Assembly (NCBI RefSeq): GCF_010091945.1
Contig: NZ_WVIE01000024.1
Span: forward strand, 1 to 64,000
DNA: 64,000 bases
DNA from: Myxacorys almedinensis A
GTDB lineage: Bacteria; Cyanobacteriota; Cyanobacteriia; Leptolyngbyales; Leptolyngbyaceae
Direction of reading: 5' to 3'
Part shown: piece by piece, positions 1 through 64,000 of the stretch
How the letters are laid out: each line of letters opens with the position of its first letter
How positions within the stretch are numbered: the first letter of the stretch is position 1
Position numbers and translations under genes: made by a program
The notes under the pieces: generated by a model
Database searches by the model: none
What the model saw: the letters and a program-made list of their open reading frames with translations, nothing else
Told to the model about the DNA's origin: nothing

Positions 1-1
1 T

Positions 2-427
2 ACCCTCGCTCGACTTGCAGCCAAAAGGCTTGCCTGCTCTCCCTCCTGCCATCTTTTAATCCGTCGAACTCACGTTAAAGAGATCTGCGAACGCATCTTC
101 ACACCCGTTACCGCTAAGAGCAAACCTTTGGTTCTTTTTGTCAAAGGAACCAATTTCCAAATTCAAGTTTGGCGGGCGCTGTTGAAAGTTCCGTTTGGAG
201 GGATCACAACCTATCAGGGTCTAGCGGAAGCGATGGGTCGTCCAACTGCTGCGAGAGCCGTCGGCAACGCATTAGGTCGTAATCCGGTTGGGTACTTAAT
301 TCCCTGTCATCGAGTGATTCAGGAATCTGGTGATTTGGGCGGTTTCCGGTGGGGCTTGGATCGCAAAACGGTTCTGCTGGGTTGGGAAGCGAGTCAAAAT
401 CAAGCAATTGGGCAGGAGTTGACATGA
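2..427 (+). CDS. ogt: Methylated-DNA--protein-cysteine methyltransferase, 5' end cut by window
   Basis: Suicide DNA-repair enzyme that moves a methyl group from O6-methylguanine to its own cysteine. The reading frame is open from the window edge to the stop at 425-427, so the N-terminus lies outside. The visible part has the family hallmarks: the helix-turn-helix region around GTNFQIQVWRALLKVPFG, the AVGNALGRNPVGYLIPCHRV active-site stretch with acceptor Cys in PCHR, and a GGFRWGLDRKTVLL-type C-terminus. Because the N-terminus is missing, a stand-alone Ogt cannot be separated from the C-terminal half of an Ada-type protein. The stop overlaps the next start (ATGA), which suggests translational coupling with the EamA transporter. 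Confidence 0.9.
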   Translation, partial: TLARLAAKRLACSPSCHLLIRRTHVKEICERIFTPVTAKSKPLVLFVKGTNFQIQVWRALLKVPFGGITTYQGLAEAMGRPTAARAVGNALGRNPVGYLIPCHRVIQESGDLGGFRWGLDRKTVLLGWEASQNQAIGQELT

Positions 428-1314
428 AAGGTTTAGATATTGCAGAACTTTTGCTTCTTGCTGCACTGTGGGGTGGTTCATTTCTATTTATGCGGATTGC
501 AGCACCCGTTCTCGGTCCAATTTGGCTGATTGAGTTGCGCGTCCTACTAGCAGGGTTAATACTGTTACCGATTTTAGTCCGCTTAAATCTTTGGCATGAG
601 GTTCGACGGAATTGGATTTCGCTTTTTATTGTGGGCTGTATCAATTCTGCGATTCCGTTTGCATTGCTTGCCTTCTCATCTATATCGCTACCTGCTGGAT
701 TCACGTCTATCTTGAATGCGACAGCGCCATTGTTTGGCACGATCGTTGCTTCTGTCTGGCTTAAGGAGAGATTAACTATCACTCGGATGATTGGGTTCAT
801 TCTGGGATTCGTTGGTGTGATTATTTTGATGGGTTGGAAAACGATCACTGCAACGTCTGCTTTTGTCATGGCGGTATCGGCTGGATTACTAGCAGCATTC
901 ATGTATGCGATCGCGGCTCCTTACATCAGACAAAAATTGGCGGGCGTTCCCTCATTGGTTGTTGCAACTGGAAGCCAGCTAGGTGCAGCATTCTTACTTC
1001 TACCTGCATTGCCTTTTACAATCCCACAACAAGCACCTACGACAATCATCATCGTTTCAGTACTTGGTCTCGCTTTACTATCAACCGCATTTGCCTATAT
1101 TTTGTATTTCCGCCTCATTCAAAATATTGGTTCTACAAAAGCATTGACCGTTACTTATCTAATTCCCCTATTTGCAATGCTCTGGGGCGCGGTGCTGCTC
1201 AAGGAAGCCGTAACGACATCAATGATTTTGGGATGTAGTTTGATTTTGTTAGGAACGGCGATCGCAAATGGTGTATTCAAAATGAAGTTCGGTAACAGAG
1301 TGAACAATGAGTAG
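424..1314 (+). CDS. EamA/DMT-family membrane transporter
   Basis: Predicted drug/metabolite exporter of 296 residues with about ten hydrophobic helices arranged as two EamA repeats. The first repeat begins at ELLLLAALWGGSFLFMR, and the second starts near residue 150 and ends in a typical SILGCSLILLG-like last helix. An upstream in-frame start (349) exists but lies inside the ogt frame. The ATG at 424 overlaps the ogt stop by four bases and gives the normal family length, so it is preferred. The substrate cannot be told from sequence. Confidence 0.88.
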   Translation: MKGLDIAELLLLAALWGGSFLFMRIAAPVLGPIWLIELRVLLAGLILLPILVRLNLWHEVRRNWISLFIVGCINSAIPFALLAFSSISLPAGFTSILNATAPLFGTIVASVWLKERLTITRMIGFILGFVGVIILMGWKTITATSAFVMAVSAGLLAAFMYAIAAPYIRQKLAGVPSLVVATGSQLGAAFLLLPALPFTIPQQAPTTIIIVSVLGLALLSTAFAYILYFRLIQNIGSTKALTVTYLIPLFAMLWGAVLLKEAVTTSMILGCSLILLGTAIANGVFKMKFGNRVNNE

Positions 1315-1378
1315 CAACTTAACATTCAACTACCTTGCCAATAGGCTTGAAATACTGCCTCAACCGATTTCTCAAGCA

Positions 1379-1466
1379 GTACAACGGCGCGGTTGAGCGG
1401 CAGCAGATCGACCAGAACGTTAGACGAAAAGACTTTCAACTGTCCGCTCCAACCGGATTGTTAGAC
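1379..1466 (-). repeat. attC-like recombination site 1 (closes DUF5615 cassette)
   Basis: Seen on the plus strand: GTACAAC (1379-1385), arm CGGTTGAGCGG (1390-1400), arm CCGCTCCAACCG (1444-1455), GTTAGAC (1460-1466). The arms pair perfectly except for one unpaired base in the second arm. Spacers are 4 nt on both sides. The stop codon of the DUF5615 gene lies inside the R'' box, as is common for cassette genes. Confidence 0.75.
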
Positions 1467-1835
1467 ATCTGACACCAACGGCAAACGGCGAATACGGATA
1501 CGGCTCGGCTCAACCGTAATGGCTGATCCTTGCTCTAAATCCTCCCTGCACTCAGCAATGACTGTCAATAAAAGGTCTGTGAGTGCTTGGGCGCGTAACC
1601 TTTCAATCCGAATCCGAATGACTGAAGGGGTAGTTGCTACATCAAGCGCTAGCAGTGCATGAAAATCTGCATCAAGAGTTACAACGATACGCTCCTCGTC
1701 TTTAGCTCGCTGGATAATGTCTGCATCTTCAGCCTCAGACATCCCGATTTCACCCACATGAATTGTGTCGATGTCTGCATCTCGTAACAACGCTGCCGCA
1801 GAGAGTGGCAATCCCTGATCAAGCAACAGTTTCAT
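1461..1835 (-). CDS. DUF5615 PIN-like toxin component
   Basis: Protein of 124 residues with a PIN-like (Mut7-C/DUF5615) fold: MKLLLDQGLP at the start, acidic pairs around SEAEDADIIQRA, and VVTLDADFHALLAL. The conserved Asp residues match the metal-binding set of such putative nucleases. The start at 1835 was chosen over 1853 because MKLLLDQ is the standard N-terminus. It overlaps the end of the upstream DUF433 gene by 17 bases. DUF433/DUF5615 pairs are widely regarded as toxin-antitoxin-like, but the activity of this one is inferred. It is the last gene of its integron cassette. Confidence 0.85.
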   Translation of the reverse strand: MKLLLDQGLPLSAAALLRDADIDTIHVGEIGMSEAEDADIIQRAKDEERIVVTLDADFHALLALDVATTPSVIRIRIERLRAQALTDLLLTVIAECREDLEQGSAITVEPSRIRIRRLPLVSDV

Positions 1836-2061
1836 AGCGATTAGGTAACTCAATGATGCGATCGTCCAAGTAAGAAGAGGCGAAAATTAGAGCTTGCCGG
1901 ATATCTTCATCCTCCAGTTCTGGAAACTCTTGATGTAACTCTTCTCGATCAGGATAAGTTGCGAGTAGCTCAATCACCCGACGAACCGTAAGGCGAAGGT
2001 TACGGATGCAAGGTTGCCCATTCATCCGGTTTGGATTGCTCGTAATACGATCGAGTTTCAT
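1819..2061 (-). CDS. DUF433 antitoxin-like protein
   Basis: 80 residues. The pattern MKLDRITSNPNRMNGQPCIRN then LRLTVRRVIELLA and FPELEDEDIRQALIFASSYL is typical of DUF433, a small winged-helix-like DNA-binding family usually encoded just before a DUF5615 protein. It overlaps that gene here. The role as partner and repressor of the DUF5615 protein is inferred from family context. Confidence 0.85.
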   Translation of the reverse strand: MKLDRITSNPNRMNGQPCIRNLRLTVRRVIELLATYPDREELHQEFPELEDEDIRQALIFASSYLDDRIIELPNRYETVA

Positions 2062-2090
2062 TAGAGTGCTTCCAACGCTTCATTATTATC

Positions 2091-2363
2091 TTAACCTTCA
2101 TAAGGATAAGCCATACCTGCAATACAGGCTCCACATATCCATTCTCCATCATCATATAACCCGTCCCCCATACTGTCTTTGCACCCACAACTAGAACAAG
2201 TCAGTAAAATCGGTCGCGAGGCTTCTTTCTTTTGCTCAAGGTAAGAAGTGGGAGGATGACGTAGTGTAGGAGAAACTGCAAACTTGCCACAATTTGGACA
2301 CCACTGACCGCCGTTGTGTTCAATTGTCTGCGTGGTTTTACACTTGGGACATAGGTTGGACAT
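2091..2363 (-). CDS. Small double zinc-ribbon protein, function unknown
   Basis: 90 residues with four CxxC motifs: CPKC and CPNC in the first half, CSSC and CGAC in the second, suggesting two Zn ribbons. It is the first gene of the inferred 2424-1385 cassette, 62 bases after the cassette start and 29 bases before the DUF433 gene. I do not recognise a family. Orthodox coding features (Cys pairs, cassette position) support it as real. Confidence 0.65.
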   Translation of the reverse strand: MSNLCPKCKTTQTIEHNGGQWCPNCGKFAVSPTLRHPPTSYLEQKKEASRPILLTCSSCGCKDSMGDGLYDDGEWICGACIAGMAYPYEG

Positions 2364-2418
2364 AGTAGTTCACTTATCTCTGTACAGCTACTTAACAGAG
2401 TTACCATTTCTGCAAGAT

Positions 2419-2505
2419 GCCTAACGTTCCGACTGAGCGGGTGCAAGTAACCTTTGTAACACCACCAAGATCTTCCAACAGTCCGCTCTAGTCGGGTTGT
2501 TATGC
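2419..2505 (-). repeat. attC-like recombination site 2 (closes PhyH cassette)
   Basis: Plus strand: GCCTAAC (2419-2425), spacer gtt, arm CCGACTGAGCGG (2429-2440), arm CCGCTCTAGTCGG (2483-2495), spacer gtt, GTTATGC (2499-2505). The arms are complementary apart from one extra base in the second arm. The TAA stop of the PhyH gene lies in the R'' box. Confidence 0.8.
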
Positions 2506-3333
2506 CGCGCCTACGTCTGACTTTCTCAAAGCTCTGCAAACAGCCTCTTCAATAGGGATAGAAGACGTTTCCTTGTCTATATACTTAATCGGAGACGTTT
2601 CCTTGTCTGCAACCTCAAAGGCTCCAACCGGGTAAAGCGGTGGTTGAGTCATGAATCGAGGTTGAGAGCCACGATTGATCTGGGCAGCATGAACCAAAAA
2701 TGGATGGCAGAGGTAAACTGTCCCCGCTGCCCCTGTCGCAATCACTTCGGGGCAGTTTGCCGTAGCACTTACATCAAAATCCGTTAACCCTTCTTCTCCA
2801 GCAGGTTCGAGGATTTGTGCTACCACTAGATGCGAACCCACTCGAATCCGGGTCGGTGCGTCCTGCTCACCCACATCCGAAAACAAGAACAACATCAATA
2901 ATGCGCGATCGCGGGAATGGATATTGATGCGCCATGTTGAATAATCATTCGGGTCTGAGTCTTCGCCTGGGAAGCTTGAGTCAATGTGCCAACCTGTGTC
3001 GCCGGGGTCTTCATTAATTGGAAAGCGCACAATGCAATATCCTGAACTAAACCTTGGTTGCCATCGCCCCTGACCCACAAGCTGATCGAAGGCGGTACGC
3101 AATTTCCGCGTGTTCGCTGCTTGTACAAACGGTGGTTCACTGTGATCCGGAGTCCGAATTACAGGCTTCTTCCAGGTTAAGCAATCGTCGGGGTCGCATC
3201 CAGTGTCAGCCCAAAAAATCTTGCGGCATCGATCTGCAAGCTCGCGAGAAAATGCCTGCTCAACTCGGACATATCCGTTGGTAATGAACTGTTCAATTTG
3301 TTCGTTTGTCAACATTTGGGCTGATGACTCCAC
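2500..3333 (-). CDS. Phytanoyl-CoA dioxygenase (PhyH) family oxygenase
   Basis: Fe(II)/2-oxoglutarate-dependent oxygenase, 277 residues (271 if the ATG at codon 7, MLTNEQIEQF, is used). Double-stranded beta-helix metal ligands are visible: HxD in GWHIDSSF near residue 117 and the distal His in YLCHPFLVHAAQ near residue 215, followed by an Arg expected to bind 2-oxoglutarate (QPRFM). The substrate is unknown; the family acts on phytanoyl-CoA, halogenation substrates and other small molecules. Near the C-terminus the segment DKETSPIKYIDKETSSIP is a short duplication, also visible in DNA (2561-2578 and 2591-2608). It is the only gene of its cassette (3479-2425). Confidence 0.85.
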   Translation of the reverse strand: MESSAQMLTNEQIEQFITNGYVRVEQAFSRELADRCRKIFWADTGCDPDDCLTWKKPVIRTPDHSEPPFVQAANTRKLRTAFDQLVGQGRWQPRFSSGYCIVRFPINEDPGDTGWHIDSSFPGEDSDPNDYSTWRINIHSRDRALLMLFLFSDVGEQDAPTRIRVGSHLVVAQILEPAGEEGLTDFDVSATANCPEVIATGAAGTVYLCHPFLVHAAQINRGSQPRFMTQPPLYPVGAFEVADKETSPIKYIDKETSSIPIEEAVCRALRKSDVGAA

Positions 3334-3444
3334 CGACGATCGCGCAAGAACCTGTAAATGTTGCCGATCATACTACATAATACTACAAAGCTGCAATTGC
3401 TTGAACTATGAACACTCACAAATAACTTTTATGCTACTGTCCCA

Positions 3445-3474
3445 CTCAAGATTTAGCGGCTCAAGATTTAGCGG
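3445..3474. repeat. Perfect tandem 15-bp repeat next to attC 3
   Basis: CTCAAGATTTAGCGG occurs twice head to tail (3445-3459, 3460-3474). The second copy runs into the R' box of attC 3. In the minus orientation this is the first sequence of the PhyH cassette, upstream of its start codon. Confidence 0.85.
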
Positions 3475-3560
3475 CATAACGTTCCGGTTGAGCGGCTGCA
3501 AAGAACTTTTGTATCATCACCCAGATCTCTCAACAGTCCGCTCCAGCCGGGTTGTTATAC
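3474..3560 (-). repeat. attC-like recombination site 3 (closes YgiT/DUF4258 cassette)
   Basis: Plus strand: GCATAAC (3474-3480), spacer gtt, arm CCGGTTGAGCGG (3484-3495), arm CCGCTCCAGCCGG (3538-3550), spacer gtt, GTTATAC (3554-3560). One extra G in the second arm is the only unpaired base apart from a G-T type change. It is the best-formed site of the array. Confidence 0.82.
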
Positions 3561-3562
3561 GG

Positions 3563-3781
3563 CTATCGCGACGACTGGCTAACTAACGTAGCTGTCTCTC
3601 GATCTAAACTGACCAATGCTTCCTGGATCAAATCAACCTCGCGTGCTTCAAACAAAACCTCGCCGCATTGAGCACAAACCCACGCTGGAATGTTATCCCA
3701 CGACACACGATAGCCATTTCGGTCAATGGAAAATGGGGCGGTTCCGCGTCGCATTTGGGCTTTACAGCACAAGCATTCCAT
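3563..3781 (-). CDS. YgiT-type zinc-finger antitoxin-like protein
   Basis: 72 residues, CxxC...CxxC: MECLCCKAQM and VCAQCGEVLF, matching the YgiT/MqsA N-terminal zinc finger. The helical HTH domain of full MqsA is absent, as in the many short YgiT-type proteins that accompany DUF4258 toxins. It starts two bases after the stop of the DUF4258 gene, and its stop codon lies two bases before attC 3. Confidence 0.85.
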   Translation of the reverse strand: MECLCCKAQMRRGTAPFSIDRNGYRVSWDNIPAWVCAQCGEVLFEAREVDLIQEALVSLDRETATLVSQSSR

Positions 3782-3783
3782 TC

Positions 3784-4101
3784 TTAAAGTCTCCTTCTAA
3801 AATCTGATGTCCACTGGTCAGGCTTAGGTAAATATGCTGTGATGATAGCTAAATATTCGTCTTTCGGCGCACAGACCACATGGATCGCTCGGTCGTCTTG
3901 CCCAAATCCCAACATGAGGCAACTGTGCCCTCTTGCGTCTTCCGGGTAATCTTCAATCACCTCACCTGTTTTGATTACCACTTCAACCTCAGTCGTTGCG
4001 ATCATACGATCTGGGCGCGACATCTGCCTAATCGTATGAGGTAGAAACAGCAATCGTTTATCTGCTGCTGCTCGAACTCGCTGTAGAATGTCATCAGCCA
4101 A
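3784..4101 (-). CDS. DUF4258 RelE-like toxin component
   Basis: 105 residues. The pattern LPHTIRQMSRPDRMIATTEVEVV, then GEVIEDYPEDARGHSCLMLGF and an AIHVVCAPKDEYLAIITAY end is characteristic of DUF4258, a RelE/ParE-like family. The downstream YgiT-type partner completes a toxin-antitoxin-like pair. It shares the 4856-3480 cassette with the peroxiredoxin gene. Confidence 0.82.
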   Translation of the reverse strand: MADDILQRVRAAADKRLLFLPHTIRQMSRPDRMIATTEVEVVIKTGEVIEDYPEDARGHSCLMLGFGQDDRAIHVVCAPKDEYLAIITAYLPKPDQWTSDFRRRL

Positions 4102-4194
4102 AACTAACCGCTCACAACTCTACTTTGTGCAAACATAATTTTGCCGCTATTGCGAATTTGGATATTAAGCAATCTTCTGGCTTACAACTCCTAA

Positions 4195-4219
4195 GCCCGC
4201 TCCAAGCGAATTGTTATAT
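4195..4219 (-). repeat. Half attC-like site after the peroxiredoxin gene
   Basis: The plus strand carries one attC arm, GCCCGCTCCAAGCG (4195-4208), a 4-nt spacer and GTTATAT (4213-4219), and the stop codon of the peroxiredoxin gene lies in the box as at real sites. No complementary left half was found within about 100 bases. A second similar right-half motif (GCCGCTATTGCGAATT) lies at 4143-4158. It looks like the remnant of a site destroyed when two cassettes fused. Confidence 0.5.
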
Positions 4220-4774
4220 GGCGCTTTTCCGCAACCAGTCAATAACTTCATTAGCATTGCTATCAGGAGGAAAGACCGGGTAGAAGGCTTTAACAATTTT
4301 CCCTACCTTTGCAATTAGTGTCACTCGTTTAATAAGCCGCTGCCCTCCTATCTCAAAAGTTGGCAATTTTAATGTATCAGCAAAACTTAAATCAAAATCG
4401 CTCAAAAGCTCAAACGGTAAATGAAGCCGCTCTATTGCCTCTTTTTGATGTTCGGTACTTTGCGTGCTAAGTCCAAACACTTGCGCTCCTAACTCGCCTA
4501 GCTCTTGGTGATGATCCCGAAAGGCACAGGATTGTGGAGTACATCCCCTTACCCCAGGAATCTCATCCCAACCATTAGGTAGCGGAATACCAGGCTGACC
4601 TGTCATTGGGTAGCAATAAACGACAACATAACCTGCGATCGCTGATAAATTTACCCATCTACCTTGAGTTGAAAACAAAGTGATCGATGGCAAAGACCTC
4701 TCTAGCAAATGATTGCAAGCGCCATCGTCTACTGGAACAGGTAAATCTTTCGGCAACTCTGTCAGTTTTTCCAT
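4214..4774 (-). CDS. PrxQ/BCP-like peroxiredoxin with extra loop
   Basis: Thioredoxin-fold peroxidase, 186 residues. The catalytic region reads YPMTGQPG...RGCTPQSCAFRDHHQEL: peroxidatic Cys followed five residues later by a resolving Cys, as in PrxQ/BCP. Between the usual YPxxxTPG and the Cys there is an insert of about 13 residues (IPLPNGWDEIPGV), absent from classic BCP. The later FGLSTQ, LPFELLSDFDLSFA and TLIAKVGKIVKAFYPV segments are canonical. It should reduce hydrogen or alkyl peroxides with thioredoxin. It is the first gene of its inferred cassette, 82 bases after attC 5. Confidence 0.85.
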   Translation of the reverse strand: MEKLTELPKDLPVPVDDGACNHLLERSLPSITLFSTQGRWVNLSAIAGYVVVYCYPMTGQPGIPLPNGWDEIPGVRGCTPQSCAFRDHHQELGELGAQVFGLSTQSTEHQKEAIERLHLPFELLSDFDLSFADTLKLPTFEIGGQRLIKRVTLIAKVGKIVKAFYPVFPPDSNANEVIDWLRKSAI

Positions 4775-4850
4775 ATGACTCTCTGTTTTTGCAATTCACC
4801 TGATGCTAACAGATAACCTCTCAACCACTTCTCTACCAGAAACTTGAGCC

Positions 4851-4937
4851 GTATAACGACTCAAATCAGCGGCGGCAAGCAACCTCGAACTCAGCACCAG
4901 GATCTCCCAACCGTCCGCTGCATTTGAATTGTTAGCT
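4851..4937 (-). repeat. attC-like recombination site 5 (closes NYN/protease cassette)
   Basis: Plus strand: GTATAAC (4851-4857), spacer gact, arm CAAATCAGCGG (4862-4872), arm CCGCTGCATTTG (4915-4926), spacer aatt, GTTAGCT (4931-4937). One extra base is unpaired in the second arm. In the minus orientation it starts CTAACAATTC, a beginning shared with many described attC sites. Bases 4931-4940 are the exact reverse complement of 6491-6500. Confidence 0.8.
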
Positions 4938-4943
4938 GGCTGG

Positions 4944-5348
4944 CTACGACTTCAGGCTTATCTCAAACTCCAACTTAGAACGGTAAAAACAAACATCAAA
5001 TTCAAGAAAAAAGTTCGTCTGACCAAAAATTAGTGGCGCGTTCGGACTTCTTACCCATGCAAATACTAATTCGGTGGGTGGGAACTCTTCAATGTGAGTG
5101 ATCGCAGAGAAAGGCATCGCTGGCTGATTGCTGAGGTTACCCGCTAATTGAATAACGGCTCTACGATCATCCCAAACACCTCCCAACTGTAAGCCGATGT
5201 CATAAGGTAAGACGTTAACTGTAGCTCCACTATCCACTAAACCAGTCGCTTCAACCCTTCGATCTTCTCGGCACAAGGACACTGGCAACCTCGGTAAACT
5301 GTCAAACTCGTTCTGAATTGGGCTGCTGGTTGAATACTTGAATCGCAT
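4944..5348 (-). CDS. Retropepsin-like aspartyl protease family protein
   Basis: 134 residues. The motif GLVDSGATVNVLP is the D-S/T-G-A signature of single-domain retropepsin-like proteases, with the flap/IFGQTNFF region later matching the LIG.D/N motif. Such proteins occur in many cyanobacterial genomes as stand-alone genes of unknown target. The gene follows the 71-residue gene by three bases and is the last gene before attC 5. Confidence 0.78.
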   Translation of the reverse strand: MRFKYSTSSPIQNEFDSLPRLPVSLCREDRRVEATGLVDSGATVNVLPYDIGLQLGGVWDDRRAVIQLAGNLSNQPAMPFSAITHIEEFPPTELVFAWVRSPNAPLIFGQTNFFLEFDVCFYRSKLEFEISLKS

Positions 5349-5351
5349 ACA

Positions 5352-5567
5352 TCAAGATTGGTTTAGCTTTGACTGCTCAAGGGCTTCCATCAAAACTGCC
5401 CCAGCCCCAAAACTATCGTATGGAGTTGGCAAATCATAGGTTTTGAAGGGTTCTAAAGGTGAAATATCCTCAACCATATCCAAGTCTTCAGCCAGAATCC
5501 GGATTAGTCTGAGTTTTTCCGGTGCAGAGAGCTGTCGTGCTGCTGGTAGTACTTCAGCTAATGTCAT
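5352..5567 (-). CDS. Small hypothetical protein paired with aspartyl protease
   Basis: 71 residues: an N-terminal helix (TLAEVLPAARQLSAPEKLRLIRILAEDL) and a proline-rich tail ending DSFGAGAVLMEALEQ. The pattern matches small cyanobacterial proteins found directly before retropepsin-like genes and before toxin genes, so it may be an antitoxin-like or regulatory partner. That is inference from context; I do not recognise a named family. Confidence 0.7.
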   Translation of the reverse strand: MTLAEVLPAARQLSAPEKLRLIRILAEDLDMVEDISPLEPFKTYDLPTPYDSFGAGAVLMEALEQSKLNQS

Positions 5568-5661
5568 ATCTGTGCTTCCTTGTAAGAATTCACATCTATA
5601 GCTTACTCGATAGCAAGCTGATTAGGCTTAAGGCTTTATTCTTAAGCGATGAGGAGCCTCG

Positions 5662-6411
5662 CTAAACTTTTAGAGCAGTACCATTCTTTTGCTTGCTCCT
5701 CACGTAAACTGCTTTATTTTTTCGCTGAATCTCAAATAGGTCAATAGCCTCGAACAAACCACTTAACTTTGCATATCCGTAGTTACGTGGGTCAAAAGAT
5801 GCCTGGTTTGCTATGTGCCCACCAATCTCTGCTAGATTCGCCCAGCCATCATCATCTAGAGTACTGGAGACAGCACCTCTTAATAAACTGATTAGTTTTG
5901 TGTCTTGCTTCAACTCTTTACCAGTTTTCTTAACACTTGCAGAAACCTTGGAAGTCTCCTCAGAATTTACTGCTTGATCGATAGTTTCTAAATATAAAAA
6001 TGTTGAACACGCATAAACAAAGGGCAAAGGTGTTTTTTTCTCACCAAATCCATAGACTTTCAAGCCATTTGTCAAAATCCGCATCACTAAAGGAGTAAAG
6101 TCACAATCACTCGATACGATTGCAAAAGCATCCAACTGCTGTGTATATAGCAAATCCATTGCATCAATGATCATTGCAGCATCAGTAGCATTTTTGCCCT
6201 TTGTGTAGTCAAACTGCTGGACGGGACGAATCGCATATTCGTGTAAGCACTCTTCCCAAGTTTTCAGAGCAGGACTTTTCCAGTTTCCGTAAGCCTTACG
6301 AATATTGGCAACTCCATACTTTGCTATTTCAGACACGATCGCCTCAATTTTGGATGCAGGGGCGTTATCTGCATCAATCAGCAGCGCAATTTTTGATTCT
6401 GATTGCTGCAT
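5662..6411 (-). CDS. NYN-domain nuclease with OST-HTH/LOTUS domain
   Basis: 249 residues. N-terminal NYN (PIN-like) domain about residues 8-145 with the acidic set LLIDADN, GKNATDAAMIIDAMDLL and AIVSSDCDFTPLV. A C-terminal OST-HTH/LOTUS region, about 170-240, includes DDGWANLAEIGGHI and NYGYAKLSGLFEAIDLFEI. These families are RNA-directed nucleases or RNA-binding proteins; the target is unknown. Together with the next two genes it fills the first inferred cassette (6499-4857), and 89 bp after the cassette start it begins at ATG. Confidence 0.88.
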   Translation of the reverse strand: MQQSESKIALLIDADNAPASKIEAIVSEIAKYGVANIRKAYGNWKSPALKTWEECLHEYAIRPVQQFDYTKGKNATDAAMIIDAMDLLYTQQLDAFAIVSSDCDFTPLVMRILTNGLKVYGFGEKKTPLPFVYACSTFLYLETIDQAVNSEETSKVSASVKKTGKELKQDTKLISLLRGAVSSTLDDDGWANLAEIGGHIANQASFDPRNYGYAKLSGLFEAIDLFEIQRKNKAVYVRSKQKNGTALKV

Positions 6412-6490
6412 ATTTCTCCAGGGGTGCTGGTTGCTTTAAATTCTGAACTCTGACAGACACCCTTCAAGTATGTCCAAACCGACAACCGAA

Positions 6491-6500
6491 GCCAGCTAAC
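6491..6500 (-). repeat. Cassette boundary core site, possible attI-like junction
   Basis: Plus strand GCCAGCTAAC, whose complement GTTAGCTGGC equals 4931-4940 exactly. This is the predicted outer edge of the first cassette. The minus-strand sequence just before it, CTCTCTAAAAAGAA, resembles the end of class 1 attI (CCCTAAAACAAA before GTTAGGC), but this similarity is in A-rich sequence and is weak evidence. Confidence 0.5.
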
Positions 6501-6513
6501 TTCTTTTTAGAGA

Positions 6514-6634
6514 GAAAGTTTCCGCATATCACCCTAAATCAGGCGGATCGGCGGAAACTTTCCGTATAGTACGCTGACATAGGTGGAGCGGCAGAGACTT
6601 TCAGCATCTCTTCAGATATGTACGGCTGTCAGCG
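6514..6634. repeat. Cluster of inverted and degenerate direct repeats
   Basis: GAAAGTTTCCGC (6514-6525) is perfectly inverted at 6551-6562 with a 25-nt loop. CGCTGACA (6572-6579) is perfectly inverted at 6627-6634. A degenerate unit of about 40 nt built around GGAGCGGCAGAGACTTTC also repeats. The cluster lies immediately outside the cassette array and about 115 bases upstream of the HIT gene, so it could belong to the array's recombination or expression site or be a regulatory RNA structure. Confidence 0.6.
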
Positions 6635-6673
6635 CAAGATATCGACTGCGAGTTTAAGCAAAGGTGAGGCTGG

Positions 6674-6679
6674 TATAAT
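6674..6679 (+). promoter_or_regulatory. Extended -10 promoter for HIT-recR
   Basis: TATAAT preceded by TGG (TGnTATAAT, extended -10), 71 bases before the HIT start codon. No convincing TTGACA -35 box is present, which an extended -10 can compensate. Confidence 0.6.
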
Positions 6680-6713
6680 GAACAGCGATTAGCGAATGAA
6701 CCGCGTCATCTAA

Positions 6714-7100
<387 letters not shown>

Positions 7101-7179
7101 GCAGCAAAAGTCGGCTAATGTCTGCGGCACGCAACTCGCTACGCTACGATCGACATAGAAATTCGGAGGAAGGACAACG

Positions 7180-7773
7180 GTTTACACACGCCCCCTCGCT
7201 CGATTAATTGAGCACCTTCAACATCTACCTGGCATTGGTCCAAAATCCGCTCAGCGCCTAGCATTGCACATTCTAAAGCGCCCCGAAGAAGAAGTTAAAG
7301 CCCTAGCCATGGCATTGGTAGAAGCTAAGCTACAGGTGGGCTACTGTTCGGTGTGTGGTCATCTATCGGCAGAGCCAGTATGTGATATTTGTCGTGCGCC
7401 CAATCGAGACAGCAAAACGATCTGCATTGTTGCCGATTCGAGAGACGTGATTGCGCTAGAGAAAACGAGAGAATATCGAGGCAAGTATCACGTTTTGGGC
7501 GGACTCATTTCACCCATTGATGGGATCGGTCCAGAACAACTCAGTATTCAACAACTTGTCCGGCGAGTCAGCCAGCAGAAGGTTGAAGAAGCCATTCTGG
7601 CTATCAGTCCCAGTGTTGAAGGTGAAACCACAACCTTGTACGTGGGGCACTTGCTCAAACCCTTTACCCGCGTTACCCGGATCGCGTTTGGGTTGCCCAT
7701 GGGCGGCGATCTAGAATATGCAGACGAAGTGACGTTGGCACGAGCACTTGAAGGTCGGCGCGACCTCGAATGA
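7180..7773 (+). CDS. recR: Recombination protein RecR
   Basis: RecFOR-pathway protein that helps load RecA on gapped DNA. Order: helix-hairpin-helix ([14 protein letters not shown]), Cys4 zinc finger ([16 protein letters not shown]), Toprim domain ([16 protein letters not shown]...[15 protein letters not shown]) and the C-terminal ATP-like motif. Homologues begin at (M/V)[10 protein letters not shown]; that segment is encoded from 7180 (GTTTACACACGC) directly after the Shine-Dalgarno GGAGGAAGG at 7165-7173, but no ATG, GTG or TTG exists between the in-frame stop at 7156 and codon 29. The start is therefore uncertain (GTT or ACG at 7177-7180, or a sequence error). Confidence 0.9.
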
Positions 7774-7802
7774 AAAAAGGACGCTCTCAGAGCATCCTTT
7801 TC
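7774..7802 (+). terminator. Rho-independent terminator after recR
   Basis: AAAAAAGGACGCTCT, loop, AGAGCATCCTTTTCT: nine-base stem with one C-A mismatch, A-run before and T-run after, starting at the recR stop. The symmetric A/T flanks would also serve the converging response-regulator gene. Confidence 0.8.
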
Positions 7803-7828
7803 TAGGGCAACCCGTTGCGATCGCTGGG

Positions 7829-8365
7829 CTATTTCATCTTTTGTTTGATGAACGCCATGATCTGAGCCATCTGCTTCTTCATCGCATCCATCTCTGCCTG
7901 CATCTTGGCAATTTTGATGGTGAGGGCTTGAACCTCTGCGGCTCCGGCTCCTTCTGTGGGTGGAACGGTTGGATCGGCAGCCGGACGACGTTTGGCTTTC
8001 GTCATCGCCGCTTTGATGGCGTCAATTAGCCCTTTCTGGTCAAAGGGTTTCTGAACAAATTCAAAGTACTCAAACGGCTCTCGAAATTTTTCAGCAACTT
8101 CCTCCTTTCGACCAGACATCAAAACGAGGGGAATTGACTGCAAATCGGCTTGACCTTGAATTTGCTGAAAGACTTCCCAGCCGCTCATGCGAGGCAGCAA
8201 AAAATCTAACATAATAATAGTCGGGCGTTCTTGCCGAATTTTGTTGATGCCCTCAACGCCATCTTTGGCTTCTAGGACTTCAAAATTTCCTTTGGGCAGC
8301 ATGTCTCGCACCATTGTGCGAATAACAGTGCTGTCATCTATCACTAAAATCTTGTGACCTGCCAC
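7829..8365 (-). CDS. CheY-like response regulator with C-terminal coiled coil
   Basis: 178 residues. Receiver domain about 1-122: ILVIDDS acidic pair, phospho-acceptor Asp in IIMLDFLLP, Ser in LMSGRKEE and Lys in FVQKPFD. After a proline-rich linker (AADPTVPPTEG) comes a Met/Gln-rich amphipathic helix (VQALTIKIAKMQAEMDAMKK) that looks like a short coiled coil for dimerisation. There is no DNA-binding domain, so it is a protein-protein output regulator. The sensor is not in the window. Confidence 0.9.
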   Translation of the reverse strand: MAGHKILVIDDSTVIRTMVRDMLPKGNFEVLEAKDGVEGINKIRQERPTIIMLDFLLPRMSGWEVFQQIQGQADLQSIPLVLMSGRKEEVAEKFREPFEYFEFVQKPFDQKGLIDAIKAAMTKAKRRPAADPTVPPTEGAGAAEVQALTIKIAKMQAEMDAMKKQMAQIMAFIKQKMK

Positions 8366-8705
8366 AATTGAACTCCTCTTAATGAGACTGAGAACAGAAA
8401 AACTTTAATATCGTCAGGGTGTAACCCCCACATTTGGCAAGCCAGAGAGGGGCTGACCCAGTGAGCTAAAAAATCTTACAAATATAGTCATCCGATGGGC
8501 GAAGGCAGTGCGCGATCGCAGCAAATTCAGTACTAAAATGTGCCAAACATGACCCAGTGTAGCTCCTAACTTCAAAATTGAACGGCAGGTTCTGTGCTCA
8601 ACAGCGTGGCACTTCGCCCACTTTAGCGATGTGTTTGTCTCCCCGTATTTGATGACCGTGGTTGCCAGCACGTTAACCAAACTGAGTCCTAGTATTCCCA
8701 CCTCC
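8366..8705. other. Intergenic region before lipA
   Basis: Divergent spacer between the response regulator and lipA. It holds an 8-bp perfect inverted repeat, GGGCGAAG (8497-8504) and CTTCGCCC (8612-8619), and a direct repeat TGACCCAGTG. In-frame ATGs at 8631 region would lengthen LipA but fall in this unconserved leader. No promoter was recognised with confidence. Confidence 0.5.
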
Positions 8706-9656
8706 ATGTCACTAGAAACGTCACCAGAAACCAATTCCATCCCTTCGCTAGCTTCTGTTCCGCCGCCCAAGCCCAAAGGGGTCTCCCTGCCAGATTGGTT
8801 GAGGCGTCCGCTAGGTAAAGCGAGCGAAATTTCTACGGTTCAAAAAATTATCAAGCAGCGCAACATTCATACAATCTGTGAAGAAGGACGGTGTCCCAAT
8901 CGGGGCGAATGTTATGCCCAAGGAACGGCGAGTTTTTTACTCATGGGACCGACGTGCACGCGATCGTGCGGGTTTTGTCAGGTGGATAAGGGTCATGCCC
9001 CGATGCCGCTTGATCTTGATGAACCTCAGAAAGTGGCAGAATCAGTGCGATCGCTAGGATTGCGATATGTCGTCCTCACATCGGTGGCGCGAGATGATTT
9101 GCCTGATCAAGGAGCCGGTTGGTTTGCTGAGACAATGGCACGGATTCGCCAGGTGAATCGGCAGACGCAGATTGAGGTATTGACGCCTGATTTTTGGGGT
9201 GGGCGAGGCGCTGGAGAAGCACCAGAAGACTTGCAGCAGCAGCGAATTGCAACGATCGTAGCTGCAAAACCTGCTTGCTATAACCATAATATTGAGACGG
9301 TGAAGCGCTTACAGGCTCCGGTGCGGCGGGGAGCAACGTACGATCGCACACTCCGAGTTCTGCAATTGGTTAAACAACTAGATCCTACAATTCCTACCAA
9401 GTCAGGCTTAATGCTGGGGCACGGAGAAACCGAAGCAGAAGTGATCCAAACGCTGAGCGATCTTCGGGCAGTGGAGTGCGATCGCGTCACGCTTGGTCAA
9501 TACCTGCGCCCCTCCTTGGCACACCTTCCTGTTCAGAAATACTGGCATCCTGACGAGTTTGAGAACCTAGGGGCGATCGCACGGGATCTAGGATTCTCTC
9601 ATGTGCGATCGGGGCCACTGGTCAGAAGTTCTTACCACGCAGGCGAAGGAGAGTAG
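8706..9656 (+). CDS. lipA: Lipoyl synthase
   Basis: Radical-SAM enzyme inserting two sulfurs into octanoyl groups of lipoyl domains. Both iron-sulfur cluster motifs are visible: auxiliary cluster Cys in [12 protein letters not shown] and radical-SAM CTRSCGFC, plus the C-terminal VRSSYHA with the Ser ligand. The start at 8706 (MSLETSPE) gives 316 residues, close to family length; starts at 8631 and 8652 would add a Ser/Thr-rich leader not expected in the family. It converges with trpA one base after its stop. Confidence 0.93.
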
Positions 9657-9657
9657 G

Positions 9658-10458
9658 TTACTCAACAGCGATCGCACTTCGCAAACTTTGGCAAAATTGG
9701 GCGATCGCTGCCAACCCTTCATTGGGCGTTCCTTCCGAGAGGCGCTTTACAAACGCACTGCCCACAATTACCCCATCTGCTCCCCACTCCATGACTTGCC
9801 GCGCCTGATCAGGGTGAGAAATCCCAAATCCGACCCCGATCGGTTTGTCGGTGACTTGGCGGAGTTCTAAAAGCAAATCTTTGACGCGGGTTTGCATCTG
9901 CGATCGCATCCCCGTGACACCCGTTGTGCTGACGAGGTAGATAAACCCTTGAGAGCGTTGCGCGATCGCGGCGATCCGCTCAGGTGGGCTAGTAGGCGCA
10001 ACGAGTAAAATAAGTTCGATCCCGTGCTTTTGGGCAGGCGTCAAGAGCGCGTCTGCTTCTTCTAGCGGCAAGTCTGGCACAACTAATCCTTTTACGCCTG
10101 CTTCTGAAAGTTCTTGGAGAAACCGTTCGATGCCGCGATTGAGGATGGGGTTGTAGTACATGAAAAGAACAATTGGCGATCGCAAGTCTGGTGTCACCTC
10201 TTTGAGCAACCGAAGCACATCGTCAAGCCGCGTTCCTTGGTGGAGCGATCGCGTTGCCGCCGCTTGAATCACTGGACCATCTGCCAACGGGTCAGAGTAG
10301 GGCACACCTAGCTCGATGAGGTCGGCTCCACTGCGATCGAGCACTCGTAATGCTTCTGCCGTCGTCCCCAAATCTGGATCGCCAGCCGTAATAAAGGGAA
10401 TCAGGGCACATCGAGCGTGATCTCGAAGCTGCTCGAAGCATTGAGAAACTGAAGTCAT
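9658..10458 (-). CDS. trpA: Tryptophan synthase alpha chain
   Basis: TIM-barrel subunit that cleaves indole-3-glycerol phosphate to indole and glyceraldehyde 3-phosphate. 266 residues, full length. Catalytic Glu and Asp lie in [20 protein letters not shown]; phosphate-binding GVGFGI and [10 protein letters not shown] segments are present. It is the last gene of ndhL-DUF3007-trpA, an order commonly seen in cyanobacteria. Confidence 0.96.
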
Positions 10459-10523
10459 GGCTATCCTCTAGAAAGCGTAGATCAGTAGGGTACTGTAAAT
10501 TTGCTCCTAGACCTACCCATTTA

Positions 10524-10841
10524 TCACGACCCTGGCTTTCCTTTCTTTTCCTGCTCAATCTCCGCCTGAAGCTTTTCTAGCTCCTCTGGCGTCAATTCTT
10601 CTAACCGCTTCTGAAGCACGGCGTCCTCATAATCTTTTAGCTGCTGGTTATAGGTCATATCTTTGCTGACCACGCGGAACAAATAGCTTGCTAGCCAGCC
10701 CAACAAGCCGCCCACTAGCAGCAGTTGACTCCAAATCCCAGCACTCAGACTATCGATGCCAGCGCCTTTCAGCAGAAAATAGGGCGCTCCACCCGCAATG
10801 AAGACCCCGATTGTAATTGCGATCGCATCAATTCGACGCAT
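10524..10841 (-). CDS. DUF3007 small membrane protein
   Basis: 105 residues. Two hydrophobic helices (AIAITIGVFIAGGAPYFLL; WSQLLLVGGLLGWLASYLF) and a charged C-terminal helix rich in Glu and Lys. The YLFRVVSKDMTYNQQLKDYE stretch is typical of DUF3007, conserved in cyanobacteria and plastids. Its position between ndhL and trpA is conserved; function unknown. Confidence 0.88.
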   Translation of the reverse strand: MRRIDAIAITIGVFIAGGAPYFLLKGAGIDSLSAGIWSQLLLVGGLLGWLASYLFRVVSKDMTYNQQLKDYEDAVLQKRLEELTPEELEKLQAEIEQEKKGKPGS

Positions 10842-10850
10842 TGACGTTCC

Positions 10851-11063
10851 TTATGCCTCAATCTGACGGCGCTTTGGTCTGAAATTGAGAAACGGTGAGA
10901 GCGCAAACAAACCAGGAAAGAAGAAAAATACCATAAAGTACATAAATGCTCGTTCAAACGAACTTGCAACGTACCAACGCTTCTGTAAGTAAAAGAATAG
11001 GATCAGGGGCACAACTAACAGGTAAGTTCCACCAAGCGCCAAGTATAAGAGAGCAACAAGCAT
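10851..11063 (-). CDS. ndhL: NAD(P)H-quinone oxidoreductase subunit L
   Basis: 70-residue subunit of the thylakoid NDH-1 complex (cyclic electron flow, respiration, CO2 uptake). Two transmembrane helices ([37 protein letters not shown]) flank the [15 protein letters not shown] loop, a signature of NdhL. It is the first gene of the operon. Confidence 0.93.
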
Positions 11064-11582
11064 AGCTGTACTGCTGTAGCAACTCCTCTATCGTACCGTT
11101 TTTCATCGTCAGAAACAGGCTTTACCAACAGGACTTACGCACTGAGTGACATCACGACATTGACCTATAAATGACACGAACCCAATCTGTCGCGACACTG
11201 AACCGAGACTTAACCACACAAACAAGATTCGTCACGACATAAACAAGATTCGTCACGACACAAACAAGATTCGTGACCACAGGAACCTTGTTCGTAACGA
11301 CCTAGGGATGCACTGCAACATCTACAACGTTTTTCGTCAGCCCTGACTAAACCTCGACCATTCGATTTGGCGCATAGAAACGATAGCTATTGCTAGAGGC
11401 GTTGCATGGCTCGTAACGAATACGAGTAAAAAAGTTGATAAGTTGCTCAATTAATGGTGAAATAAACAAGGTAAAAGCTCAGCTTCTGTCCAAAATCGGC
11501 TTGTAACTAACAAAGAAGAAGCCATCGCGCTAATTTTTTGCAGGTCTGAGTTAGATTCTGGCACTGTAGCTGAAGCAGACTT
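11064..11582. other. Intergenic region upstream of trnL with degenerate repeats
   Basis: Divergent spacer. It contains the GGACTTACGCAC motif (11141 region) that recurs in cyanobacterial spacers, followed by a degenerate 21-nt tandem repeat, then AT-rich sequence before tRNA-Leu. No coding frame. Confidence 0.6.
11176..11301. repeat. Degenerate 21-nt tandem repeats
   Basis: The unit AAACAAGATTCGTCACGAC with a two-base lead is repeated at 11218, 11239 and 11260, with a fourth diverged unit to 11301 (aaccttgttcgtaacgac) and two more weak ones from 11176. The 21-nt period without unique spacers excludes CRISPR. Confidence 0.8.
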
Positions 11583-11924
11583 GGGGGCGTGGCGGAATGG
11601 TAGACGCTACGGACTTAGATAAATTGAGCACCTGAGCAGAAATGCTCTGTGTGAATGGAGTCAAATTCGGTGAACGCTTTAACCTGCCAACGCCGAGCTA
11701 AGCTCTAGACAAACATGCTGTATTTCAAGCAACGTGTTGCTAGAGAAAGTGTAGAGACTAGACGGCTCCTACCTGACTGGTGCATCGCGCTAAAAGGTAA
11801 AGGCATAGTCCAGACTACAAACACGCTTAAGGTGAAACCGACTCGAAGCGTGGTAGCGAAAGCTACAGTAGTAAGAAAATCCGTTGACCGAAAGGTCGTA
11901 AGGGTTCAAGTCCCTTCGCCCCCA
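11583..11924 (+). tRNA. trnL: tRNA-Leu(UAA) interrupted by a group I intron
   Basis: Acceptor stem GGGGGCG (11583-11589) pairs with CGCCCCC (11917-11923), discriminator A, CCA not encoded. The 5' exon ends at ACGGACTT (11616) and the 3' exon resumes at AAAATCCG (11876), giving the spliced anticodon loop CUUAAAA with UAA. The T arm GGTTCAAGTCC and a long variable arm fit a class II tRNA. Confidence 0.96.
11617..11875 (+). ncRNA. Group I intron in trnL(UAA)
   Basis: 259-nt intron inserted after U34 of the anticodon, the ancient site shared with plastids. Conserved core elements are visible, including AAAGGTAAAGGCATAGTCC and the matching AGACTACA, with the terminal G at 11875. No homing endonuclease is encoded. 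It should self-splice. Confidence 0.92.
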
Positions 11925-12086
11925 TTTTTATATCAGTTTAGCGATCGCAGCCGCACGATCGCAGCGTCTGGCTTCAGTTCATTGGTAGGGAGTTATCCAG
12001 CGCGAGTTCAGTATAAATCCTAAGGGACGAATGTCCAGATTAAAATGAAGGGGCAACTGTTGAGACGTTGAAACGAGGTCAAGCCC

Positions 12087-12215
12087 ATGACAGTTAGGCA
12101 ACCCCGCTACAGCAAAGAAGAGGTTGCTCGACGTGGCGATGAGATTTATGAATCTCAAGTGCGCCAACAGGTCGAGGAAGGCAATTATGGCAAGATCGTA
12201 GGGTATGACAGTTGA
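12087..12215 (+). pseudogene. Truncated small antitoxin-like gene
   Basis: 42-residue frame, too short to be listed by length cut-offs: MTVRQPRYSKEEVARRGDEI, then YESQVRQQVEEGNYGKIVGY, then DS and stop. The YSKEEFARRGDEIYE...VRPQVEEGNHGKIVAID pattern is familiar from longer cyanobacterial proteins that precede small toxin-like genes. Here the frame stops where those continue, so it looks like a 3'-truncated copy. Possibly still translated. Confidence 0.6.
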
Positions 12216-12278
12216 GAATCTAAGACTGAGAGTTCAGTGCGTTGAGTAGAATTGAGATACAAGCTCATCCTCAAACCC

Positions 12279-12509
12279 ATGACAGAACTTCTTCAGCAAG
12301 TCATTTCAGAAATTCAGAAACTGCCTGCTGATCAGCAAGATGCGATCGCGTCGCGTCTCATGGCTGAACTGAAAGACGAACAGAGATGGACAGAGCAGTT
12401 TGAATCAACGACGGATGAACAATGGGAGCGATTGGCTAACATGGTTCGGCAAGAAATCGCAAGCGGTGAGACGGTTCCATTGGATAAGGTTTTTCCGGTT
12501 AAGCCATGA
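12279..12509 (+). CDS. Antitoxin-like protein of a type II pair
   Basis: 76 residues from the ATG at 12279 (MTELLQQVISEIQKLPADQQ); a TTG-type start nine codons earlier is possible. The helical N-terminus followed by a Trp-containing ESTTDEQWERLANMVRQEI tail is common in small cyanobacterial antitoxins. It overlaps the toxin start by four bases (ATGA), showing coupling. Confidence 0.8.
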   Translation: MTELLQQVISEIQKLPADQQDAIASRLMAELKDEQRWTEQFESTTDEQWERLANMVRQEIASGETVPLDKVFPVKP

Positions 12510-12778
12510 AATCGAGTGTCACAAAAGCATTCCGCAAGCGGCTTGATCGACTTTCCGCAACAGTGCAAGAGCAGGCTGACAAGGCATATGAACTCTGGCG
12601 TGAAGATCCATACCATACTAGTTTGCAGTTCAAGCGAGTAAGTCAACGCCAACCAATTTATTCTGCGCGTGTCAGCATTGACTATCGAGTTCTAGGGTTG
12701 CTGGAATCAGACGACCACATTTATTGGTTCTGGATTGGGGCGCATGACGAGTACGATGAGTTGCTGAAAAGACTGTAG
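12506..12778 (+). CDS. RelE/ParE-superfamily toxin-like protein
   Basis: 90 residues with the fold pattern FRKRLDRLSATVQEQADKAYELWREDP, HTSLQFKRV, YSARVSIDYRVLGLLE and WFWIGAHDEYDELL. The Arg-Val-Leu strand and the GAHDEYD end are typical of RelE-like mRNA interferase relatives in cyanobacteria. It is the second gene of the pair; a decayed attC-like element follows after 25 bases. Confidence 0.83.
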   Translation: MKSSVTKAFRKRLDRLSATVQEQADKAYELWREDPYHTSLQFKRVSQRQPIYSARVSIDYRVLGLLESDDHIYWFWIGAHDEYDELLKRL

Positions 12779-12803
12779 TTTCTAGTCGCTCTGTTGAGGC
12801 ACG

Positions 12804-12887
12804 GTCTAACACACAGTGAAGCGGACTGAAGGAAGCCGCTTGGGGTGGTGCTAAGATGCTGGCAGCCGATGACTAGAGCGGTTAGCG
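12804..12887 (+). repeat. Decayed attC-like element after toxin-antitoxin pair
   Basis: GTCTAAC (12804-12810), 4-nt spacer, arm AGTGAAGCGG (12815-12824), then GCCGATGACT (12865-12874), 6-nt spacer and GTTAGCG (12881-12887). Box order, spacing and overall length fit attC, but the arms match at only about 7 of 10 positions. Its site, just 3' of a plus-strand pair, is where a cassette attC would be. Confidence 0.35.
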
Positions 12888-12921
12888 GCGCGAAACAAGC
12901 ATTTCTACTCTTTCACCGCAC

Positions 12922-13641
12922 CTAAGCCGCCGTTACAGTTGCCAAATCTTCTGGGGCAAGGTAGGGCTGCATCACTTGACCATCTTTAAACCAAATCACT
13001 CGGTCGGTGCATCGAGCCACCTCAGATTCGTGGGTCACCATTACGACCGTCATTCCACCTTGGTTGAGTTCGCCAAAAATAGTGAGAATTTCTTTAGTGG
13101 TCGTTGAGTCTAGCGCGCCGGTTGGTTCGTCTGCCAAAAGCAGCACCGGACGATTGACAATAGCTCGCGCGATCGCAACTCGTTGTTGCTGCCCTCCCGA
13201 TAGCTGATTCGGTCGATTTTGCAACCGTTGCCCCAATCCCACCCGCATCAACGCCTCTGTGGCTCGCTCTTTGCGCTCGGCAGGGGAAATGCTGGCATAA
13301 ACCATTGGCAACATGACGTTTTCTAAGGCAGATAGTTGAGGCAATAGGTGAAACTGCTGAAATACAAAGCCAAGTTTCTGATTGCGGATGTGTGCCAAGT
13401 CGCGATCGCTCATCTGCGCCACATCTTGCCCGTCTAAATAGTAGCTCCCGTCGGTGGGGCGATCCAAACATCCAATCACATTCATCATGGTGGATTTGCC
13501 CGACCCTGACGCACCCATAATCGAACAATACTCGCCTTGCTCAATGGTCAGATCGACCCCTGCTAAGGCGCGAACTTCCGTATCCCCCGACCCGTAGATT
13601 TTGGTGATTCCTTCCAGCCGGACGATCGTAGATAGAGGCAT
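12922..13641 (-). CDS. ABC transporter ATPase (MacB/DevA-like)
   Basis: 239 residues. Walker A GASGSGKST, Q-loop FVFQQFHLLPQL, signature LSGGQQQRVAIARAI, Walker B LLLADEPTGALD and His in VTHESEVA are all present, in the LolD/MacB/DevA subgroup. It powers the FtsX-like permease encoded 32 bases upstream. It is the last gene of the three-gene operon. Confidence 0.94.
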   Translation of the reverse strand: MPLSTIVRLEGITKIYGSGDTEVRALAGVDLTIEQGEYCSIMGASGSGKSTMMNVIGCLDRPTDGSYYLDGQDVAQMSDRDLAHIRNQKLGFVFQQFHLLPQLSALENVMLPMVYASISPAERKERATEALMRVGLGQRLQNRPNQLSGGQQQRVAIARAIVNRPVLLLADEPTGALDSTTTKEILTIFGELNQGGMTVVMVTHESEVARCTDRVIWFKDGQVMQPYLAPEDLATVTAA

Positions 13642-13673
13642 AGGACAAGAGGTAAAGGAAACGTAGGCGTAAC

Positions 13674-14891
13674 TTAGGCACTTCTGAGGGCAACGATCGG
13701 ATCGAGCTTGGCGGCTTGTCGGGCAGGAATGACGCCAAACACCAAGCCAATGGTGCCGGATACTCCGACTGCCAGTGCGATCGCGGTCGGTGAAACAACG
13801 GCTTTCAACGGGCTAAAGGTGGCAACCAAAAGGGTACCGCCTACTCCAACCCCGGTGCCGATCAAGCCACCCGCCGCCGATAGCAGAACGGCTTCAATCA
13901 TAAACTGCACGAGAATATCTTGACCGGATGCGCCGATCGCTTTTCGTAGCCCAATTTCTTGAGTGCGTTCGGTAACAGACACTAGCATGATATTCATGAT
14001 GCCGATGCCACCAACGAGCAACGAGACACCCGCGATCGCGGCTAACATCGCCGTTAGCCCCCCCGTGATCGTGCCAACAATTTGCAAAATATCCTTCTGA
14101 GTCTGCACCGTAAAATCATCTTGATCGACAATTTTATGGCGGCGTCTCAGCAAATTACTGATCTGAAACTCGGCGGCGGGAACGCTGGCTTCGTCTTTGG
14201 CAGATACTGAAATAATCGTCACATCCAGCCCATACGGGGACGTTCGCCCGGTTAAGGTGCTCGCCATCGTTGTCAGAGGAATGTAGGCGACATCATCCTG
14301 GTTGCTGCCCAAAAACGAGCCTTTAGCCTGCATCACCCCAATCACTTGAAAACTCACATTGCGAATGCGGATGCGTTTTCCGATCGGGTCTTGATCGCTA
14401 AAAAATCGATTGGCAAGATCCGAACCCAAAATCACCACACGTTGATTACGCTTGAGATCGAGATCGGTAAGAAACCGTCCTTTCGCTACATCAAAACTGC
14501 GAACTGATAAAAACGAAGGCGTGGTTCCGGTGACGGTAGAGCTTGAATTGAGTCCGCCGTAGACAATCGGGTACTGACCTTGCTTTTGGGCAGCCACCTC
14601 CTGCGCCGCCGGAACTTGAGCCGCGATCGCGGTGGCATCATCCCAAACCAGGGTTCGCGGCAGGTTTGTGGTGCGCTGGCGCGCCTGACCGCTACCCGGC
14701 GAGACAAACAACACATTCGGACCCAACGACTCAAACTGCTCAGACGCTAACCGCTGCGCCCCTTGACCAATCCCCACCATCGCAATCACAGACGCATTGC
14801 CAATAATCATGCCTAGCATCGTCAAACTGCTCCGCATCTTGTTGGCGGTTAGCGTTTTGACGGCCATTCTTCCACTTTCTACCCAATCCAT
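13674..14891 (-). CDS. MacB/FtsX-type ABC permease (DevC-like)
   Basis: 405 residues. N-terminal transmembrane helix, a large periplasmic MacB core domain (about 45-260), then three C-terminal helices of the FtsX domain beginning GTITGGLTAMLAAIAGVSLLVGG and ending PARQAAKLDPIVALR. This is a mechanotransmission-type permease that works with an adaptor and an outer-membrane TolC channel. The gene begins 15 bases after the adaptor stop. Confidence 0.93.
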   Translation of the reverse strand: MDWVESGRMAVKTLTANKMRSSLTMLGMIIGNASVIAMVGIGQGAQRLASEQFESLGPNVLFVSPGSGQARQRTTNLPRTLVWDDATAIAAQVPAAQEVAAQKQGQYPIVYGGLNSSSTVTGTTPSFLSVRSFDVAKGRFLTDLDLKRNQRVVILGSDLANRFFSDQDPIGKRIRIRNVSFQVIGVMQAKGSFLGSNQDDVAYIPLTTMASTLTGRTSPYGLDVTIISVSAKDEASVPAAEFQISNLLRRRHKIVDQDDFTVQTQKDILQIVGTITGGLTAMLAAIAGVSLLVGGIGIMNIMLVSVTERTQEIGLRKAIGASGQDILVQFMIEAVLLSAAGGLIGTGVGVGGTLLVATFSPLKAVVSPTAIALAVGVSGTIGLVFGVIPARQAAKLDPIVALRSA

Positions 14892-14906
14892 TTCGCTCCT
14901 TCCTTT

Positions 14907-16277
14907 CTAGCTGTCGGGTGTGCCTAACTTTTGCCCTTCTGGAGGCTGAACATAAATCAGATCGCCCGATTGCAAACCGCTCACGATTTGGGTTTCGTTG
15001 TCAAAGGTCAACCCTGTTTTTACCGTTTGAAAGGTTGGCTTCTCGGTGCCCGGAACCCAAACTCCAGTTTTGCCGCGATTGGTTGAAAGGGCTGCCGTGG
15101 GCACAACCACGGTGTTGTCTAGTTTTTCACCTAGAAAACTCACGTCGGCGTTCATTTTAGAGCGCAGTTGGTCTTTGCCAGTGAGGAGCGCCACTCGAAC
15201 TTCAAACGAGGTCACGTCTCGATCTACGATCGCTTCAGGCGCAATCCGGCGGACTCGTCCTTTAAACACTTGATCTGGATAGGCATCGACCCGAATATCT
15301 ACTTCTTGCCCCTGCCTAATCTGCCCAATGTCTACTTCGGGCACTCTTGCCCTCACTTCTAGCCCGTTTGCCAAAGCAAAAATGGAGGTAGACGTCGCGC
15401 CGTCTGCGGTTGCCGAGGCTTGAGTCGTTGGCGTGACAAAGGCCCCAACCGTGGCATAGCGCTGCGTAATGATTCCGGCAAAGGGGGCACGAATGAAGCT
15501 GTCTTCCATTCGATTTTCTACGCCCCTAAGCTGCCCCTTCGCGCTGGTTAACTGAGCGTCCGCCTGAGCAATTTCTTCAGGGCGTGCCCCGTTTCGCTGT
15601 TGCCGAAGTTGCTGAACAGCTTGCTCATACTGGGCTTGGGCTTGGCTGAGTTGGGCTTGCGCTTGTCCAACAGTTTCTCTAGCGGTTTGCTCTTTGCGCT
15701 GAAACTCGTCTAAGGCATTAACCGCGATCGCACCTTGATCGGCGAGTTCTTGCTGCCGCCCAGTTTGGCGACGGGCAAACTCAAGGGCAGAATTGGCATC
15801 GGCAACTACCCGGCGGACGCGGTTAATTTCGCTCTGTGCCCGACTCACCTCTGCTTCTGCTTGGCGAATTTCTTCGATTCGTGTTCCGGCTTTTAGCTGG
15901 TTCAGCTTGGCTTGGGCTTCTGCCACTCGCGCCTGCGCTTGAATGCGTTCTGCGTCAACATCTTGACTGTCCATCCGAGCGACAATCTGACCCTGCTCAA
16001 CCCGATCCCCTTGATCTACCAGGATCTGAGCAATCTGCCCCGCCGATTTAGGACTTAAGTTCACCGTCTGATATGGAATCACTTCGCCACTAGCAGCAAT
16101 CCGAACCGTTACGGTCTTTGCCTCGACCGGGGCAGTTGCAGTTGTGATCGCTTGGCGCGGGGCTAGGGTACGAGCAATCAAAAATCCTGTTCCAGAAACT
16201 GCGATCGTACCTGCTGCCATAGCTCCGATCAGCCAGGGAGCGGGCTTCTGAGTTTTGCCAATAAAAGGGAGATGCAT
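14907..16277 (-). CDS. HlyD/MacA-family periplasmic adaptor (DevB-like)
   Basis: 456 residues. N-terminal membrane anchor (APWLIGAMAAGTIAVSGTGFL), a lipoyl half-motif, a long Ala/Gln/Glu coiled-coil hairpin about 110-255, the second lipoyl half, and a beta-barrel domain. It bridges the inner-membrane permease and TolC. In heterocyst formers DevBCA exports glycolipids, but MacAB-type export of peptides or drugs is equally possible here. First gene of the operon. Confidence 0.92.
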   Translation of the reverse strand: MHLPFIGKTQKPAPWLIGAMAAGTIAVSGTGFLIARTLAPRQAITTATAPVEAKTVTVRIAASGEVIPYQTVNLSPKSAGQIAQILVDQGDRVEQGQIVARMDSQDVDAERIQAQARVAEAQAKLNQLKAGTRIEEIRQAEAEVSRAQSEINRVRRVVADANSALEFARRQTGRQQELADQGAIAVNALDEFQRKEQTARETVGQAQAQLSQAQAQYEQAVQQLRQQRNGARPEEIAQADAQLTSAKGQLRGVENRMEDSFIRAPFAGIITQRYATVGAFVTPTTQASATADGATSTSIFALANGLEVRARVPEVDIGQIRQGQEVDIRVDAYPDQVFKGRVRRIAPEAIVDRDVTSFEVRVALLTGKDQLRSKMNADVSFLGEKLDNTVVVPTAALSTNRGKTGVWVPGTEKPTFQTVKTGLTFDNETQIVSGLQSGDLIYVQPPEGQKLGTPDS

Positions 16278-16892
16278 TCGTCTAAATCCAGTGTAGAGAG
16301 AGGGATTAGTGAGACAGATGGGTAGAAGCCGATGGAAAACAGTTCAGATCCTTTAGACCGCTCCTCTAGCCGTTAAGTTCATCCCCATCCTTAAGCTGTC
16401 TGTCACAATCTTCAAGCTGTCATAAAAACTTAACATTTGACATCAGACTTTAGGGTTGCTTTGATCAAGCAGGACAGGGCGCTACTTTAAATCGACTTCA
16501 TCAAAAACGGCTTTCGTTTCGGAAATAGGTTGAGATGAAATTTTGCAAACCCTAACAACAACGCTATCTCGTGTTGATTGAGTTTAGAAGTCGGGAAACC
16601 TGAAGGATATTAGCCAGATAACCAGACAACAGGCTGGAGAACCCTAAAAAATCAGTATTATTGGCATAGCTTTCTTGCTCCCACCCTGCCGTAAATGCTA
16701 AGAAAGGTTCAACAGATCCGTGCTTTTTCGGTGTAGCTGCCTTGCTAAGCTCAAAGAGCACCTGTTGCAGACCGATGATCATTGAATGTTTTTTCTGTAA
16801 AAATAGCAGAACTATTCGGATTCGTCCGAGTCTAGCTGCATTCAGTACAATAAACGGATATGCATTCTGCCTTCCTGTGACGATGATAGCCT
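16278..16892. other. Intergenic region, no gene supported
   Basis: Divergent spacer of 615 bases. A 72-codon minus frame (16564-16782) has no recognisable features. A small hairpin (CGGA ttcg TCCG near 16818) precedes the plus-strand gene. A near-repeat AAGCTGTC occurs twice around 16391-16420. Confidence 0.5.
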
Positions 16893-17954
16893 ATGAGTCC
16901 CTTGCCCAACCGTTCTCCCCAATCTCCAACGCCGCTCTCGACCGACGACAGTTCTACTGAAAACAGTTCTGCTGAACGTGGAGATACCGTTGAGATGTCC
17001 CAACCATTGAGTGAGAAACCTGCTTTGATGCAGCCTCCAGCCCGTCCTGTCCGCCCTGCGCCACCGCCTGCGTCACCGCCACCGCCTGCATCGATCGCAG
17101 CGCCTGAGCCAGTGCCGCCAGTGCCTGAACCTGTGGAAGAAGATCCGATGGCGGCGTCTCGGCAGCAACCTATTCCTGCGCCCAGTGAGCCGATGCAATA
17201 TCGGGCGATCGGTCTTGTGCGCGGTCGCTATGAGCCGTCTGATGAACAGTTTACCCGTGGTAGCATGACTACCAGCGATGGTACCCTCGTTGAGGCAGTC
17301 CTGTTGGGGCGGGTCATGAGCTTGGTGAAAAACCATTTAGACCTCAGCCAAGAGCATGTTTGGGTTGTGTACCCTCGCACCCGCGATCGCCAGGAAGATT
17401 TGCACGTACAGATCGTTGGCGTGTGGGAACCGGAGAATCTGATCAAATCTGACGATGCTGAGGAACCGGTTGAGGACGAGGTGCCGTCTTATGTGCCGTC
17501 TTCTGAAGTGCAAGACAACTACTTCTCGATTCGCGGGGAGATAGTTTACCACTCTACCGACGACGGTTCGATGATCGTTAAAATTCAGCAAGCGCCTCGC
17601 AAGAAAGATGATCGTGCCAAAGCCTTTAAACTCAAGCTTCTAGGCAATGTTTCAGGAAAAGCATTAGGCTATTTCTGGGATTTGCAAGTTCATCGGCAAG
17701 CAGGGAACTTGGTCGTTCAGCAAGGAACGTCGATCGGCATGATTCCGCCTCGGAAGAAGCCAAAGTTTGAGGGTCGAAGTGATTTTAGAGGCGGTGCGCG
17801 AGGAGGCAGTAAGCCACCATTCCGTCAACGGACAGGGAGTGCACCGGGCAGACCCATGGGTGCTACCCCTCCTCCCGCCCCTAAGCGCGATGCTCCTCTC
17901 CCCAAGCCGGTGAAGAAGAGCGAACGGGCTGAGTCTGCTGAGACGGCAGAATAA
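16893..17954 (+). CDS. Conserved cyanobacterial proline-rich protein
   Basis: 353 residues with disordered ends. Ser/Pro-rich N-terminus about 1-100 (runs such as PAPPPASPPPPAS), a folded middle about 105-300 starting YRAIGLVRGRYEPSDEQFTRG and including YFSIRGEIVYHSTDDGSMIVKI, and a basic Arg/Gly/Pro tail. The middle resembles conserved cyanobacterial proteins of unknown function. The basic RGG-like tail suggests nucleic-acid binding, which is inference only. Confidence 0.8.
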   Translation: MSPLPNRSPQSPTPLSTDDSSTENSSAERGDTVEMSQPLSEKPALMQPPARPVRPAPPPASPPPPASIAAPEPVPPVPEPVEEDPMAASRQQPIPAPSEPMQYRAIGLVRGRYEPSDEQFTRGSMTTSDGTLVEAVLLGRVMSLVKNHLDLSQEHVWVVYPRTRDRQEDLHVQIVGVWEPENLIKSDDAEEPVEDEVPSYVPSSEVQDNYFSIRGEIVYHSTDDGSMIVKIQQAPRKKDDRAKAFKLKLLGNVSGKALGYFWDLQVHRQAGNLVVQQGTSIGMIPPRKKPKFEGRSDFRGGARGGSKPPFRQRTGSAPGRPMGATPPPAPKRDAPLPKPVKKSERAESAETAE

Positions 17955-17979
17955 GGTCTGACAATTAAATAGGCTACGC

Positions 17980-18004
17980 AAGGGGAGCAGGTCATGCTCC
18001 CCTT
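17980..18004. terminator. Bidirectional hairpin terminator
   Basis: AAGGGGAGCA (17980-17989) and TGCTCCCCTT (17995-18004) form a perfect 10-bp stem with a five-base loop, between two converging genes. The following TTTAATTTT gives a modest T-run. Confidence 0.78.
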
Positions 18005-18036
18005 TAATTTTAGGTTTAGGCAAGTAGAGAGGTTGC

Positions 18037-18900
18037 TCAGTCTGTGGAGGTTGTCACAAAGTGAGCGATCGCATCCAAGAGGGCATCGGGTTCATCAGTG
18101 CGGATCGAGTGTCCGCTCCCCTCAAAAATTTGTAACTCTGCGTTTGGGATCGCCGCCGCGATCGCTTCTGAACACTCTGGTGGGCAGATCCAATCGTGCC
18201 GCCCGCCGATTACCAACGTTGGGGCAGTAATGCGAGGCAAATCTTTTAGAACGTCATAGGTTCGCAAAAAGCCACCAAATGCAACGTTGATCGCCTCCAC
18301 TGAAAGAATGGCGCGATCCCACGCTGTTGGTTTATTGTTGGGCGTGTAGGTGATGGAATAGAGCGGCTGCATGACTTGAAAGTATTGGCGCAGTTGTGCT
18401 TCAGACTCAAAGTTGCCATCCCAAAGATGCTGCGCGATCGCGATTTGTTCGACGGTGCCTCGCTGGGCTAAGATCTCTTGCGCTCGCTCTAGAAAGCGAA
18501 AATCTGGAGCGGTGGCGATCGCAACTAAGTGAGACAGGTTCTGCGGATATCGACTGGCGTAAGTCAGCGCTACCATGCCACCGTAGGAACCACCGATTAC
18601 AATAATTTTGCCCAAGCCTAAATATTGCCGCAGCGCTTCGATATCTTCCACATTGTGATCGAGGGTGTAGGTCGATGGGTCGCCCCGCTCTGAGCGCCCC
18701 TGCCCACGATGGTCGATGTACACAAGCTGCATGTGATCGCCCAACCGCGAAAAGGTGGGCTTGTAAGACGTATGATCGACTCCAGGACCTCCATGGAGCA
18801 AAAAGGCGACGGGTTTTTCCTCCATGCGATCGCCGTTTGGCACAAGCGCCGATCCTTCGATGTCAAAATAGATCTTTGTGCCGCGAATCGTTGCAAACAT
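18037..18900 (-). CDS. Alpha/beta hydrolase, proline iminopeptidase-like
   Basis: 287 residues. Oxyanion HGGPGVDHTSY, nucleophile elbow GGSYGGMVAL, acid in IGGRHDWICPPECS and catalytic His in EGSGHSIRTDEP. The HGGPG start and GQGRSE motif place it near proline iminopeptidases and related S33 enzymes; the substrate is not known. It is four bases from the HcyBio gene and probably co-transcribed. Confidence 0.88.
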   Translation of the reverse strand: MFATIRGTKIYFDIEGSALVPNGDRMEEKPVAFLLHGGPGVDHTSYKPTFSRLGDHMQLVYIDHRGQGRSERGDPSTYTLDHNVEDIEALRQYLGLGKIIVIGGSYGGMVALTYASRYPQNLSHLVAIATAPDFRFLERAQEILAQRGTVEQIAIAQHLWDGNFESEAQLRQYFQVMQPLYSITYTPNNKPTAWDRAILSVEAINVAFGGFLRTYDVLKDLPRITAPTLVIGGRHDWICPPECSEAIAAAIPNAELQIFEGSGHSIRTDEPDALLDAIAHFVTTSTD

Positions 18901-18903
18901 AGA

Positions 18904-20112
18904 CTACGAGCCTCGCATATCTTGAGGAATAAAGGTGCGATCGTTCGGAATTGACGCGACAGGTTCGGTCAACATAAATGCGCCCTGTTCGATCCAGTGT
19001 TTCAATTCAGTCGCCACTTGCCGCGATAAATAGATGCTGGCGAGCGGCGCAACCCGAACCGATTTACCATCAATGATCAGTTTTCCTGATTTCAACTGGG
19101 CATAGCTTACCAGCCCAAACGTTGGACGCACCCGCCTTGGAATCGAGAAATCGACCACAGGCGCTACCAAGTCTTGATCTTGAACTGAGCAATGAGCAAT
19201 CACGGCTTCGGTCAACACGGGCAACGGAATGCCAACTCCTAGCATCAGCGATGGACCATATCCCCGTAAATAACAGCCTCTGACCCATTTCGGGTTCATG
19301 TATTTGGCGTTGCCCACGAGTGCTAGGGTTGCTGCCGGACCGATGGGCGTTCGATTGGGCAAACGTTTTTGTAGAGGGAAATGCTGGGTGCCTTCCCACG
19401 CAACATACCCGATCGCGCCGCCTAAAAACACGCGTGTGCCAATGCCAACGAGTTCTAAATCCGGATCGTTTAATAGCGGTGAAATTGCACCAGGATTGGA
19501 GTAAACCGCGTTTCCTAAGCGAGGTTGAAGCGGTCCTAGATAGGTAAAAAGCGCGCGATCGCCACCGTTGACCCCTACAATAAAATTTTGATATAAATTA
19601 CGGGGATTAAATAAATAAAACTGATTAATTGTATTTTGGGAAATCGTGGTCTCAAACGAGGCACGCGGGTAGCAATCCGTTACCTGCCCCACGGCTCTAA
19701 GCGGCACCGAACGACCTGCAATCAATTCCTCAATCACATGTCCCCCACCCCGTTGCCGCACTCGCGCTTCGGCTCCTTCTCGAACTTCTTCGATGTCGTT
19801 GAGGTCTGTCGTGCCAGAGTATTCAACCGCTTGAGAGGCTCCTAGGTACAAATCGACGGCTCCAAACCCCGCATAGGCAGGCACGCCATCGATCCAGCAT
19901 TGCCGAATTTTGATCGGTGGATCGGTTTGTCCTAGATTTAGAATCGCCCCAGACGACTCCATCGGCTCAAACGTCCCTGTTGTTACCACATCAACTTCTT
20001 TGGCAGTTTGGGCAATCCCAACCTCTGCCACTTGAGCTTTGACTTCTTCCACCGTTCGGACGACGGCTTGGCGGCGCTCGATTTTGTCATTGATTTCAGC
20101 AATCGATCGCAT
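18904..20112 (-). CDS. Homocysteine biosynthesis (HcyBio/DUF39) family protein
   Basis: 402 residues. The start RSIAEINDKIERRQAVVRTVEEVKA, the GTFEPMESSGAILNLG motif and a conserved Cys in YMNPKWVRGCYLRGYGPSL match HcyBio (DUF39), the family implicated in methanogens in making homocysteine from aspartate semialdehyde and a sulfide source. The C-terminal CBS or ferredoxin/NIL parts seen in some archaeal proteins are absent. The cyanobacterial role is inferred from family. Confidence 0.85.
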   Translation of the reverse strand: MRSIAEINDKIERRQAVVRTVEEVKAQVAEVGIAQTAKEVDVVTTGTFEPMESSGAILNLGQTDPPIKIRQCWIDGVPAYAGFGAVDLYLGASQAVEYSGTTDLNDIEEVREGAEARVRQRGGGHVIEELIAGRSVPLRAVGQVTDCYPRASFETTISQNTINQFYLFNPRNLYQNFIVGVNGGDRALFTYLGPLQPRLGNAVYSNPGAISPLLNDPDLELVGIGTRVFLGGAIGYVAWEGTQHFPLQKRLPNRTPIGPAATLALVGNAKYMNPKWVRGCYLRGYGPSLMLGVGIPLPVLTEAVIAHCSVQDQDLVAPVVDFSIPRRVRPTFGLVSYAQLKSGKLIIDGKSVRVAPLASIYLSRQVATELKHWIEQGAFMLTEPVASIPNDRTFIPQDMRGS

Positions 20113-20219
20113 AATCTATTTCCCCTAGTTGCTTAATTTACCTTGGGACAGATGAGAATATCCAGCCTTCCACCGCATCCTACAGAAGGTAACGAAATTG
20201 CTAAGGAAATATCACACAT

Positions 20220-20429
20220 ATGCTGTTACAAGAAAAAGAAACCGGAGCCTTGGTTGAAGTGCTAGACGTTCAGGTGTTAACCAATCCGGCAGAAGCTGAG
20301 GTTCCGGGTCAAATTCAGGCAGGGCAGGAAGAGCAAGATGCTAAATCCTACGGAAAAGACATCTTGATTTTCCCGTCGGGTGAAGACTTGCCACGCTGTT
20401 GGGTGGATGCAGACTACCGTATGAAATAA
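20220..20429 (+). CDS. Small conserved cyanobacterial protein
   Basis: 69 residues, acidic, with EKETGALVEVLDVQVLTNP, PGQIQAGQEEQD and the C-terminal LIFPSGEDLPRCWVDADYR. Proteins with this shape and the FPSGE.LPRCW ending are common in cyanobacteria; function unknown. No membrane segment. Confidence 0.78.
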   Translation: MLLQEKETGALVEVLDVQVLTNPAEAEVPGQIQAGQEEQDAKSYGKDILIFPSGEDLPRCWVDADYRMK

Positions 20430-20547
20430 GGAAAGTTGGCAGCGGGTGGGCGACGTTTTATCCGCCAATCGCCAAAGCGTTTGACAAAACAAAGCGCGAT
20501 CGCACATAATGGAGACCGCGCTAGAAACACAGCGCTCACCCGAATAG

Positions 20548-20621
20548 GGGACTGTAGTTCAATTGGTTAGAGCACCGCCCTGTCACGGCGGAAGTTGCGG
20601 GTTCGAGCCCCGTCAGTCCCG
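20548..20621 (+). tRNA. trnD: tRNA-Asp(GUC)
   Basis: Acceptor GGGACTG/CAGTCCC, D arm TAGTTCAATTGGTTAGAGC, anticodon stem-loop CCGCC-CTGTCAC-GGCGG with anticodon GTC, T arm GGGTTCGAGCCCC, discriminator G. CCA is not encoded. Confidence 0.96.
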
Positions 20622-20810
20622 TAGAGCATTTTGAATAACCTGAATCCGTGAATCAATAGAAATAAATGGTTTGCTCTATTTGCATACCTGAGGGGATGAG
20701 GCGCAGTGTCAAGCGAGACATCATTTAGGATTCGCCGCACTTTGGAACAAGCTTGCGATCGTGCCGTTCTGCCAAAATAGATGTAGCTGTCACTCGGACA
20801 AGACGAACCG

Positions 20811-21254
20811 ATGCTAAAAATTCAAGTTCTCTATGACACAGATTTTAATCTATGGGTTGAGTCTCAACTTCGAGCGTTGCAAGAGGGACGTTACGAGGAT
20901 TTAGACATGCCTAACCTGTTAGAGGAGATTGAGGACTTGGGAAGGCGCGATCGACAAGCGTTGGAAAGCCATTTGGTAGTGATCTTCACTCATCTACTGA
21001 AGTGGGAATTTCAACCCCAACAGCAGTGCAATAGCTGGAAATCCTCTATTCGCAATTCTAGAATTAAAATTGCAAGGACTTTAAGAGATAGCCCTAGTTT
21101 GAAGGGTTTTCTACCGTCTGTGTTAGAAGAGGCTTACTTGGACGGGCGGAAGATGGCGACAGATGAGACAGGCTTGCCAATCGCTACTTTTCCAGAATCA
21201 TCTCCTTACTCATTGGCACAGGCATTGGATGAGGACTTTCTTCCAGAGTCATGA
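20811..21254 (+). CDS. DUF29 family protein, copy 1
   Basis: 147 residues. LYDTDFNLWVESQLRALQEGRY and NLLEEIEDLGRRDRQALESHL are the DUF29 signature, followed by a helical middle (THLLKWEFQPQQQCNSWKSS). DUF29 is abundant in cyanobacteria and of unknown function. It is one of two tandem copies whose first about 150 bases and last 142 bases are identical at DNA level, while the middle differs. Confidence 0.88.
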   Translation: MLKIQVLYDTDFNLWVESQLRALQEGRYEDLDMPNLLEEIEDLGRRDRQALESHLVVIFTHLLKWEFQPQQQCNSWKSSIRNSRIKIARTLRDSPSLKGFLPSVLEEAYLDGRKMATDETGLPIATFPESSPYSLAQALDEDFLPES

Positions 21255-21285
21255 AGCCAGTAACGCTCTACCGCTAGAATGAGGA
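21144..21285 (+). repeat. 3' identical block of DUF29 tandem duplication (second copy 21699-21840)
   Basis: 142 bases, identical by eye with 21699-21840, running through the stop codons into the spacer (CAGTAACGCTCTACCGCTAG). The matching 5' block covers 20811-20960 and 21366-21515. Confidence 0.9.
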
Positions 21286-21365
21286 CTGCAAAACCCGAAG
21301 TAAAAATATAAGCTTGTGACTATCGAAGACTGTGACCATCGCTCTAATCGAGATGAGAAAAGCGT

Positions 21366-21809
21366 ATGCTAAAAATTCAAGTTCTCTATGACACAGATTT
21401 TAATCTATGGGTTGAGTCTCAACTTCGAGCGTTGCAAGAGGGACGTTACGAGGATTTAGACATGCCTAACCTGTTAGAGGAGATTGAGGACTTGGGAAGG
21501 CGCGATCGACAAGCTTTACGAAGCCATCTCAACGTTCTATTTACGCATTTACTAAAGTGGCAGTTTCAATCTAACCAGCGCTCCAATAGTTGGAAGGCTT
21601 CAATCCGTAACGCCAGACTGAGAATTTTAGACATTTTAGAAGATAGCCCAAGCCTAAAGAATTACCTGCCGACTGTTTTAGAGAATGGATATTTAGCTGG
21701 GCGGAAGATGGCGACAGATGAGACAGGCTTGCCAATCGCTACTTTTCCAGAATCATCTCCTTACTCATTGGCACAGGCATTGGATGAGGACTTTCTTCCA
21801 GAGTCATGA
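21366..21809 (+). CDS. DUF29 family protein, copy 2
   Basis: 147 residues, same start and end as copy 1 but with its own middle (RSHLNVLFTHLLKWQF, NSWKASIRNARLRILDIL, NYLPTVLENGYLAG). The copies lie exactly 555 bases apart and are the same length, so no indels occurred. The pattern indicates duplication plus gene conversion or diversifying exchange of the central helices. Confidence 0.88.
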   Translation: MLKIQVLYDTDFNLWVESQLRALQEGRYEDLDMPNLLEEIEDLGRRDRQALRSHLNVLFTHLLKWQFQSNQRSNSWKASIRNARLRILDILEDSPSLKNYLPTVLENGYLAGRKMATDETGLPIATFPESSPYSLAQALDEDFLPES

Positions 21810-21870
21810 AGCCAGTAACGCTCTACCGCTAGAATGAGGAATACAAAATTCCCTTTCGCAGCGTTTCTTT

Positions 21871-23319
21871 ATGTCTGTTCGAGTTCGCATCGCCCCTAGC
21901 CCCACCGGAAATCTACATATTGGAACTGCGAGAACCGCCGTTTTCAACTGGCTGTTTGCGCGTCATCAAGGCGGCACATTTATTCTGAGAATTGAAGATA
22001 CGGATTTAGAGCGATCGCGCCCTGAGTTTACTCAAAATATACTCGATGGCTTGACCTGGCTGGGAATGACGTGGGATGAAGGTCCAGTTTTTCAGAGCGA
22101 TCGCATCGATCTCTATGCTCAGCAGATTCAAGCCCTGCTTGACCGGGGGCTGGCATACCGTGCCTACGACACCCCAGAAGAACTGGACGCGATGAGAGAG
22201 GCCCAAAAAACGCGCAACGAAGCCCCTCGCTACGATAATCGCCATCGCAACCTAACGTCAGAACAGCAAGCCGCCTTTGAAGCGCAAGGTCGGCAAGCGG
22301 TGATTCGCTTTAAAATTGACGACGATCGCGAGATTTCTTGGACGGATCTCGTTCGCGGAACCGTCACTTGGAAAGGACGCGACCTTGGCGGAGATATGGT
22401 GATTTCTCGCGCGGCAGATACAAATGGCATTGGTCAACCGCTCTATAACTTTGTGGTGGTGGTAGATGACATCGATATGCAAATCTCCCATGTGATTCGC
22501 GGAGAAGATCATATTGGCAATACGCCAAAGCAGATTTTGTTGTATGAGGCGTTAGAAGCAACCGTTCCAGAATTTGGGCACACACCGCTCATTCTCAATC
22601 AAGCGGGTCAGAAACTCTCGAAGCGCGATGGCGTCACCTCGATTTCTGACTTCAAACGCATGGGCTACACCGCAGAAGGTCTGGTGAACTACATGACCCT
22701 GCTCGGCTGGTCTCCCCCAGAGCCGATGACCGAACTTTTCACGCTTGCAGAAGCAGCGAAGCAGTTTGGGTTTGATCGGGTGAATAAAGCGGGTGCAAAA
22801 TTTGATTGGGACAAGCTGAACTGGCTCAACAGTCAGTATTTACATGCAATGCCCGTTGAAACCGTGACAGATTTGCTGATTCCTTACTGGCAAGAAGCGG
22901 GTTATAAATTTGACGAGACCCGCGATCGCGCTTGGCTAGAGACTATTGCCAGCTTGGTCGCACCGAGTTTATCTCGATTAGATGACGCAGTTGAGATGAC
23001 GCGCTATCTCTTCATGCCCTTAGAGTTTACGGAAGATGCCAAAGCTCATCTTCAACAAGATGACTCTGCTACGGCGCTCAAAGCGATTTTGGCAGCCGTT
23101 AAGCCTGAGACGCCTCTAACCGAAAGCGAGATTCAAGCCATCATTAAACAGGTGGTGAAAGAGCAAAACCTTAAAAAAGGGGTGGTAATGAAATCCCTAA
23201 GAGCGTCTTTAACCGGAGCTTTGCAAGGTCCTGATCTCGTGCAATCGTGGCTGTTGTTGAATCAGAAAGGCAGCGATCGCGATCGCTTTGAGCAAGCCCT
23301 AACGCTCGGCACTGTGTAG
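21871..23319 (+). CDS. gltX: Glutamate--tRNA ligase
   Basis: 482 residues, full-length class I synthetase that charges tRNA-Glu, needed for translation and for tetrapyrrole synthesis. HIGH motif as [18 protein letters not shown] motif as [10 protein letters not shown], DxxL region and C-terminal anticodon-binding helical domain. Starts 61 bases after DUF29 copy 2. Confidence 0.97.
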
Positions 23320-23323
23320 CGTC

Positions 23324-24376
23324 TTAGGCATTCAACGTTGCTTGAATCCGTAATACGCCAGTGCTGCCATCCTTGCCGTTTTTATCGTCTAAAAGTTGCT
23401 GTTGGCGGTGGGATGTGGCGCGTGCTAGCAGCGTGTAGGTTCCTGGTTTTTGGGGGTTCCAAGCATAGCGCCAGAGCGTCCATTCGTGGGGAGATTCGGG
23501 GCGATTTTGCTCGGCTCGGTGCCACGTTGCCCCCTGATCTGTACTCACGTCGATCGCGGTGATTGCCGTAGAACGATCGAGCGCCACCCCCGCGATCAGA
23601 ACCCCGGTTTCCCAGCCTGCCTCGCCCCCCCGATCGAGCGTAACCCGATGGCGCTTATCCCACACGCGCCGCTCTTGCACCTGCCGGATCATGCCATGAG
23701 TGGGAATTTCAGCCGTGTTAGACCAGCCCTGATTTTCCCAGAAGCCGGTTTTGGGCTTTGCGATCGCGCTCAGTTCTACCAGCCATTTCGGTTGTTTTTG
23801 CCCAAAATGCCCCGGAATGATAATGCGTACGGGGTAGCCGTGTTCTGCGGTGAGGGGTTCACCATTCATCTGATGCACCAACCGCACCCCCTCGCGCATC
23901 AGTTCTGCAACGGGCAGCGTCGTTTCATACCAATCTGCGCCCTTCATGGCAAATTCCTTTGCCTCTGGTTTGATCCCCGCCTTCTCTAGAAACGGCAACA
24001 ACGGCGTTCCAGTCCACTGAGCATTGCCGATGAGATTGCCTCCTGTCGGGTTGCCAATGCACTCCATCGTCAGATAAAACGTTTCTTGGGGAGCTTGCAA
24101 AATATCGCTCAGGGTCAGCGTTAGAGGCGCATTAACCGCACCTTTGATGTGGAGTTCCCAGGTGTCTGCATTCACCCGTGATGGCAACGCATAAGACTGA
24201 ACATAAAACTCGCTTAATGGCGTGATCACACGATCGGGTAACGGCTCGTCAGCCCTGAGCGAACCTAAAAGCAGCAGGGGATCAAACGACCGAGACTGAC
24301 ATCCTCCAAAAACGCTGGCAGCAATGACGCCACCGGAGGTTTGCCCTAACAACTGGAGGAGAGTGCGACGGTTCAC
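23324..24376 (-). CDS. Periplasmic molybdopterin oxidoreductase, sulfite-oxidase family
   Basis: 350 residues. The N-terminus MNRRTLLQLLG with a following GGC fits a Tat signal and possibly a lipobox. The molybdenum-cofactor domain has its Mo-ligand Cys in YLTMECIGNPTGGN and the pterin-contact regions WTGTPLLPFLEKAGI and PVRIIIPGHFG; the C-terminal dimerisation domain starts near GWETGVLIAGVA. No heme domain. Substrate (sulfite or a methionine sulfoxide-type target) is unknown. Converges with gltX, four bases apart. Confidence 0.88.
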   Translation of the reverse strand: MNRRTLLQLLGQTSGGVIAASVFGGCQSRSFDPLLLLGSLRADEPLPDRVITPLSEFYVQSYALPSRVNADTWELHIKGAVNAPLTLTLSDILQAPQETFYLTMECIGNPTGGNLIGNAQWTGTPLLPFLEKAGIKPEAKEFAMKGADWYETTLPVAELMREGVRLVHQMNGEPLTAEHGYPVRIIIPGHFGQKQPKWLVELSAIAKPKTGFWENQGWSNTAEIPTHGMIRQVQERRVWDKRHRVTLDRGGEAGWETGVLIAGVALDRSTAITAIDVSTDQGATWHRAEQNRPESPHEWTLWRYAWNPQKPGTYTLLARATSHRQQQLLDDKNGKDGSTGVLRIQATLNA

Positions 24377-24554
24377 AAGATACGGGATGAGAGATGAATC
24401 CGGAATATCTCTCTAGTTAATTGTTTAGCATACTGGGAGCAGGGTTGACCGTTAGAGCAAATTGCGCGGTGTCTACGATCGTGTCACCATGGCGAGAAGC
24501 GGTGATAAATTTGATAAGCAAGAATTCTCGTTCCCCATTCCCCTCATTGTTGCC

Positions 24555-26024
24555 ATGCGCCGATCGCTTCCTGATGGTACGCTCGTTCAAAATCGCTATC
24601 GCGTTCTTCGCGTGTTGGGTCAAGGTGGGTTTGGGCGGACTTATTTAGCGCAAGATACCAATCGGTTTAACGAATTGTGTGTTTTAAAAGAGTTTGATCC
24701 GCAAACGCAAGGGGCAAAAAACGCTCAAAAAGCGGAGGAATTATTTGCCAGAGAAGCGGGGGTCTTATATCAGCTTCATCACCCGCAGATTCCTCAATTT
24801 CGCGAACTGTTTCGAGTCAAACAGCCGAGCGGCGAGCTTTTGTTTCTCGTGCAAGATTACGTAGAAGGGAAAACCTATCAGGATCTGATCGAAGAACGGC
24901 GACAGCGAGGATTGGCGTTTAGCGAAAAAGAAGTCACGCAACTGCTGCAAGAACTGCTGCCCGTGCTGGACTACATTCACCGAGCCGGGATCATTCATCG
25001 TGATATTTCGCCCGACAATATTATTTTGCGAGAACGAGACCAAAAGCCGGTGCTGATTGACTTTGGTGTGGTGAAAGCAGCGGCGCATCAGATCGCCCCG
25101 TCAGCGTCTCATACCTTTGTTGGCAAGCCAGGATATGCGCCGGTTGAGCAGATTCAGAAAGGCAAGGCAAATCCGAGTAGCGATTTGTATGCACTGGCAG
25201 TCACGATCGTTGTCATTCTCACCGGGCGCGAACCGCAATCGCTGTTTGATCCTGTGAATCTCACATGGCAATGGCAGCGCTACGCGAGCGTTTCTCCTCG
25301 TTTGGCAGACATTCTCGATCGCATGTTGAGTGCCAAACCTAGCGATCGCTATGCCTCAGCAGACGATATTCTTCAGCACCTCTCGTTCCGCGCTCCAGAC
25401 TCTGTACCCCCGATCCCCCTGCCGCCTGCTGCCCTTGTTCCTGCGTCAGCTTCTCACCAAAGAACCGTGGCTGTGGGGCGTCGCCGATCTAGCCGAGTGT
25501 CTGTTGTGCAGGCTCATCCGCGATCGTGGGTTGAGTCGGTTTTCGATGGACCTGCCTTTTTGATCAAAAGTACAGCCAAAGGAGCCTTCAAACTGGTCAA
25601 ACGTTTGTTCAAACTGACCTTTGGGCTGGTGAGGTTTACCGTGTTGGGTCTGCTGAAACTGGGGTTGCAGCTGGGCTTAATTGTGGCTGCGATCGCGGCT
25701 CTGATCTGGGCAGCCCCGCAAGTTTTTCCGTTGATTGCAGGATCGCTTCCCACCTTTCCCCCGGCGGCTAAACGTTCTCCAGCCCTGCCTACGGATGAGC
25801 AAAGTCGGGGGGACACCCTGGAAGCTCGATGTCGAGAATTGGGCATGGATTACGGAGAACTCATTGCAGCAGCAAACGAAACGTTTTACGCCAAATATCC
25901 CGATCGCAAAGGCAAAGCTCTAAGCGGTAGCGCGGCAGACAAACGATTGCGAGATGAGTGGTATCGCATTGCCCAAGGTATTTTAGAACGGCGTAAATCT
26001 CAAAAGGAAGTCGCTGAGAATTGA
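24555..26024 (+). CDS. Serine/threonine protein kinase, membrane-anchored
   Basis: Start at ATG 24555 (MRRSLPDGTLVQNRYRVLRV) gives 489 residues; an earlier in-frame ATG at 24462 adds an unconserved leader. Kinase domain about 10-265: Gly loop LGQGGFGRTYLA, Lys in CVLKEF, HRDISPDNI, DFGVVK, APE-like YAPVEQ. A transmembrane segment follows (LQLGLIVAAIAALIWAA), then a C-terminal tail with ARCRELGMDYGELIAAANET. The substrate is unknown. Confidence 0.92.
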   Translation: MRRSLPDGTLVQNRYRVLRVLGQGGFGRTYLAQDTNRFNELCVLKEFDPQTQGAKNAQKAEELFAREAGVLYQLHHPQIPQFRELFRVKQPSGELLFLVQDYVEGKTYQDLIEERRQRGLAFSEKEVTQLLQELLPVLDYIHRAGIIHRDISPDNIILRERDQKPVLIDFGVVKAAAHQIAPSASHTFVGKPGYAPVEQIQKGKANPSSDLYALAVTIVVILTGREPQSLFDPVNLTWQWQRYASVSPRLADILDRMLSAKPSDRYASADDILQHLSFRAPDSVPPIPLPPAALVPASASHQRTVAVGRRRSSRVSVVQAHPRSWVESVFDGPAFLIKSTAKGAFKLVKRLFKLTFGLVRFTVLGLLKLGLQLGLIVAAIAALIWAAPQVFPLIAGSLPTFPPAAKRSPALPTDEQSRGDTLEARCRELGMDYGELIAAANETFYAKYPDRKGKALSGSAADKRLRDEWYRIAQGILERRKSQKEVAEN

Positions 26025-26059
26025 GACCCGTTCACACCGGTTTGGCACCAAGATTTGCC

Positions 26060-27571
26060 CTAAAAAAACTTGATTTTTTGCGACGCATACAGGCACATCC
26101 GCAGCAAGATTAAACCCTCGCGGACATGGGCAATGTTTGATTCTCCATAGGTTCGCGGCTGATAGCGCACGGGCACATCTACAATATGGAGTCCCAACTT
26201 TGTCGCGCCAAACAACAAATCGAAATCGCCGAACGGATCGAAATCGCCAAAATAACTGCGCCCTTCAGCAATTTTTTCGTAGTCGGCTCGTCGCAGCACC
26301 TTTGTGCCGCAGAGCGTATCTTTGAGCGGTTGCCCCAGCAAGAAGGAAAACGCCAAACTGAAGAACTTGTTTGCCCAATTGTTGAGCCACGGCATCGCTT
26401 TGCCCGATCGTGGGTAGACCAGGCGAGACCCATTGGCAAACTCTCCGCGCCCAGAGGCAATCACCTCAAAAAAGTGAGGCAAGTCTTCGGGTTGAACGGT
26501 GAGATCTGCATCCAAAATCATCAACATATCGCCCGTCGCTTCCGAAAAGCCAAGGCGCACGGCATCTGCTTTTCCTGTTCCGGGTTGCTGAAAAGCTTTC
26601 AGGGTGAAGTGAGGATGCCCGTCTTTGACTACCCGCTGAATTTCTGCCCACGTATCATCTTTAGAGTGTCCTTCTACAAAAATGACTTCGGTGTGGCAAC
26701 CCAGAAGGGGCAAACGCGCGATCGCACCTCGAATATTGCCTGCCTCATTGCGGGCTGGAATAATGACTGAGCAGGTGAGTTGTGATGGACATAGCGATGG
26801 TTGAGGTTGGGCAACACTATTTTGAGGTCGGGTAACACTATTTTGAGGTCGGGCAACAATGTATTGAGTCAGGCATAAATGATTCAGAATCGGCAAGTGG
26901 GCCAACACTCGATTGCATAGGAAACTAATGCCAAGAATGGGTTTTGGCAGCAACAATCGCCGCCCCGATCGCACCGATGAATATCCCGTAATTTGCAACA
27001 AATTGAGCACGTCAGAAAGCGATAACCAACTCTGCGGAGGTTGAGGACGACGTTGACCAATTTTTTCAGCTAAATGCAACAAGGGTTGCCACAAAAAGTT
27101 ATGAAAGGTCAGAATAATTCGAGTTCGCGGGTGGCAAAAAAGATGTAGATTTTGTAACACTTGCTGAATATCACTTAAATGCCCAATCACGCCAGAAAGG
27201 ATGATGAAATCGAAGGTTTGATCGGTCGCAAAGTCCTCAAGATTCAGGGTTTCAGCGTCTAAACAGTAGAACTGTAGATGGGGATATTTGGCGGTGGCAA
27301 TCTTGACAACAGAGGGAGAAAAATCAATACCAACTCCCGTTTCAGGATTGACCGTATTGAGTAAATGACCCGTTCCGCAGCCAATTTCTAAAACGCGACT
27401 GTTGGGGGGAATTAAAAACCGATGTAAGCGATCTAAGTCTCGATAATAATAGCGATTGCGCCGACTCCAGCGATCGAGCGTGGGGGCAATTTGCTCGAAG
27501 TGCGATCGCACTCGCTCTTTAAAGGCATCTTGATCAGTCGAGAGAGGGCATTTAGTGGCAGGTCGAATCAC
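26060..27571 (-). CDS. Fused methyltransferase and family 2 glycosyltransferase
   Basis: 503 residues. N-terminal SAM-dependent methyltransferase, about 10-200, motif VLEIGCGTGHLL and GIDFSPS. A linker about 235-260 holds repeated RPQNSV heptads. C-terminal GT2 (dolichol-phosphate-mannose-synthase-like), about 265-503: CSVIIPARNEAGNIRGAIA, metal site ILDADLTV, and FGDFDLLFGATKLG. The two activities are often adjacent genes in surface glycan clusters; here they are one protein. Substrates unknown. Confidence 0.88.
   Translation of the reverse strand: MIRPATKCPLSTDQDAFKERVRSHFEQIAPTLDRWSRRNRYYYRDLDRLHRFLIPPNSRVLEIGCGTGHLLNTVNPETGVGIDFSPSVVKIATAKYPHLQFYCLDAETLNLEDFATDQTFDFIILSGVIGHLSDIQQVLQNLHLFCHPRTRIILTFHNFLWQPLLHLAEKIGQRRPQPPQSWLSLSDVLNLLQITGYSSVRSGRRLLLPKPILGISFLCNRVLAHLPILNHLCLTQYIVARPQNSVTRPQNSVAQPQPSLCPSQLTCSVIIPARNEAGNIRGAIARLPLLGCHTEVIFVEGHSKDDTWAEIQRVVKDGHPHFTLKAFQQPGTGKADAVRLGFSEATGDMLMILDADLTVQPEDLPHFFEVIASGRGEFANGSRLVYPRSGKAMPWLNNWANKFFSLAFSFLLGQPLKDTLCGTKVLRRADYEKIAEGRSYFGDFDPFGDFDLLFGATKLGLHIVDVPVRYQPRTYGESNIAHVREGLILLRMCLYASQKIKFF
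26801..26884. repeat. In-frame 21-nt tandem repeats in fusion linker
   Basis: Four head-to-tail units on the 21-nt period from 26801 (TTGAGGTTGGGCAACACTAT and T; then copies at 26822, 26843 and a degenerate one at 26864). They encode the heptads (V)ARPQNS/VTRPQNS/VAQPQ in the linker between methyltransferase and glycosyltransferase. Confidence 0.9.
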
Positions 27572-27832
27572 AGGAAAACATCAGAAACCGTTAGTTTTTG
27601 ATCTTCGCATATTAATAAACTCTTACATTATTTCTAAATTGCAAAATTTGTCATAAGGTAATTTCTAGCCAGATTCATCGCTCAAAAGGCTGCTTAGTTT
27701 AGGTTGTGTTTCCTTGCAACACCAAGCACGATTCCCATCGTTAAATTCTAAAGATTTGATGATCTGCTTTAGTATTCGCTTGGACTTGCCTAACAGGACT
27801 GCATCGGTGTAAAAAAGTTTTTGCTACTGTGG

Positions 27833-30448
27833 ATGGAAAGTATGGTGCATTCAAAATTTTCTTTAGCAGTTGGGTTTGCTCTTTCCCTGAGTCTTACGTC
27901 CGGGGCACAGATGCCAGCGTTAGCGCAAGCAGCCCCATTCAAGCTCCCTGGCTCTGTGGCACAAGGAACCAACGTGCGGATCGATGGCTCTAGCAGCATG
28001 GTTGCTGTTAACCAGGTTCTCACTCAACGCTTCGAGAAGCAGTATCCAGGCACCCAGGTTACCTCTAACAATGCTGGCACCCCTGAAGGACTTCAAGCCT
28101 TGTTAGATGGCAAAGTCGATCTCGCGGCGATCGGGCGTCCGCTCACGGCACAAGAAAAGGCAAAAGGACTCGAAGCCGTCCCGGTTGGGCGAGACAAAAT
28201 TGCGATCGTGGTCGGTTCTACCAATTCGTTTGCCAAAAGCCTCAATATTGGGCAATTTGCCAAAATGTTTCGCGGGGAGATCAAAAATTGGTCAGAAGTT
28301 GGGGGCGCGCCTGCCGCCATTCGCTTTGTGGATCGACCCGACAGCAGCGACACCCGCCAAGCGTTTAGAGAGTATCCCGTCTTTAAGCAGGGCAAGTTTG
28401 CCACAGGCACCACCACCGAAAAGCTAAAAAATGACACGACCCAAGCGGCAATTCGCGCCCTCGGCAAAAACGGCATCAGCTACACCACGGCAAACCAGAT
28501 CAAAAATCAGCCCGGCGTCAAAGCAGTTGTGATGCACGGCACGCCGCCGACTGATCCCCGCTATCCGTTTTCGCAGCCGCTTTACTACGTTTACAATGCG
28601 GGCAATCCTACGCCTGCTGCTCAGGCATTCTTAGGATTTGCCACTGCCCCGGTTGGGCAAAGCGCGATCGCACAGGCAGGGGTAGCTGAGGCAATCAATG
28701 CCAGCAAGAAACCTGATGCGATCGCACCGGCAACCACGACTCAGAAAGGAGCCTTGCCAACGTTGGCTACCAATGATTCTAAAGTCGGGGTGCCCGAAAA
28801 CTTGACTGGAGCCGTCGGAACCACAAGCGGCGAAGCCGTTTCTTCTAATACCGCAAACCCCGCTACCGGAGCCGGAAAGTCGGGTGCAGGGGGTGGCGGC
28901 TTGTTTGGCTTTTTACCCTCGCTCGGCGGGGATGGAGTAGCCGGAAAACCGGGAGGGTTGAACGGGTGGTGGCTATTTCCGATCGCATCGGGCGCAGGGC
29001 TGCTTTGGTTGCTCGGTCGAAGCGGGCGCGATCGTGCCCCAGCGAGCGGGTTGGGCACCGATCAAGTTCAGGAAGAGACTTATGGTCAGGGCTTTGCGCC
29101 GCCAGAGCCTGACTCTTTGAGCGAGCGCTGGGTTGGGACAAGTGACACCGAGACCCGTTGGGATGATTCGCTTCAAGACCTTCCCTCCGATCGCTTGGCA
29201 CACGAGCAGGCGGGCGACGCTTTCCAAAGCCCAGGGCTGACCGAGGGCGGGGTAGCCCCAATACCAGGTGAGACCCTGACGGGTAAACCCACGATGGGTG
29301 ACGCGATCTCTGCCGGAGGGGTCGGTGCTGCTGCATGGTCTGCCTTTGGAGGACGCGACAATAGCCGAGGGGTAGGTCGGGTTCAGGTCTCACGAGTGTT
29401 GCTCAAAGCCCGTTCCCCTCAAGAAGTGGAAGCCTACTGGGAGGTTGCTCCAGAGCAGATGCGATCGCTGCGCCAGCAAGGTGGCAACAGCCTCGCCATT
29501 CGGCTGTATGACGTGACAGATATTGACCTCGACACGCAGAGTGCCCACAGTGTGCAGCAGTTTGACTGTGATGAATTGACCCATCGGCAGCGCCTAGCGA
29601 TCGCAACGCCCGATCGCGATTATCTAGCAGAATTAGGCTCTCTGGCGGCAGATGGTCGGTGGATTGCCTTGGCTCGCTCTGCCCATGTTCATGTTCCGCC
29701 CTCATCTACCTTTTTGGGGAACGCCGCTCAAGCTGGCGGTGCTGCTTTGGCGGGGGGGGCTATCCATTCTGGGCAATCGTTTTTAGCCGACGATCACGAT
29801 TCGGCGGTAGAGCAGCCTGCGCCAGAACCCTGGACAAGCGCCGAAGCGCCCTCGTCGGCTGACGGTGAAACCTTGTTTGGACGGCTCACTCACCGGGCGG
29901 CGGACAGTGCCGATATGCTCAGTCAGGCAGGAGGGACTGCCGCTGCAACCGGGGCTGCGGCATGGTCGTTCTTGTCAGGCAAGCAAAATGCCGATGCCCC
30001 TCCACCGTCTGGGACTGCCTTCGGCGATGGGTCGGAGGTGGGCGACGCTAACCCTGCGGTTGAGCGCTATGATTCGCCTGCCATTCCTAATAGTGGGGCT
30101 GCCTTGGATGGGTCTGCGCGATCGCAGGTGCCGGGGCAAATCGGGCTAACCCCTCGCAGCGATCGCTGGGCGTATGCGTCGTGGGATGTGCCCAGAAGTC
30201 AGCGTGCTGCCGTGGATCGGATGGATCAAAATCTCGTGCTCCGGCTCTATGATGTGACGGATATAAACCTGGAACAAGACTCTCCAGAGCAGTTTCAGCA
30301 GTTTGATGTCGATGATCTGGCGCTCAGTTGCGATCTACCCATTCCGGAAAGCAACCGCAGCTACATCGTGGAACTTGGCTATGCCGAAGGACGCGATCGC
30401 TGGACAGTATTAGCGCGATCAACGCCCGTTTGGATTGCTGCCAACTAA
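27833..30448 (+). CDS. Phosphate-binding-like protein fused to two DUF4912 domains
   Basis: About 871 residues. Signal peptide to ALAQA, a PstS-like solute-binding domain about 35-300 (VRIDGSSSMVAVNQVL, LAAIGRPLT), a Gly/Ser/Ala linker, a transmembrane helix (GWWLFPIASGAGLLWLL), and two DUF4912 domains about 525-630 and 760-871, each with AIRLYDVTDI/VLRLYDVTDI and the WTVLARS/WIALARS end. A cytosolic or periplasmic side for DUF4912 cannot be fixed. It may sense phosphate-like ligands or envelope stress. Starts at 27821 or 27842 are also possible. Confidence 0.85.
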   Translation: MESMVHSKFSLAVGFALSLSLTSGAQMPALAQAAPFKLPGSVAQGTNVRIDGSSSMVAVNQVLTQRFEKQYPGTQVTSNNAGTPEGLQALLDGKVDLAAIGRPLTAQEKAKGLEAVPVGRDKIAIVVGSTNSFAKSLNIGQFAKMFRGEIKNWSEVGGAPAAIRFVDRPDSSDTRQAFREYPVFKQGKFATGTTTEKLKNDTTQAAIRALGKNGISYTTANQIKNQPGVKAVVMHGTPPTDPRYPFSQPLYYVYNAGNPTPAAQAFLGFATAPVGQSAIAQAGVAEAINASKKPDAIAPATTTQKGALPTLATNDSKVGVPENLTGAVGTTSGEAVSSNTANPATGAGKSGAGGGGLFGFLPSLGGDGVAGKPGGLNGWWLFPIASGAGLLWLLGRSGRDRAPASGLGTDQVQEETYGQGFAPPEPDSLSERWVGTSDTETRWDDSLQDLPSDRLAHEQAGDAFQSPGLTEGGVAPIPGETLTGKPTMGDAISAGGVGAAAWSAFGGRDNSRGVGRVQVSRVLLKARSPQEVEAYWEVAPEQMRSLRQQGGNSLAIRLYDVTDIDLDTQSAHSVQQFDCDELTHRQRLAIATPDRDYLAELGSLAADGRWIALARSAHVHVPPSSTFLGNAAQAGGAALAGGAIHSGQSFLADDHDSAVEQPAPEPWTSAEAPSSADGETLFGRLTHRAADSADMLSQAGGTAAATGAAAWSFLSGKQNADAPPPSGTAFGDGSEVGDANPAVERYDSPAIPNSGAALDGSARSQVPGQIGLTPRSDRWAYASWDVPRSQRAAVDRMDQNLVLRLYDVTDINLEQDSPEQFQQFDVDDLALSCDLPIPESNRSYIVELGYAEGRDRWTVLARSTPVWIAAN

Positions 30449-30466
30449 CAAAGGTTTCCATCAGGT

Positions 30467-30495
30467 GAATAGACGTTTCAACGCAACGTCTATTC
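30467..30495 (+). terminator. Strong hairpin after the DUF4912 fusion gene
   Basis: GAATAGACGTT (30467-30477) and AACGTCTATTC (30485-30495) form a perfect 11-bp stem with a 7-base loop, 19 bases after the stop. No T-run follows, so a terminator or a 3' stability structure is possible. Confidence 0.55.
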
Positions 30496-30745
30496 GCAGG
30501 CTAGACATTAAGAATCATGTCAGTCAAGCTCGCCACAGGGCGAATTGCAAACCGTTCAAATTGCTACTGTGCGGATGTTTGAGCGATTTTTAACGGCGAT
30601 GATAAAGCGGCACTTATGCCGCTGCCTCGATTTACAGGCTTCCGCAGTTTGAGACAATGCTAAAAGCAATAAAACTCACTCTAAATGTGGGACGAGAGGG
30701 CAAGAAACCCCGGTCTCACACCTCACCACACGGGAGATAGACGAT

Positions 30746-32272
30746 ATGAAATTGGCTTACTGGATGTATGCAGGTCCCGCTCACATTGGCACACTCCGCA
30801 TCGCCAGTTCTTTTAAGAATGTTCATGCCATCATGCACGCGCCTTTGGGAGACGACTATTTCAACGTGATGCGATCGATGTTAGAACGTGAGCGGAACTA
30901 TACGCCTGTGACCGCCAGTGTGGTCGATCGCAACGTGTTAGCGCGGGGATCGCAGGAAAAAGTAGTCGATAACATCGTCCGAAAAGATCGAGAAGAGCAT
31001 CCGGATCTGATTGTGCTGACGCCGACCTGCACGTCCAGTATTTTGCAAGAAGACCTCAAGAATTTCTGCGATCGCGCTCAGATTGACTCTAAGGGCGACG
31101 TGATGTTGGCAGATGTCAACCATTACCGCTACAACGAACTGCAAGCCGCCGATCGCAGTCTGCATCAGATCGTGCAGTTTTACCTGGAGAAAGCTCGGAA
31201 AAAAGGTGAACTGCCAGAGGGCAAAACCGAAAAGCCGTCGGTCAACATCATTGGCATGACCACGCTAGGGTTTCATAACAACCACGACTGCACCGAACTA
31301 AAGCGGTTGATGGCAGACCTAGGAATTGAAGTCAACACCGTTATTCCAGAAGATGCCTCAGTCAATGACCTGAAGCTGATGCCCCGTGCCTGGTTTAACC
31401 TGGTGCCCTATCGCGAAATCGGTGTGATGACGGCTGACTATCTAGAGCGCGAGTTTGCGATGCCATGCGTTGACATTACGCCGATGGGCATTGTCGATAC
31501 GGCGCGGTGTATTCGCAAAATTCAAGCTGTGATTAATGCTCAAGGCGCAACCGTTGATTATGAGCCGTTTATCGATGAGCAGACTCGGTTTGTGTCGCAG
31601 GCGGCTTGGTTTTCTCGCTCGATTGACTGCCAAAATTTGACGGGCAAAAAAGCGGTTGTGTTTGGCGATAACACCCATGCGGCGGCGTTGACCAAGATTT
31701 TGTCGCGGGAGATGGGCATTCATGTTCTTCTCGCTGGCACCTACTGCAAGTACGATGCAGAGTGGTTTACGAACGAAGTCAGCGACTATTGCGATCGCGT
31801 CTTGATCAGTGAAGACAATGCCGAAATTGCAGATGCGATCGCTCAGCTAGAACCTGCCGCGATTTTTGGCACTCAGATGGAGCGGCACATCGGCAAGCGC
31901 CTCAATATTCCCTGCGGCGTGATTGCAGCCCCGATTCACATTCAAAATTTCCCCTTGGGCTATAAGCCATTTATGGGCTACGAAGGCAGCAATCAACTTG
32001 TGGATCTGATCTACAACTCGTTTACCTTGGGTATGGAAGATCACTTACTGGAGATCTTTGGCGGTCACGACACCAAAGAGGGCATCACGAAAACCATGTC
32101 TGCCGAGTCTAACCTAGGGTGGAGTCGTGATGGGTTGGCTGAACTCAATAAAATTCCGGGCTTTGTGCGCGGTAAGGTAAAGCGCAATACCGAGAAATTT
32201 GCCCGCGATCGCAACATTGCTGAAATTACAGCGGAAGTGCTCTACGCCGCTAAAGAGGCTGTAGGCGTGTAA
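30746..32272 (+). CDS. chlB: Light-independent protochlorophyllide reductase subunit B
   Basis: 508 residues, full length. ChlB pairs with ChlN to reduce protochlorophyllide in the dark; the ChlL partner supplies electrons. N-terminus [20 protein letters not shown], iron-sulfur/active-site [14 protein letters not shown], the catalytic-domain [13 protein letters not shown] and the C-terminal ChlB-specific domain [19 protein letters not shown] are clear. chlN and chlL are not in the window. A Shine-Dalgarno GGGAGAT lies just upstream, and a TGTGGGAC/GTCTCACA hairpin is in the leader (30686-30719). Confidence 0.97.
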
Positions 32273-32297
32273 CCGCAACCCTGTTTTTACCTACGTT

Positions 32298-32326
32298 GGG
32301 AGTACTCGAAAGGGTACTCCTTTTTA
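32298..32326 (+). terminator. Rho-independent terminator after chlB
   Basis: GGAGTAC (32299-32305) and GTACTCC (32314-32320), eight-base loop, followed by TTTTTATTTCTTTTT. Located 26 bases after the chlB stop. Confidence 0.85.
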
Positions 32327-32442
32327 TTTCTTTTTATTTAGATTTTGGATAGTCTGGATTATTTTAATTTTGGATTTTGATTTTGGATAGTTTGGAAGCT
32401 CTCGCCGTTAGCCTCCTGCCTACAAAACAAGAGACAAACATC

Positions 32443-32730
32443 CTAAAAATCCTCGAAGGGATTAAAAAAATCTCGCGACGGGCGATCGCGCTGTCCCAAC
32501 TCCGAGGGCGAACGATCGTTGCTCCATGCCCACCACACCTGACCGCACTGGCAGTGATAAAACTCCTGCCACTTTTTCCGGTAGTCTTCTGTAAATACGG
32601 GAGATCGACGATTGATCCAAACCTGAGTGGCTTCGGTGGAAGTTTTGTGACAGGTAGGGCAAGTGAAAGCATGAGAATGAATCGCAGGTTGAGTCCACGC
32701 AGGCGGAGTCGGGTCAAAAGCGTCCATCAT
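32443..32730 (-). CDS. Conserved small zinc-ribbon protein
   Basis: 95 residues. CPTC near residue 24 and CQCG near residue 60 form a likely zinc site; WQEFYHCQCGQVWWAWSND is distinctive. Similar proteins occur across cyanobacteria; function unknown. The gene converges on chlB, and the spacer 32340-32400 holds a T-rich ATTTTGGAT direct repeat. Confidence 0.75.
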   Translation of the reverse strand: MMDAFDPTPPAWTQPAIHSHAFTCPTCHKTSTEATQVWINRRSPVFTEDYRKKWQEFYHCQCGQVWWAWSNDRSPSELGQRDRPSRDFFNPFEDF

Positions 32731-33326
32731 GTCGCGATCTTCAGCATAGCGTCTCGCTCATTATGACTCGTTTTTAGGGGATGGGGCACTAAGAAAAGTC
32801 CTCTTCATCGGCACTCTAAACGCAAGTAGAAAGCTAAAGTCTAGACCTACTGAAGGATAAGGCTATTTTATCAAAGTCAATCTTTCAACTTTGAGAACGT
32901 ACCTATCAGCGCAATTTTTCTCTTCCAAAAATCAACTTTTAGGTGAGTCTGAATATATATTGAATATATAAAAACTATCTGAAAGAGAGTACTTTAGTGT
33001 ACTAAAAATTGTCTGGTGCGTTGTTAATAAAAAAGCTAAAGAATCTAATCCTTGTTAAAAATAAACGACCATAATTAAGAGTGTTTTATTTCGTGATAAA
33101 TGATAAAACTCATTAAATTAACAGGTCGCGTAGAGAAACTACTCCTTATTTCATAATGCCAACTACTCTTTTAGAGAGAGGTAACCATGTGGCGGCTTCG
33201 TAACATTGTTTTATAGAAGAGGTGAAATACAAAAACTCAAAAATATTTCACTTTGCTCAGATGAGTTCTACAAAAACAAAAGTAGAACAAAAGCAATTTG
33301 ACCCTTTGATAATTAGGAGATTCATT
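32731..33326. other. AT-rich intergenic region before the KGG gene
   Basis: About 600 AT-rich bases. Direct repeat GAGAAACTACTC/CAACTACTCTTTTAGAGAG near 33133-33178. A possible nine-codon leader ORF with Shine-Dalgarno at 33187-33216 (ATGTGGCGG...TAG) precedes the KGG gene. No other gene. Confidence 0.45.
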
Positions 33327-33545
33327 ATGTCAGATACAAGTAAGCGCGGATTTGCTTCAATGGACGAAGATAAACAGCGCGAAATTGCGAGCAAGGGCGG
33401 GAAAACCGCTCACGAGAAAGGCACCGCTCACGAGTTTACTTCTGAAGAAGCTAAAGAATCCGGACAAAAAGGCGGCGAAGCTACCAGCCAAGATCGGGAA
33501 CATATGTCAGAGATTGGTAAAAAAGGTGGTGAGAATTCTCATTAA
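33327..33545 (+). CDS. KGG-repeat stress-induced protein
   Basis: 72 residues from the ATG at 33327, preceded by TTAGGAG. Three KGG-type motifs (ASKGGKTAHEKG, GQKGGEATSQ, GKKGGENSH) mark the con-10/YciG stress-protein family: small, hydrophilic, desiccation- or stress-induced. Earlier in-frame starts (33222) lack a ribosome-binding site. A long 5' leader suggests regulated expression. Confidence 0.88.
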   Translation: MSDTSKRGFASMDEDKQREIASKGGKTAHEKGTAHEFTSEEAKESGQKGGEATSQDREHMSEIGKKGGENSH

Positions 33546-34276
33546 ATAGAGTCTGCAAGAAAGCCATGAATTTACCCGTTGAGTTTCCCAAAATAAAAAT
33601 CTCTAAAAAACGGGATGTCTTGTATTAAACGACGAACTTAGACGATCAGGGTGTTCTTTTTCACTCTCACTTGTTTGTAAAAAACGGTATACCTCATTTG
33701 TTGAGCGTTACTTTTTTAAGGCTCAAGCACAATCTGAACTTAGTTTAGGGGACACTGTTCTTTCCAGGGCAAAGTCCCCTTTATTTTTGCTTAATAAAAG
33801 TCCCTATTAGAGCATATAGCTCGCATATTTTTAGAGCCAAAGCTGAAACCTATATTTTTTTGGCAGCCTAATTATCATAAGAGGCGAATACCAACTTAAC
33901 TGGCAATTCCTAAGTCAACTCGCTCCCTCAGCAAAGGCAGGCGAAGAAAGGTCAGATGTGCCCGATCTACTCATTTAGCTAGTATAAAAAGTTGGTATAA
34001 AAATTCATTCTGTCGATCGCGATCGCAAACCCGATTTCAACCCAATTCAAAGCGTTGCTCTCTAAAATGATCAATTTTCATCGAGCGATGGGCAGGTGTG
34101 GCGTGCTTTGCAGGGAGAGCGCACCTCACCGTAGTAGAAGCTGAGTAGAAATCGCTACAAAGTGTGAAGTCGAGGCAAAAAAATTGCGCCAGATATAATT
34201 TTTTTGAGTATCGTCTGTAGAAACATCTTCACTGTATTCATTTTTACTCTCTTTACTCCTTGCTTCTACTGCCCCC
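33546..34276. other. Intergenic region with a terminator-like hairpin
   Basis: 731 bases without a supported gene. The hairpin AGGGGAC (33747-33753)/GTCCCCT (33774-33780) followed by TTATTTTT is annotated separately. The rest is AT-rich, with a HIP1-like TCGATCGCGATCGCAA at 34014-34029. Confidence 0.5.
33747..33788 (+). terminator. Terminator-like hairpin, 200 bases after KGG gene
   Basis: Seven-base perfect stem AGGGGAC/GTCCCCT, 20-base loop, then TTATTTTT. It could end the KGG transcript or a separate small RNA from the 33546-33780 stretch. Confidence 0.5.
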
Positions 34277-35797
34277 ATGAGCGTTCTTAATCTAATTTCT
34301 CTGCTTGGCATTTTTGGGCTGTGCGCGATCGCATGGCTGTTCTCAGAAAATCGCAGCTTAAAAGTTTTTCCCTGGCGCATTGTGCTATCTGGGCTGTTGC
34401 TTCAGCTATTGCTGGGGGCATTGGTGTTTTGGTTTCCGGTAACACAGTGGGCACTACAAGTTTTTAGCAGTTTGTTGGATGGCGTCTTTTTGGCAGCAGA
34501 TACGGGCGCAAGTTTCGTCTTTGGCAAAAATTTAGTGCCGCTTCCAACCAAGCCGGCGGATATTAATATGGGCTACGTGTTTGCGTTTCGAGCGTTGCCA
34601 ACCGTAATTTTCTTTTCAGGGCTGATGGCACTGCTGCAAAATTTGGGCGTGATTCAAGCCGTCACGGGCGTTTTTGCCAAGGCATTCTATAAAACCATGG
34701 GTCTGAGCGGGGCAGAAGCGCTGAGCGGAGCGGCGAATATTTTTGTCGGCATCGAAGCGGCGATCGTGGTCAAACCCTATCTTGCGAAAATGACCCGCAG
34801 CGAACTCTGCGCCATTCTCGCCTGCTGCTTTGGCACGGCAGCCTCTTCAACATTGGCAATTTATGTGAGCTTTTTGCGCCCAGTATTTCCGAATATTTTG
34901 GGACATTTGGTGTCAGCATCAATTATTGCGATTCCTGCCTGTTTTGTGCTCTCCAAAATTCTTGTCCCCGAAACGGAGATACCGTTGACGATGGGCGGCA
35001 TTCCTGAGGAAGACACCACCGAGCGGCGTCCAGAAAAAGTAGCAGGCGAGCCGATCGAGCGGATGAACCCGTTGGATGCAGCGATCGTGGGGGCGTTAGA
35101 TGGGGTCAAGATGGCAGTTGCGATCGCGGCAGTTTTGATTTTGATTCTGGGTCTCGTTTCCCTAATGAACCAAATCTTTGCCGGTCTAGCCGGAATTCCA
35201 GGGGCGGTGGGCGATATCTTCAACGTTGTGACGCTTGCCAACATCACCGGAGTCTTGTTTTTGCCGTTGACGTTTTTGACCGGCGTTTCTCTAGAGTGGA
35301 ACGAGCTTTGGGAATCGTCGGTGATCATCGGTCGCCGCCTGCTCGAAACTGCCATTCCGCCCTATCAAGCGTTGGGAGCCGCCGCCGCTCGCCCTGACAA
35401 TCCTCTGAGCGATCGCGCCGTTTTGATCATCAGCTACGCGCTGTCGGGGTTTGCCCATTTGGCATCGGTGGGAATTTTTGTCGGCGGCACGATCGCCCTG
35501 ATTCCGTCGCGGCGCAAAGATATCTCGGCGCTAGGGTGGAAGGCCTTGTTTGTGGGGACGCTCGCCACGATGATGATTGCCTGCGTTGCCGGAGTTTATG
35601 ACACGGGCGCTCCAAGCATTTTGGGCAAGAAGGCACCGCCCCAAGTCGTAACCTCACCGTCTCCCATTCCGGCGGTTCCAGCGGCGGCATCACCCACCGT
35701 TTCGCCCTCTCCAACGCCATCGCCCAGCGCCTCAAACCCGCCTAGAGCCAACCCGTCAAAGGCTCCTGCCCCCTCTGCCGAACCTGCAAAACCCTAG
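34277..35797 (+). CDS. CNT-family nucleoside transporter
   Basis: 506 residues with about ten membrane helices. The concentrative nucleoside transporter signature regions are present: FRALPTVIFFSGLMALLQNLG, GLSGAEALSGAANIFVGIEAA and the HLVSASIIAIPACFVLSKIL helix, then ALSGFAHLASVGIFVGG. It imports nucleosides with H+ or Na+. The C-terminus is an unusual Pro/Ser/Ala-rich tail of about 60 residues. Its stop overlaps the stop of the converging thioredoxin-fold gene by four bases. Confidence 0.9.
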   Translation: MSVLNLISLLGIFGLCAIAWLFSENRSLKVFPWRIVLSGLLLQLLLGALVFWFPVTQWALQVFSSLLDGVFLAADTGASFVFGKNLVPLPTKPADINMGYVFAFRALPTVIFFSGLMALLQNLGVIQAVTGVFAKAFYKTMGLSGAEALSGAANIFVGIEAAIVVKPYLAKMTRSELCAILACCFGTAASSTLAIYVSFLRPVFPNILGHLVSASIIAIPACFVLSKILVPETEIPLTMGGIPEEDTTERRPEKVAGEPIERMNPLDAAIVGALDGVKMAVAIAAVLILILGLVSLMNQIFAGLAGIPGAVGDIFNVVTLANITGVLFLPLTFLTGVSLEWNELWESSVIIGRRLLETAIPPYQALGAAAARPDNPLSDRAVLIISYALSGFAHLASVGIFVGGTIALIPSRRKDISALGWKALFVGTLATMMIACVAGVYDTGAPSILGKKAPPQVVTSPSPIPAVPAAASPTVSPSPTPSPSASNPPRANPSKAPAPSAEPAKP

Positions 35798-36336
35798 TCG
35801 CGCCATTTCACCGAACAGCCAATCGGCTCGGTGGAGGCGAACAATGGCGGTTGATCGTTGAGCACCTGTGCGATCGCATTTCTTAAATACGGATGTTTCA
35901 CCGCCTGCGGATTTTGGGCGTTGTCATCGATCGCACCTCGATAGCGCAGCACCCCGGTTTGGTCGAGGAGAAAGGCATGGGGCGTCTTGGTTGCCCCAAA
36001 GGTTTGCGCCACATCTTGAGTCACATCTCGCAGATAAAGAAAATTTAGCTCGTGCGCGGCAGCAAAGGGTTTCATGTGCTCGAAACTGTCTTGGGGAAAC
36101 TGTTTCTCGTCGTTGGGGTTCAAGCCAATCATCAGAAAGCCTTGCCATTGAAAGTCTGCCTGAAGTTGTTTGAGGCGATCGAGATATAGCTTGACGTAAG
36201 GGCAGTGATTGCAGATAAACACGACTCCGATCGCACGGTGGTGCTTGAGATAGTTGGCGAGGTGGTGCACCGACCCATCAATTCCGGGAAGCTCAAAGTC
36301 TGGGGCGTAGCTGCCAATTGATGTGCTAGTTTCCAT
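35794..36336 (-). CDS. Thioredoxin-fold (AhpC/TSA-Redoxin) protein
   Basis: 180 residues, Redoxin-type. Start SIGSYAPDFELPGIDGSVHHL, active site FICNHCPYVKLYLDRL with C-x-x-C, then FGATKTPHAFLLDQTG containing the cis-Pro loop. The CNHCPYV motif marks the thioredoxin-family/TlpA-like redoxins that are common in cyanobacteria. No signal peptide, so cytosolic. Role in redox regulation is inferred. Confidence 0.88.
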   Translation of the reverse strand: METSTSIGSYAPDFELPGIDGSVHHLANYLKHHRAIGVVFICNHCPYVKLYLDRLKQLQADFQWQGFLMIGLNPNDEKQFPQDSFEHMKPFAAAHELNFLYLRDVTQDVAQTFGATKTPHAFLLDQTGVLRYRGAIDDNAQNPQAVKHPYLRNAIAQVLNDQPPLFASTEPIGCSVKWRD

Positions 36337-36637
36337 AGGGTGATCTCAGACGAAGAGGACAAAAATGAGGGATGAAAGCGGCAGGAATCTATAGTTTTTA
36401 GAGGCGGCTCAGACGTTAGGTGAATAAACCGTGAGTTCGATGTAGATTATCTGCTTCGTGGGTTGCGGCTTTAGCTTCCTGGATCTGCGATCGCAGGGCA
36501 GAAACGTCGTCGAACTTACGTTAATAGTCGAACTTACGTTAATAAAAGTTTACAATTGAGTAAGCTTGCCTGATTAGGGCGATCGCACCAACCTACCCTT
36601 TGGTATACCCCGTTCCTCCTCATTCCTGATCTCTTCT
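36337..36637. other. Intergenic region with 18-bp promoter-proximal duplication
   Basis: Divergent spacer. GTCGAACTTACGTTAATA occurs twice head to tail (36509-36526, 36527-36544), followed by TTTACA and, 17-18 bases on, GATTAG. The repeats could be operators for the downstream hydrolase, but this is only positional. Confidence 0.6.
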
Positions 36638-37543
36638 ATGCTGCCATCTCCCGCCCCCTCCGTTTTAACCGACTACACCATTTGGCTGTGGAAAGGGTTT
36701 CAAGTTGCCTATCAAACTCAGGGCACCACCGGACCGGCGGTGATCTTGGTGCATGGATTTGGAGCCTCATTCTATCATTGGCGTAAAAATATTCCTGAGC
36801 TTGCAAAAACCTGTCGGGTTTATGCGATCGATCTGATCGGGTTTGGCAAATCGGCTAAACCCATTCCCAGTCAGCAGCTTGGCTACACGTTCGAGACCTG
36901 GGGGGCGCAACTTGCCGATTTTTGCCGCGAGGTCGTAGGCGAGCCTGCCTTTTTGGTAGGAAATTCGATCGGCTCGATCGCCATCTTGCAAGCCGCGATC
37001 GCGGCACCCGACCAGGTGAGGGGTGTGGCATTGGTGGGCTGTTCGCTGCGGTTGCTGCATGAGCGACACCAGGCGACACAACCGTGGTTGAAGCGCGTTG
37101 GCGCACCCATTTTGCAGAAAGTGCTGAAAAATCCATGGTTTGGGCAGCAGTTTTTCAAGCAGCTTGCCACGCCAAAAACCGTCCGAAACGTGTTGCTCAA
37201 GGCGTACGGGCGATCAGACGCAGTGACCGATGAGTTGGTCGATCTGCTGTTGAGCGCGGCAAAAGATGAAGGCGCAACGGGGGTTTTCGTCGCCTTTACA
37301 GGATATTCTCAAGGGCCCCTGCCCGAAGATCTGCTGCCAAACTTAAGCTGCCCCGCGATCGTACTGTGGGGAGAGCAAGATCCCTGGGAACCAATCGCTC
37401 TCGGTCGTGCCTTTGCCGAGTATCCGCAAGTTGAACAATTTATTTCGCTGGCAGGAGTGGGGCACTGCCCGCAAGATGAGGCACCAGAACTGGTCAATCC
37501 GATTTTGCGAGATTGGATTCTAGCGCAAGCTTCCACGGGTTGA
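36638..37543 (+). CDS. Alpha/beta hydrolase, cyanobacterial chloroplast-type
   Basis: 301 residues. LVHGFGASFYHWRKNIPELA oxyanion region, AIDLIGFGKSAKP, nucleophile VGNSIGSIAIL, acid WGEQDPWEP and His in AGVGHCPQDEAPE. This pattern is shared with plant pheophytinase-like and related cyanobacterial hydrolases. The substrate is unknown. Its last codons are part of a 21-nt tandem repeat. Confidence 0.88.
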   Translation: MLPSPAPSVLTDYTIWLWKGFQVAYQTQGTTGPAVILVHGFGASFYHWRKNIPELAKTCRVYAIDLIGFGKSAKPIPSQQLGYTFETWGAQLADFCREVVGEPAFLVGNSIGSIAILQAAIAAPDQVRGVALVGCSLRLLHERHQATQPWLKRVGAPILQKVLKNPWFGQQFFKQLATPKTVRNVLLKAYGRSDAVTDELVDLLLSAAKDEGATGVFVAFTGYSQGPLPEDLLPNLSCPAIVLWGEQDPWEPIALGRAFAEYPQVEQFISLAGVGHCPQDEAPELVNPILRDWILAQASTG

Positions 37544-37575
37544 GAGCAAGCTCCCATGGGTTGAGAGCAAGCTCA
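37525..37575. repeat. 21-nt direct repeats spanning two gene ends
   Basis: GCAAGCTTCCACGGGTTGAGA (21 nt) at 37525 is repeated with two to three changes at 37546 and partly at 37567. The array contains the stop codon of the hydrolase and ends on the stop codon of truB. Confidence 0.85.
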
Positions 37576-38448
37576 TAGAGGTTCAAACACCATTTGAGGC
37601 ACAAGGACGCCTTCGGTGAACCGGGTGATGCCTAAAAAACGTTCTTGCTCGTCCCACACTTGCATCGGTTGGGTTTCAGGCGGCTCGGAGAGAATCTTTT
37701 GACCCTGACACCAGCGCCGCGCCAGATCGTCGGGCAGGCTAATCTTGGGCAGGTGAGTCAAGGCGTGATCGGGGGCAATGGGCGCAAATGTTCCGGCGGC
37801 TAAGTGCTGCGCTAATGCCTCGAACGTTAAACTGTCTGAGAGCATAAAGCCGCTGCTTTCTGTCCGGGTTAGCGCGGCAAGCGTGGCTCCCGTCTTGAGG
37901 ATTGCGCCTAAATCCCGCGCGATCGCACGAATATAAGTGCCTGCCCCACACGCGATCGCCAGTTCTAATTCGGGAAAATCTCCCGGTCGCCAAGCCAAAA
38001 TATCGAGGGTGTAAACCTCTATCGCTCGTGCTGGAATTGCGATTGTTTGCCCCGATCGCGCCAAATCATACAACCGTTTTCCTTCAACTTGAATCGCGCT
38101 GTAAGTTGGCGGAATCTGCTGAATTTTGCCCAAAAAAAGCGGCAATTTCTCCCGAATGGCATCTAACGTCAACTGCGGCACGGCTTGGCAGGTCAGCGTT
38201 TCGCCTTCCAAATCATCTGTCGAGGTTGTCACCCCAAATCGCAGGGTTGCCCGGTATGCTTTGTCACTGCGGAGATATTGCAGTAGCCGGGTGGCGCGTC
38301 CGATCGCGATTGGTAACACCCCGATCGCAGCAGGATCGAGGGTGCCGGCATGCCCGATCCGCTTGAGATTGAGCAGCTTACGCGCCTTGGCAACGCAGTC
38401 GTGGGAGGTGAAGCCAGGGGGTTTGTTGAGATTGAGGAAACCGTTCAC
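37573..38448 (-). CDS. truB: tRNA pseudouridine(55) synthase
   Basis: 291 residues. Catalytic Asp in AGTLDPAAIGVLPIAIGRATR, with GFLNLNKPPGFTSHDCV N-terminus and the YSAIQVEGKRLYDLAR and CGAGTYIRAIARDLG motifs. It makes the T-loop pseudouridine of tRNAs. C-terminus shows a PUA-like short domain. Confidence 0.96.
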   Translation of the reverse strand: MNGFLNLNKPPGFTSHDCVAKARKLLNLKRIGHAGTLDPAAIGVLPIAIGRATRLLQYLRSDKAYRATLRFGVTTSTDDLEGETLTCQAVPQLTLDAIREKLPLFLGKIQQIPPTYSAIQVEGKRLYDLARSGQTIAIPARAIEVYTLDILAWRPGDFPELELAIACGAGTYIRAIARDLGAILKTGATLAALTRTESSGFMLSDSLTFEALAQHLAAGTFAPIAPDHALTHLPKISLPDDLARRWCQGQKILSEPPETQPMQVWDEQERFLGITRFTEGVLVPQMVFEPL

Positions 38449-38575
38449 GGGCGGAATACTGTTTGAGGGATTAATTTTGCGCCTTTTGATTTAGAACCAT
38501 GAAAGCGAGTTGGAGGTGAAATTACCATTAACTATCAAGGACTATCAAGTATCAAGGGCTATCAAGCCAGTTTTT

Positions 38576-38709
38576 ATACCAAATTGATTTGTCTACTGCG
38601 ACAGATCCTCGTCCCTCCTGACCCAGGGGGGACTTTCCGGCTCCTCTCCTGACTCAGGAGGGGTTGGGGGATGTCGCAGGTCTGTAGCATTTATAAATTA
38701 ATTTGGTAT
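38576..38709. mobile_element. MITE-like hairpin element
   Basis: 134-bp non-coding element with terminal inverted repeats ATACCAAATTGATTT (38576-38590) and AAATTAATTTGGTAT (38695-38709), 14 of 15 positions pairing. Inside lie a second inverted pair (CTACTGCGACA/TGTCGCAG...GTAG) and two small hairpins (CCTGACCCAGG, CTCCTGACTCAGGAG). It encodes nothing. The right end sits on the last codon of the neighbouring hydrolase gene. Confidence 0.7.
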
Positions 38710-40421
38710 TACCTCAACTGTTGCTCTTCCAACATCTGCACCAAACTCAACTTTAATGGGGGCTGCGACAAAAAATTGGCGTAGGTAGACGACAGATAGG
38801 GGCGATAGTTTGCCTGACCTGCAACGTAAGTTGAGAAGAATGCCAAACTCAACGCATTGATATACCGCCGCGCGATCGCGGGCGACGGCCCAATCACCTC
38901 AGGCGGAACCGGAATCCCTTCATCTTGAGAGTCGCCCAGGGTAGAAAAGTGAGTTCCGCGATCGATCAGCGCAAAATATCGATCGGGCGCTTGTAACCAC
39001 GTAAACGGCTGAATCTGTTCGGGCAGGGCAGGCGCGATCGTATCGGCGTTCCCCCCCACTACAAACGTTGGCACTTGAATTTGGCTCAGCCCGGTTTGCC
39101 CAAACACCCCACTGTTGATCGGGTTAATCGCAAACACTGCCCGAACTCGTGGATCGCTCAGCGTGTAGTCTTCTCTCGGCAGGGCTAAGACCCGGCACTG
39201 CAATGCCAGCGAAATATTTAGCGTGTTGGCAAGCGCTGTTGGGGTGCAGTCTTGCCGCAGCTTGGCAAAATTGAGCGGCGCACCCGCGAGGGCAAACACT
39301 GTGTACCCCCCAAACGATTGCCCCAACACACCCACGCCCTGGAGATTCAGCCGACCATAGCGAGCATCAGACCTGGCTCGGCGGGTCAGTTCATCGAGCA
39401 AAAACTTGATGTCTGACGGGCGATCGATAAACTCTCTCGGACTTGCCACCTCACTGGCGGTGCCAGCAATTAAGGCTTGGAGTTGTTTAGCATTACTGCC
39501 TGGATGTTCTGGAATAGCCACCGCAAACCCATGAGATGCTAGATGTTCTGCCAGGTAGGCAAAGGTCATGCGATCGCTGCCTAACCCATGGGAAATCACC
39601 ACCACCGGAACTGAAGAAGGCAAGGCTTGGCGGCGACTTTGCGGTAAATAAACATCCACCGGAAGCACGCGATCACCCCCCAGCGCAGAGACAATGTTTC
39701 GCCGCCGATCGACCAACCGCAGGGTTTCTTTCTGCACCCCAAAGGTGCCACGGGCGGCTAAGTCGGCTAGGGTTGGGTTGGGAAACGGGGTGTCGTTTTG
39801 GTCGGCAAGGCGTGAGATCGCAGCCGTTGCCTGATTGGTGCGATCAATCAAATTACCCAAGTCGCCTGCAATTTCTAAGGACTTCTGCAAATCTATGCGA
39901 ATTCCACGAGTCGGAAACCTGCGAAACACATTGAGCGGTGTAATTCCTTCTGGATCGGCAGATGCCAAAATCAACGCTGCCCGAATCGCGTAAAACCCAG
40001 TATCCCGCGACTCAGGCTGAATCACCTCTCCGAGGCGGCGCAGCAAAATTTCTCCTTGCGGCGTATAAAGAAACTGAGACACTGCGATCGGCGACAACGA
40101 GGCACGGGTGGTCAGCGCTTTTCGCAAGGTGGCGAGTTGTTGATCACTCGCATACTGTGAATATACGTAGAGATCTTGATCGAGATTGCCAGTGCGGGCG
40201 TAGTCTTCGAGTGCAGATACGGAAACCGATCGCTCCAACACCCCATAGGATAGGTACAGCCTTTCTGCCCCTTTTGCAGGCAGACTGCTTAGCGCGATCG
40301 AAAGCAGACTTCCCGCCAAAAAGGGCACTGCTTGAAGAAGTCGCAAACGGTTCACCGGTATACGACGCGCCAATCGCCCCTGCTGGAGCCGAGGAGTAAA
40401 ATCTGTAAAGCAATCATGCAT
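38709..40421 (-). CDS. DUF1400 alpha/beta hydrolase (secreted esterase-like)
   Basis: About 570 residues from the ATG at 40421 (MHDCFTDFTPRL), the last of several possible starts. Signal peptide near LLQAVPFLAGSLLSIALSSLPAKGA. DUF1400 domain about 60-190 (ERLYLSYGVLERSVSVSALEDYA). C-terminal alpha/beta hydrolase: oxyanion VISHGLGSDRM, nucleophile LGQSFGGYTVF, acid VVGGNADTIAP and His in DRGTHFSTLG. Substrate unknown, likely periplasmic. The stop codon lies at the MITE-like element edge. Confidence 0.85.
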   Translation of the reverse strand: MHDCFTDFTPRLQQGRLARRIPVNRLRLLQAVPFLAGSLLSIALSSLPAKGAERLYLSYGVLERSVSVSALEDYARTGNLDQDLYVYSQYASDQQLATLRKALTTRASLSPIAVSQFLYTPQGEILLRRLGEVIQPESRDTGFYAIRAALILASADPEGITPLNVFRRFPTRGIRIDLQKSLEIAGDLGNLIDRTNQATAAISRLADQNDTPFPNPTLADLAARGTFGVQKETLRLVDRRRNIVSALGGDRVLPVDVYLPQSRRQALPSSVPVVVISHGLGSDRMTFAYLAEHLASHGFAVAIPEHPGSNAKQLQALIAGTASEVASPREFIDRPSDIKFLLDELTRRARSDARYGRLNLQGVGVLGQSFGGYTVFALAGAPLNFAKLRQDCTPTALANTLNISLALQCRVLALPREDYTLSDPRVRAVFAINPINSGVFGQTGLSQIQVPTFVVGGNADTIAPALPEQIQPFTWLQAPDRYFALIDRGTHFSTLGDSQDEGIPVPPEVIGPSPAIARRYINALSLAFFSTYVAGQANYRPYLSSTYANFLSQPPLKLSLVQMLEEQQLR

Positions 40422-41035
40422 AGCAACTATCTCAGATACAATGGGCGACCCTCTAATAGGCGCAGGACAACAGTTCCACCAATCAGTATGCCCGTACAAC
40501 TGATAGCAGGTCTATTAAGCTATCGAGGATTCACGGGGGCATCAGGAGGCGCGATCGCATCGCTGACTGCTTGTTTTGGTAAAATGCCTCGTTGCCGCCG
40601 ACCTTTTTGCAAACCAGGGTAACGAACACGACAGGTGAACCCAAAACACCGTCAGCATAAGTGTGAAGATAAGTCACGGTTGCCCCTGAATGAATTCAGT
40701 AGAGCATGAGTCTATTTCAGCACTCTTAAGTTATTAAAACCCTTTTGTTATTTTGCGACGGTGCCCGCTTCCTCAATAAAAATTGTCCCCCTTTGCCAGT
40801 ATCGCTAATCTTTGCTCCATCTTTGCTACCTCGTTTAAACAAAGGCTTTAGATAACTGTTTCTAAAATTGCGTTATTAAGTGGTAAATTAACACCGATTT
40901 AATTTTTAGTGATACGATTTAGCTTCTAAATTTTTCGGAAACATTAAGGACCTACCTCCCTTGTCTACTCCAGGTATTTCTAACAACGCGTTGCTCCCAT
41001 CCACAACGGTAGAGCACTATGAATTAGAAGAATTC
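40422..41035. other. Intergenic region before DUF2949 gene
   Basis: Divergent spacer of 614 bases, AT-rich after 40730. No supported gene or hairpin terminator. An upstream in-frame TTG (40961) could extend the DUF2949 gene. Confidence 0.5.
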
Positions 41036-41236
41036 ATGAACAATCTCGATAGCAACCACCAAAAACTTGTGCGGTTTTTAGCGGAAGAGTTAGCGATCGC
41101 GCCCTCCTCGATTGCGATGGCAATGCGCTACGCTCACCACGATCGCGGCCCTTTACCGATGATTCTGTGGCGCTACGGGTTTGTGTCTCTAGAACAACTC
41201 AATCAGATTTTTGAATGGACAGCTAATAACGTATAA
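41036..41236 (+). CDS. DUF2949 protein
   Basis: 66 residues from ATG 41036 (MNNLDSNHQKLVRFLAEELAI). The motif SSIAMAMRYAHHDRGPLPMILWRYGFVSLEQLNQIFEW is the DUF2949 signature, a small cyanobacterial helical family of unknown function. A TTG at 40961 would add 25 residues with no expected homology. Confidence 0.85.
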   Translation: MNNLDSNHQKLVRFLAEELAIAPSSIAMAMRYAHHDRGPLPMILWRYGFVSLEQLNQIFEWTANNV

Positions 41237-41378
41237 CGAGATGCGCGTAGCAAAAAGGCGATTGGCTCTGCCAAACTCCAAAGCATCGCAAATCTCTCTG
41301 AACTCATCTTTCTGACTAATTTTTCTGACAGATACAAGCTTCATTTCACCATACTTACGTATCAGCGTGAAGGCGATT

Positions 41379-41936
41379 TTACTGACGACTCATTTTGTTG
41401 AGCAGCCAAAGCGAAGCCGTCGTCGCGATAAATTGAGCCAAGATCACATTAATGCTGGCTTGCACCACCAAAATATCGATCGGCTGAATGAATTTTGATT
41501 GGTCTACATTGACAAATCCTGCAAATCCTTGGTTCACTGCTTTGCCAAACAACAACCCGACGATCGCTTCTGCCCCAACTAGCGCCAGCAAAATGCCGAT
41601 CAAGCTCGCAATTAACCCTGTCCGCAAGGCTTGAACCGCTTCTGCTTTTTTGGGACGAGCCACCGCCGGGGCTTTCAGCCGTCGCCCGATCGCCACATAG
41701 CGAGTCAGCGCCCAAAACATATTAAAGCCCAAGACAAGGATTCCCCCCACGGTTAGTGCCACCCCCACGCCCGTCCCTGGGTTATTGGTTGCTGTGCGAG
41801 TAGAAACAGCCGCAAACGCCAAAATCGCGCTCGACACAACGGTCAACACAAGCTGCACCCAAAAGCTAATCCAGCCGATGAGCCGAAAGCTACTGGCTAT
41901 CTCTCGAATAGTGGTGGAGTCAGATCGATTGGTCAT
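41379..41936 (-). CDS. DUF3611 membrane protein
   Basis: 185 residues with four hydrophobic helices: WISFWVQLVLTVVSSAILAFA, VALTVGGILVLGFNMFWAL, GLIASLIGILLALVGAEAIVG and IDILVVQASINVILAQFIA. The SSFRLIGWISFWVQLVL and WALTRYVAIGRRL segments match DUF3611 of cyanobacteria and plastids. Function unknown. Confidence 0.85.
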   Translation of the reverse strand: MTNRSDSTTIREIASSFRLIGWISFWVQLVLTVVSSAILAFAAVSTRTATNNPGTGVGVALTVGGILVLGFNMFWALTRYVAIGRRLKAPAVARPKKAEAVQALRTGLIASLIGILLALVGAEAIVGLLFGKAVNQGFAGFVNVDQSKFIQPIDILVVQASINVILAQFIATTASLWLLNKMSRQ

Positions 41937-42057
41937 GGTTATCTGGTTCAGAGAACGGTTAAAACATGCTTAATAGACAGTCTTATATTATTTAGTGTGA
42001 CAGCCGAGTATGCTGCCATACATCAGTTGATGTAATAGTTTACGGTAGGATGGAACT

Positions 42058-43026
42058 ATGCCTACTATCACTGTTTTGGGAGTTCCCCACGTCTATGAGC
42101 AGACGGCTCCCACCTCCTCAAATGAAGTCCTAATTTTTGTCCACGGTTGGCTGTTGAGCCGCACCTACTGGCAGCCCTTAATCGATCGATTAGCACCTTA
42201 TTATCAGTGCCTATCTTATGATCTTCGGGGCTTTGGTGAGTCTCAACCCTGCCGATCGATGGCACTATCTTCCCATACTCACCACCCTCAAGCAGAAGAT
42301 GCTGCCCCGACAGACGTGCTCGCTGTGCAACTCGCCCAAAGTGCGCCTCTGAAGGAACCGATCGCCGCGTGGCAAGACTCATCGCCGCTTGCTCAGTACA
42401 GCCTCTCATCTTACGCAAAAGATCTGGGGGTTTTGTTGCAAGAGCTAAATATTTCTCAGGCTTGGCTGGTGGGGCATTCGCTGGGTGGGTATGTGGCGCT
42501 GTGGGCAGCCGATCAGCTACCAGAGCAGGTGAGAGGGGTGATTTGCCTGAATTCGGGCGGCGGCATTTATTTAAAAGAATCATTTGAGCGGTTTCGGGCG
42601 GCAGGGCAGCACATTGTTAAATTACGCCCTCGTTGGCTGTCTCACGTTCCTTGTTTAGAGTTGCTGTTTACGCGGACGAGCACCGGCAGAACGATCGCTC
42701 GAACGTGGGCACGGCAGCGCTTAGTCGATTTTGTGGTTGCTGATCGAGAGGCGGCGCTGGGAACGTTGCTCGACTCGACAACCGAGTACGAAGTGCATCG
42801 ACTGCCTCAGCTTGTGGCTCGTTTAAGGCAGCCTGTCTATTTTATTGCAGGGGCTAAAGATCCGGTGATGGAACCTAAGTACGTTCGTCACTTGGCGAGT
42901 TTTCACCCGCTTTTTAGTGATTCTGGGGCAAACGTGTTTGAAATTCCGGAATGCGGACATTTGTCGATGGTGGAATGCCCAGAAATCGTGGCAGAGAGAA
43001 TAGAATTGCTAGTCGGGAATTCATGA
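42058..43026 (+). CDS. Alpha/beta hydrolase fold protein
   Basis: 322 residues. Oxyanion FVHGWLLSRTYWQPLIDRL, SYDLRGFGES, nucleophile VGHSLGGYVALWA, acid AGAKDPVMEP and catalytic His in PECGHLSMVECPE. An insert of about 35 residues (after GFGESQPC) sits in the cap region. The substrate is unknown. GT39 genes follow on the same strand. Confidence 0.87.
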   Translation: MPTITVLGVPHVYEQTAPTSSNEVLIFVHGWLLSRTYWQPLIDRLAPYYQCLSYDLRGFGESQPCRSMALSSHTHHPQAEDAAPTDVLAVQLAQSAPLKEPIAAWQDSSPLAQYSLSSYAKDLGVLLQELNISQAWLVGHSLGGYVALWAADQLPEQVRGVICLNSGGGIYLKESFERFRAAGQHIVKLRPRWLSHVPCLELLFTRTSTGRTIARTWARQRLVDFVVADREAALGTLLDSTTEYEVHRLPQLVARLRQPVYFIAGAKDPVMEPKYVRHLASFHPLFSDSGANVFEIPECGHLSMVECPEIVAERIELLVGNS

Positions 43027-43115
43027 TCTAGGGGTTGGCTGGCGCATGAGATCAGATAAGATGTTGCCGGGTGGCGTGTTCGACACGCGGTTGTTCCCTT
43101 ACGTATGATTGACTA

Positions 43116-44882
43116 TTGAACTTTGCACCGCTATTAAAACCTCGGATCGTTGACAACGCCAAGCTCTCCTGGATTGCACGTCTATTGCCGTTCGTTTGGA
43201 TTGGATTTTTGGGCTGGCTGGCATTTTTTCATCGGCTCGGAGCAACAGGCTTGCTAGATGAGACAGAGCCATTGTTTGCAGAGGCGGCACGGCAGATGAC
43301 CGTCACGGGAGATTGGATTACGCCGTATTTCAATGGGGTAACTCGGTTTGATAAGCCGCCGTTGATTTATTGGCTAATGGCGATCGCTTATCAGATGTTT
43401 GGCACAACGGCGTGGGCGGCTCGGTTGCCCTCTGCGATCGCGGCTACTCTCCTGACCGGATTCTGCTTTTACGTTTTACGCAAGGTTGCCCAACAAAACG
43501 CTAACGCGGCTGCCCGTCCTGCTCTGCTTCCCTATCTTGGCTCTGCCATTGTGGCGCTTAATTTAGAGATGCTCTTTTTTGGGCGACTGGGCTACTCAGA
43601 CATGCTGCTAAATGTGTGTTTTAGTGGTGCGTTGCTGTCGTTCTTTATGGGGTATATCCAGTCTTTAGCGCCCAACAAAACTCGTTGGTATTTTGGGTTT
43701 TATAGTTTGATGGCGTTGGCGGTTCTTGCGAAGGGTCCGGTGGGTGTGGTGCTGCCGGGTGCGATCGTGCTCATTTTCCTGGCTTGCGTTAGAAACCTGC
43801 GATCGGGCTTAGAGGAAATGAAGGTCGTTCCGGGTGCAGTTGTGTTTGGTCTCATCACGCTGCCTTGGTATGGGCTGGTTTACCTTGCCAATGGGTCAGC
43901 CTTTATTAATTCATTTTTTGGGCTGCATAATGTTGAGCGCTTTACACGGGTTGTGAATCAACATTCCGGAGCTTGGTATTTTCACCTGGTGATTGTTTTT
44001 GTTGGCTTTCTGCCTTGGTCGCTTATGTTACCTGCCGCGATCGCACAGGTGCTTGGGCAGAAGAGATGGCGAGAACCCGATGGGGTTGACCAGCAGAGCG
44101 ATCGCACCGAGCAGTTGGGATTATTTGCGCTGATTTGGTTTGCGGTGATTCTGACCTTTTTTACGATCGCTGTCACCAAATATATTACCTATTCGTTGCC
44201 CGCGATCCCGGCGGCTGCCCTCTTGGTTGCGCTATGGTGGCAGCAGCAAATGACGGAGCGCAGATCCTCTCTGTGGTTGATCGGTAGTGTCTATGCTGCC
44301 CTTGCGGTTAGTGCAGTTTTGGGAAGTTGCGCGTTCTACAGTCCGCAATGGTTGATGAGTGATCCGGCAATGCCAAACTTAGGACGGGCGGTGCAAGCCG
44401 CAGGATTGCCGATTGTGGGGGCTGGGATTTGGTTCGGCAATGCGATCGCGGGTTTAGTGCTGGTGGTGCGTCGTCAGATGAAATGGTTTTGGAACGTCAA
44501 TTTCGTTGCGATCGCGGCATTCATTATATTTTTTATCACGCCTGCGTTTGAGCTTGTCGATCAACAACGGCAGCTACCGTTGAGACAAATTGCAGAAACA
44601 GTGAGGCAAATTCGCGAGCCAAACGACGCGATCGTGATGGCGACAAATTTGTTTGAAAAACCAAGCTTAGTATTTTACACGCAGCAGCCCATTACCTTTA
44701 TTAATCGGGTTCGATTCATCCAACCTTATCTTGAGGAACTGGAGACCCAGGCACAGCCGTCTTCAGTTTTAATGATCACAACCTCGGAATCATTGCGAGC
44801 GGCAAACGTGACCCATTATCAACTGATTCAAAACGCTGGAATTTATCAACTTGTGCGAGTTTCCATTCGAGAGGCGGGGTAG
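43116..44882 (+). CDS. GT39-type integral membrane glycosyltransferase
   Basis: 588 residues from a TTG start (MNFAPLLKPRIV; no in-frame ATG nearby). PMT/ArnT architecture: about 11-12 helices, the first-loop acidic motif LLDETEPLFAEAARQM, TRFDKPPLIYWLMAIAYQMF and a soluble C-terminal region (DAIVMATNLFEKPSLVFYTQ). It should transfer a sugar from a polyprenyl-phosphate donor on the outer face of the membrane. It abuts the second GT39 gene with no gap. Confidence 0.85.
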   Translation: MNFAPLLKPRIVDNAKLSWIARLLPFVWIGFLGWLAFFHRLGATGLLDETEPLFAEAARQMTVTGDWITPYFNGVTRFDKPPLIYWLMAIAYQMFGTTAWAARLPSAIAATLLTGFCFYVLRKVAQQNANAAARPALLPYLGSAIVALNLEMLFFGRLGYSDMLLNVCFSGALLSFFMGYIQSLAPNKTRWYFGFYSLMALAVLAKGPVGVVLPGAIVLIFLACVRNLRSGLEEMKVVPGAVVFGLITLPWYGLVYLANGSAFINSFFGLHNVERFTRVVNQHSGAWYFHLVIVFVGFLPWSLMLPAAIAQVLGQKRWREPDGVDQQSDRTEQLGLFALIWFAVILTFFTIAVTKYITYSLPAIPAAALLVALWWQQQMTERRSSLWLIGSVYAALAVSAVLGSCAFYSPQWLMSDPAMPNLGRAVQAAGLPIVGAGIWFGNAIAGLVLVVRRQMKWFWNVNFVAIAAFIIFFITPAFELVDQQRQLPLRQIAETVRQIREPNDAIVMATNLFEKPSLVFYTQQPITFINRVRFIQPYLEELETQAQPSSVLMITTSESLRAANVTHYQLIQNAGIYQLVRVSIREAG

Positions 44883-46475
44883 ATGAAAAAGCAATGGACT
44901 ATCTTGCGATCGCAGCACCCTCTATTATTGATGCTCGGTTTTGGGCTGCTATTTCGCAGCCTGATTGCGTTGTATCTACCTCCAGGATTTGATGAAGCGT
45001 ATTACTACATTTACACGCAGCATTTAGACTGGAGCTATTTTGATCATCCGCCGCTGGTTGCCTTTACCACTGGCTTAGGGGTTTGGTTAACTGGGTTTGT
45101 GTCCCAGTTCACAATTCGGATTGGCAGTTTACTCACCTATACTGCAACGTTGTATTTTTTATACCGCGCTACGATTCATTTATTTTCGGCGCGTATTGGG
45201 ATATTAACGGTTGCGATCGCGTCTACTATTCCTATTTTCCAACTCGTGTTTGGAACGTTTACGCTTCCTGATGTACCGTTGATGTTTTTTTGGACATTAA
45301 CATTGTGGATTTCCGCCTATGAGTTTTTTCCGGAAGATGGTTCTGAATATCATCCTACGTATCGATTAGCGATTTTAGGATGGTTGGTTGGCGGTGCGTG
45401 TTTGGGTAAATATCATGGCTTTTTGTTAGGATTTGGATTGATTGGTTTCTGTTTAACTAGCCGTCAACATCGCAGTGCATTGCTATCACCATGGGCGTTG
45501 CTAGGTTTAGCTCTGTTTGGCATCACTTTTGCGCCTGTGTTGTATTGGAATTGGCACCATGAATGGGTTTCCTTTCGCTTTCAAGGAAATCGCAGTATTC
45601 CCGATCGCCAGTACAGTGTTTTTAATGCATTCAAAACGGCTTTGTTGGCATCTGCGTACCTGTTTCCAACGTTTGGTTTACCGTTGTGGTGGGTGGGATG
45701 TCGTTCCACTGCTTTCACGATTAAATCTTGGTTTGCAAATCCTCGTTTACCCGTGATTCCGTTTCTGATCTGGTTATCGATGCCGGTTGTATTTGTTTTT
45801 ACGTTCATTGGAGGCTATCAGCAGATTCTTCCCTCATGGACTATGCCAGGCTTTTTGGTGGTGACTCCCCTCCTGGGTTGGCGGGCGTCGATTTGGGAAG
45901 AACGGCATCCAAAAACGGTAAACCGATGGCTCGTTGGCTCTGCGATCGCAACTGCAACGGTCATGATAGTAGCCTTGCTCCATGTGACGGCGGGTATTGT
46001 TCAACGACCCGGAAACTACTCCATATTCGGAGGGTTTTTAGCCCCCCAAGAAGATGCCTCAGTCGAACTTGTGGATGTGCTGCAACTGCGGCGAGAGTTG
46101 GCAGCGTCGCCTCAGCTTTTTGCGGCACTCCAACAAGCCGATTTTGTGTTTAGCAATCGCTTTCACCTCGCTGGACATATTGCAATGGCAGTTGCGCCCT
46201 TGGCTCCTGGTTCTGTCACCTGTTTTGACAAGCGCGATGTTCGCGGATTTGCCTTCTGGTCAACCGCAGAGCAGTGGGTGGGCAAAACTGGAGTCTACAT
46301 CACGTCTAATCGATTTCAGACCCAGGAAAATTCTGCGGCGCAGTTCTCGCCCTATTTTCAGCAGTTTACCAAGCTAGGTGAAGTGCCTTTGCGGCGGGGT
46401 GGAGTAGTGGTCGAGACCTTTCATGTGTTCCAAGGTACAAATCTCTTGAAGCCGTATCCGCGTCCACCCCTGTAG
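44883..46475 (+). CDS. Second GT39-type integral membrane glycosyltransferase
   Basis: 530 residues. First-loop motif GFDEAYYYIYTQHLDWSYFDHPPLVAF with conserved Asp-Glu and the HPP signature, followed by nine or more helices. The ATG starts directly after the upstream stop, so the pair is one transcript. The two proteins probably glycosylate cell-surface glycans or proteins; donors are unknown. Confidence 0.85.
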   Translation: MKKQWTILRSQHPLLLMLGFGLLFRSLIALYLPPGFDEAYYYIYTQHLDWSYFDHPPLVAFTTGLGVWLTGFVSQFTIRIGSLLTYTATLYFLYRATIHLFSARIGILTVAIASTIPIFQLVFGTFTLPDVPLMFFWTLTLWISAYEFFPEDGSEYHPTYRLAILGWLVGGACLGKYHGFLLGFGLIGFCLTSRQHRSALLSPWALLGLALFGITFAPVLYWNWHHEWVSFRFQGNRSIPDRQYSVFNAFKTALLASAYLFPTFGLPLWWVGCRSTAFTIKSWFANPRLPVIPFLIWLSMPVVFVFTFIGGYQQILPSWTMPGFLVVTPLLGWRASIWEERHPKTVNRWLVGSAIATATVMIVALLHVTAGIVQRPGNYSIFGGFLAPQEDASVELVDVLQLRRELAASPQLFAALQQADFVFSNRFHLAGHIAMAVAPLAPGSVTCFDKRDVRGFAFWSTAEQWVGKTGVYITSNRFQTQENSAAQFSPYFQQFTKLGEVPLRRGGVVVETFHVFQGTNLLKPYPRPPL

Positions 46476-46877
46476 AGAGTCCTCAATTTCTGCGTTGTCA
46501 GCGATGGGCATCGGATGGGCGAATTGGGGAGTTGGAGAGGAATCAGCCTTGCTTTTCTGAGGTGGGGGCGTTGGTTGGCGCAGTTGGGACATTGGGTTTG
46601 CGATCGCACGCACAATCAACACCGCACCCCCTCCTTCATTCACCCTGCTCTGAAAGAAACATTTAAAAGAAAAAAGGAGGCGTCGCACACAAATACGACT
46701 CCCCCTGTCATCAGGGTGCATCTACTTATCACAGTATGCCACCAAAGGAGCAGGGGGCATAACCCCCTAGTCCCCTTCTTTGTCAAAATTACACTAGATT
46801 TTTGACGGAATTTCATAAAATTCCAGATTTGCTCGGTGGTAATCCTTAGCTAGATTCCTGCAATACCGCAGAGTTTC
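46476..46877. other. Intergenic region with hairpin between convergent genes
   Basis: 402 bases between converging transcripts. AGGGGG (46752-46757) and CCCCCT (46763-46768) form a short GC stem; downstream T-rich sequence follows only on the plus strand (CCTTCTTTG). No gene is supported, although a 115-codon minus frame exists. Confidence 0.5.
46752..46780. terminator. GC-rich hairpin near gatB end
   Basis: AGGGGG/CCCCCT stem with a five-base loop CATAA, followed by TAGTCCCCTTCTT. Weak terminator candidate for the GT39 transcript. Confidence 0.4.
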
Positions 46878-48383
46878 TCAGGGGTTGAGCTTGTTTGCCA
46901 AGAGTTGGTTGGTCAGCTTGGGGTCGGCTCGTCCTCCCGTCTGCTTCATGACTTTGCCCACAAAAAAGCCGAGAAGCTTTGTTTTGCCGGCACGATATTG
47001 CTCTAACTCGCTGGGGTTTTCAGCGAGCACCGCCGCGATCGCTGCCTCAATTTCTCCCGTATCAGAAATTTGGCTCAAGCCTTTGCGTTCTACAAGGTCT
47101 TTGGCAGATCCCCCCTTCGCTAAAAGCTCTGGCAAAATATCTTTGGCGATTTTATTGCTGATCGTTCCCGCTTCGATCAGCCCAATCAGTTCGCCCAACG
47201 CCTTGGGTTTAAGCGGGATCTCGGTAATGCTCAGCCGCTCAGTGTTGAGATAGGCGCTGATGTCGCCCATGATCCAGTTGGCAGCGAGCTTAGGATTGGC
47301 GTTTGCAGCCACTACGGCTTCAAAATATTCTGCGATCGCGCGATCGTCGGTCAGCACTCGCGCATCGTAAGGCGACAACCCCAGCGTCTCCTCATAGCGC
47401 GGACGCTTTTGATAGGGCAGTTCTGGAAGCTCTGAACGCCAAGCTTCCATCTGCTGGGAAGACACCTCGATCGGTCCTAAATCTGGTTCAGGGAAATAGC
47501 GGTAGTCGCTCGATCCTTCTTTGATTCGCATCGAAATAGTGCGCTGAGCGCCTTCTTCCCACAGCCGAGTTTCTTGCAAGATCTTCTCGCCACGCGCGAT
47601 CGCTTGAATCTGCCGTTCAATCTCGTGGTCGATAGCTTTCTGAATGGCGCTAAACGAATTCATGTTTTTAATTTCGACCTTGGTGCCAAACTCTTGCTGC
47701 CCGATGGGACGCACGGAAATATTTACGTCGCAGCGCAGCGATCCTTCTTGCATATTGCCATCGCTCACACCGAGATATCGCATGATGCGGCGCAACTCTT
47801 GAGCGTATTCGGCGGCTTCTTGCCCAGTTCGCATATCCGGTTCAGACACAATTTCCACCAGAGGCACCCCGGCGCGGTTGTAGTCTACAAGAGAATAGGT
47901 CGAACCCGATAAACGGTCACTGCCGCCATGAACGAGTTTTCCTGCATCTTCTTCCATGTGCAGGCGAGTAATGCCAATCCGTTTCGTGATCGAGTTTCCG
48001 GCTTGGTCGAGCACTGGCTTGCCTGTGCTATCTGTGATTTCAACTTCTATCCAGCCGTGTTCGGCGATCGGTAAATCAAACTGCGAAATCTGATAGTTTT
48101 TAGGTAGATCGGGATAGAAATATTGCTTCCGATCAAACTTGCTGTAGGGCGCAATCTGGCAGTTGAGCGCCAGTCCTGCCTTGACGGCGTACTCCAAAAC
48201 TTTCTGATTGAGAACCGGCAACACACCGGGTAGCCCCAAACAGACCGGATCGATATTGATATTGGGATCGGCTGTAAATGTTGCAGAGCTATCCGAAAAG
48301 ATTTTAGTCTCGGTACTCAACTGACAGTGAGTTTCTAGCCCGATCACAGCTTCGTACTGAGTGGTTTTAAGCGCAGTGGTCAT
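46878..48383 (-). CDS. gatB: Aspartyl/glutamyl-tRNA amidotransferase subunit B
   Basis: 501 residues, full length. GatB kinase-like domain with [17 protein letters not shown] start, catalytic-domain [13 protein letters not shown] and [20 protein letters not shown], and tail domain for tRNA recognition. With GatA and GatC it amidates Glu-tRNA-Gln, needed because cyanobacteria lack GlnRS. Confidence 0.97.
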
Positions 48384-48729
48384 AGATTCATTGCAACTGC
48401 AAAGTCTGATTTTATTGTAAGGGATGAAGGATAACAGAGGGAGGATGAGATCCGAACCCTTAACGCTGGAAGGTGGCTGCCTGTCAGCTATCCACCGCCT
48501 GAAAAGCTATATTTGCGCCCCATTAGCCCTCGCGATCGCAGCTACCGTGCTGCCCAAACAGTACTGCCCAAACAGTGCCGACTTGGGGGTGATCGATCCT
48601 CCCGTTCTCTGAGGGCAAAGCCTTCCCGTAGGTATGCTTGCGCCCTTCTTTGCAAAAATCGCATCACCATCGCGAGAAATGTGCGTAAGATTGGAGTGTC
48701 TTCTCCTCACGAGAATGCAGGAACGATCA
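48384..48729. other. Intergenic region before the PP2C gene
   Basis: 346 bases. A 14-nt tandem repeat CTGCCCAAACAGTA/CTGCCCAAACAGTG lies near 48551-48578. Longer in-frame starts for the PP2C gene (48634) fall here and are not supported by domain boundaries. Confidence 0.5.
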
Positions 48730-50595
48730 ATGCTTGTTTGTTCTCAGTGCCAGTCTGAAAATTCAGACACTCATAAATTTTGTCAGGTGTGTGGAACCTC
48801 TCTCACAGAAAAATCATGCCCAAATTGTGGTGCTTCGGTGCTGCTGAGTGAGGAAAAATGTTCTCAATGCGGCACTGTGACTGGAACGATCCTGCGGGCG
48901 ATCATCGCGTTGCATGGGTTTGAAGACCGGTTAGCCCAAAAAGGCATCCCGGTGCTTCAGCATTTAGATCCGGCTTGTCGCTATCGAGTCGTGTCAGGGT
49001 TTCAAACTGCCGATGCCGGAATTGAAGGGTTGGTGCTAGATACGCGACCCCTCCAACCTCCCTTGTTTGACGAATTTAAACCTCTGTCTCAATTGGCAAA
49101 CCCTTATCTGCATCTGCCCGAACTCCATCAAATTTTGCCTGGGGTCTACGATACTTGGCAGCAGGGCGATCAAGATATTTTGCTGCTAGAAGAGCGATCG
49201 CACCTGCTCCAACTGACCGAATTTATGGTGCAGACCAACGACACGATTCCGATGCTGCAAATTTTGCACTGGTTCTACGAAATGGTAGACCTGTGGGAAC
49301 TGCTTGACCCGTGGCGCATGCGGCAGAGTCTGCTCACGCTGCCCAATCTTCGGCTCGATGAAGATCAGGTGCTATGTTTGCAGCGCTTGTATCGTGACCC
49401 CCCGACCGAACTTACCCTAAAAAACTTGGGTACAATCTGGCAATCGCTGCTGTCTCACCTGTCTCAAACTCAATCGGCTGATCTGCATTTGCTCTTGGCA
49501 GATGTGTTGGCTGAGGCGGTGGTGACGGTTGAAGATCTGCGATCGCGGCTCAAACTCCTTGCCCAAGAGCTACAAGATACTCCTCTCCCAGCCATGATTA
49601 TGTCTGAATCCTCGTCTAACTCTCCGTCTGAATCTATGTCTGAGCTACCCTTGCCCCATTCTGATGCCGAGCGCCAAGAGACGACAACGACCCCGCTTGA
49701 GGCTGAAGACGAGTTGGATGACTTGCCAACTGTAGTGCTGCCGATGCAGTTATTCAGCCTAGACGATGCCGGACGAACCGACATTGGACGCCAGCGCAAC
49801 CACAACGAAGATTGTTTTAGCATTGATACGCAGGTGACCAAAACCCATCTGCCCTCAGGTAAGGTTGTGCAGGCAAGGGGGCTGTATGTGCTGTGCGATG
49901 GCATGGGCGGGCACTCAAGTGGCGAGGTTGCCAGTCAGTTAGCTGCCGATACCTTACGCACCTATTTTCAGCAGCACTGGCAAAAAGCAACAGAGACTCG
50001 ATCTGCTGCCAAGCTACCCCCTGTGGAGGTGATCCGAGAGGCAATTTGGCTGGCGAACAAAGCCATCTACGATGTTAATCAAACCAACGCTCGATCGGGC
50101 AGTGGCAGAATGGGAACCACCATGGTGATGGTGCTGTTGCAAGATACAGAAATGGCGATCGCGCATGTGGGAGATAGCCGTCTCTATCGCTACACCCGTA
50201 AACGGGGCTTAGAGCAACTCACCCTCGATCATGAGGTGGGACAGCGAGAGATTTTGCGCGGGGTTGAACCGGAGATTGCGTATGGTCGCCCCGATGCCTA
50301 TCAACTCACGCAGGCGCTAGGACCGCGAGATGAACATTTTGTTCAGCCCGACGTGCAATATTTTGAGATTAATGAAGATGCTGTGATTATTTTGGCATCG
50401 GATGGTCTCACCGATAACAATCTGCTGGAGAAACATTGGCAAACGCACGTTGATCCGCTAGTTAGCTCGCACGCTAATTTAGATCAGGGTGTTGGTAAGC
50501 TAATTGACTTAGCAAATCAGCACAATGGTCATGACAATATCACTGCGATCGCAATTCGCGCCAAAGTCCGCCCTAACTTAGAGCATCTGCGCTGA
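48730..50595 (+). CDS. PP2C-family serine/threonine phosphatase with zinc ribbons
   Basis: 621 residues from ATG 48730 (MLVCSQCQSENSD). N-terminal double zinc ribbon (CSQC...CQVC, CPNC...CSQC), a helical middle region about 60-330, and a C-terminal PP2C domain about 365-615. Metal/catalytic motifs: DIGRQRNHNEDCF, LYVLCDGMGGHSSGEVAS, GRMGTTMVMVLL, AHVGDSRLYRY, LASDGLTDNN, HDNITAIA. It can reverse the kinases in this window, which is inference. Confidence 0.9.
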   Translation: MLVCSQCQSENSDTHKFCQVCGTSLTEKSCPNCGASVLLSEEKCSQCGTVTGTILRAIIALHGFEDRLAQKGIPVLQHLDPACRYRVVSGFQTADAGIEGLVLDTRPLQPPLFDEFKPLSQLANPYLHLPELHQILPGVYDTWQQGDQDILLLEERSHLLQLTEFMVQTNDTIPMLQILHWFYEMVDLWELLDPWRMRQSLLTLPNLRLDEDQVLCLQRLYRDPPTELTLKNLGTIWQSLLSHLSQTQSADLHLLLADVLAEAVVTVEDLRSRLKLLAQELQDTPLPAMIMSESSSNSPSESMSELPLPHSDAERQETTTTPLEAEDELDDLPTVVLPMQLFSLDDAGRTDIGRQRNHNEDCFSIDTQVTKTHLPSGKVVQARGLYVLCDGMGGHSSGEVASQLAADTLRTYFQQHWQKATETRSAAKLPPVEVIREAIWLANKAIYDVNQTNARSGSGRMGTTMVMVLLQDTEMAIAHVGDSRLYRYTRKRGLEQLTLDHEVGQREILRGVEPEIAYGRPDAYQLTQALGPRDEHFVQPDVQYFEINEDAVIILASDGLTDNNLLEKHWQTHVDPLVSSHANLDQGVGKLIDLANQHNGHDNITAIAIRAKVRPNLEHLR

Positions 50596-50783
50596 TTCCA
50601 CGCGTATGCAAAACAGACGCGCCATGCCCTAATTTTGGTACGGCAGTGATCAGCGCAGTGATGATCACTGAACGATCAGATTCGATCGTTGGTTACGGCT
50701 GGCAATTTAATGTGGTGAAGCGATGAATAGCCGCGATCTTGGGAAGCGATCTCGCCTTGTCTGATTGCCTAAAGGGTTTGGCT

Positions 50784-51008
50784 TTAGTTCTCGTCTTCTT
50801 CCCACGTATCGACTGCAAGCAATGTGCTCACTGGATCTTTCATCGAAAACTCAAACGAGAGGAGTTCTTGCTTCCAGTACCCCCACTCATCGCCATAGAG
50901 CAATGCAATTTTCCATAGACCATCAGTTGGTTTTAGCAGCTTAGCATCCACGAGTTTTTGAACGTGGCGCTGCAATTTCTCCATCGGATGTGCGACCTGT
51001 TGGCTCAT
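50784..51008 (-). CDS. Conserved small cyanobacterial protein
   Basis: 74 residues from the ATG at 51008 (MSQQVAHPMEKLQRHVQKLV). The acidic C-terminus STLLAVDTWEEDEN and the WKIALLYGDEWGYWKQELL centre look conserved. No known family name is claimed. The upstream in-frame start at 51077 would add an Asn-rich leader that looks non-coding. Confidence 0.7.
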   Translation of the reverse strand: MSQQVAHPMEKLQRHVQKLVDAKLLKPTDGLWKIALLYGDEWGYWKQELLSFEFSMKDPVSTLLAVDTWEEDEN

Positions 51009-51388
51009 ACCAGTCCTTAAATTTGAAATTGAGTTGTTGAAATTTTTGATTGAAAATTCTGATGATAGCGATCGCAACGTGTATCGTGGCTATCTAAGAC
51101 TTTCAGCTTCTAATGGTATCGTACTTTCCAAGAATTGCGGCAAGTATTTTCGCGATTTATTTCTTCAGAAATACCTATCGTTATCTTGAGAAATGTTCGT
51201 CATTCTTTAAGCTAAGAGCAGCAACGGCATGCAGATCTCTAACTACTAGAATAACGTAATCTTGGCGCTCGCTGCTTCGAGGTATTTGATGCGGTTTAAA
51301 CCCGAGAAACACGTCAGCAGGAATGCCATTTAGGCAGATGGTTGCTGTTTAAAGACAACCCAAACGCGCCCTTCTAATGTAGCGTAAA
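51009..51388. other. Intergenic region before cimA end
   Basis: 380 bases between the small gene and the end of cimA. It contains GGTTG...CAACC (51338-51360), a weak hairpin. No gene. Confidence 0.5.
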
Positions 51389-53026
51389 TTAGCTTACGGT
51401 CAGCGCTGTTTTGGCTTGGCGCTGTAAAAATAGCCCATACTCTAACCCTTCGACCACGGCTTGATAAGAAGCTTCTAAAATATTGCACGACACCCCCACA
51501 GTGCGCCATCGCTGATAGCCATCGCTCGACTCGATTAGCACGCGCGTATTTGCAGATGTTCCGGCAGCCCCATCTAAAATTCGGACTTTGTAATCGGTGA
51601 GAGAGAACGCTCGAATTTCTGGGTAGAAATTGACCAGCGCTTTCCGCAAGGCGGCATCTAGGGCAGAAACAGGTCCGTTTCCTTCGGCAGCTTCAAGAAT
51701 ATTGTGTCCGTTTACCCTAACTTTTATGGTCGCCAACGATTGACTCCGCCAGTCGCCAACGGCGCACACGGGTAAAGGAATTCCTGGCAGCATATCATAA
51801 TGCACCTGAAATCCTTTCACTTCAAATGGTTGCAGCCGTTGCCCCAGGGCCTCGCGCATCAGCAATTCAAAACTGGCTTCAGCCGCTTCAAACTGGTAGC
51901 CTTCGTGCTCTAAATTTTTGAGGCGCTCTAGAATCTGGCGGCAAGCTGGATCGTGCTTGTCAAGCTCAATGCCCAGCGATCGCGCCTTTGCTAAAACGTT
52001 GCTCATGCCCGCTTGTTCAGAAATAACGATGCGCCGGCTGTTGCCCACGAGTTCCGGCTGAATGTGTTCGTAGGTGATGGGGTTGCGTTCTACGGCACTG
52101 ACATGCAATCCGCCTTTATGGGCAAAGGCAGACAAGCCAACAAAGGCAGCGTGATCATCGGGCGCAAGGTTGACAACTTCGCTCACAAATCGGCTGGTTT
52201 CTGTCAGGTTTGCGAGTTGCGCGATCGCTAAGCAGTCATAGCCCAATTTAAGCTGCAAGTTGGGAATAAGAGAGCAAAGGTTAGCATTGCCACACCGCTC
52301 TCCATAGCCATTGATCGTGCCTTGCACCATGCGTGCCCCCGCTTGAACCGCTGCGATCGCGTTGGCAACGGCAAGCTCCCCATCATTATGGGTGTGAATG
52401 CCGAGGGGAGCAGCCGGAAGATAATCTAAAACAGCGTGGACGACGCGATCGATGTCTTGGGGTAATGATCCGCCATTTGTATCACAGAGGGTCAGCCATT
52501 CGGCTCCTGCATCATAAGCAGTTTTTAGCGTCTCTAAAGCATAAGTTGGATTATGTTTAAAACCATCAAACCAGTGTTCAGCATCGTATACCACTCGCCG
52601 ATCGTGCATCCGTAAATACGAAATCGTATCCCGAATCATTTCTAAGTTTTCGTCTAAGGATGTTTTGAGACCTTCTGTTACCTGGAGATCCCAAGTCTTA
52701 CCGACGATCGTGACCCATCGCGTCCCTGCTGCCAAAATTGGCTGAAGCATTGGGTCGGTTGCAGCCGTTTTCCCAGGGCGACGGGTAAAGCAAAATGCAA
52801 CTACTTCTGCTTGCGTGAGCGGCTCTTCTCTAAGCTGCCAAAAAAATTGCACATCTTTCGGATTTGCCCCCGGCCATCCTCCCTCAATAAAGGGCACACC
52901 CAACTGATCCAACTGACGAGCAATCCGGAGTTTATCTGAAATGGATAACGTCAAGCCTTCGCGCTGAGCGCCATCACGCAGCGTCGTATCGTAGAGCCAA
53001 AGCGGGTTAGAGGATTGAGCAGCCAT
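51389..53026 (-). CDS. cimA: (R)-citramalate synthase
   Basis: 545 residues. DRE-TIM metallolyase family: LYDTTLRDGAQREGLTLSI, metal His in IHTHNDGELAVANAIAAV and the TINGYGERCGNANL motif, then the LeuA-type allosteric domain from about residue 400 (GFQVHYDMLPG). Citramalate synthase makes (R)-citramalate from pyruvate and acetyl-CoA, the threonine-independent route to isoleucine; the length and AQREGL motif favour CimA over LeuA. Confidence 0.9.
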   Translation of the reverse strand: MAAQSSNPLWLYDTTLRDGAQREGLTLSISDKLRIARQLDQLGVPFIEGGWPGANPKDVQFFWQLREEPLTQAEVVAFCFTRRPGKTAATDPMLQPILAAGTRWVTIVGKTWDLQVTEGLKTSLDENLEMIRDTISYLRMHDRRVVYDAEHWFDGFKHNPTYALETLKTAYDAGAEWLTLCDTNGGSLPQDIDRVVHAVLDYLPAAPLGIHTHNDGELAVANAIAAVQAGARMVQGTINGYGERCGNANLCSLIPNLQLKLGYDCLAIAQLANLTETSRFVSEVVNLAPDDHAAFVGLSAFAHKGGLHVSAVERNPITYEHIQPELVGNSRRIVISEQAGMSNVLAKARSLGIELDKHDPACRQILERLKNLEHEGYQFEAAEASFELLMREALGQRLQPFEVKGFQVHYDMLPGIPLPVCAVGDWRSQSLATIKVRVNGHNILEAAEGNGPVSALDAALRKALVNFYPEIRAFSLTDYKVRILDGAAGTSANTRVLIESSDGYQRWRTVGVSCNILEASYQAVVEGLEYGLFLQRQAKTALTVS

Positions 53027-53358
53027 AACTAATCATTAGCCTTAGGTAGATGACCTTCAGGAGGGTCTCAACAGTCGAGATCTCACCGGTCGAGATGGGA
53101 AGCCGGTACGCTCTGGAATCGAGCATTGCTTACCATCGTCTACTACCAGGGTCAGGAGAAACAGACCGCTTTCCTAAATTATTATTAAAAATTGTCTACA
53201 ACACTTCTTTCATCTTGGTGCAAGTTGGTGCAGGGCATTTTGGTGCGAGACCTCCGATCTGCCCAAAAGGCTGAAGATCTGAGTATTCCGAGGATCTCGA
53301 AGCCATGCAGCAGGCGGTTTTTTCGCGGCTTTCTGCCCTCAGGTTTGCCCTAACCGGC
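53027..53358. other. Spacer upstream of cimA
   Basis: 332 bases between cimA and the pentapeptide kinase, both on the minus strand. Repeated GTCGAGAT (53075, 53091 area) in CAGTCGAGATCTCACCGGTCGAGAT could be regulatory. No gene supported. Confidence 0.45.
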
Positions 53359-54975
53359 TCACCACATCCCCCGCTTTCCACTTGGGCGAATCGTTAACCA
53401 ATTTGTTCGCGCCATGACCAACTGTTCTTCAGTTAGCTTTGCGCCCGTCAGGTTTGCACCACATAAATTTGTGCCGCGAAGATTGGCATTTAACAAGTAA
53501 GCATGACTTAGATCTGCCCCTCGTAAATCTGCTCCTTCTAAATCAGCGTTGCTCAGATACGCCCGCCCCAAATTTGCATCCCGCAGGTTGGCACGGTTGA
53601 GGCTGGCTCTGCCAAAATCAGCGTTGAATAGATTTGCACCCTGGAGATTAATTTGTCTGAGATTGGATTGATGAAACACGGCTCCTGACAAGTCGGCTCT
53701 GGGCAGCTTTAGCAGGGTGAGATCGTGTGCTGCAAAATCGCGTTTCCCTTTGTCATAATAGCTTTGTAGCCCTTCAGCATCTAGCTTTTGCCCCGAACCG
53801 AGCGATCGCACCCCCGACGGATCGATATGCCCACCCGTATTTTTAGTTCGCAACGTTGCTGTCGTGGGTTTTGCGGCAATTACTCGGCTCCGAGCCGCAC
53901 CGGGCTGTAAACTCGTTGCTTCTGATCGCTGTTGCTGCCGTGCCCGGATTGCCATAGCTGCCCGCGCCACCGGAGATGAGGAATCTTGAGAATCGTGTCC
54001 CCGATCTTTGGCATCGCCTTTTACCCCATCGGTTCGGGCTGCCACGCTATTCATGCTGCCCGCGAGACTGTCCAGGTAGGGTTCTAAATCTAATGCTCGA
54101 AGAATTTCACTAGAAGACTGATACCGATGGCGCACAGAGACTTCCAGCATTTTCTTGAGAACGCCTGTGAAGTGCTCGCTGATGTGAACGTGCTTTTCCC
54201 ATATCAGTTCGCCGGTGGCTGGGTCGTAGTCGAGGTCTTTGGGAGACTTGCCGGTGAGAAGATAGATGCACGTTACGCCTAAGGCATAGACATCACTGGC
54301 ATAGACGGGGCGCATTGCCATCTGTTCGGGGGGGGCAAAGCCGGGAGTACCGATCGCGTAGGCAGTCAGAGCGGTTTGATCGGTGACGCTAGCTGCGATC
54401 GCGCTGACCTGATTTTTGACAGCCCCAAAATCGATCAGCACAAGCTTGCAGTCGTGCGATCGCCGAATCATATTGGCAGGTTTGATGTCTCGGTGAATCA
54501 CCTGATTGCTATGAATATATTGCAGTACGGGCAGCAGTTCGCTTAGAAATTGCTTGACGCTGGCTTCGCTTAACGGACCTGAGCGTTTAATTTCTTGCTG
54601 AAGTGTCGAGCCACTGACATATTCTTGTACTAGATAAAATTCTTGGCTTGCCTCAAAATAGTCCAGCAGTCTCGGCACTTGGGGATGGTTGCCAATCTTG
54701 CCTAGCGTTTGTGCCTCTCGCTGAAATAGCTCTCGCGCCATCTGCATAACATGAGGCGCAGTGGCTGTGGGGCGCAATTGCTTAATCACACAGTGGGGCT
54801 GACCGGGCAGAGATTCATCGCGGGCTAGAAAGGTGGCACCAAAGCCCCCTTGACCCAACGCATGGAGGACTCGGTAGCGATCGCGCAGCAGCAGCTTAGA
54901 ACCACACGCTTGACACAGTTCTGTGTTAGCTAGATTTTCTGGATGGGGACAAACCGGATTCAAGCAGTAGCTCAT
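53359..54975 (-). CDS. Serine/threonine kinase with pentapeptide repeats (SpkB-like)
   Basis: 538 residues. N-terminal zinc finger (CLNPVCPHPENLANTELCQACG), kinase domain about 30-300 with LGQGGFGATFLA, HRDIKPANMI, DFGAVK and FAPPEQ, a charged linker, then C-terminal pentapeptide repeats about 430-525 of the A(N/D)LXX type (RANLRDANLGRAYLSNADL). This is the SpkB architecture described in Synechocystis; the target here is unknown. Confidence 0.92.
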   Translation of the reverse strand: MSYCLNPVCPHPENLANTELCQACGSKLLLRDRYRVLHALGQGGFGATFLARDESLPGQPHCVIKQLRPTATAPHVMQMARELFQREAQTLGKIGNHPQVPRLLDYFEASQEFYLVQEYVSGSTLQQEIKRSGPLSEASVKQFLSELLPVLQYIHSNQVIHRDIKPANMIRRSHDCKLVLIDFGAVKNQVSAIAASVTDQTALTAYAIGTPGFAPPEQMAMRPVYASDVYALGVTCIYLLTGKSPKDLDYDPATGELIWEKHVHISEHFTGVLKKMLEVSVRHRYQSSSEILRALDLEPYLDSLAGSMNSVAARTDGVKGDAKDRGHDSQDSSSPVARAAMAIRARQQQRSEATSLQPGAARSRVIAAKPTTATLRTKNTGGHIDPSGVRSLGSGQKLDAEGLQSYYDKGKRDFAAHDLTLLKLPRADLSGAVFHQSNLRQINLQGANLFNADFGRASLNRANLRDANLGRAYLSNADLEGADLRGADLSHAYLLNANLRGTNLCGANLTGAKLTEEQLVMARTNWLTIRPSGKRGMW

Positions 54976-55374
54976 TCAGCATCACCCGCTTCGATCGGGA
55001 AAACGTGGACAAACCTCTCCTACCTCAAACTTGGCAAGGGCAGAAAGATAGAGGCTAGATCGGGAGAACGTTTGGGTTGAGGTTGCACCCGGTTGATGGA
55101 GACCCAAAGCCTCGATAAACCGATGAAAACTAACCCGCTGATTCAACCCTGTTTGATCACAGAGTACCCAGCGAGAAAGCCTAAAAAAACAATCGTCAGG
55201 GCTGCGATCGCAGTTTCTAATTAGTTAGCAAAAGAATTTCATGGCTTAGCTTGCAAACCGAGCTTGCCTCCCAACCTTAAGGCTCGAAACCGGCTCTTAA
55301 CCCACGAATTACAAATTATGAATACGAATTAGGTAAAATGGTTCAGAATTGGCGTCGCTTGGGAATAGGGCTGA
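54976..55374. other. Divergent spacer between kinase and pheT
   Basis: 399 bases, no gene supported. It holds promoters for both directions, not resolved by eye. Confidence 0.45.
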
Positions 55375-57840
55375 ATGCGGATTTCTCTAAACTGGTTGCA
55401 AGAGCTTGTCGATCTATCCATGTCCCCGGAAGCGCTAGCTGACATGCTGACCATGGCAGGATTTGAGGTTGAAGAGATCGAGGATCGGCGCACATGGGCA
55501 AAGGGTGTTGTTTTAGGAAAAGTATTAGAGCGCCAGCAACACCCAAACGCCGATCGCTTGAGTGTGTGTCAGGTAGACATCGGGGGTGAAACTCCGTCGC
55601 AAATTGTCTGCGGCGCGGCAAACGTCAGAGCCGATATCTACGTTGCGATCGCAACGTTGGGAACTTATTTACCCAAGGTTGACCTGAAAATTAAGTCTGC
55701 CAAACTCAGAGGCGTTGCATCTGAAGGCATGATCTGTTCCCTCTCAGAAGTGGGCTTAACGAAAGAGTCTGAAGGCATTCACATTTTTGATGAGGCAATG
55801 ATCGGGTCGCTGACGGTGGGAAGCGATGTGCGATCGCTGCTAGGGCTAGATGATGTCATTCTCGATCTCACCTCTACTGCAAATCGAGCCGATGCCCTCA
55901 GTATGGTTGGCATTGCCCGTGAGGTGGTAGCGCTGACCGGAAACCCGCTCCGGCTGCCAGACGCTCCACCCGTGGAACCCACCCCAAGCAAACCGTTGGC
56001 GCTCAACATTTCTGAACCTCAAGCTTGCCCAACTTACATCGGAACCGTGATTGAGGGATTGAGTGTTGCCCCGTCTCCTGCATGGTTGCAGCAACGATTA
56101 CAGGCTGCCGGAGTTCGGTCAATTAACAACGTGGTGGATGTGACAAACTACATCATGTTGGAATGGGGACAGCCGCTTCATGCGTTTGATCGCGATCGCT
56201 TAGTTACTGTGGCTGGCGATGATGCACTGACGATGGGCGTTCGGTTTGCCCGGGCTAGAGAAACAGTGAAAACCTTGGACGGCAGCGATCGCCCGCTCCT
56301 AGAGCAAGCCTTGCTGATTACCGCCAACGACAAGCCCACCATGCTCGCAGGCATCATGGGCGGCGAAGACACCGAAGTCTATGCCGGAACCCAAGCTGTG
56401 ATGCTAGAAGCGGCGATTTTTGATGCAGCAGCAATTCGGCGATCGGCGCGTGCCCAAGGATTGCGAACTGAGGCCTCTGCCCGGTACGAGCGAGGGGTAA
56501 ATTGGGCAGAACTGGAAACGGCGTGTCGCCGCGCAGTCAAGCTGATCACCGAGTTGGCGGGGGGGCAAGTTGTCGCTCAAGCCATGGCAGATTCTCGCCC
56601 CGCTCAAGATGCCTTGACGCGATCGATCGACCTCCGCTTAGAACGGGTCAACCAAGTGTTAGGCATGGTTGAGGGGGAAGATGATCTCATCGAACTGCAA
56701 TCTACCGATGTGGAACAGACGCTCACTGCGTTGGGGTGCCACCTTTCGATGAGCACACCAGGAACGTGGCAGGTCACGGTGCCGCCTTACCGCTATCGCG
56801 ACTTAGAGCGAGAGATCGATTTAATTGAAGAAGTGGCGCGGCTGTATGGCTACAACAAATTTTGCGATACCTTGCCGACGAAAACAGAGGCAGGCTACCT
56901 GTCGATCGAGCAATACATCACGCGCCATCTGCGGGAGGCATTCCGAGGAGCGGGATTGACGGAGGTAATGCACTACTCCCTCAGCAAACCGAGGAGCGAT
57001 TCGCTTTGCGAAGCTCCGAAGGATCGCCAAATCGTTCTGGCTAATCCCCTCTTCACCGAATATTCTGCGCTGCGAACAGATTTGCTGGATGGCTTGATCG
57101 ATGCGTTCCAATACAACCAGGAGCAGGGGAATGGCGCACTCAATGGCTTTGAGTTTGGGCATGTGTTTTGGAACGCAGAAGAGGGGCTGACCGAATCGGA
57201 ATATTTAAGCGGCATTTTGGGCGGCGATCCCACGCAAGGAAAGTGGATTCGGAGCGGCAAAGAGCAGCCCCTCACCTGGTTTGAGGCAAAGGGCTTGCTC
57301 GATGGCGTGTTTGAGCGGGTTGCCTTGCCGGTGGAATATCAGCCCGATCGCCGAGATGATCGGCTGCATCCTGGACGCACGGCATCGCTTTGGGTGCGAG
57401 GCGATCGCTTGGGCACATTCGGACAACTGCACCCGCAACTGCGTCAAGAACGTGGTTTACCCGATGAGGTCTATGTCTTTCAGCTTGATTTAGAGGTTGC
57501 CATTCGCCATTTAGAAACCGATCAAGCGCTGGTTCCGGTGTTCAAACCTTACTCGACCTATCCTGCCTCTGACCGCGATATTGCTTTCTATGTCTCGACT
57601 CGGATCGCCGTTGCCGACCTCCAGCGCACGATGACAAAAGCAGGGGGCGTGCTGCTAGAATCTGTTGGGTTGTTTGATGAGTATCGGGGCGACCGTGTGC
57701 CCGAAGGTCAGCGCAGTTTGGCGTTTCGGTTAGTGTATCGAGCTAGCGATCGCACCCTCACCGACAAAGATGTTGATCCGGTTCACCAAAAGGTTCGGGA
57801 TGCGTTGGTGGAAAAGTTTCAAGTTGAACTCAGAAGCTAG
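55375..57840 (+). CDS. pheT: Phenylalanine--tRNA ligase beta subunit
   Basis: 821 residues, full length. tRNA-binding EMAP/OB domain about 40-150, B3/B4 editing domains, B5 domain, synthetase-like core and C-terminal FDX-ACB anticodon-binding domain ([36 protein letters not shown]). Pairs with PheS (not in window). The YciI gene follows 15 bases after its stop. Confidence 0.96.
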
Positions 57841-57855
57841 GTTAAAGGAGAAACA

Positions 57856-58125
57856 ATGACGAAATATGTGATGTGGGGAAGCTACTGTGAGGGTGTTCTC
57901 GAAAAACGCGAACCTTACCGAAAAGCTCATTTAGACGGGTTAGCTAAACAGAAAGCGGATGGCGTGTTGGTAACGATTGGCCCAACCAAAGATGTTACGA
58001 AGGTATTTGGCATCTATGAGGCAGAAAGCGAAGCAGCAGTGCGGCAGTTGGTTGAGTCTGATCCCTTCTGGGAAAACGGCATCTGGACAGAGTACGAGAT
58101 CAAAGAGTGGATTCAAGCGTTTTAG
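57856..58125 (+). CDS. YciI-family protein
   Basis: 89 residues with the dimeric ferredoxin-like fold: KYVMWGSYCEGVLEKREPYRKAHLDGLA and FGIYEAESEAAVRQLVESDPFWENGIW, and the Asp of the SDPF motif. Good Shine-Dalgarno AAAGGAG. Likely co-transcribed with pheT. Enzymatic role unknown. Confidence 0.88.
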   Translation: MTKYVMWGSYCEGVLEKREPYRKAHLDGLAKQKADGVLVTIGPTKDVTKVFGIYEAESEAAVRQLVESDPFWENGIWTEYEIKEWIQAF

Positions 58126-58185
58126 AGGCGTTCTAAAGAAACTGGCGGCAAAACTGTAACGCCTGATCGATATTCCCAGTCTGCT

Positions 58186-58359
58186 GAGGATACGCGATCG
58201 CAGGTCGCTCAATCACAATTATTTAACGCCCAATGCTTTGGCGACGTTGCGCTTGACCTGTTCTCCGCCCGGAGTGCCCGATGCTTTGGTGACAACGGTT
58301 GAAATCTGCCACTGTCGCCACAGCGATCGCTCTAATGCATCACTCTCTCTTCGATTCAT
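58186..58359 (-). pseudogene. Broken fragment of cobK 3' region
   Basis: Matches 59161-59316, inside cobK, at roughly 90% by eye. It encodes LERSLWRQWQISTVVTKASG and onward, but a one-base deletion at the GVK codons breaks the frame to a stop, and only about 40 codons of the gene remain. An ATG-started frame of 46 codons at 58359 is what is left. It is a partial duplicate flanking the DUF433/DUF5615 pair. Confidence 0.85.
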
Positions 58360-58389
58360 GACTCATAGACGGACGAAAAGCAAGTGTTG

Positions 58390-58758
58390 CTAGTCTTCGA
58401 TCCAACGGCTAAGAAATTCCACTTGATTGTGCATCTCTTCGGCTGACGTTGCTTCAATCAGCTTCCCTAGTCCGCGTAGTTGTCTTCCAATGGAATATCG
58501 TTGTTGTAATCCCATAATGATTCCAGCGTGGGCTTCTTCTTGGCTTACAAAAATCGTGTGTAGCTGATAGAAGTCTCTTACGTTGGAGGTATAAATTACG
58601 CGACCTTGCTCGGTTGCCCAACGAAGCTGATCGTCATCTGGATATCTCAGTCGTTTGACCTCCAATGTGGTTAGAACATCGATTCCTCGCTCATGTAACG
58701 CCTGTACTAATGCTGTCGCTTCAGAATCTTCATCTATGTACAGCCGAATTTGGCTCAC
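58390..58758 (-). CDS. DUF5615 PIN-like toxin component (second pair)
   Basis: 122 residues. QIRLYIDEDSEATALVQALHERG start, RYPDDDQLRWATEQGRVIYTSNVRDFYQL with conserved acidic residues. It follows the DUF433 gene by nine bases. It belongs to the same family as the 1461-1835 gene but is not a close copy. Confidence 0.85.
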   Translation of the reverse strand: MSQIRLYIDEDSEATALVQALHERGIDVLTTLEVKRLRYPDDDQLRWATEQGRVIYTSNVRDFYQLHTIFVSQEEAHAGIIMGLQQRYSIGRQLRGLGKLIEATSAEEMHNQVEFLSRWIED

Positions 58759-58767
58759 AGTTGTTTA

Positions 58768-59061
58768 CTAATGTTGTTTACTCAGGTTGTGAAGTGCATC
58801 TAATCGATCGTATTCTGCTACTTCGACCGCGATATCTGCATCAATTTCTGCCTGGTTAGCATGATAGTACGTTAAAGCAGCATACACTTGCGCTAGAGTC
58901 AGGTGCCCTATTTGCTCAGCAATTTCGCTCGGAGTAAACCCTTGTTGATGCCAGATGGCAATGCGTCGAACGGTAACGCCAGTACCCGCAATTAATGGCT
59001 GACCTCCGTGAACACGAGGATCAGAGTCAATTAAGATTCCAATGTTAGAAAGTGCGGGCAA
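58768..59061 (-). CDS. DUF433 antitoxin-like protein (second pair)
   Basis: 97 residues. IGILIDSDPRVHGGQPLIAGTGVTVRRIAIWHQQGFTPSEI is the DUF433 signature, including the RIAIWHQQGFTPSEIAEQ helix-turn-helix. It has an extended C-terminus (DRLDALHNLSKQH). It is encoded with the DUF5615 gene between the two cobK copies. Confidence 0.87.
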   Translation of the reverse strand: MPALSNIGILIDSDPRVHGGQPLIAGTGVTVRRIAIWHQQGFTPSEIAEQIGHLTLAQVYAALTYYHANQAEIDADIAVEVAEYDRLDALHNLSKQH

Positions 59062-59080
59062 GGTTTGTCCTCACAAAGCT

Positions 59081-59887
59081 CTACTCTTGAATTCTAGCGC
59101 TGCGATCGTTGATGATCCGAGAAAGAAACGCGATCGCTTCTGTCACACTGTTTGTGACTTGAGGATACGCGATCGCAGGTCGCTCAACCACAATCAATTT
59201 GACGCCCAATTCTTTGGCAACGTTGCGCTTCACATCTTCTCCGCCTGGGCTGCCCGATGCTTTGGTGATAACGGTTGAGATCTGCCACTGTCGCCACAGC
59301 GATCGCTCTAATTCATAACTGATCGGTGGACGCAGGGCAATGATGCGATCGCTGCTAAATCCCGCTTCTATCGCCGCTTCTACCGCAACTTGAGACGGCA
59401 AAATTCGAGTAAACAGCATCGCTTTATCCTGCCATGGTTTGAACAACGATAAAAACCGATAGCCGATAGTTAGCAACACTCGCTGCCCTCGCAACCAATC
59501 CGTTTCTAGCAACTTCTCAAAACTCTCAATTGACCAAACCCCGGTTTCATCCGTTGTTAGTGTCGGGCGTTCAAATCGCAAATAAGCAACGGGATGGGGA
59601 TTGACTGCATCAGCGTCCTGTGTAACGCGAATCACGTTCTTCGATATTTCAACTGCAAACGGATGAGATGCATCTAGTACAACACCGATGTTATATTTCT
59701 TGATAAATCTCGGCAATTCGTTAGGATCAAGTTTGCCAACCCAAACTTGAATGCTTGGAGCAATCGGGTAAAGTGATGTTGCTGATTCAGTGGTTACGGA
59801 AACGACGCAGGGAAACTGAAGGGCTGCGATCGCTCGTGCCAATGTTGCGCTTTCCTCAGTGCCGCCGATCAGCCAAATCCGTTTCAA
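59081..59887 (-). CDS. cobK: Cobalt-precorrin-6A/precorrin-6A reductase
   Basis: 268 residues of the CobK/CbiJ fold: IWLIGGTEESATLARAIAAL start, VVLDASHPFAVEISKNV and TKASGSPGGEDVKRNVAKELG with Gly-rich NADPH contacts. It reduces precorrin-6A in cobalamin synthesis. The start overlaps the upstream methyltransferase stop by four bases (translational coupling). No other cob gene is in the window. Confidence 0.92.
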   Translation of the reverse strand: MKRIWLIGGTEESATLARAIAALQFPCVVSVTTESATSLYPIAPSIQVWVGKLDPNELPRFIKKYNIGVVLDASHPFAVEISKNVIRVTQDADAVNPHPVAYLRFERPTLTTDETGVWSIESFEKLLETDWLRGQRVLLTIGYRFLSLFKPWQDKAMLFTRILPSQVAVEAAIEAGFSSDRIIALRPPISYELERSLWRQWQISTVITKASGSPGGEDVKRNVAKELGVKLIVVERPAIAYPQVTNSVTEAIAFLSRIINDRSARIQE

Positions 59888-60564
59888 AACCCTACTTTAT
59901 ACAGTTCAAACAATTCCCCCGATTGCGTTTTGAGGATTTTTCCGCCCTCCGAGCCGATCATCTCTCGCCAATCTTTTAGAGATTCTAAAAAGACTTCTGC
60001 ATTGGAATAGGTTTCTAAAATCGCCCAGCTTTCAGCCAGTTCGGCGTCCGGGTTCAACACATCAAACACAAAAACGCCACCCGGTTTGAGCACTCGCCGA
60101 ACTTCGGATAACACTAATTTCCAATAGTCGAGCGGGTAATAGCAACTGAATCCGGTTGCGATCGCTAAATCGAACTGCTTCGCTTCATACTGCAAATCGT
60201 GGGCAGCACCAAGTTTCACACCCTTAAACAGCTTTGAGTTTAGCTGCGGTGCACGGGCGTTTAACGCTTCTTTAGCCACCGTGCTAATTTCCTGACCATA
60301 GAAAAAAGCGTTCCAGTCCCGCCAATCGTAAATCAGAAAACTGACCCCGCAGCCAACATCAAGGCAATGCTGATGCTTTTGAGGCTGGGCAAGCTGCCAA
60401 AACGGAGCGGTAAGCTTAGCTTGCAGTAAGCCTGACACCCGTTCTCGAAAAATCGGCATCGCCTGAACCTCATCGGGCAGATCCACCGACTCCCCTCGAT
60501 ATTCTCGATTAAAGCGATCGGCAACCGCTGCAATCTGCGTTTGCCAGTCTATAGAATGGTGCAA
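59884..60564 (-). CDS. Class I SAM-dependent methyltransferase
   Basis: 226 residues. Motif I CLDVGCGVSFLIYDW and a motif ending VLKPGGVFVFDVLNP. Substrate unknown; coupling to cobK might hint at a corrinoid-related task but proves nothing. Confidence 0.85.
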   Translation of the reverse strand: MHHSIDWQTQIAAVADRFNREYRGESVDLPDEVQAMPIFRERVSGLLQAKLTAPFWQLAQPQKHQHCLDVGCGVSFLIYDWRDWNAFFYGQEISTVAKEALNARAPQLNSKLFKGVKLGAAHDLQYEAKQFDLAIATGFSCYYPLDYWKLVLSEVRRVLKPGGVFVFDVLNPDAELAESWAILETYSNAEVFLESLKDWREMIGSEGGKILKTQSGELFELYKVGF

Positions 60565-60568
60565 CAGC

Positions 60569-60745
60569 TTAGCCCTTCAGTGCTTTGGTGAAATTTTGGC
60601 GGTAAGACTTATTCAAGACCAGAACAGGCCATAGTGCCGTTAAATACAGCTTTCCTTGGCTAAAGTTCGTGCGCCGAAAGCCCGACCAAAATTTAAACGC
60701 ACCTACAACATAAACGACCAATAATGAAAAGACCAGAAAATTCAT
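60569..60745 (-). CDS. 58-residue conserved membrane protein (below usual length cut-off)
   Basis: MNFLVFSLLVVYVVGAFKFW begins a membrane helix; then SGFRRTNFSQGKLYLTALWP and a basic end NKSYRQNFTKALKG. This small single- or double-helix protein with the FRRTNFS motif appears real: proper ATG, length, hydrophobicity and basic tail. It is four bases downstream of nothing coding and its stop abuts the methyltransferase start region. Function unknown. Confidence 0.75.
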   Translation of the reverse strand: MNFLVFSLLVVYVVGAFKFWSGFRRTNFSQGKLYLTALWPVLVLNKSYRQNFTKALKG

Positions 60746-61407
60746 CCTCTAACCCTCAACAGTTTCTTTGAAGTTGTGCTGCACGACGATCGCACAGTGT
60801 TCTTAAGATTCTAGCAATCCTAATTTGGTTGCCGACAGAGAGTTGGCGACAGAAGGTTGGTGATGGAAGGTTGGTGATAGAGAGATCTGTGCCACAATTT
60901 GCTCATCAAGGTTTAGCCGCCGTCAGCAGATTGGCTTAAAAACTCGTTTGCCCTCTGGCGTAGCAGGTTAAAGACTTCGCCAACGTCTCCCCAATGAAAG
61001 AGGGCGGCTTGGTTGATCTATTTCAAGATTCCTGAGTTAGTCAGCCCTTGTAAGACTATCAAAAAGTTTAATAAAAATTGTTAGATTCAGGACTAGATAG
61101 TATTGAGTAAGGTCAAATAAAGTTAAGAACACGCTAAGTTTTATGGCTTAGCCCGTACCAAACGTTTGCCACCATCAACTATTGCAAAACTGTCATTATA
61201 AAGCAACGGGTTGAAACCGTAGGTTGAAAAAATAGATTGCAGAAACCGCCGCGATCGCTGTTTGCAATGGTGAAACGGGATGCCACTTCAAGGTTTTTCC
61301 TAGCCAAGCATTGCTGAGGGTGTCTCTATATATTTATTTTTTCACCTCTTCCATTTTTTTACCGCTAACTATCTATCGTTAAACGCCGTTAAAACAAGGA
61401 GACCTAT
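60746..61407. other. Intergenic region with short direct repeats
   Basis: 662 bases. Around 60828-60880 a direct repeat of about 14 nt (GAAGGTTGGTGATG type) occurs three times. Close upstream of the next gene lies Shine-Dalgarno AAGGAGA (61396-61402). No gene supported. Confidence 0.5.
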
Positions 61408-63948
61408 ATGCGAGCAGTGCTAATGGCAGGAGGATCGGGAACGCGACTGAGACCGCTTACGTGTGACCTGCCAAAACCCATGGTTCCTATTTTGAACCGA
61501 CCCATTGCAGAGCATATTATCAATCTGCTAAAGCGCCATCGCATTCGAGAAATTATCGCAACGCTGCATTATTTACCCGACGTAATGCGCGATTATTTCC
61601 AGGATGGGAGCGACTTTGGGGTGCAGATGACCTATGCCGTTGAAGAAGATCAACCCTTGGGAACCGCAGGCTGCGTTAGAAATATTATCGAATTGCTAAA
61701 TGGCACGTTTCTAGTCATCAGTGGCGATAGCGTCACCGATTTTGATCTCAGTGCGGCGATCGAGTTTCACCAGCGCAAAGGATCAAAAGCCACAATCGTG
61801 CTGACGCGCGTGCCCAACCCGATCGAATTTGGGGTGGTGATTACAGACGAAGAGTATCGCATTCGGCGGTTTTTAGAAAAGCCATCTACCAGCGAAATTT
61901 TCTCCGATACGGTCAACACGGGCATCTATATTCTGGAGCCTGAAGTGCTGGAATATTTGTCGCCCAATCAGGAAGCCGACTTTTCTAAAGACTTGTTTCC
62001 GATCTTGCTAGATAAAAACGAGCCGATCTTTGGCTACATTGCAGAGGGCTACTGGTGCGATGTGGGGCATTTAGATGCCTATCGAGAAGCACAGTATGAC
62101 GGGCTATTGCGGAAAGTGAAGCTCAACTTTGCCTATCCTGAGCGATCGCCGGGGCTGTGGGTCGGCGAGAACACCTTCATCGACGCGAGCGCCAAGATCG
62201 AAACGCCTGCCCTGATTGGCAGCAATTGCCGCATTGGGTCTCGCGTCACCATTGATGCAGGAACCGCGATCGGAGACAATGTGACGATCGGAGCCGATGC
62301 CGATCTCAAGCGCCCAATTATTTGGAACGGCTCTATGATCGGCGATGAGGTGCATCTTCGAGCCTGTGTTGTGGCGCGAGGCGCACGCATCGATCGCCGG
62401 GCGCATATTCTAGAAGGCGCGATCGTTGGATCACTTTCTAGTGTGGGAGAAGAGGCGCTAATCAGCCCACAGGTGCGGGTGTGGCCCAGCAAAAGCGTTG
62501 AATCGGGCGCTACGTTAAACACAAACTTGATCTGGGGATATACCGCCCACCGCAATTTGTTTGGGCAACGCGGCGTTTCGGGGCTGGCAAATGTTGACGT
62601 GATTCCTGAGTTTGCCGTTAAATTAGGCGCGGCGTATGGCTCTACCCTCAAGCCCGGATCGCAGGTGTCGGTGTCGCGAGATCAAAGAACCATTTCGCGG
62701 ATGGTGTCGCGATCGCTGATTGCGGGATTAATGTCGGTCGGTATTCATGTCCAAAATCTTGAAGCAACGTCAATCCCGGTTGCCCGTTCTGTCGCTCCAA
62801 CATTAGGCGTTGCGGGGGGCATCCATGTTCGCGTTCATCCTGACAAATCAGAGCACATCTTGATCGAATTTTTTAACCCAAAAGGCATCAACCTATCGAA
62901 AGCAGCCGAAAAGAAAATTGAAGGCGCATTTTTCAAAGAAGATTTTCGCCGCGCTGCCATTCAACAAATTGGTAACGTTGTGCATGTCAACCAAGCGATC
63001 GATCTCTACAGCCGGGGCTTTGAAAAGCATCTTAATCTCAAAGCCGTTCAGCACAGTAGCTCAAAAGTTGTGATTGATTATGCCTACGCCGTGTCGGGTG
63101 CTGTGTTGCCGCAGTTGCTTGCCAAATTTGGCTGTGATGCGGTGGTGCTAAACGCCAGTTTGACGCAGACGGCTCCGACCATGGCCGATCGAGAAAGTTT
63201 GCTCAACCAATTAGGGCATGTGGTAGAGGCTCTAAAAGCGACATTTGGCGTGCAAGTATCGGCGAACGGAGAGCAGTTAATTTTAGTCGATGAAACGGGT
63301 AGCCCGATTCGGGGGGAAACCTTGACCGCCTTAATGGTGGATATGATTCTGACCTCTAACCCGCGCGGAACGGTCGTGGTTCCCGTTCATGCGTCTAGTG
63401 CTGTTGAAATGATTGCCCGCCGCCACGATGGGCAAGTGATTCGGACGAAAGCCAACCCGACGGCATTGATGGAAACTTGCTACGCCAACGCCAACACCGT
63501 GTTGGGGGGCAGTGGCGAAATGGGCTTTATCTTTCCACAACTGCATCCCGGTTTTGATGCCATGTTCTGCATTGCCAAGCTGATCGAAACCCTGACGCTG
63601 CAAGAGCGCACCCTTGCAGAGATTCGATCTGAGTGCCCGCGGGTGTCTCACAAAGTGTATTCGGTGCGTTGCCCGTGGACGGCAAAAGGAGCGTTGATGC
63701 GGCACTTGGTAGAAACCCATCCCACTGAAGATCTAGAACTAATTGATGGGGTCAAAGTCTTTAATCATCAGCGCGACAGTTGGGTGCTGATTTTGCCCGA
63801 TGCCGGAGAACCGATGGTACATATTTATGCCAATAGTAGCGATCGCGGCTGGGTTGATGAAACCTTGCGAGAATACCGGCTGCGGGTTCAAGAATTTGTC
63901 TACCAAGAGCAAGGTGTTGAAGAAATCAGAGTAGAAAGAATGTACTAG
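61408..63948 (+). CDS. Nucleotidyltransferase / phosphomutase-like fusion (Mpg type)
   Basis: 846 residues. N-terminal nucleotidyltransferase about 1-235 (LMAGGSGTRLRPLT, LEKPSTSEIF, TGIYILEPE), a left-handed beta-helix about 245-370, then an alpha-D-phosphohexomutase-like half about 380-846. The mutase lacks the usual catalytic TASHNP (GGIHVRVHP here) and the metal motif DGDADR (replaced by SANGEQ before LILVDE), so it looks catalytically inactive. Cyanobacterial and actinobacterial Mpg proteins of this layout make GDP-mannose precursors. The start codon has a good Shine-Dalgarno. Confidence 0.9.
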   Translation: MRAVLMAGGSGTRLRPLTCDLPKPMVPILNRPIAEHIINLLKRHRIREIIATLHYLPDVMRDYFQDGSDFGVQMTYAVEEDQPLGTAGCVRNIIELLNGTFLVISGDSVTDFDLSAAIEFHQRKGSKATIVLTRVPNPIEFGVVITDEEYRIRRFLEKPSTSEIFSDTVNTGIYILEPEVLEYLSPNQEADFSKDLFPILLDKNEPIFGYIAEGYWCDVGHLDAYREAQYDGLLRKVKLNFAYPERSPGLWVGENTFIDASAKIETPALIGSNCRIGSRVTIDAGTAIGDNVTIGADADLKRPIIWNGSMIGDEVHLRACVVARGARIDRRAHILEGAIVGSLSSVGEEALISPQVRVWPSKSVESGATLNTNLIWGYTAHRNLFGQRGVSGLANVDVIPEFAVKLGAAYGSTLKPGSQVSVSRDQRTISRMVSRSLIAGLMSVGIHVQNLEATSIPVARSVAPTLGVAGGIHVRVHPDKSEHILIEFFNPKGINLSKAAEKKIEGAFFKEDFRRAAIQQIGNVVHVNQAIDLYSRGFEKHLNLKAVQHSSSKVVIDYAYAVSGAVLPQLLAKFGCDAVVLNASLTQTAPTMADRESLLNQLGHVVEALKATFGVQVSANGEQLILVDETGSPIRGETLTALMVDMILTSNPRGTVVVPVHASSAVEMIARRHDGQVIRTKANPTALMETCYANANTVLGGSGEMGFIFPQLHPGFDAMFCIAKLIETLTLQERTLAEIRSECPRVSHKVYSVRCPWTAKGALMRHLVETHPTEDLELIDGVKVFNHQRDSWVLILPDAGEPMVHIYANSSDRGWVDETLREYRLRVQEFVYQEQGVEEIRVERMY

Positions 63949-64000
63949 TTTCCCTTTAACTCCCTCTGAAAATTAAGTAGAATAGAATTACGCAATTGGC

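Follow-up and report, generated by a model that had tools for sequence, protein, structure and literature searches.

The window analysed here (the whole stretch of DNA, 64,000 nucleotides long) contains a gene whose product joins a nucleotidyltransferase and a beta-helix to a phosphohexomutase-like half, and it raises the question of whether this second half is still an enzyme and, if it is not, what it is retained for. The nucleotidyltransferase-mutase architecture, which we take to be that of cd05805 (MPG1_transferase), is already known. A reading of such proteins as mutase plus transferase, as printed for SCO1388 of Streptomyces coelicolor, would introduce a false step into models of mannose, fucose and exopolysaccharide precursors.

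Gene organization and domain layout

The gene and its features are listed in Table 1. The source genome comprises 4.96 Mb in 85 contigs, and the named close relatives include Myxacorys californica (95%) and Phormidesmis priestleyi (87%), which suggests a filamentous cyanobacterium as host. The initial methionine was invariant across 47 aligned sequences. Phosphohexomutase domains I (residues 383-514, E 2.1e-25), II (residues 534-631, E 1.5e-12) and III (residues 636-743, E 2e-6) passed the Pfam cut-offs in this order, and the Pfam search gave no match to domain IV at E ≤ 1. Alignments with archaeal mutases reached residue 816 (1wqa) and residue 824 (2f7l), and the fold match extended to residue 832; domain IV is probably present but diverged, as the alignments to 1wqa and 2f7l run into it. 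These results bear out the preliminary description, in which a nucleotidyltransferase was said to be fused to a mutase-like half that had kept its length and domain order.

The neighbouring genes were considered as an operon clue to the sugar pathway and discarded, as neither the SSB-family gene downstream nor the CbiJ-type and methyltransferase genes lying divergently upstream points to one. A search of positions 58000-64000 with Rfam gave no match at gathering thresholds.

The closest solved relatives of the transferase and beta-helix were 8x7s (tlr0611), which we take to be CugP, and GMPPB/VTC1 (7d72, 7x8k), all of them short proteins without a mutase half, unlike the fused protein. The full-length AlphaFold2 model, built from the window protein and 46 relatives (75-87% identity), was weak (pLDDT 62.1, pTM 0.40). 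Its first half matched CugP, GMPPB and VTC1 (Foldseek) and eIF2B, including 7kmf (VIA), and its second half matched archaeal PMM/PGM (Foldseek, 9du5, E 4.1e-28) and 1wqa (VIA, Z 21.6 over 398 residues, rmsd 12.0). Since the rmsd values are large, the packing of the domains is not fixed by the model.

Table 1. Position of the fused gene and of its features in the window.
Feature	Residues	Coordinates	Strand	Basis and remarks
CDS, nucleotidyltransferase - beta-helix - pseudo-phosphohexomutase fusion	846 aa	61408..63948	+	ATG start
Shine-Dalgarno-like AAGGAG		61396..61401	+	By eye, upstream of ATG
NTP_transferase domain	3-230	61414..62097	+	Pfam, E 2.3e-58
Left-handed beta-helix	251-350	62158..62457	+	LbH_EIF2B 9e-17, Hexapep 9.2e-15
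Predicted pseudo-phosphohexomutase half, domains I-IV in usual order	383-835	62554..63912	+	Pfam, alignments, fold match
Former phosphoserine loop, GGIHVRVHPDKSEHILIE vs GGAVITASHNPPEYNGIK in 1wqa	470-487	62815..62868	+	Alignment
Former Mg-binding loop, SANGEQ replaces DGDADR	618-623	63259..63276	+	Alignment to 1wqa
Former sugar-binding loop, GSGEMG replaces GEENGG	701-706	63508..63525	+	Alignment to 1wqa
Best-conserved 12-residue stretch of the pseudo-mutase half, GFIFPQLHPGFD	706-717	63523..63558	+	38 fused proteins; adjoins former sugar loop
Former phosphate-binding loop, LPDAGEP replaces RASGTEP	796-802	63793..63813	+	Alignment to 1wqa

Replacement of the four mutase loops

In both sequence and fold, the second half came closest to stand-alone archaeal and bacterial PMM/PGM and GlmM enzymes (1wqa, 9du5, 2f7l; TIGR03990), which share its fold, domain order and length and differ from it in the catalytic loops, all four of which are replaced in the fused protein. 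In the alignment to 1wqa, His477 (positions 62836-62838) occupies the position of the catalytic serine and RVHPDK replaces TASHNP, and the wider contexts GGEENGG and LVRASGTEP of the sugar and phosphate loops read GGSGEMG and LILPDAGEP. The absence of TASHNP and DGDADR and the presence of SANGEQ at the metal loop, all noticed in the preliminary description, were confirmed, and the sugar and phosphate loops have changed besides. The mutase half scored 254.4 bits against TIGR03990, whose cut-off is 439.

The patterns [ST][AG]S[HR]N, D.D.D[RK], GE.SG and SGT[ED] were each found in the second half of 0/142 distinct fused proteins, and all four were present in the three stand-alone mutases of the source genome used as control (3/3), which read SASHNP/TASHNP, DGDADR/DGDSDR, GEQSG/GEESG and SGTEP. 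A stricter T[AG]SHN matches two of these three mutases because L001 reads SASHNP, and GE.SG is the weakest of the four patterns because 1wqa, a mutase of the active type, itself reads GEENGG, a form that is absent from the fused protein too. The 142 proteins are part of the matches listed and were made distinct beforehand by removing L085 (the same gene as L004) and six identical sequences. They span close relatives (a set of 80 of 292), divergent class members, 13 proteins from deep branches of the phylum (L115-L127) and six homologues carried on plasmids (one from Nonomuraea, four from Streptomyces and one from Sulfuricurvum); members outside the phylum came solely from plasmid records, namely the six in which a single place spans at least 80% of the query. 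The protein L134 was excluded from the residue table and from the entropy of the wide set.

At the position of the catalytic serine, histidine was found in 120/142 proteins and D, S, A, T, Y, V or K in the others. A cryptic serine was rejected as an explanation, an aligned serine occurring in just 3/142 (L115, L118 and L122, all deep members) in the contexts ISPEQP, LSADSE and MSADSE, never in TASHNP. The first metal-binding aspartate is retained in 18/142 proteins and, because of these and of the serine in three deep members, the loss of the loops may have been stepwise. Chance or a sequencing slip is excluded since the replacement of the loops is common to all 142 distinct proteins. Several of the replacement residues are themselves conserved: H473 in 136, R475 in 138, E622 in 140, D717 in 142, D798 in 141 and H805 in 135 of the 142 proteins.

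Selection and conservation of the two halves

The dN/dS ratios of the mutase half were 0.023 against L005 and 0.040 against L006, and those of the transferase half 0.027 and 0.042, all of them rough values, as dS was near or above 1. By this measure the presumably dead mutase half is conserved about as carefully as the apparently live half. Mean identity among close cyanobacteria was 85% for the transferase, 75% for the helix and 73-80% for the mutase domains.

The entropy of the four loops relative to that of the domain was 0.60 in fused proteins (n=38 of the 142, every fourth close relative plus divergent class members) vs 0.16 in GlmM (n=30, the own copy and 29 of 30 fetched loci, the 30th being the own copy again), the GlmM loci being the best ones from 48 matching genomes, with the most divergent GlmM missing. 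The background entropy of the domain was 1.08 bits in the fused proteins and 0.98 bits in cyanobacterial GlmM. Conservation in the mutase half thus no longer peaks at the former active site. Low dN/dS together with relaxed constraint on the loops indicates that selection maintains the mutase half for some purpose, which is very unlikely to be the ancestral catalysis. The four loops showed, in the wide set, 1.33 bits vs 1.66 for random stretches (4.7% of random quadruples were as low), and the transferase half was clearly better conserved (0.98 bits). As the loops are somewhat more conserved than random, some function at the former mutase site could persist.

To judge from its sequence, the mutase half is almost certainly dead as a phosphohexomutase, and its earlier designation as an apparently dead phosphomutase is strongly supported by the catalytic patterns (0/142) and by the loss of the special constraint on the site. 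A true bifunctional enzyme, in which the mutase would make the sugar-1-phosphate and the nucleotidyltransferase would activate this product, is suggested by the fact that the two domains correspond to consecutive pathway steps. SCO1388 has been called an apparently bifunctional GMP and ManB (PMC5982138), and an mBio paper on Synechocystis mutases left out cd05805, listing it among the groups known for distinct reactions (PMC9426568). However, the phosphoserine, metal, sugar and phosphate-loop patterns are missing in 142/142 proteins and the constraint on the site has been lifted, as the comparison with GlmM indicates, so that this alternative is very improbable.

An altered catalysis in the old cleft, for example with His477 as phospho-acceptor or by a hydrolase or epimerase, would agree with the frequency of His477, with the conservation of H473, R475, E622, D798 and H805, and with a conservation peak that adjoins the sugar loop. 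It is considered unlikely, as position 477 may also hold D, S, A, T, Y, V or K, the metal ligands are mostly replaced and the loops are less conserved than those of a working mutase. The relaxed constraint on the active site (0.60 vs 0.16) within a domain that is still constrained as a whole would also be expected of a purely structural or assembly domain without ligand; the position of the top conserved stretch beside the former sugar site and the retention of several replacement residues across phyla argue against it, and this explanation is regarded as a minor one, with some chance of being correct.

The nucleotidyltransferase half and its substrate

Twelve positions of the first half (G8, G9, G11, T12, R13, K23, D107, E157, K158, N170, G172 and D218), which belong to the motifs GGSGTR...K, SGD, EKP, NTG and DVG, were identical in 142/142 proteins, in agreement with the initial view that the nucleotidyltransferase is intact. 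This half looks alive and would be expected to be active. The best 25 of 49 curated NCBIfam scores of the transferase half were all below their cut-offs, among them that of NF052502 (mannose-1-phosphate guanylyltransferase, EC 2.7.7.13; 245.7 bits, cut-off 440), a result with which such an activity is still compatible.

The source genome encodes CDP-glucose and GlmU enzymes above curated cut-offs, RmlA and GlgC, a CugP-type protein (L143; 708 bits to 8x7s, with 35% identity to the fused protein) and L144, a ManC-type protein whose alignment to TIGR01479 (model positions 1-348 of 467; 283.8 bits) fell short of the cut-off of 372.95. Assignment of the substrate by elimination was rejected, as RmlA, GlgC, CDP-glucose, GlmU, CugP-type and (below cut-off) ManC-type proteins are already present. 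Because L144 is found in the genome, the need for the fused protein as GDP-mannose enzyme is unproven. Co-occurrence as an argument for GDP-mannose was indecisive: among 28 genomes whose best TIGR01479 match, among the matches listed, resembled the isomerase part alone by E-value, the fused gene is retained in 19, split over two contig pieces in one of these, and is absent from nine. Other transferases may serve in these 28 genomes, since the query found 4 to 16 matches in each. Mutase chemistry is left covered in the source genome by its three motif-intact mutases, one of which is a GlmM above cut-off.

Distribution and phylogeny of the fused proteins

Of the 289 sampled genomes of the class, 228 matched the fused protein with E ≤ 1e-120. 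Of the 61 without a match, the 20 listed belong to families f19, f25 and f53, plus single f1 and f45 genomes; those of f19, which measure 1.6-3.7 Mb, are presumably marine picocyanobacteria. Deep members of the phylum were 47-54% identical over the whole protein, and five plasmid homologues (L135, L136, L138, L139 and L159) 37-39% identical over 96-98% of the protein. A search of viral contigs found no relatives of the fused protein.

Trees built from 43 fused proteins recovered the phylum as a clade, with support of 1.0 for the mutase half and 0.85 for the transferase half, and the actinomycete and Sulfuricurvum proteins fell outside this clade in both. The 43 mutase halves formed one clade (support 0.89), with just the three own mutases as outgroup. 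In the transferase tree CugP was nested among the fused proteins (low support, 0.57), and for this reason the transferase half leaves a single fusion undecided. The state with replaced loops was also found outside the phylum, on plasmids of actinomycetes and of Sulfuricurvum. Most simply, the common ancestor would already have had a dead mutase half; transfer between phyla is possible too. As far as its sequence can tell, the second half is an ancient and maintained pseudo-mutase.

The genome G251, rated 100% complete, encodes an in-frame protein (L134) without residues 415-678, that is, without most of domains I and II, and because of this the pseudo-mutase domain may be dispensable there. 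Split, shortened or stop-containing copies also occur among the matches listed (e.g. G143, G340, G438, G445, G461, G070 and G151), and they may also be assembly faults. Such cases would suit a decaying remnant of a once bifunctional enzyme, an explanation that was rejected on account of dN/dS values of 0.02-0.04 and is hardly credible given the length of at least 829 residues in the other 141 distinct proteins and the identical state in distant phyla.

Role of the mutase half and comparison with known systems

The explanation favoured here, with a probability of about 0.6, is a working sugar-1-phosphate nucleotidyltransferase with beta-helix fused to a non-catalytic mutase module that would control it. 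The transferase half would make an NDP-sugar, most likely of GDP-mannose or UDP-glucose type, and the fused phosphohexomutase fold would no longer be capable of phosphoserine/Mg2+ mutase chemistry. The mutase half would instead bind a sugar phosphate, a nucleotide or a partner, or build an oligomer, and this binding or assembly would control the transferase. A regulatory, ligand-binding or assembly role is most likely for this half. The earlier suggestion that this half serves for regulation or oligomerisation agrees with the strong purifying selection on it and is the most probable of the explanations considered; that suggestion is partly supported, and the role itself we infer.

In GMPPA and in eIF2B gamma/epsilon, a catalytically silent sugar-enzyme module controls an active partner. 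The silent part is a nucleotidyltransferase in these systems, whereas it would be the mutase in the fused protein. The entry 7kmf is entitled 'Sugar phosphate activation of the stress sensor eIF2B'. By analogy, the pseudo-mutase half may tentatively be seen as an allosteric sensor of sugar phosphates or sugar bisphosphates that would gate NDP-sugar synthesis by carbon status, as a bacterial counterpart of GMPPA and of the sugar-phosphate site of eIF2B that would have arisen from the opposite enzyme and been kept since the ancestor of the cyanobacterial phylum; this more specific proposal is possible and rather doubtful. If the dead half were such a sensor, the supply of sugars to the cell surface of cyanobacteria and actinomycetes would have a control point here, and the protein would be a clear example of a catalytic domain that took on a regulatory task long ago.

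A phosphohexomutase-family protein without activity, PGM5 (aciculin), has been described in herring and is reported to keep substrate binding and a conserved active site (PMC7761743); the fused protein differs from it in having other residues at the serine, metal and phosphate loops and in being a fusion. PGM5, GMPPA and eIF2B would be the nearest functional parallels.

SCO1388 also has a nucleotidyltransferase and a mutase domain, and is probably related to the fused protein to judge from the domains described. The five plasmid homologues mentioned above are without mutase motifs, in contrast to the apparently bifunctional protein published. According to PMC5982138, disruption of SCO1388 alone left the strain phage-sensitive, and double mutants resembled the single mutants of the other two genes; this phenotype counts against the reading of the fused protein as carrying a control module.

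In a review, the proteins of the GDP-mannose pathway are given as uncharacterised in cyanobacteria (PMC7133116). The rfbM described in PMC9007996 was set aside as a comparison, being a cupin-type enzyme; PMC7401256, in which CugP is given as sll1558, and PMC8227023 were also set aside. The literature searched, with subscription journals mostly outside it, contained no statement of the mutase half being inactive. The Synechocystis protein sll1496 is presumably a long homologue of the fused protein. A frameshift in sll1496 appears in a table of differences between Synechocystis substrains (PMC10068330).

Genomes lacking the fused gene

The fused gene was absent from the nine genomes of families f25 and f53 that were tested, and no ManC-type transferase was found in these same genomes by E-value among the matches listed. 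All nine nevertheless carry a gmd gene above the cut-off; therefore, their GDP-mannose is presumably supplied by another short transferase.

A shortened relative

One relative, L134 (G251:C1:1084000-1092000), encodes an in-frame protein of 578 aa that lacks residues 415-678, corresponding to most of mutase domains I-II, with GSTL directly followed by RTKANP at the junction. The transferase and the helix are intact. The gap reflects either a deletion of these domains that arose naturally or a fault in the assembly.

Gene neighbourhood

The genes located around the fused gene are presented in the table. The SSB-like gene found downstream, whose family name was taken from a Pfam run on the copy at locus L035, was present in 56 of the 80 relatives, at a distance of at most 572 bases in 52 of those 56, and in 52 of the 72 loci where 1200 bases or more were available. 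Among the 64 loci whose available upstream sequence reached 3000 bases or more, relatives of the CbiJ/CobK-type reductase were found in 26 and relatives of the methyltransferase in 23. The DUF433 and DUF5615 neighbours look like an antitoxin/PIN-like toxin pair.

Genes neighbouring the fused gene
Feature	Location	Strand	Remarks
SSB-like reading frame	contig C16, just past window end (locus L085, from position 2900)	same as fused gene	read by eye
DUF433 and DUF5615 neighbours	window 58390-59061	-	
CbiJ/CobK-type precorrin reductase and methyltransferase	window 59081-60564	-	divergent from fused gene

Plasmid-borne homologues

A very divergent fused homologue (L137:6001-8538), flanked by phospholipase-like and RND efflux genes, is located in plasmid pSULKU01 of Sulfuricurvum kujiense. 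On two Streptomyces plasmids (L138 and L159) the fused homologue adjoins a STAS-domain gene and an AGE-epimerase gene; near that of L138, a separate phosphomannomutase/phosphoglucomutase gene is found on the opposite strand.
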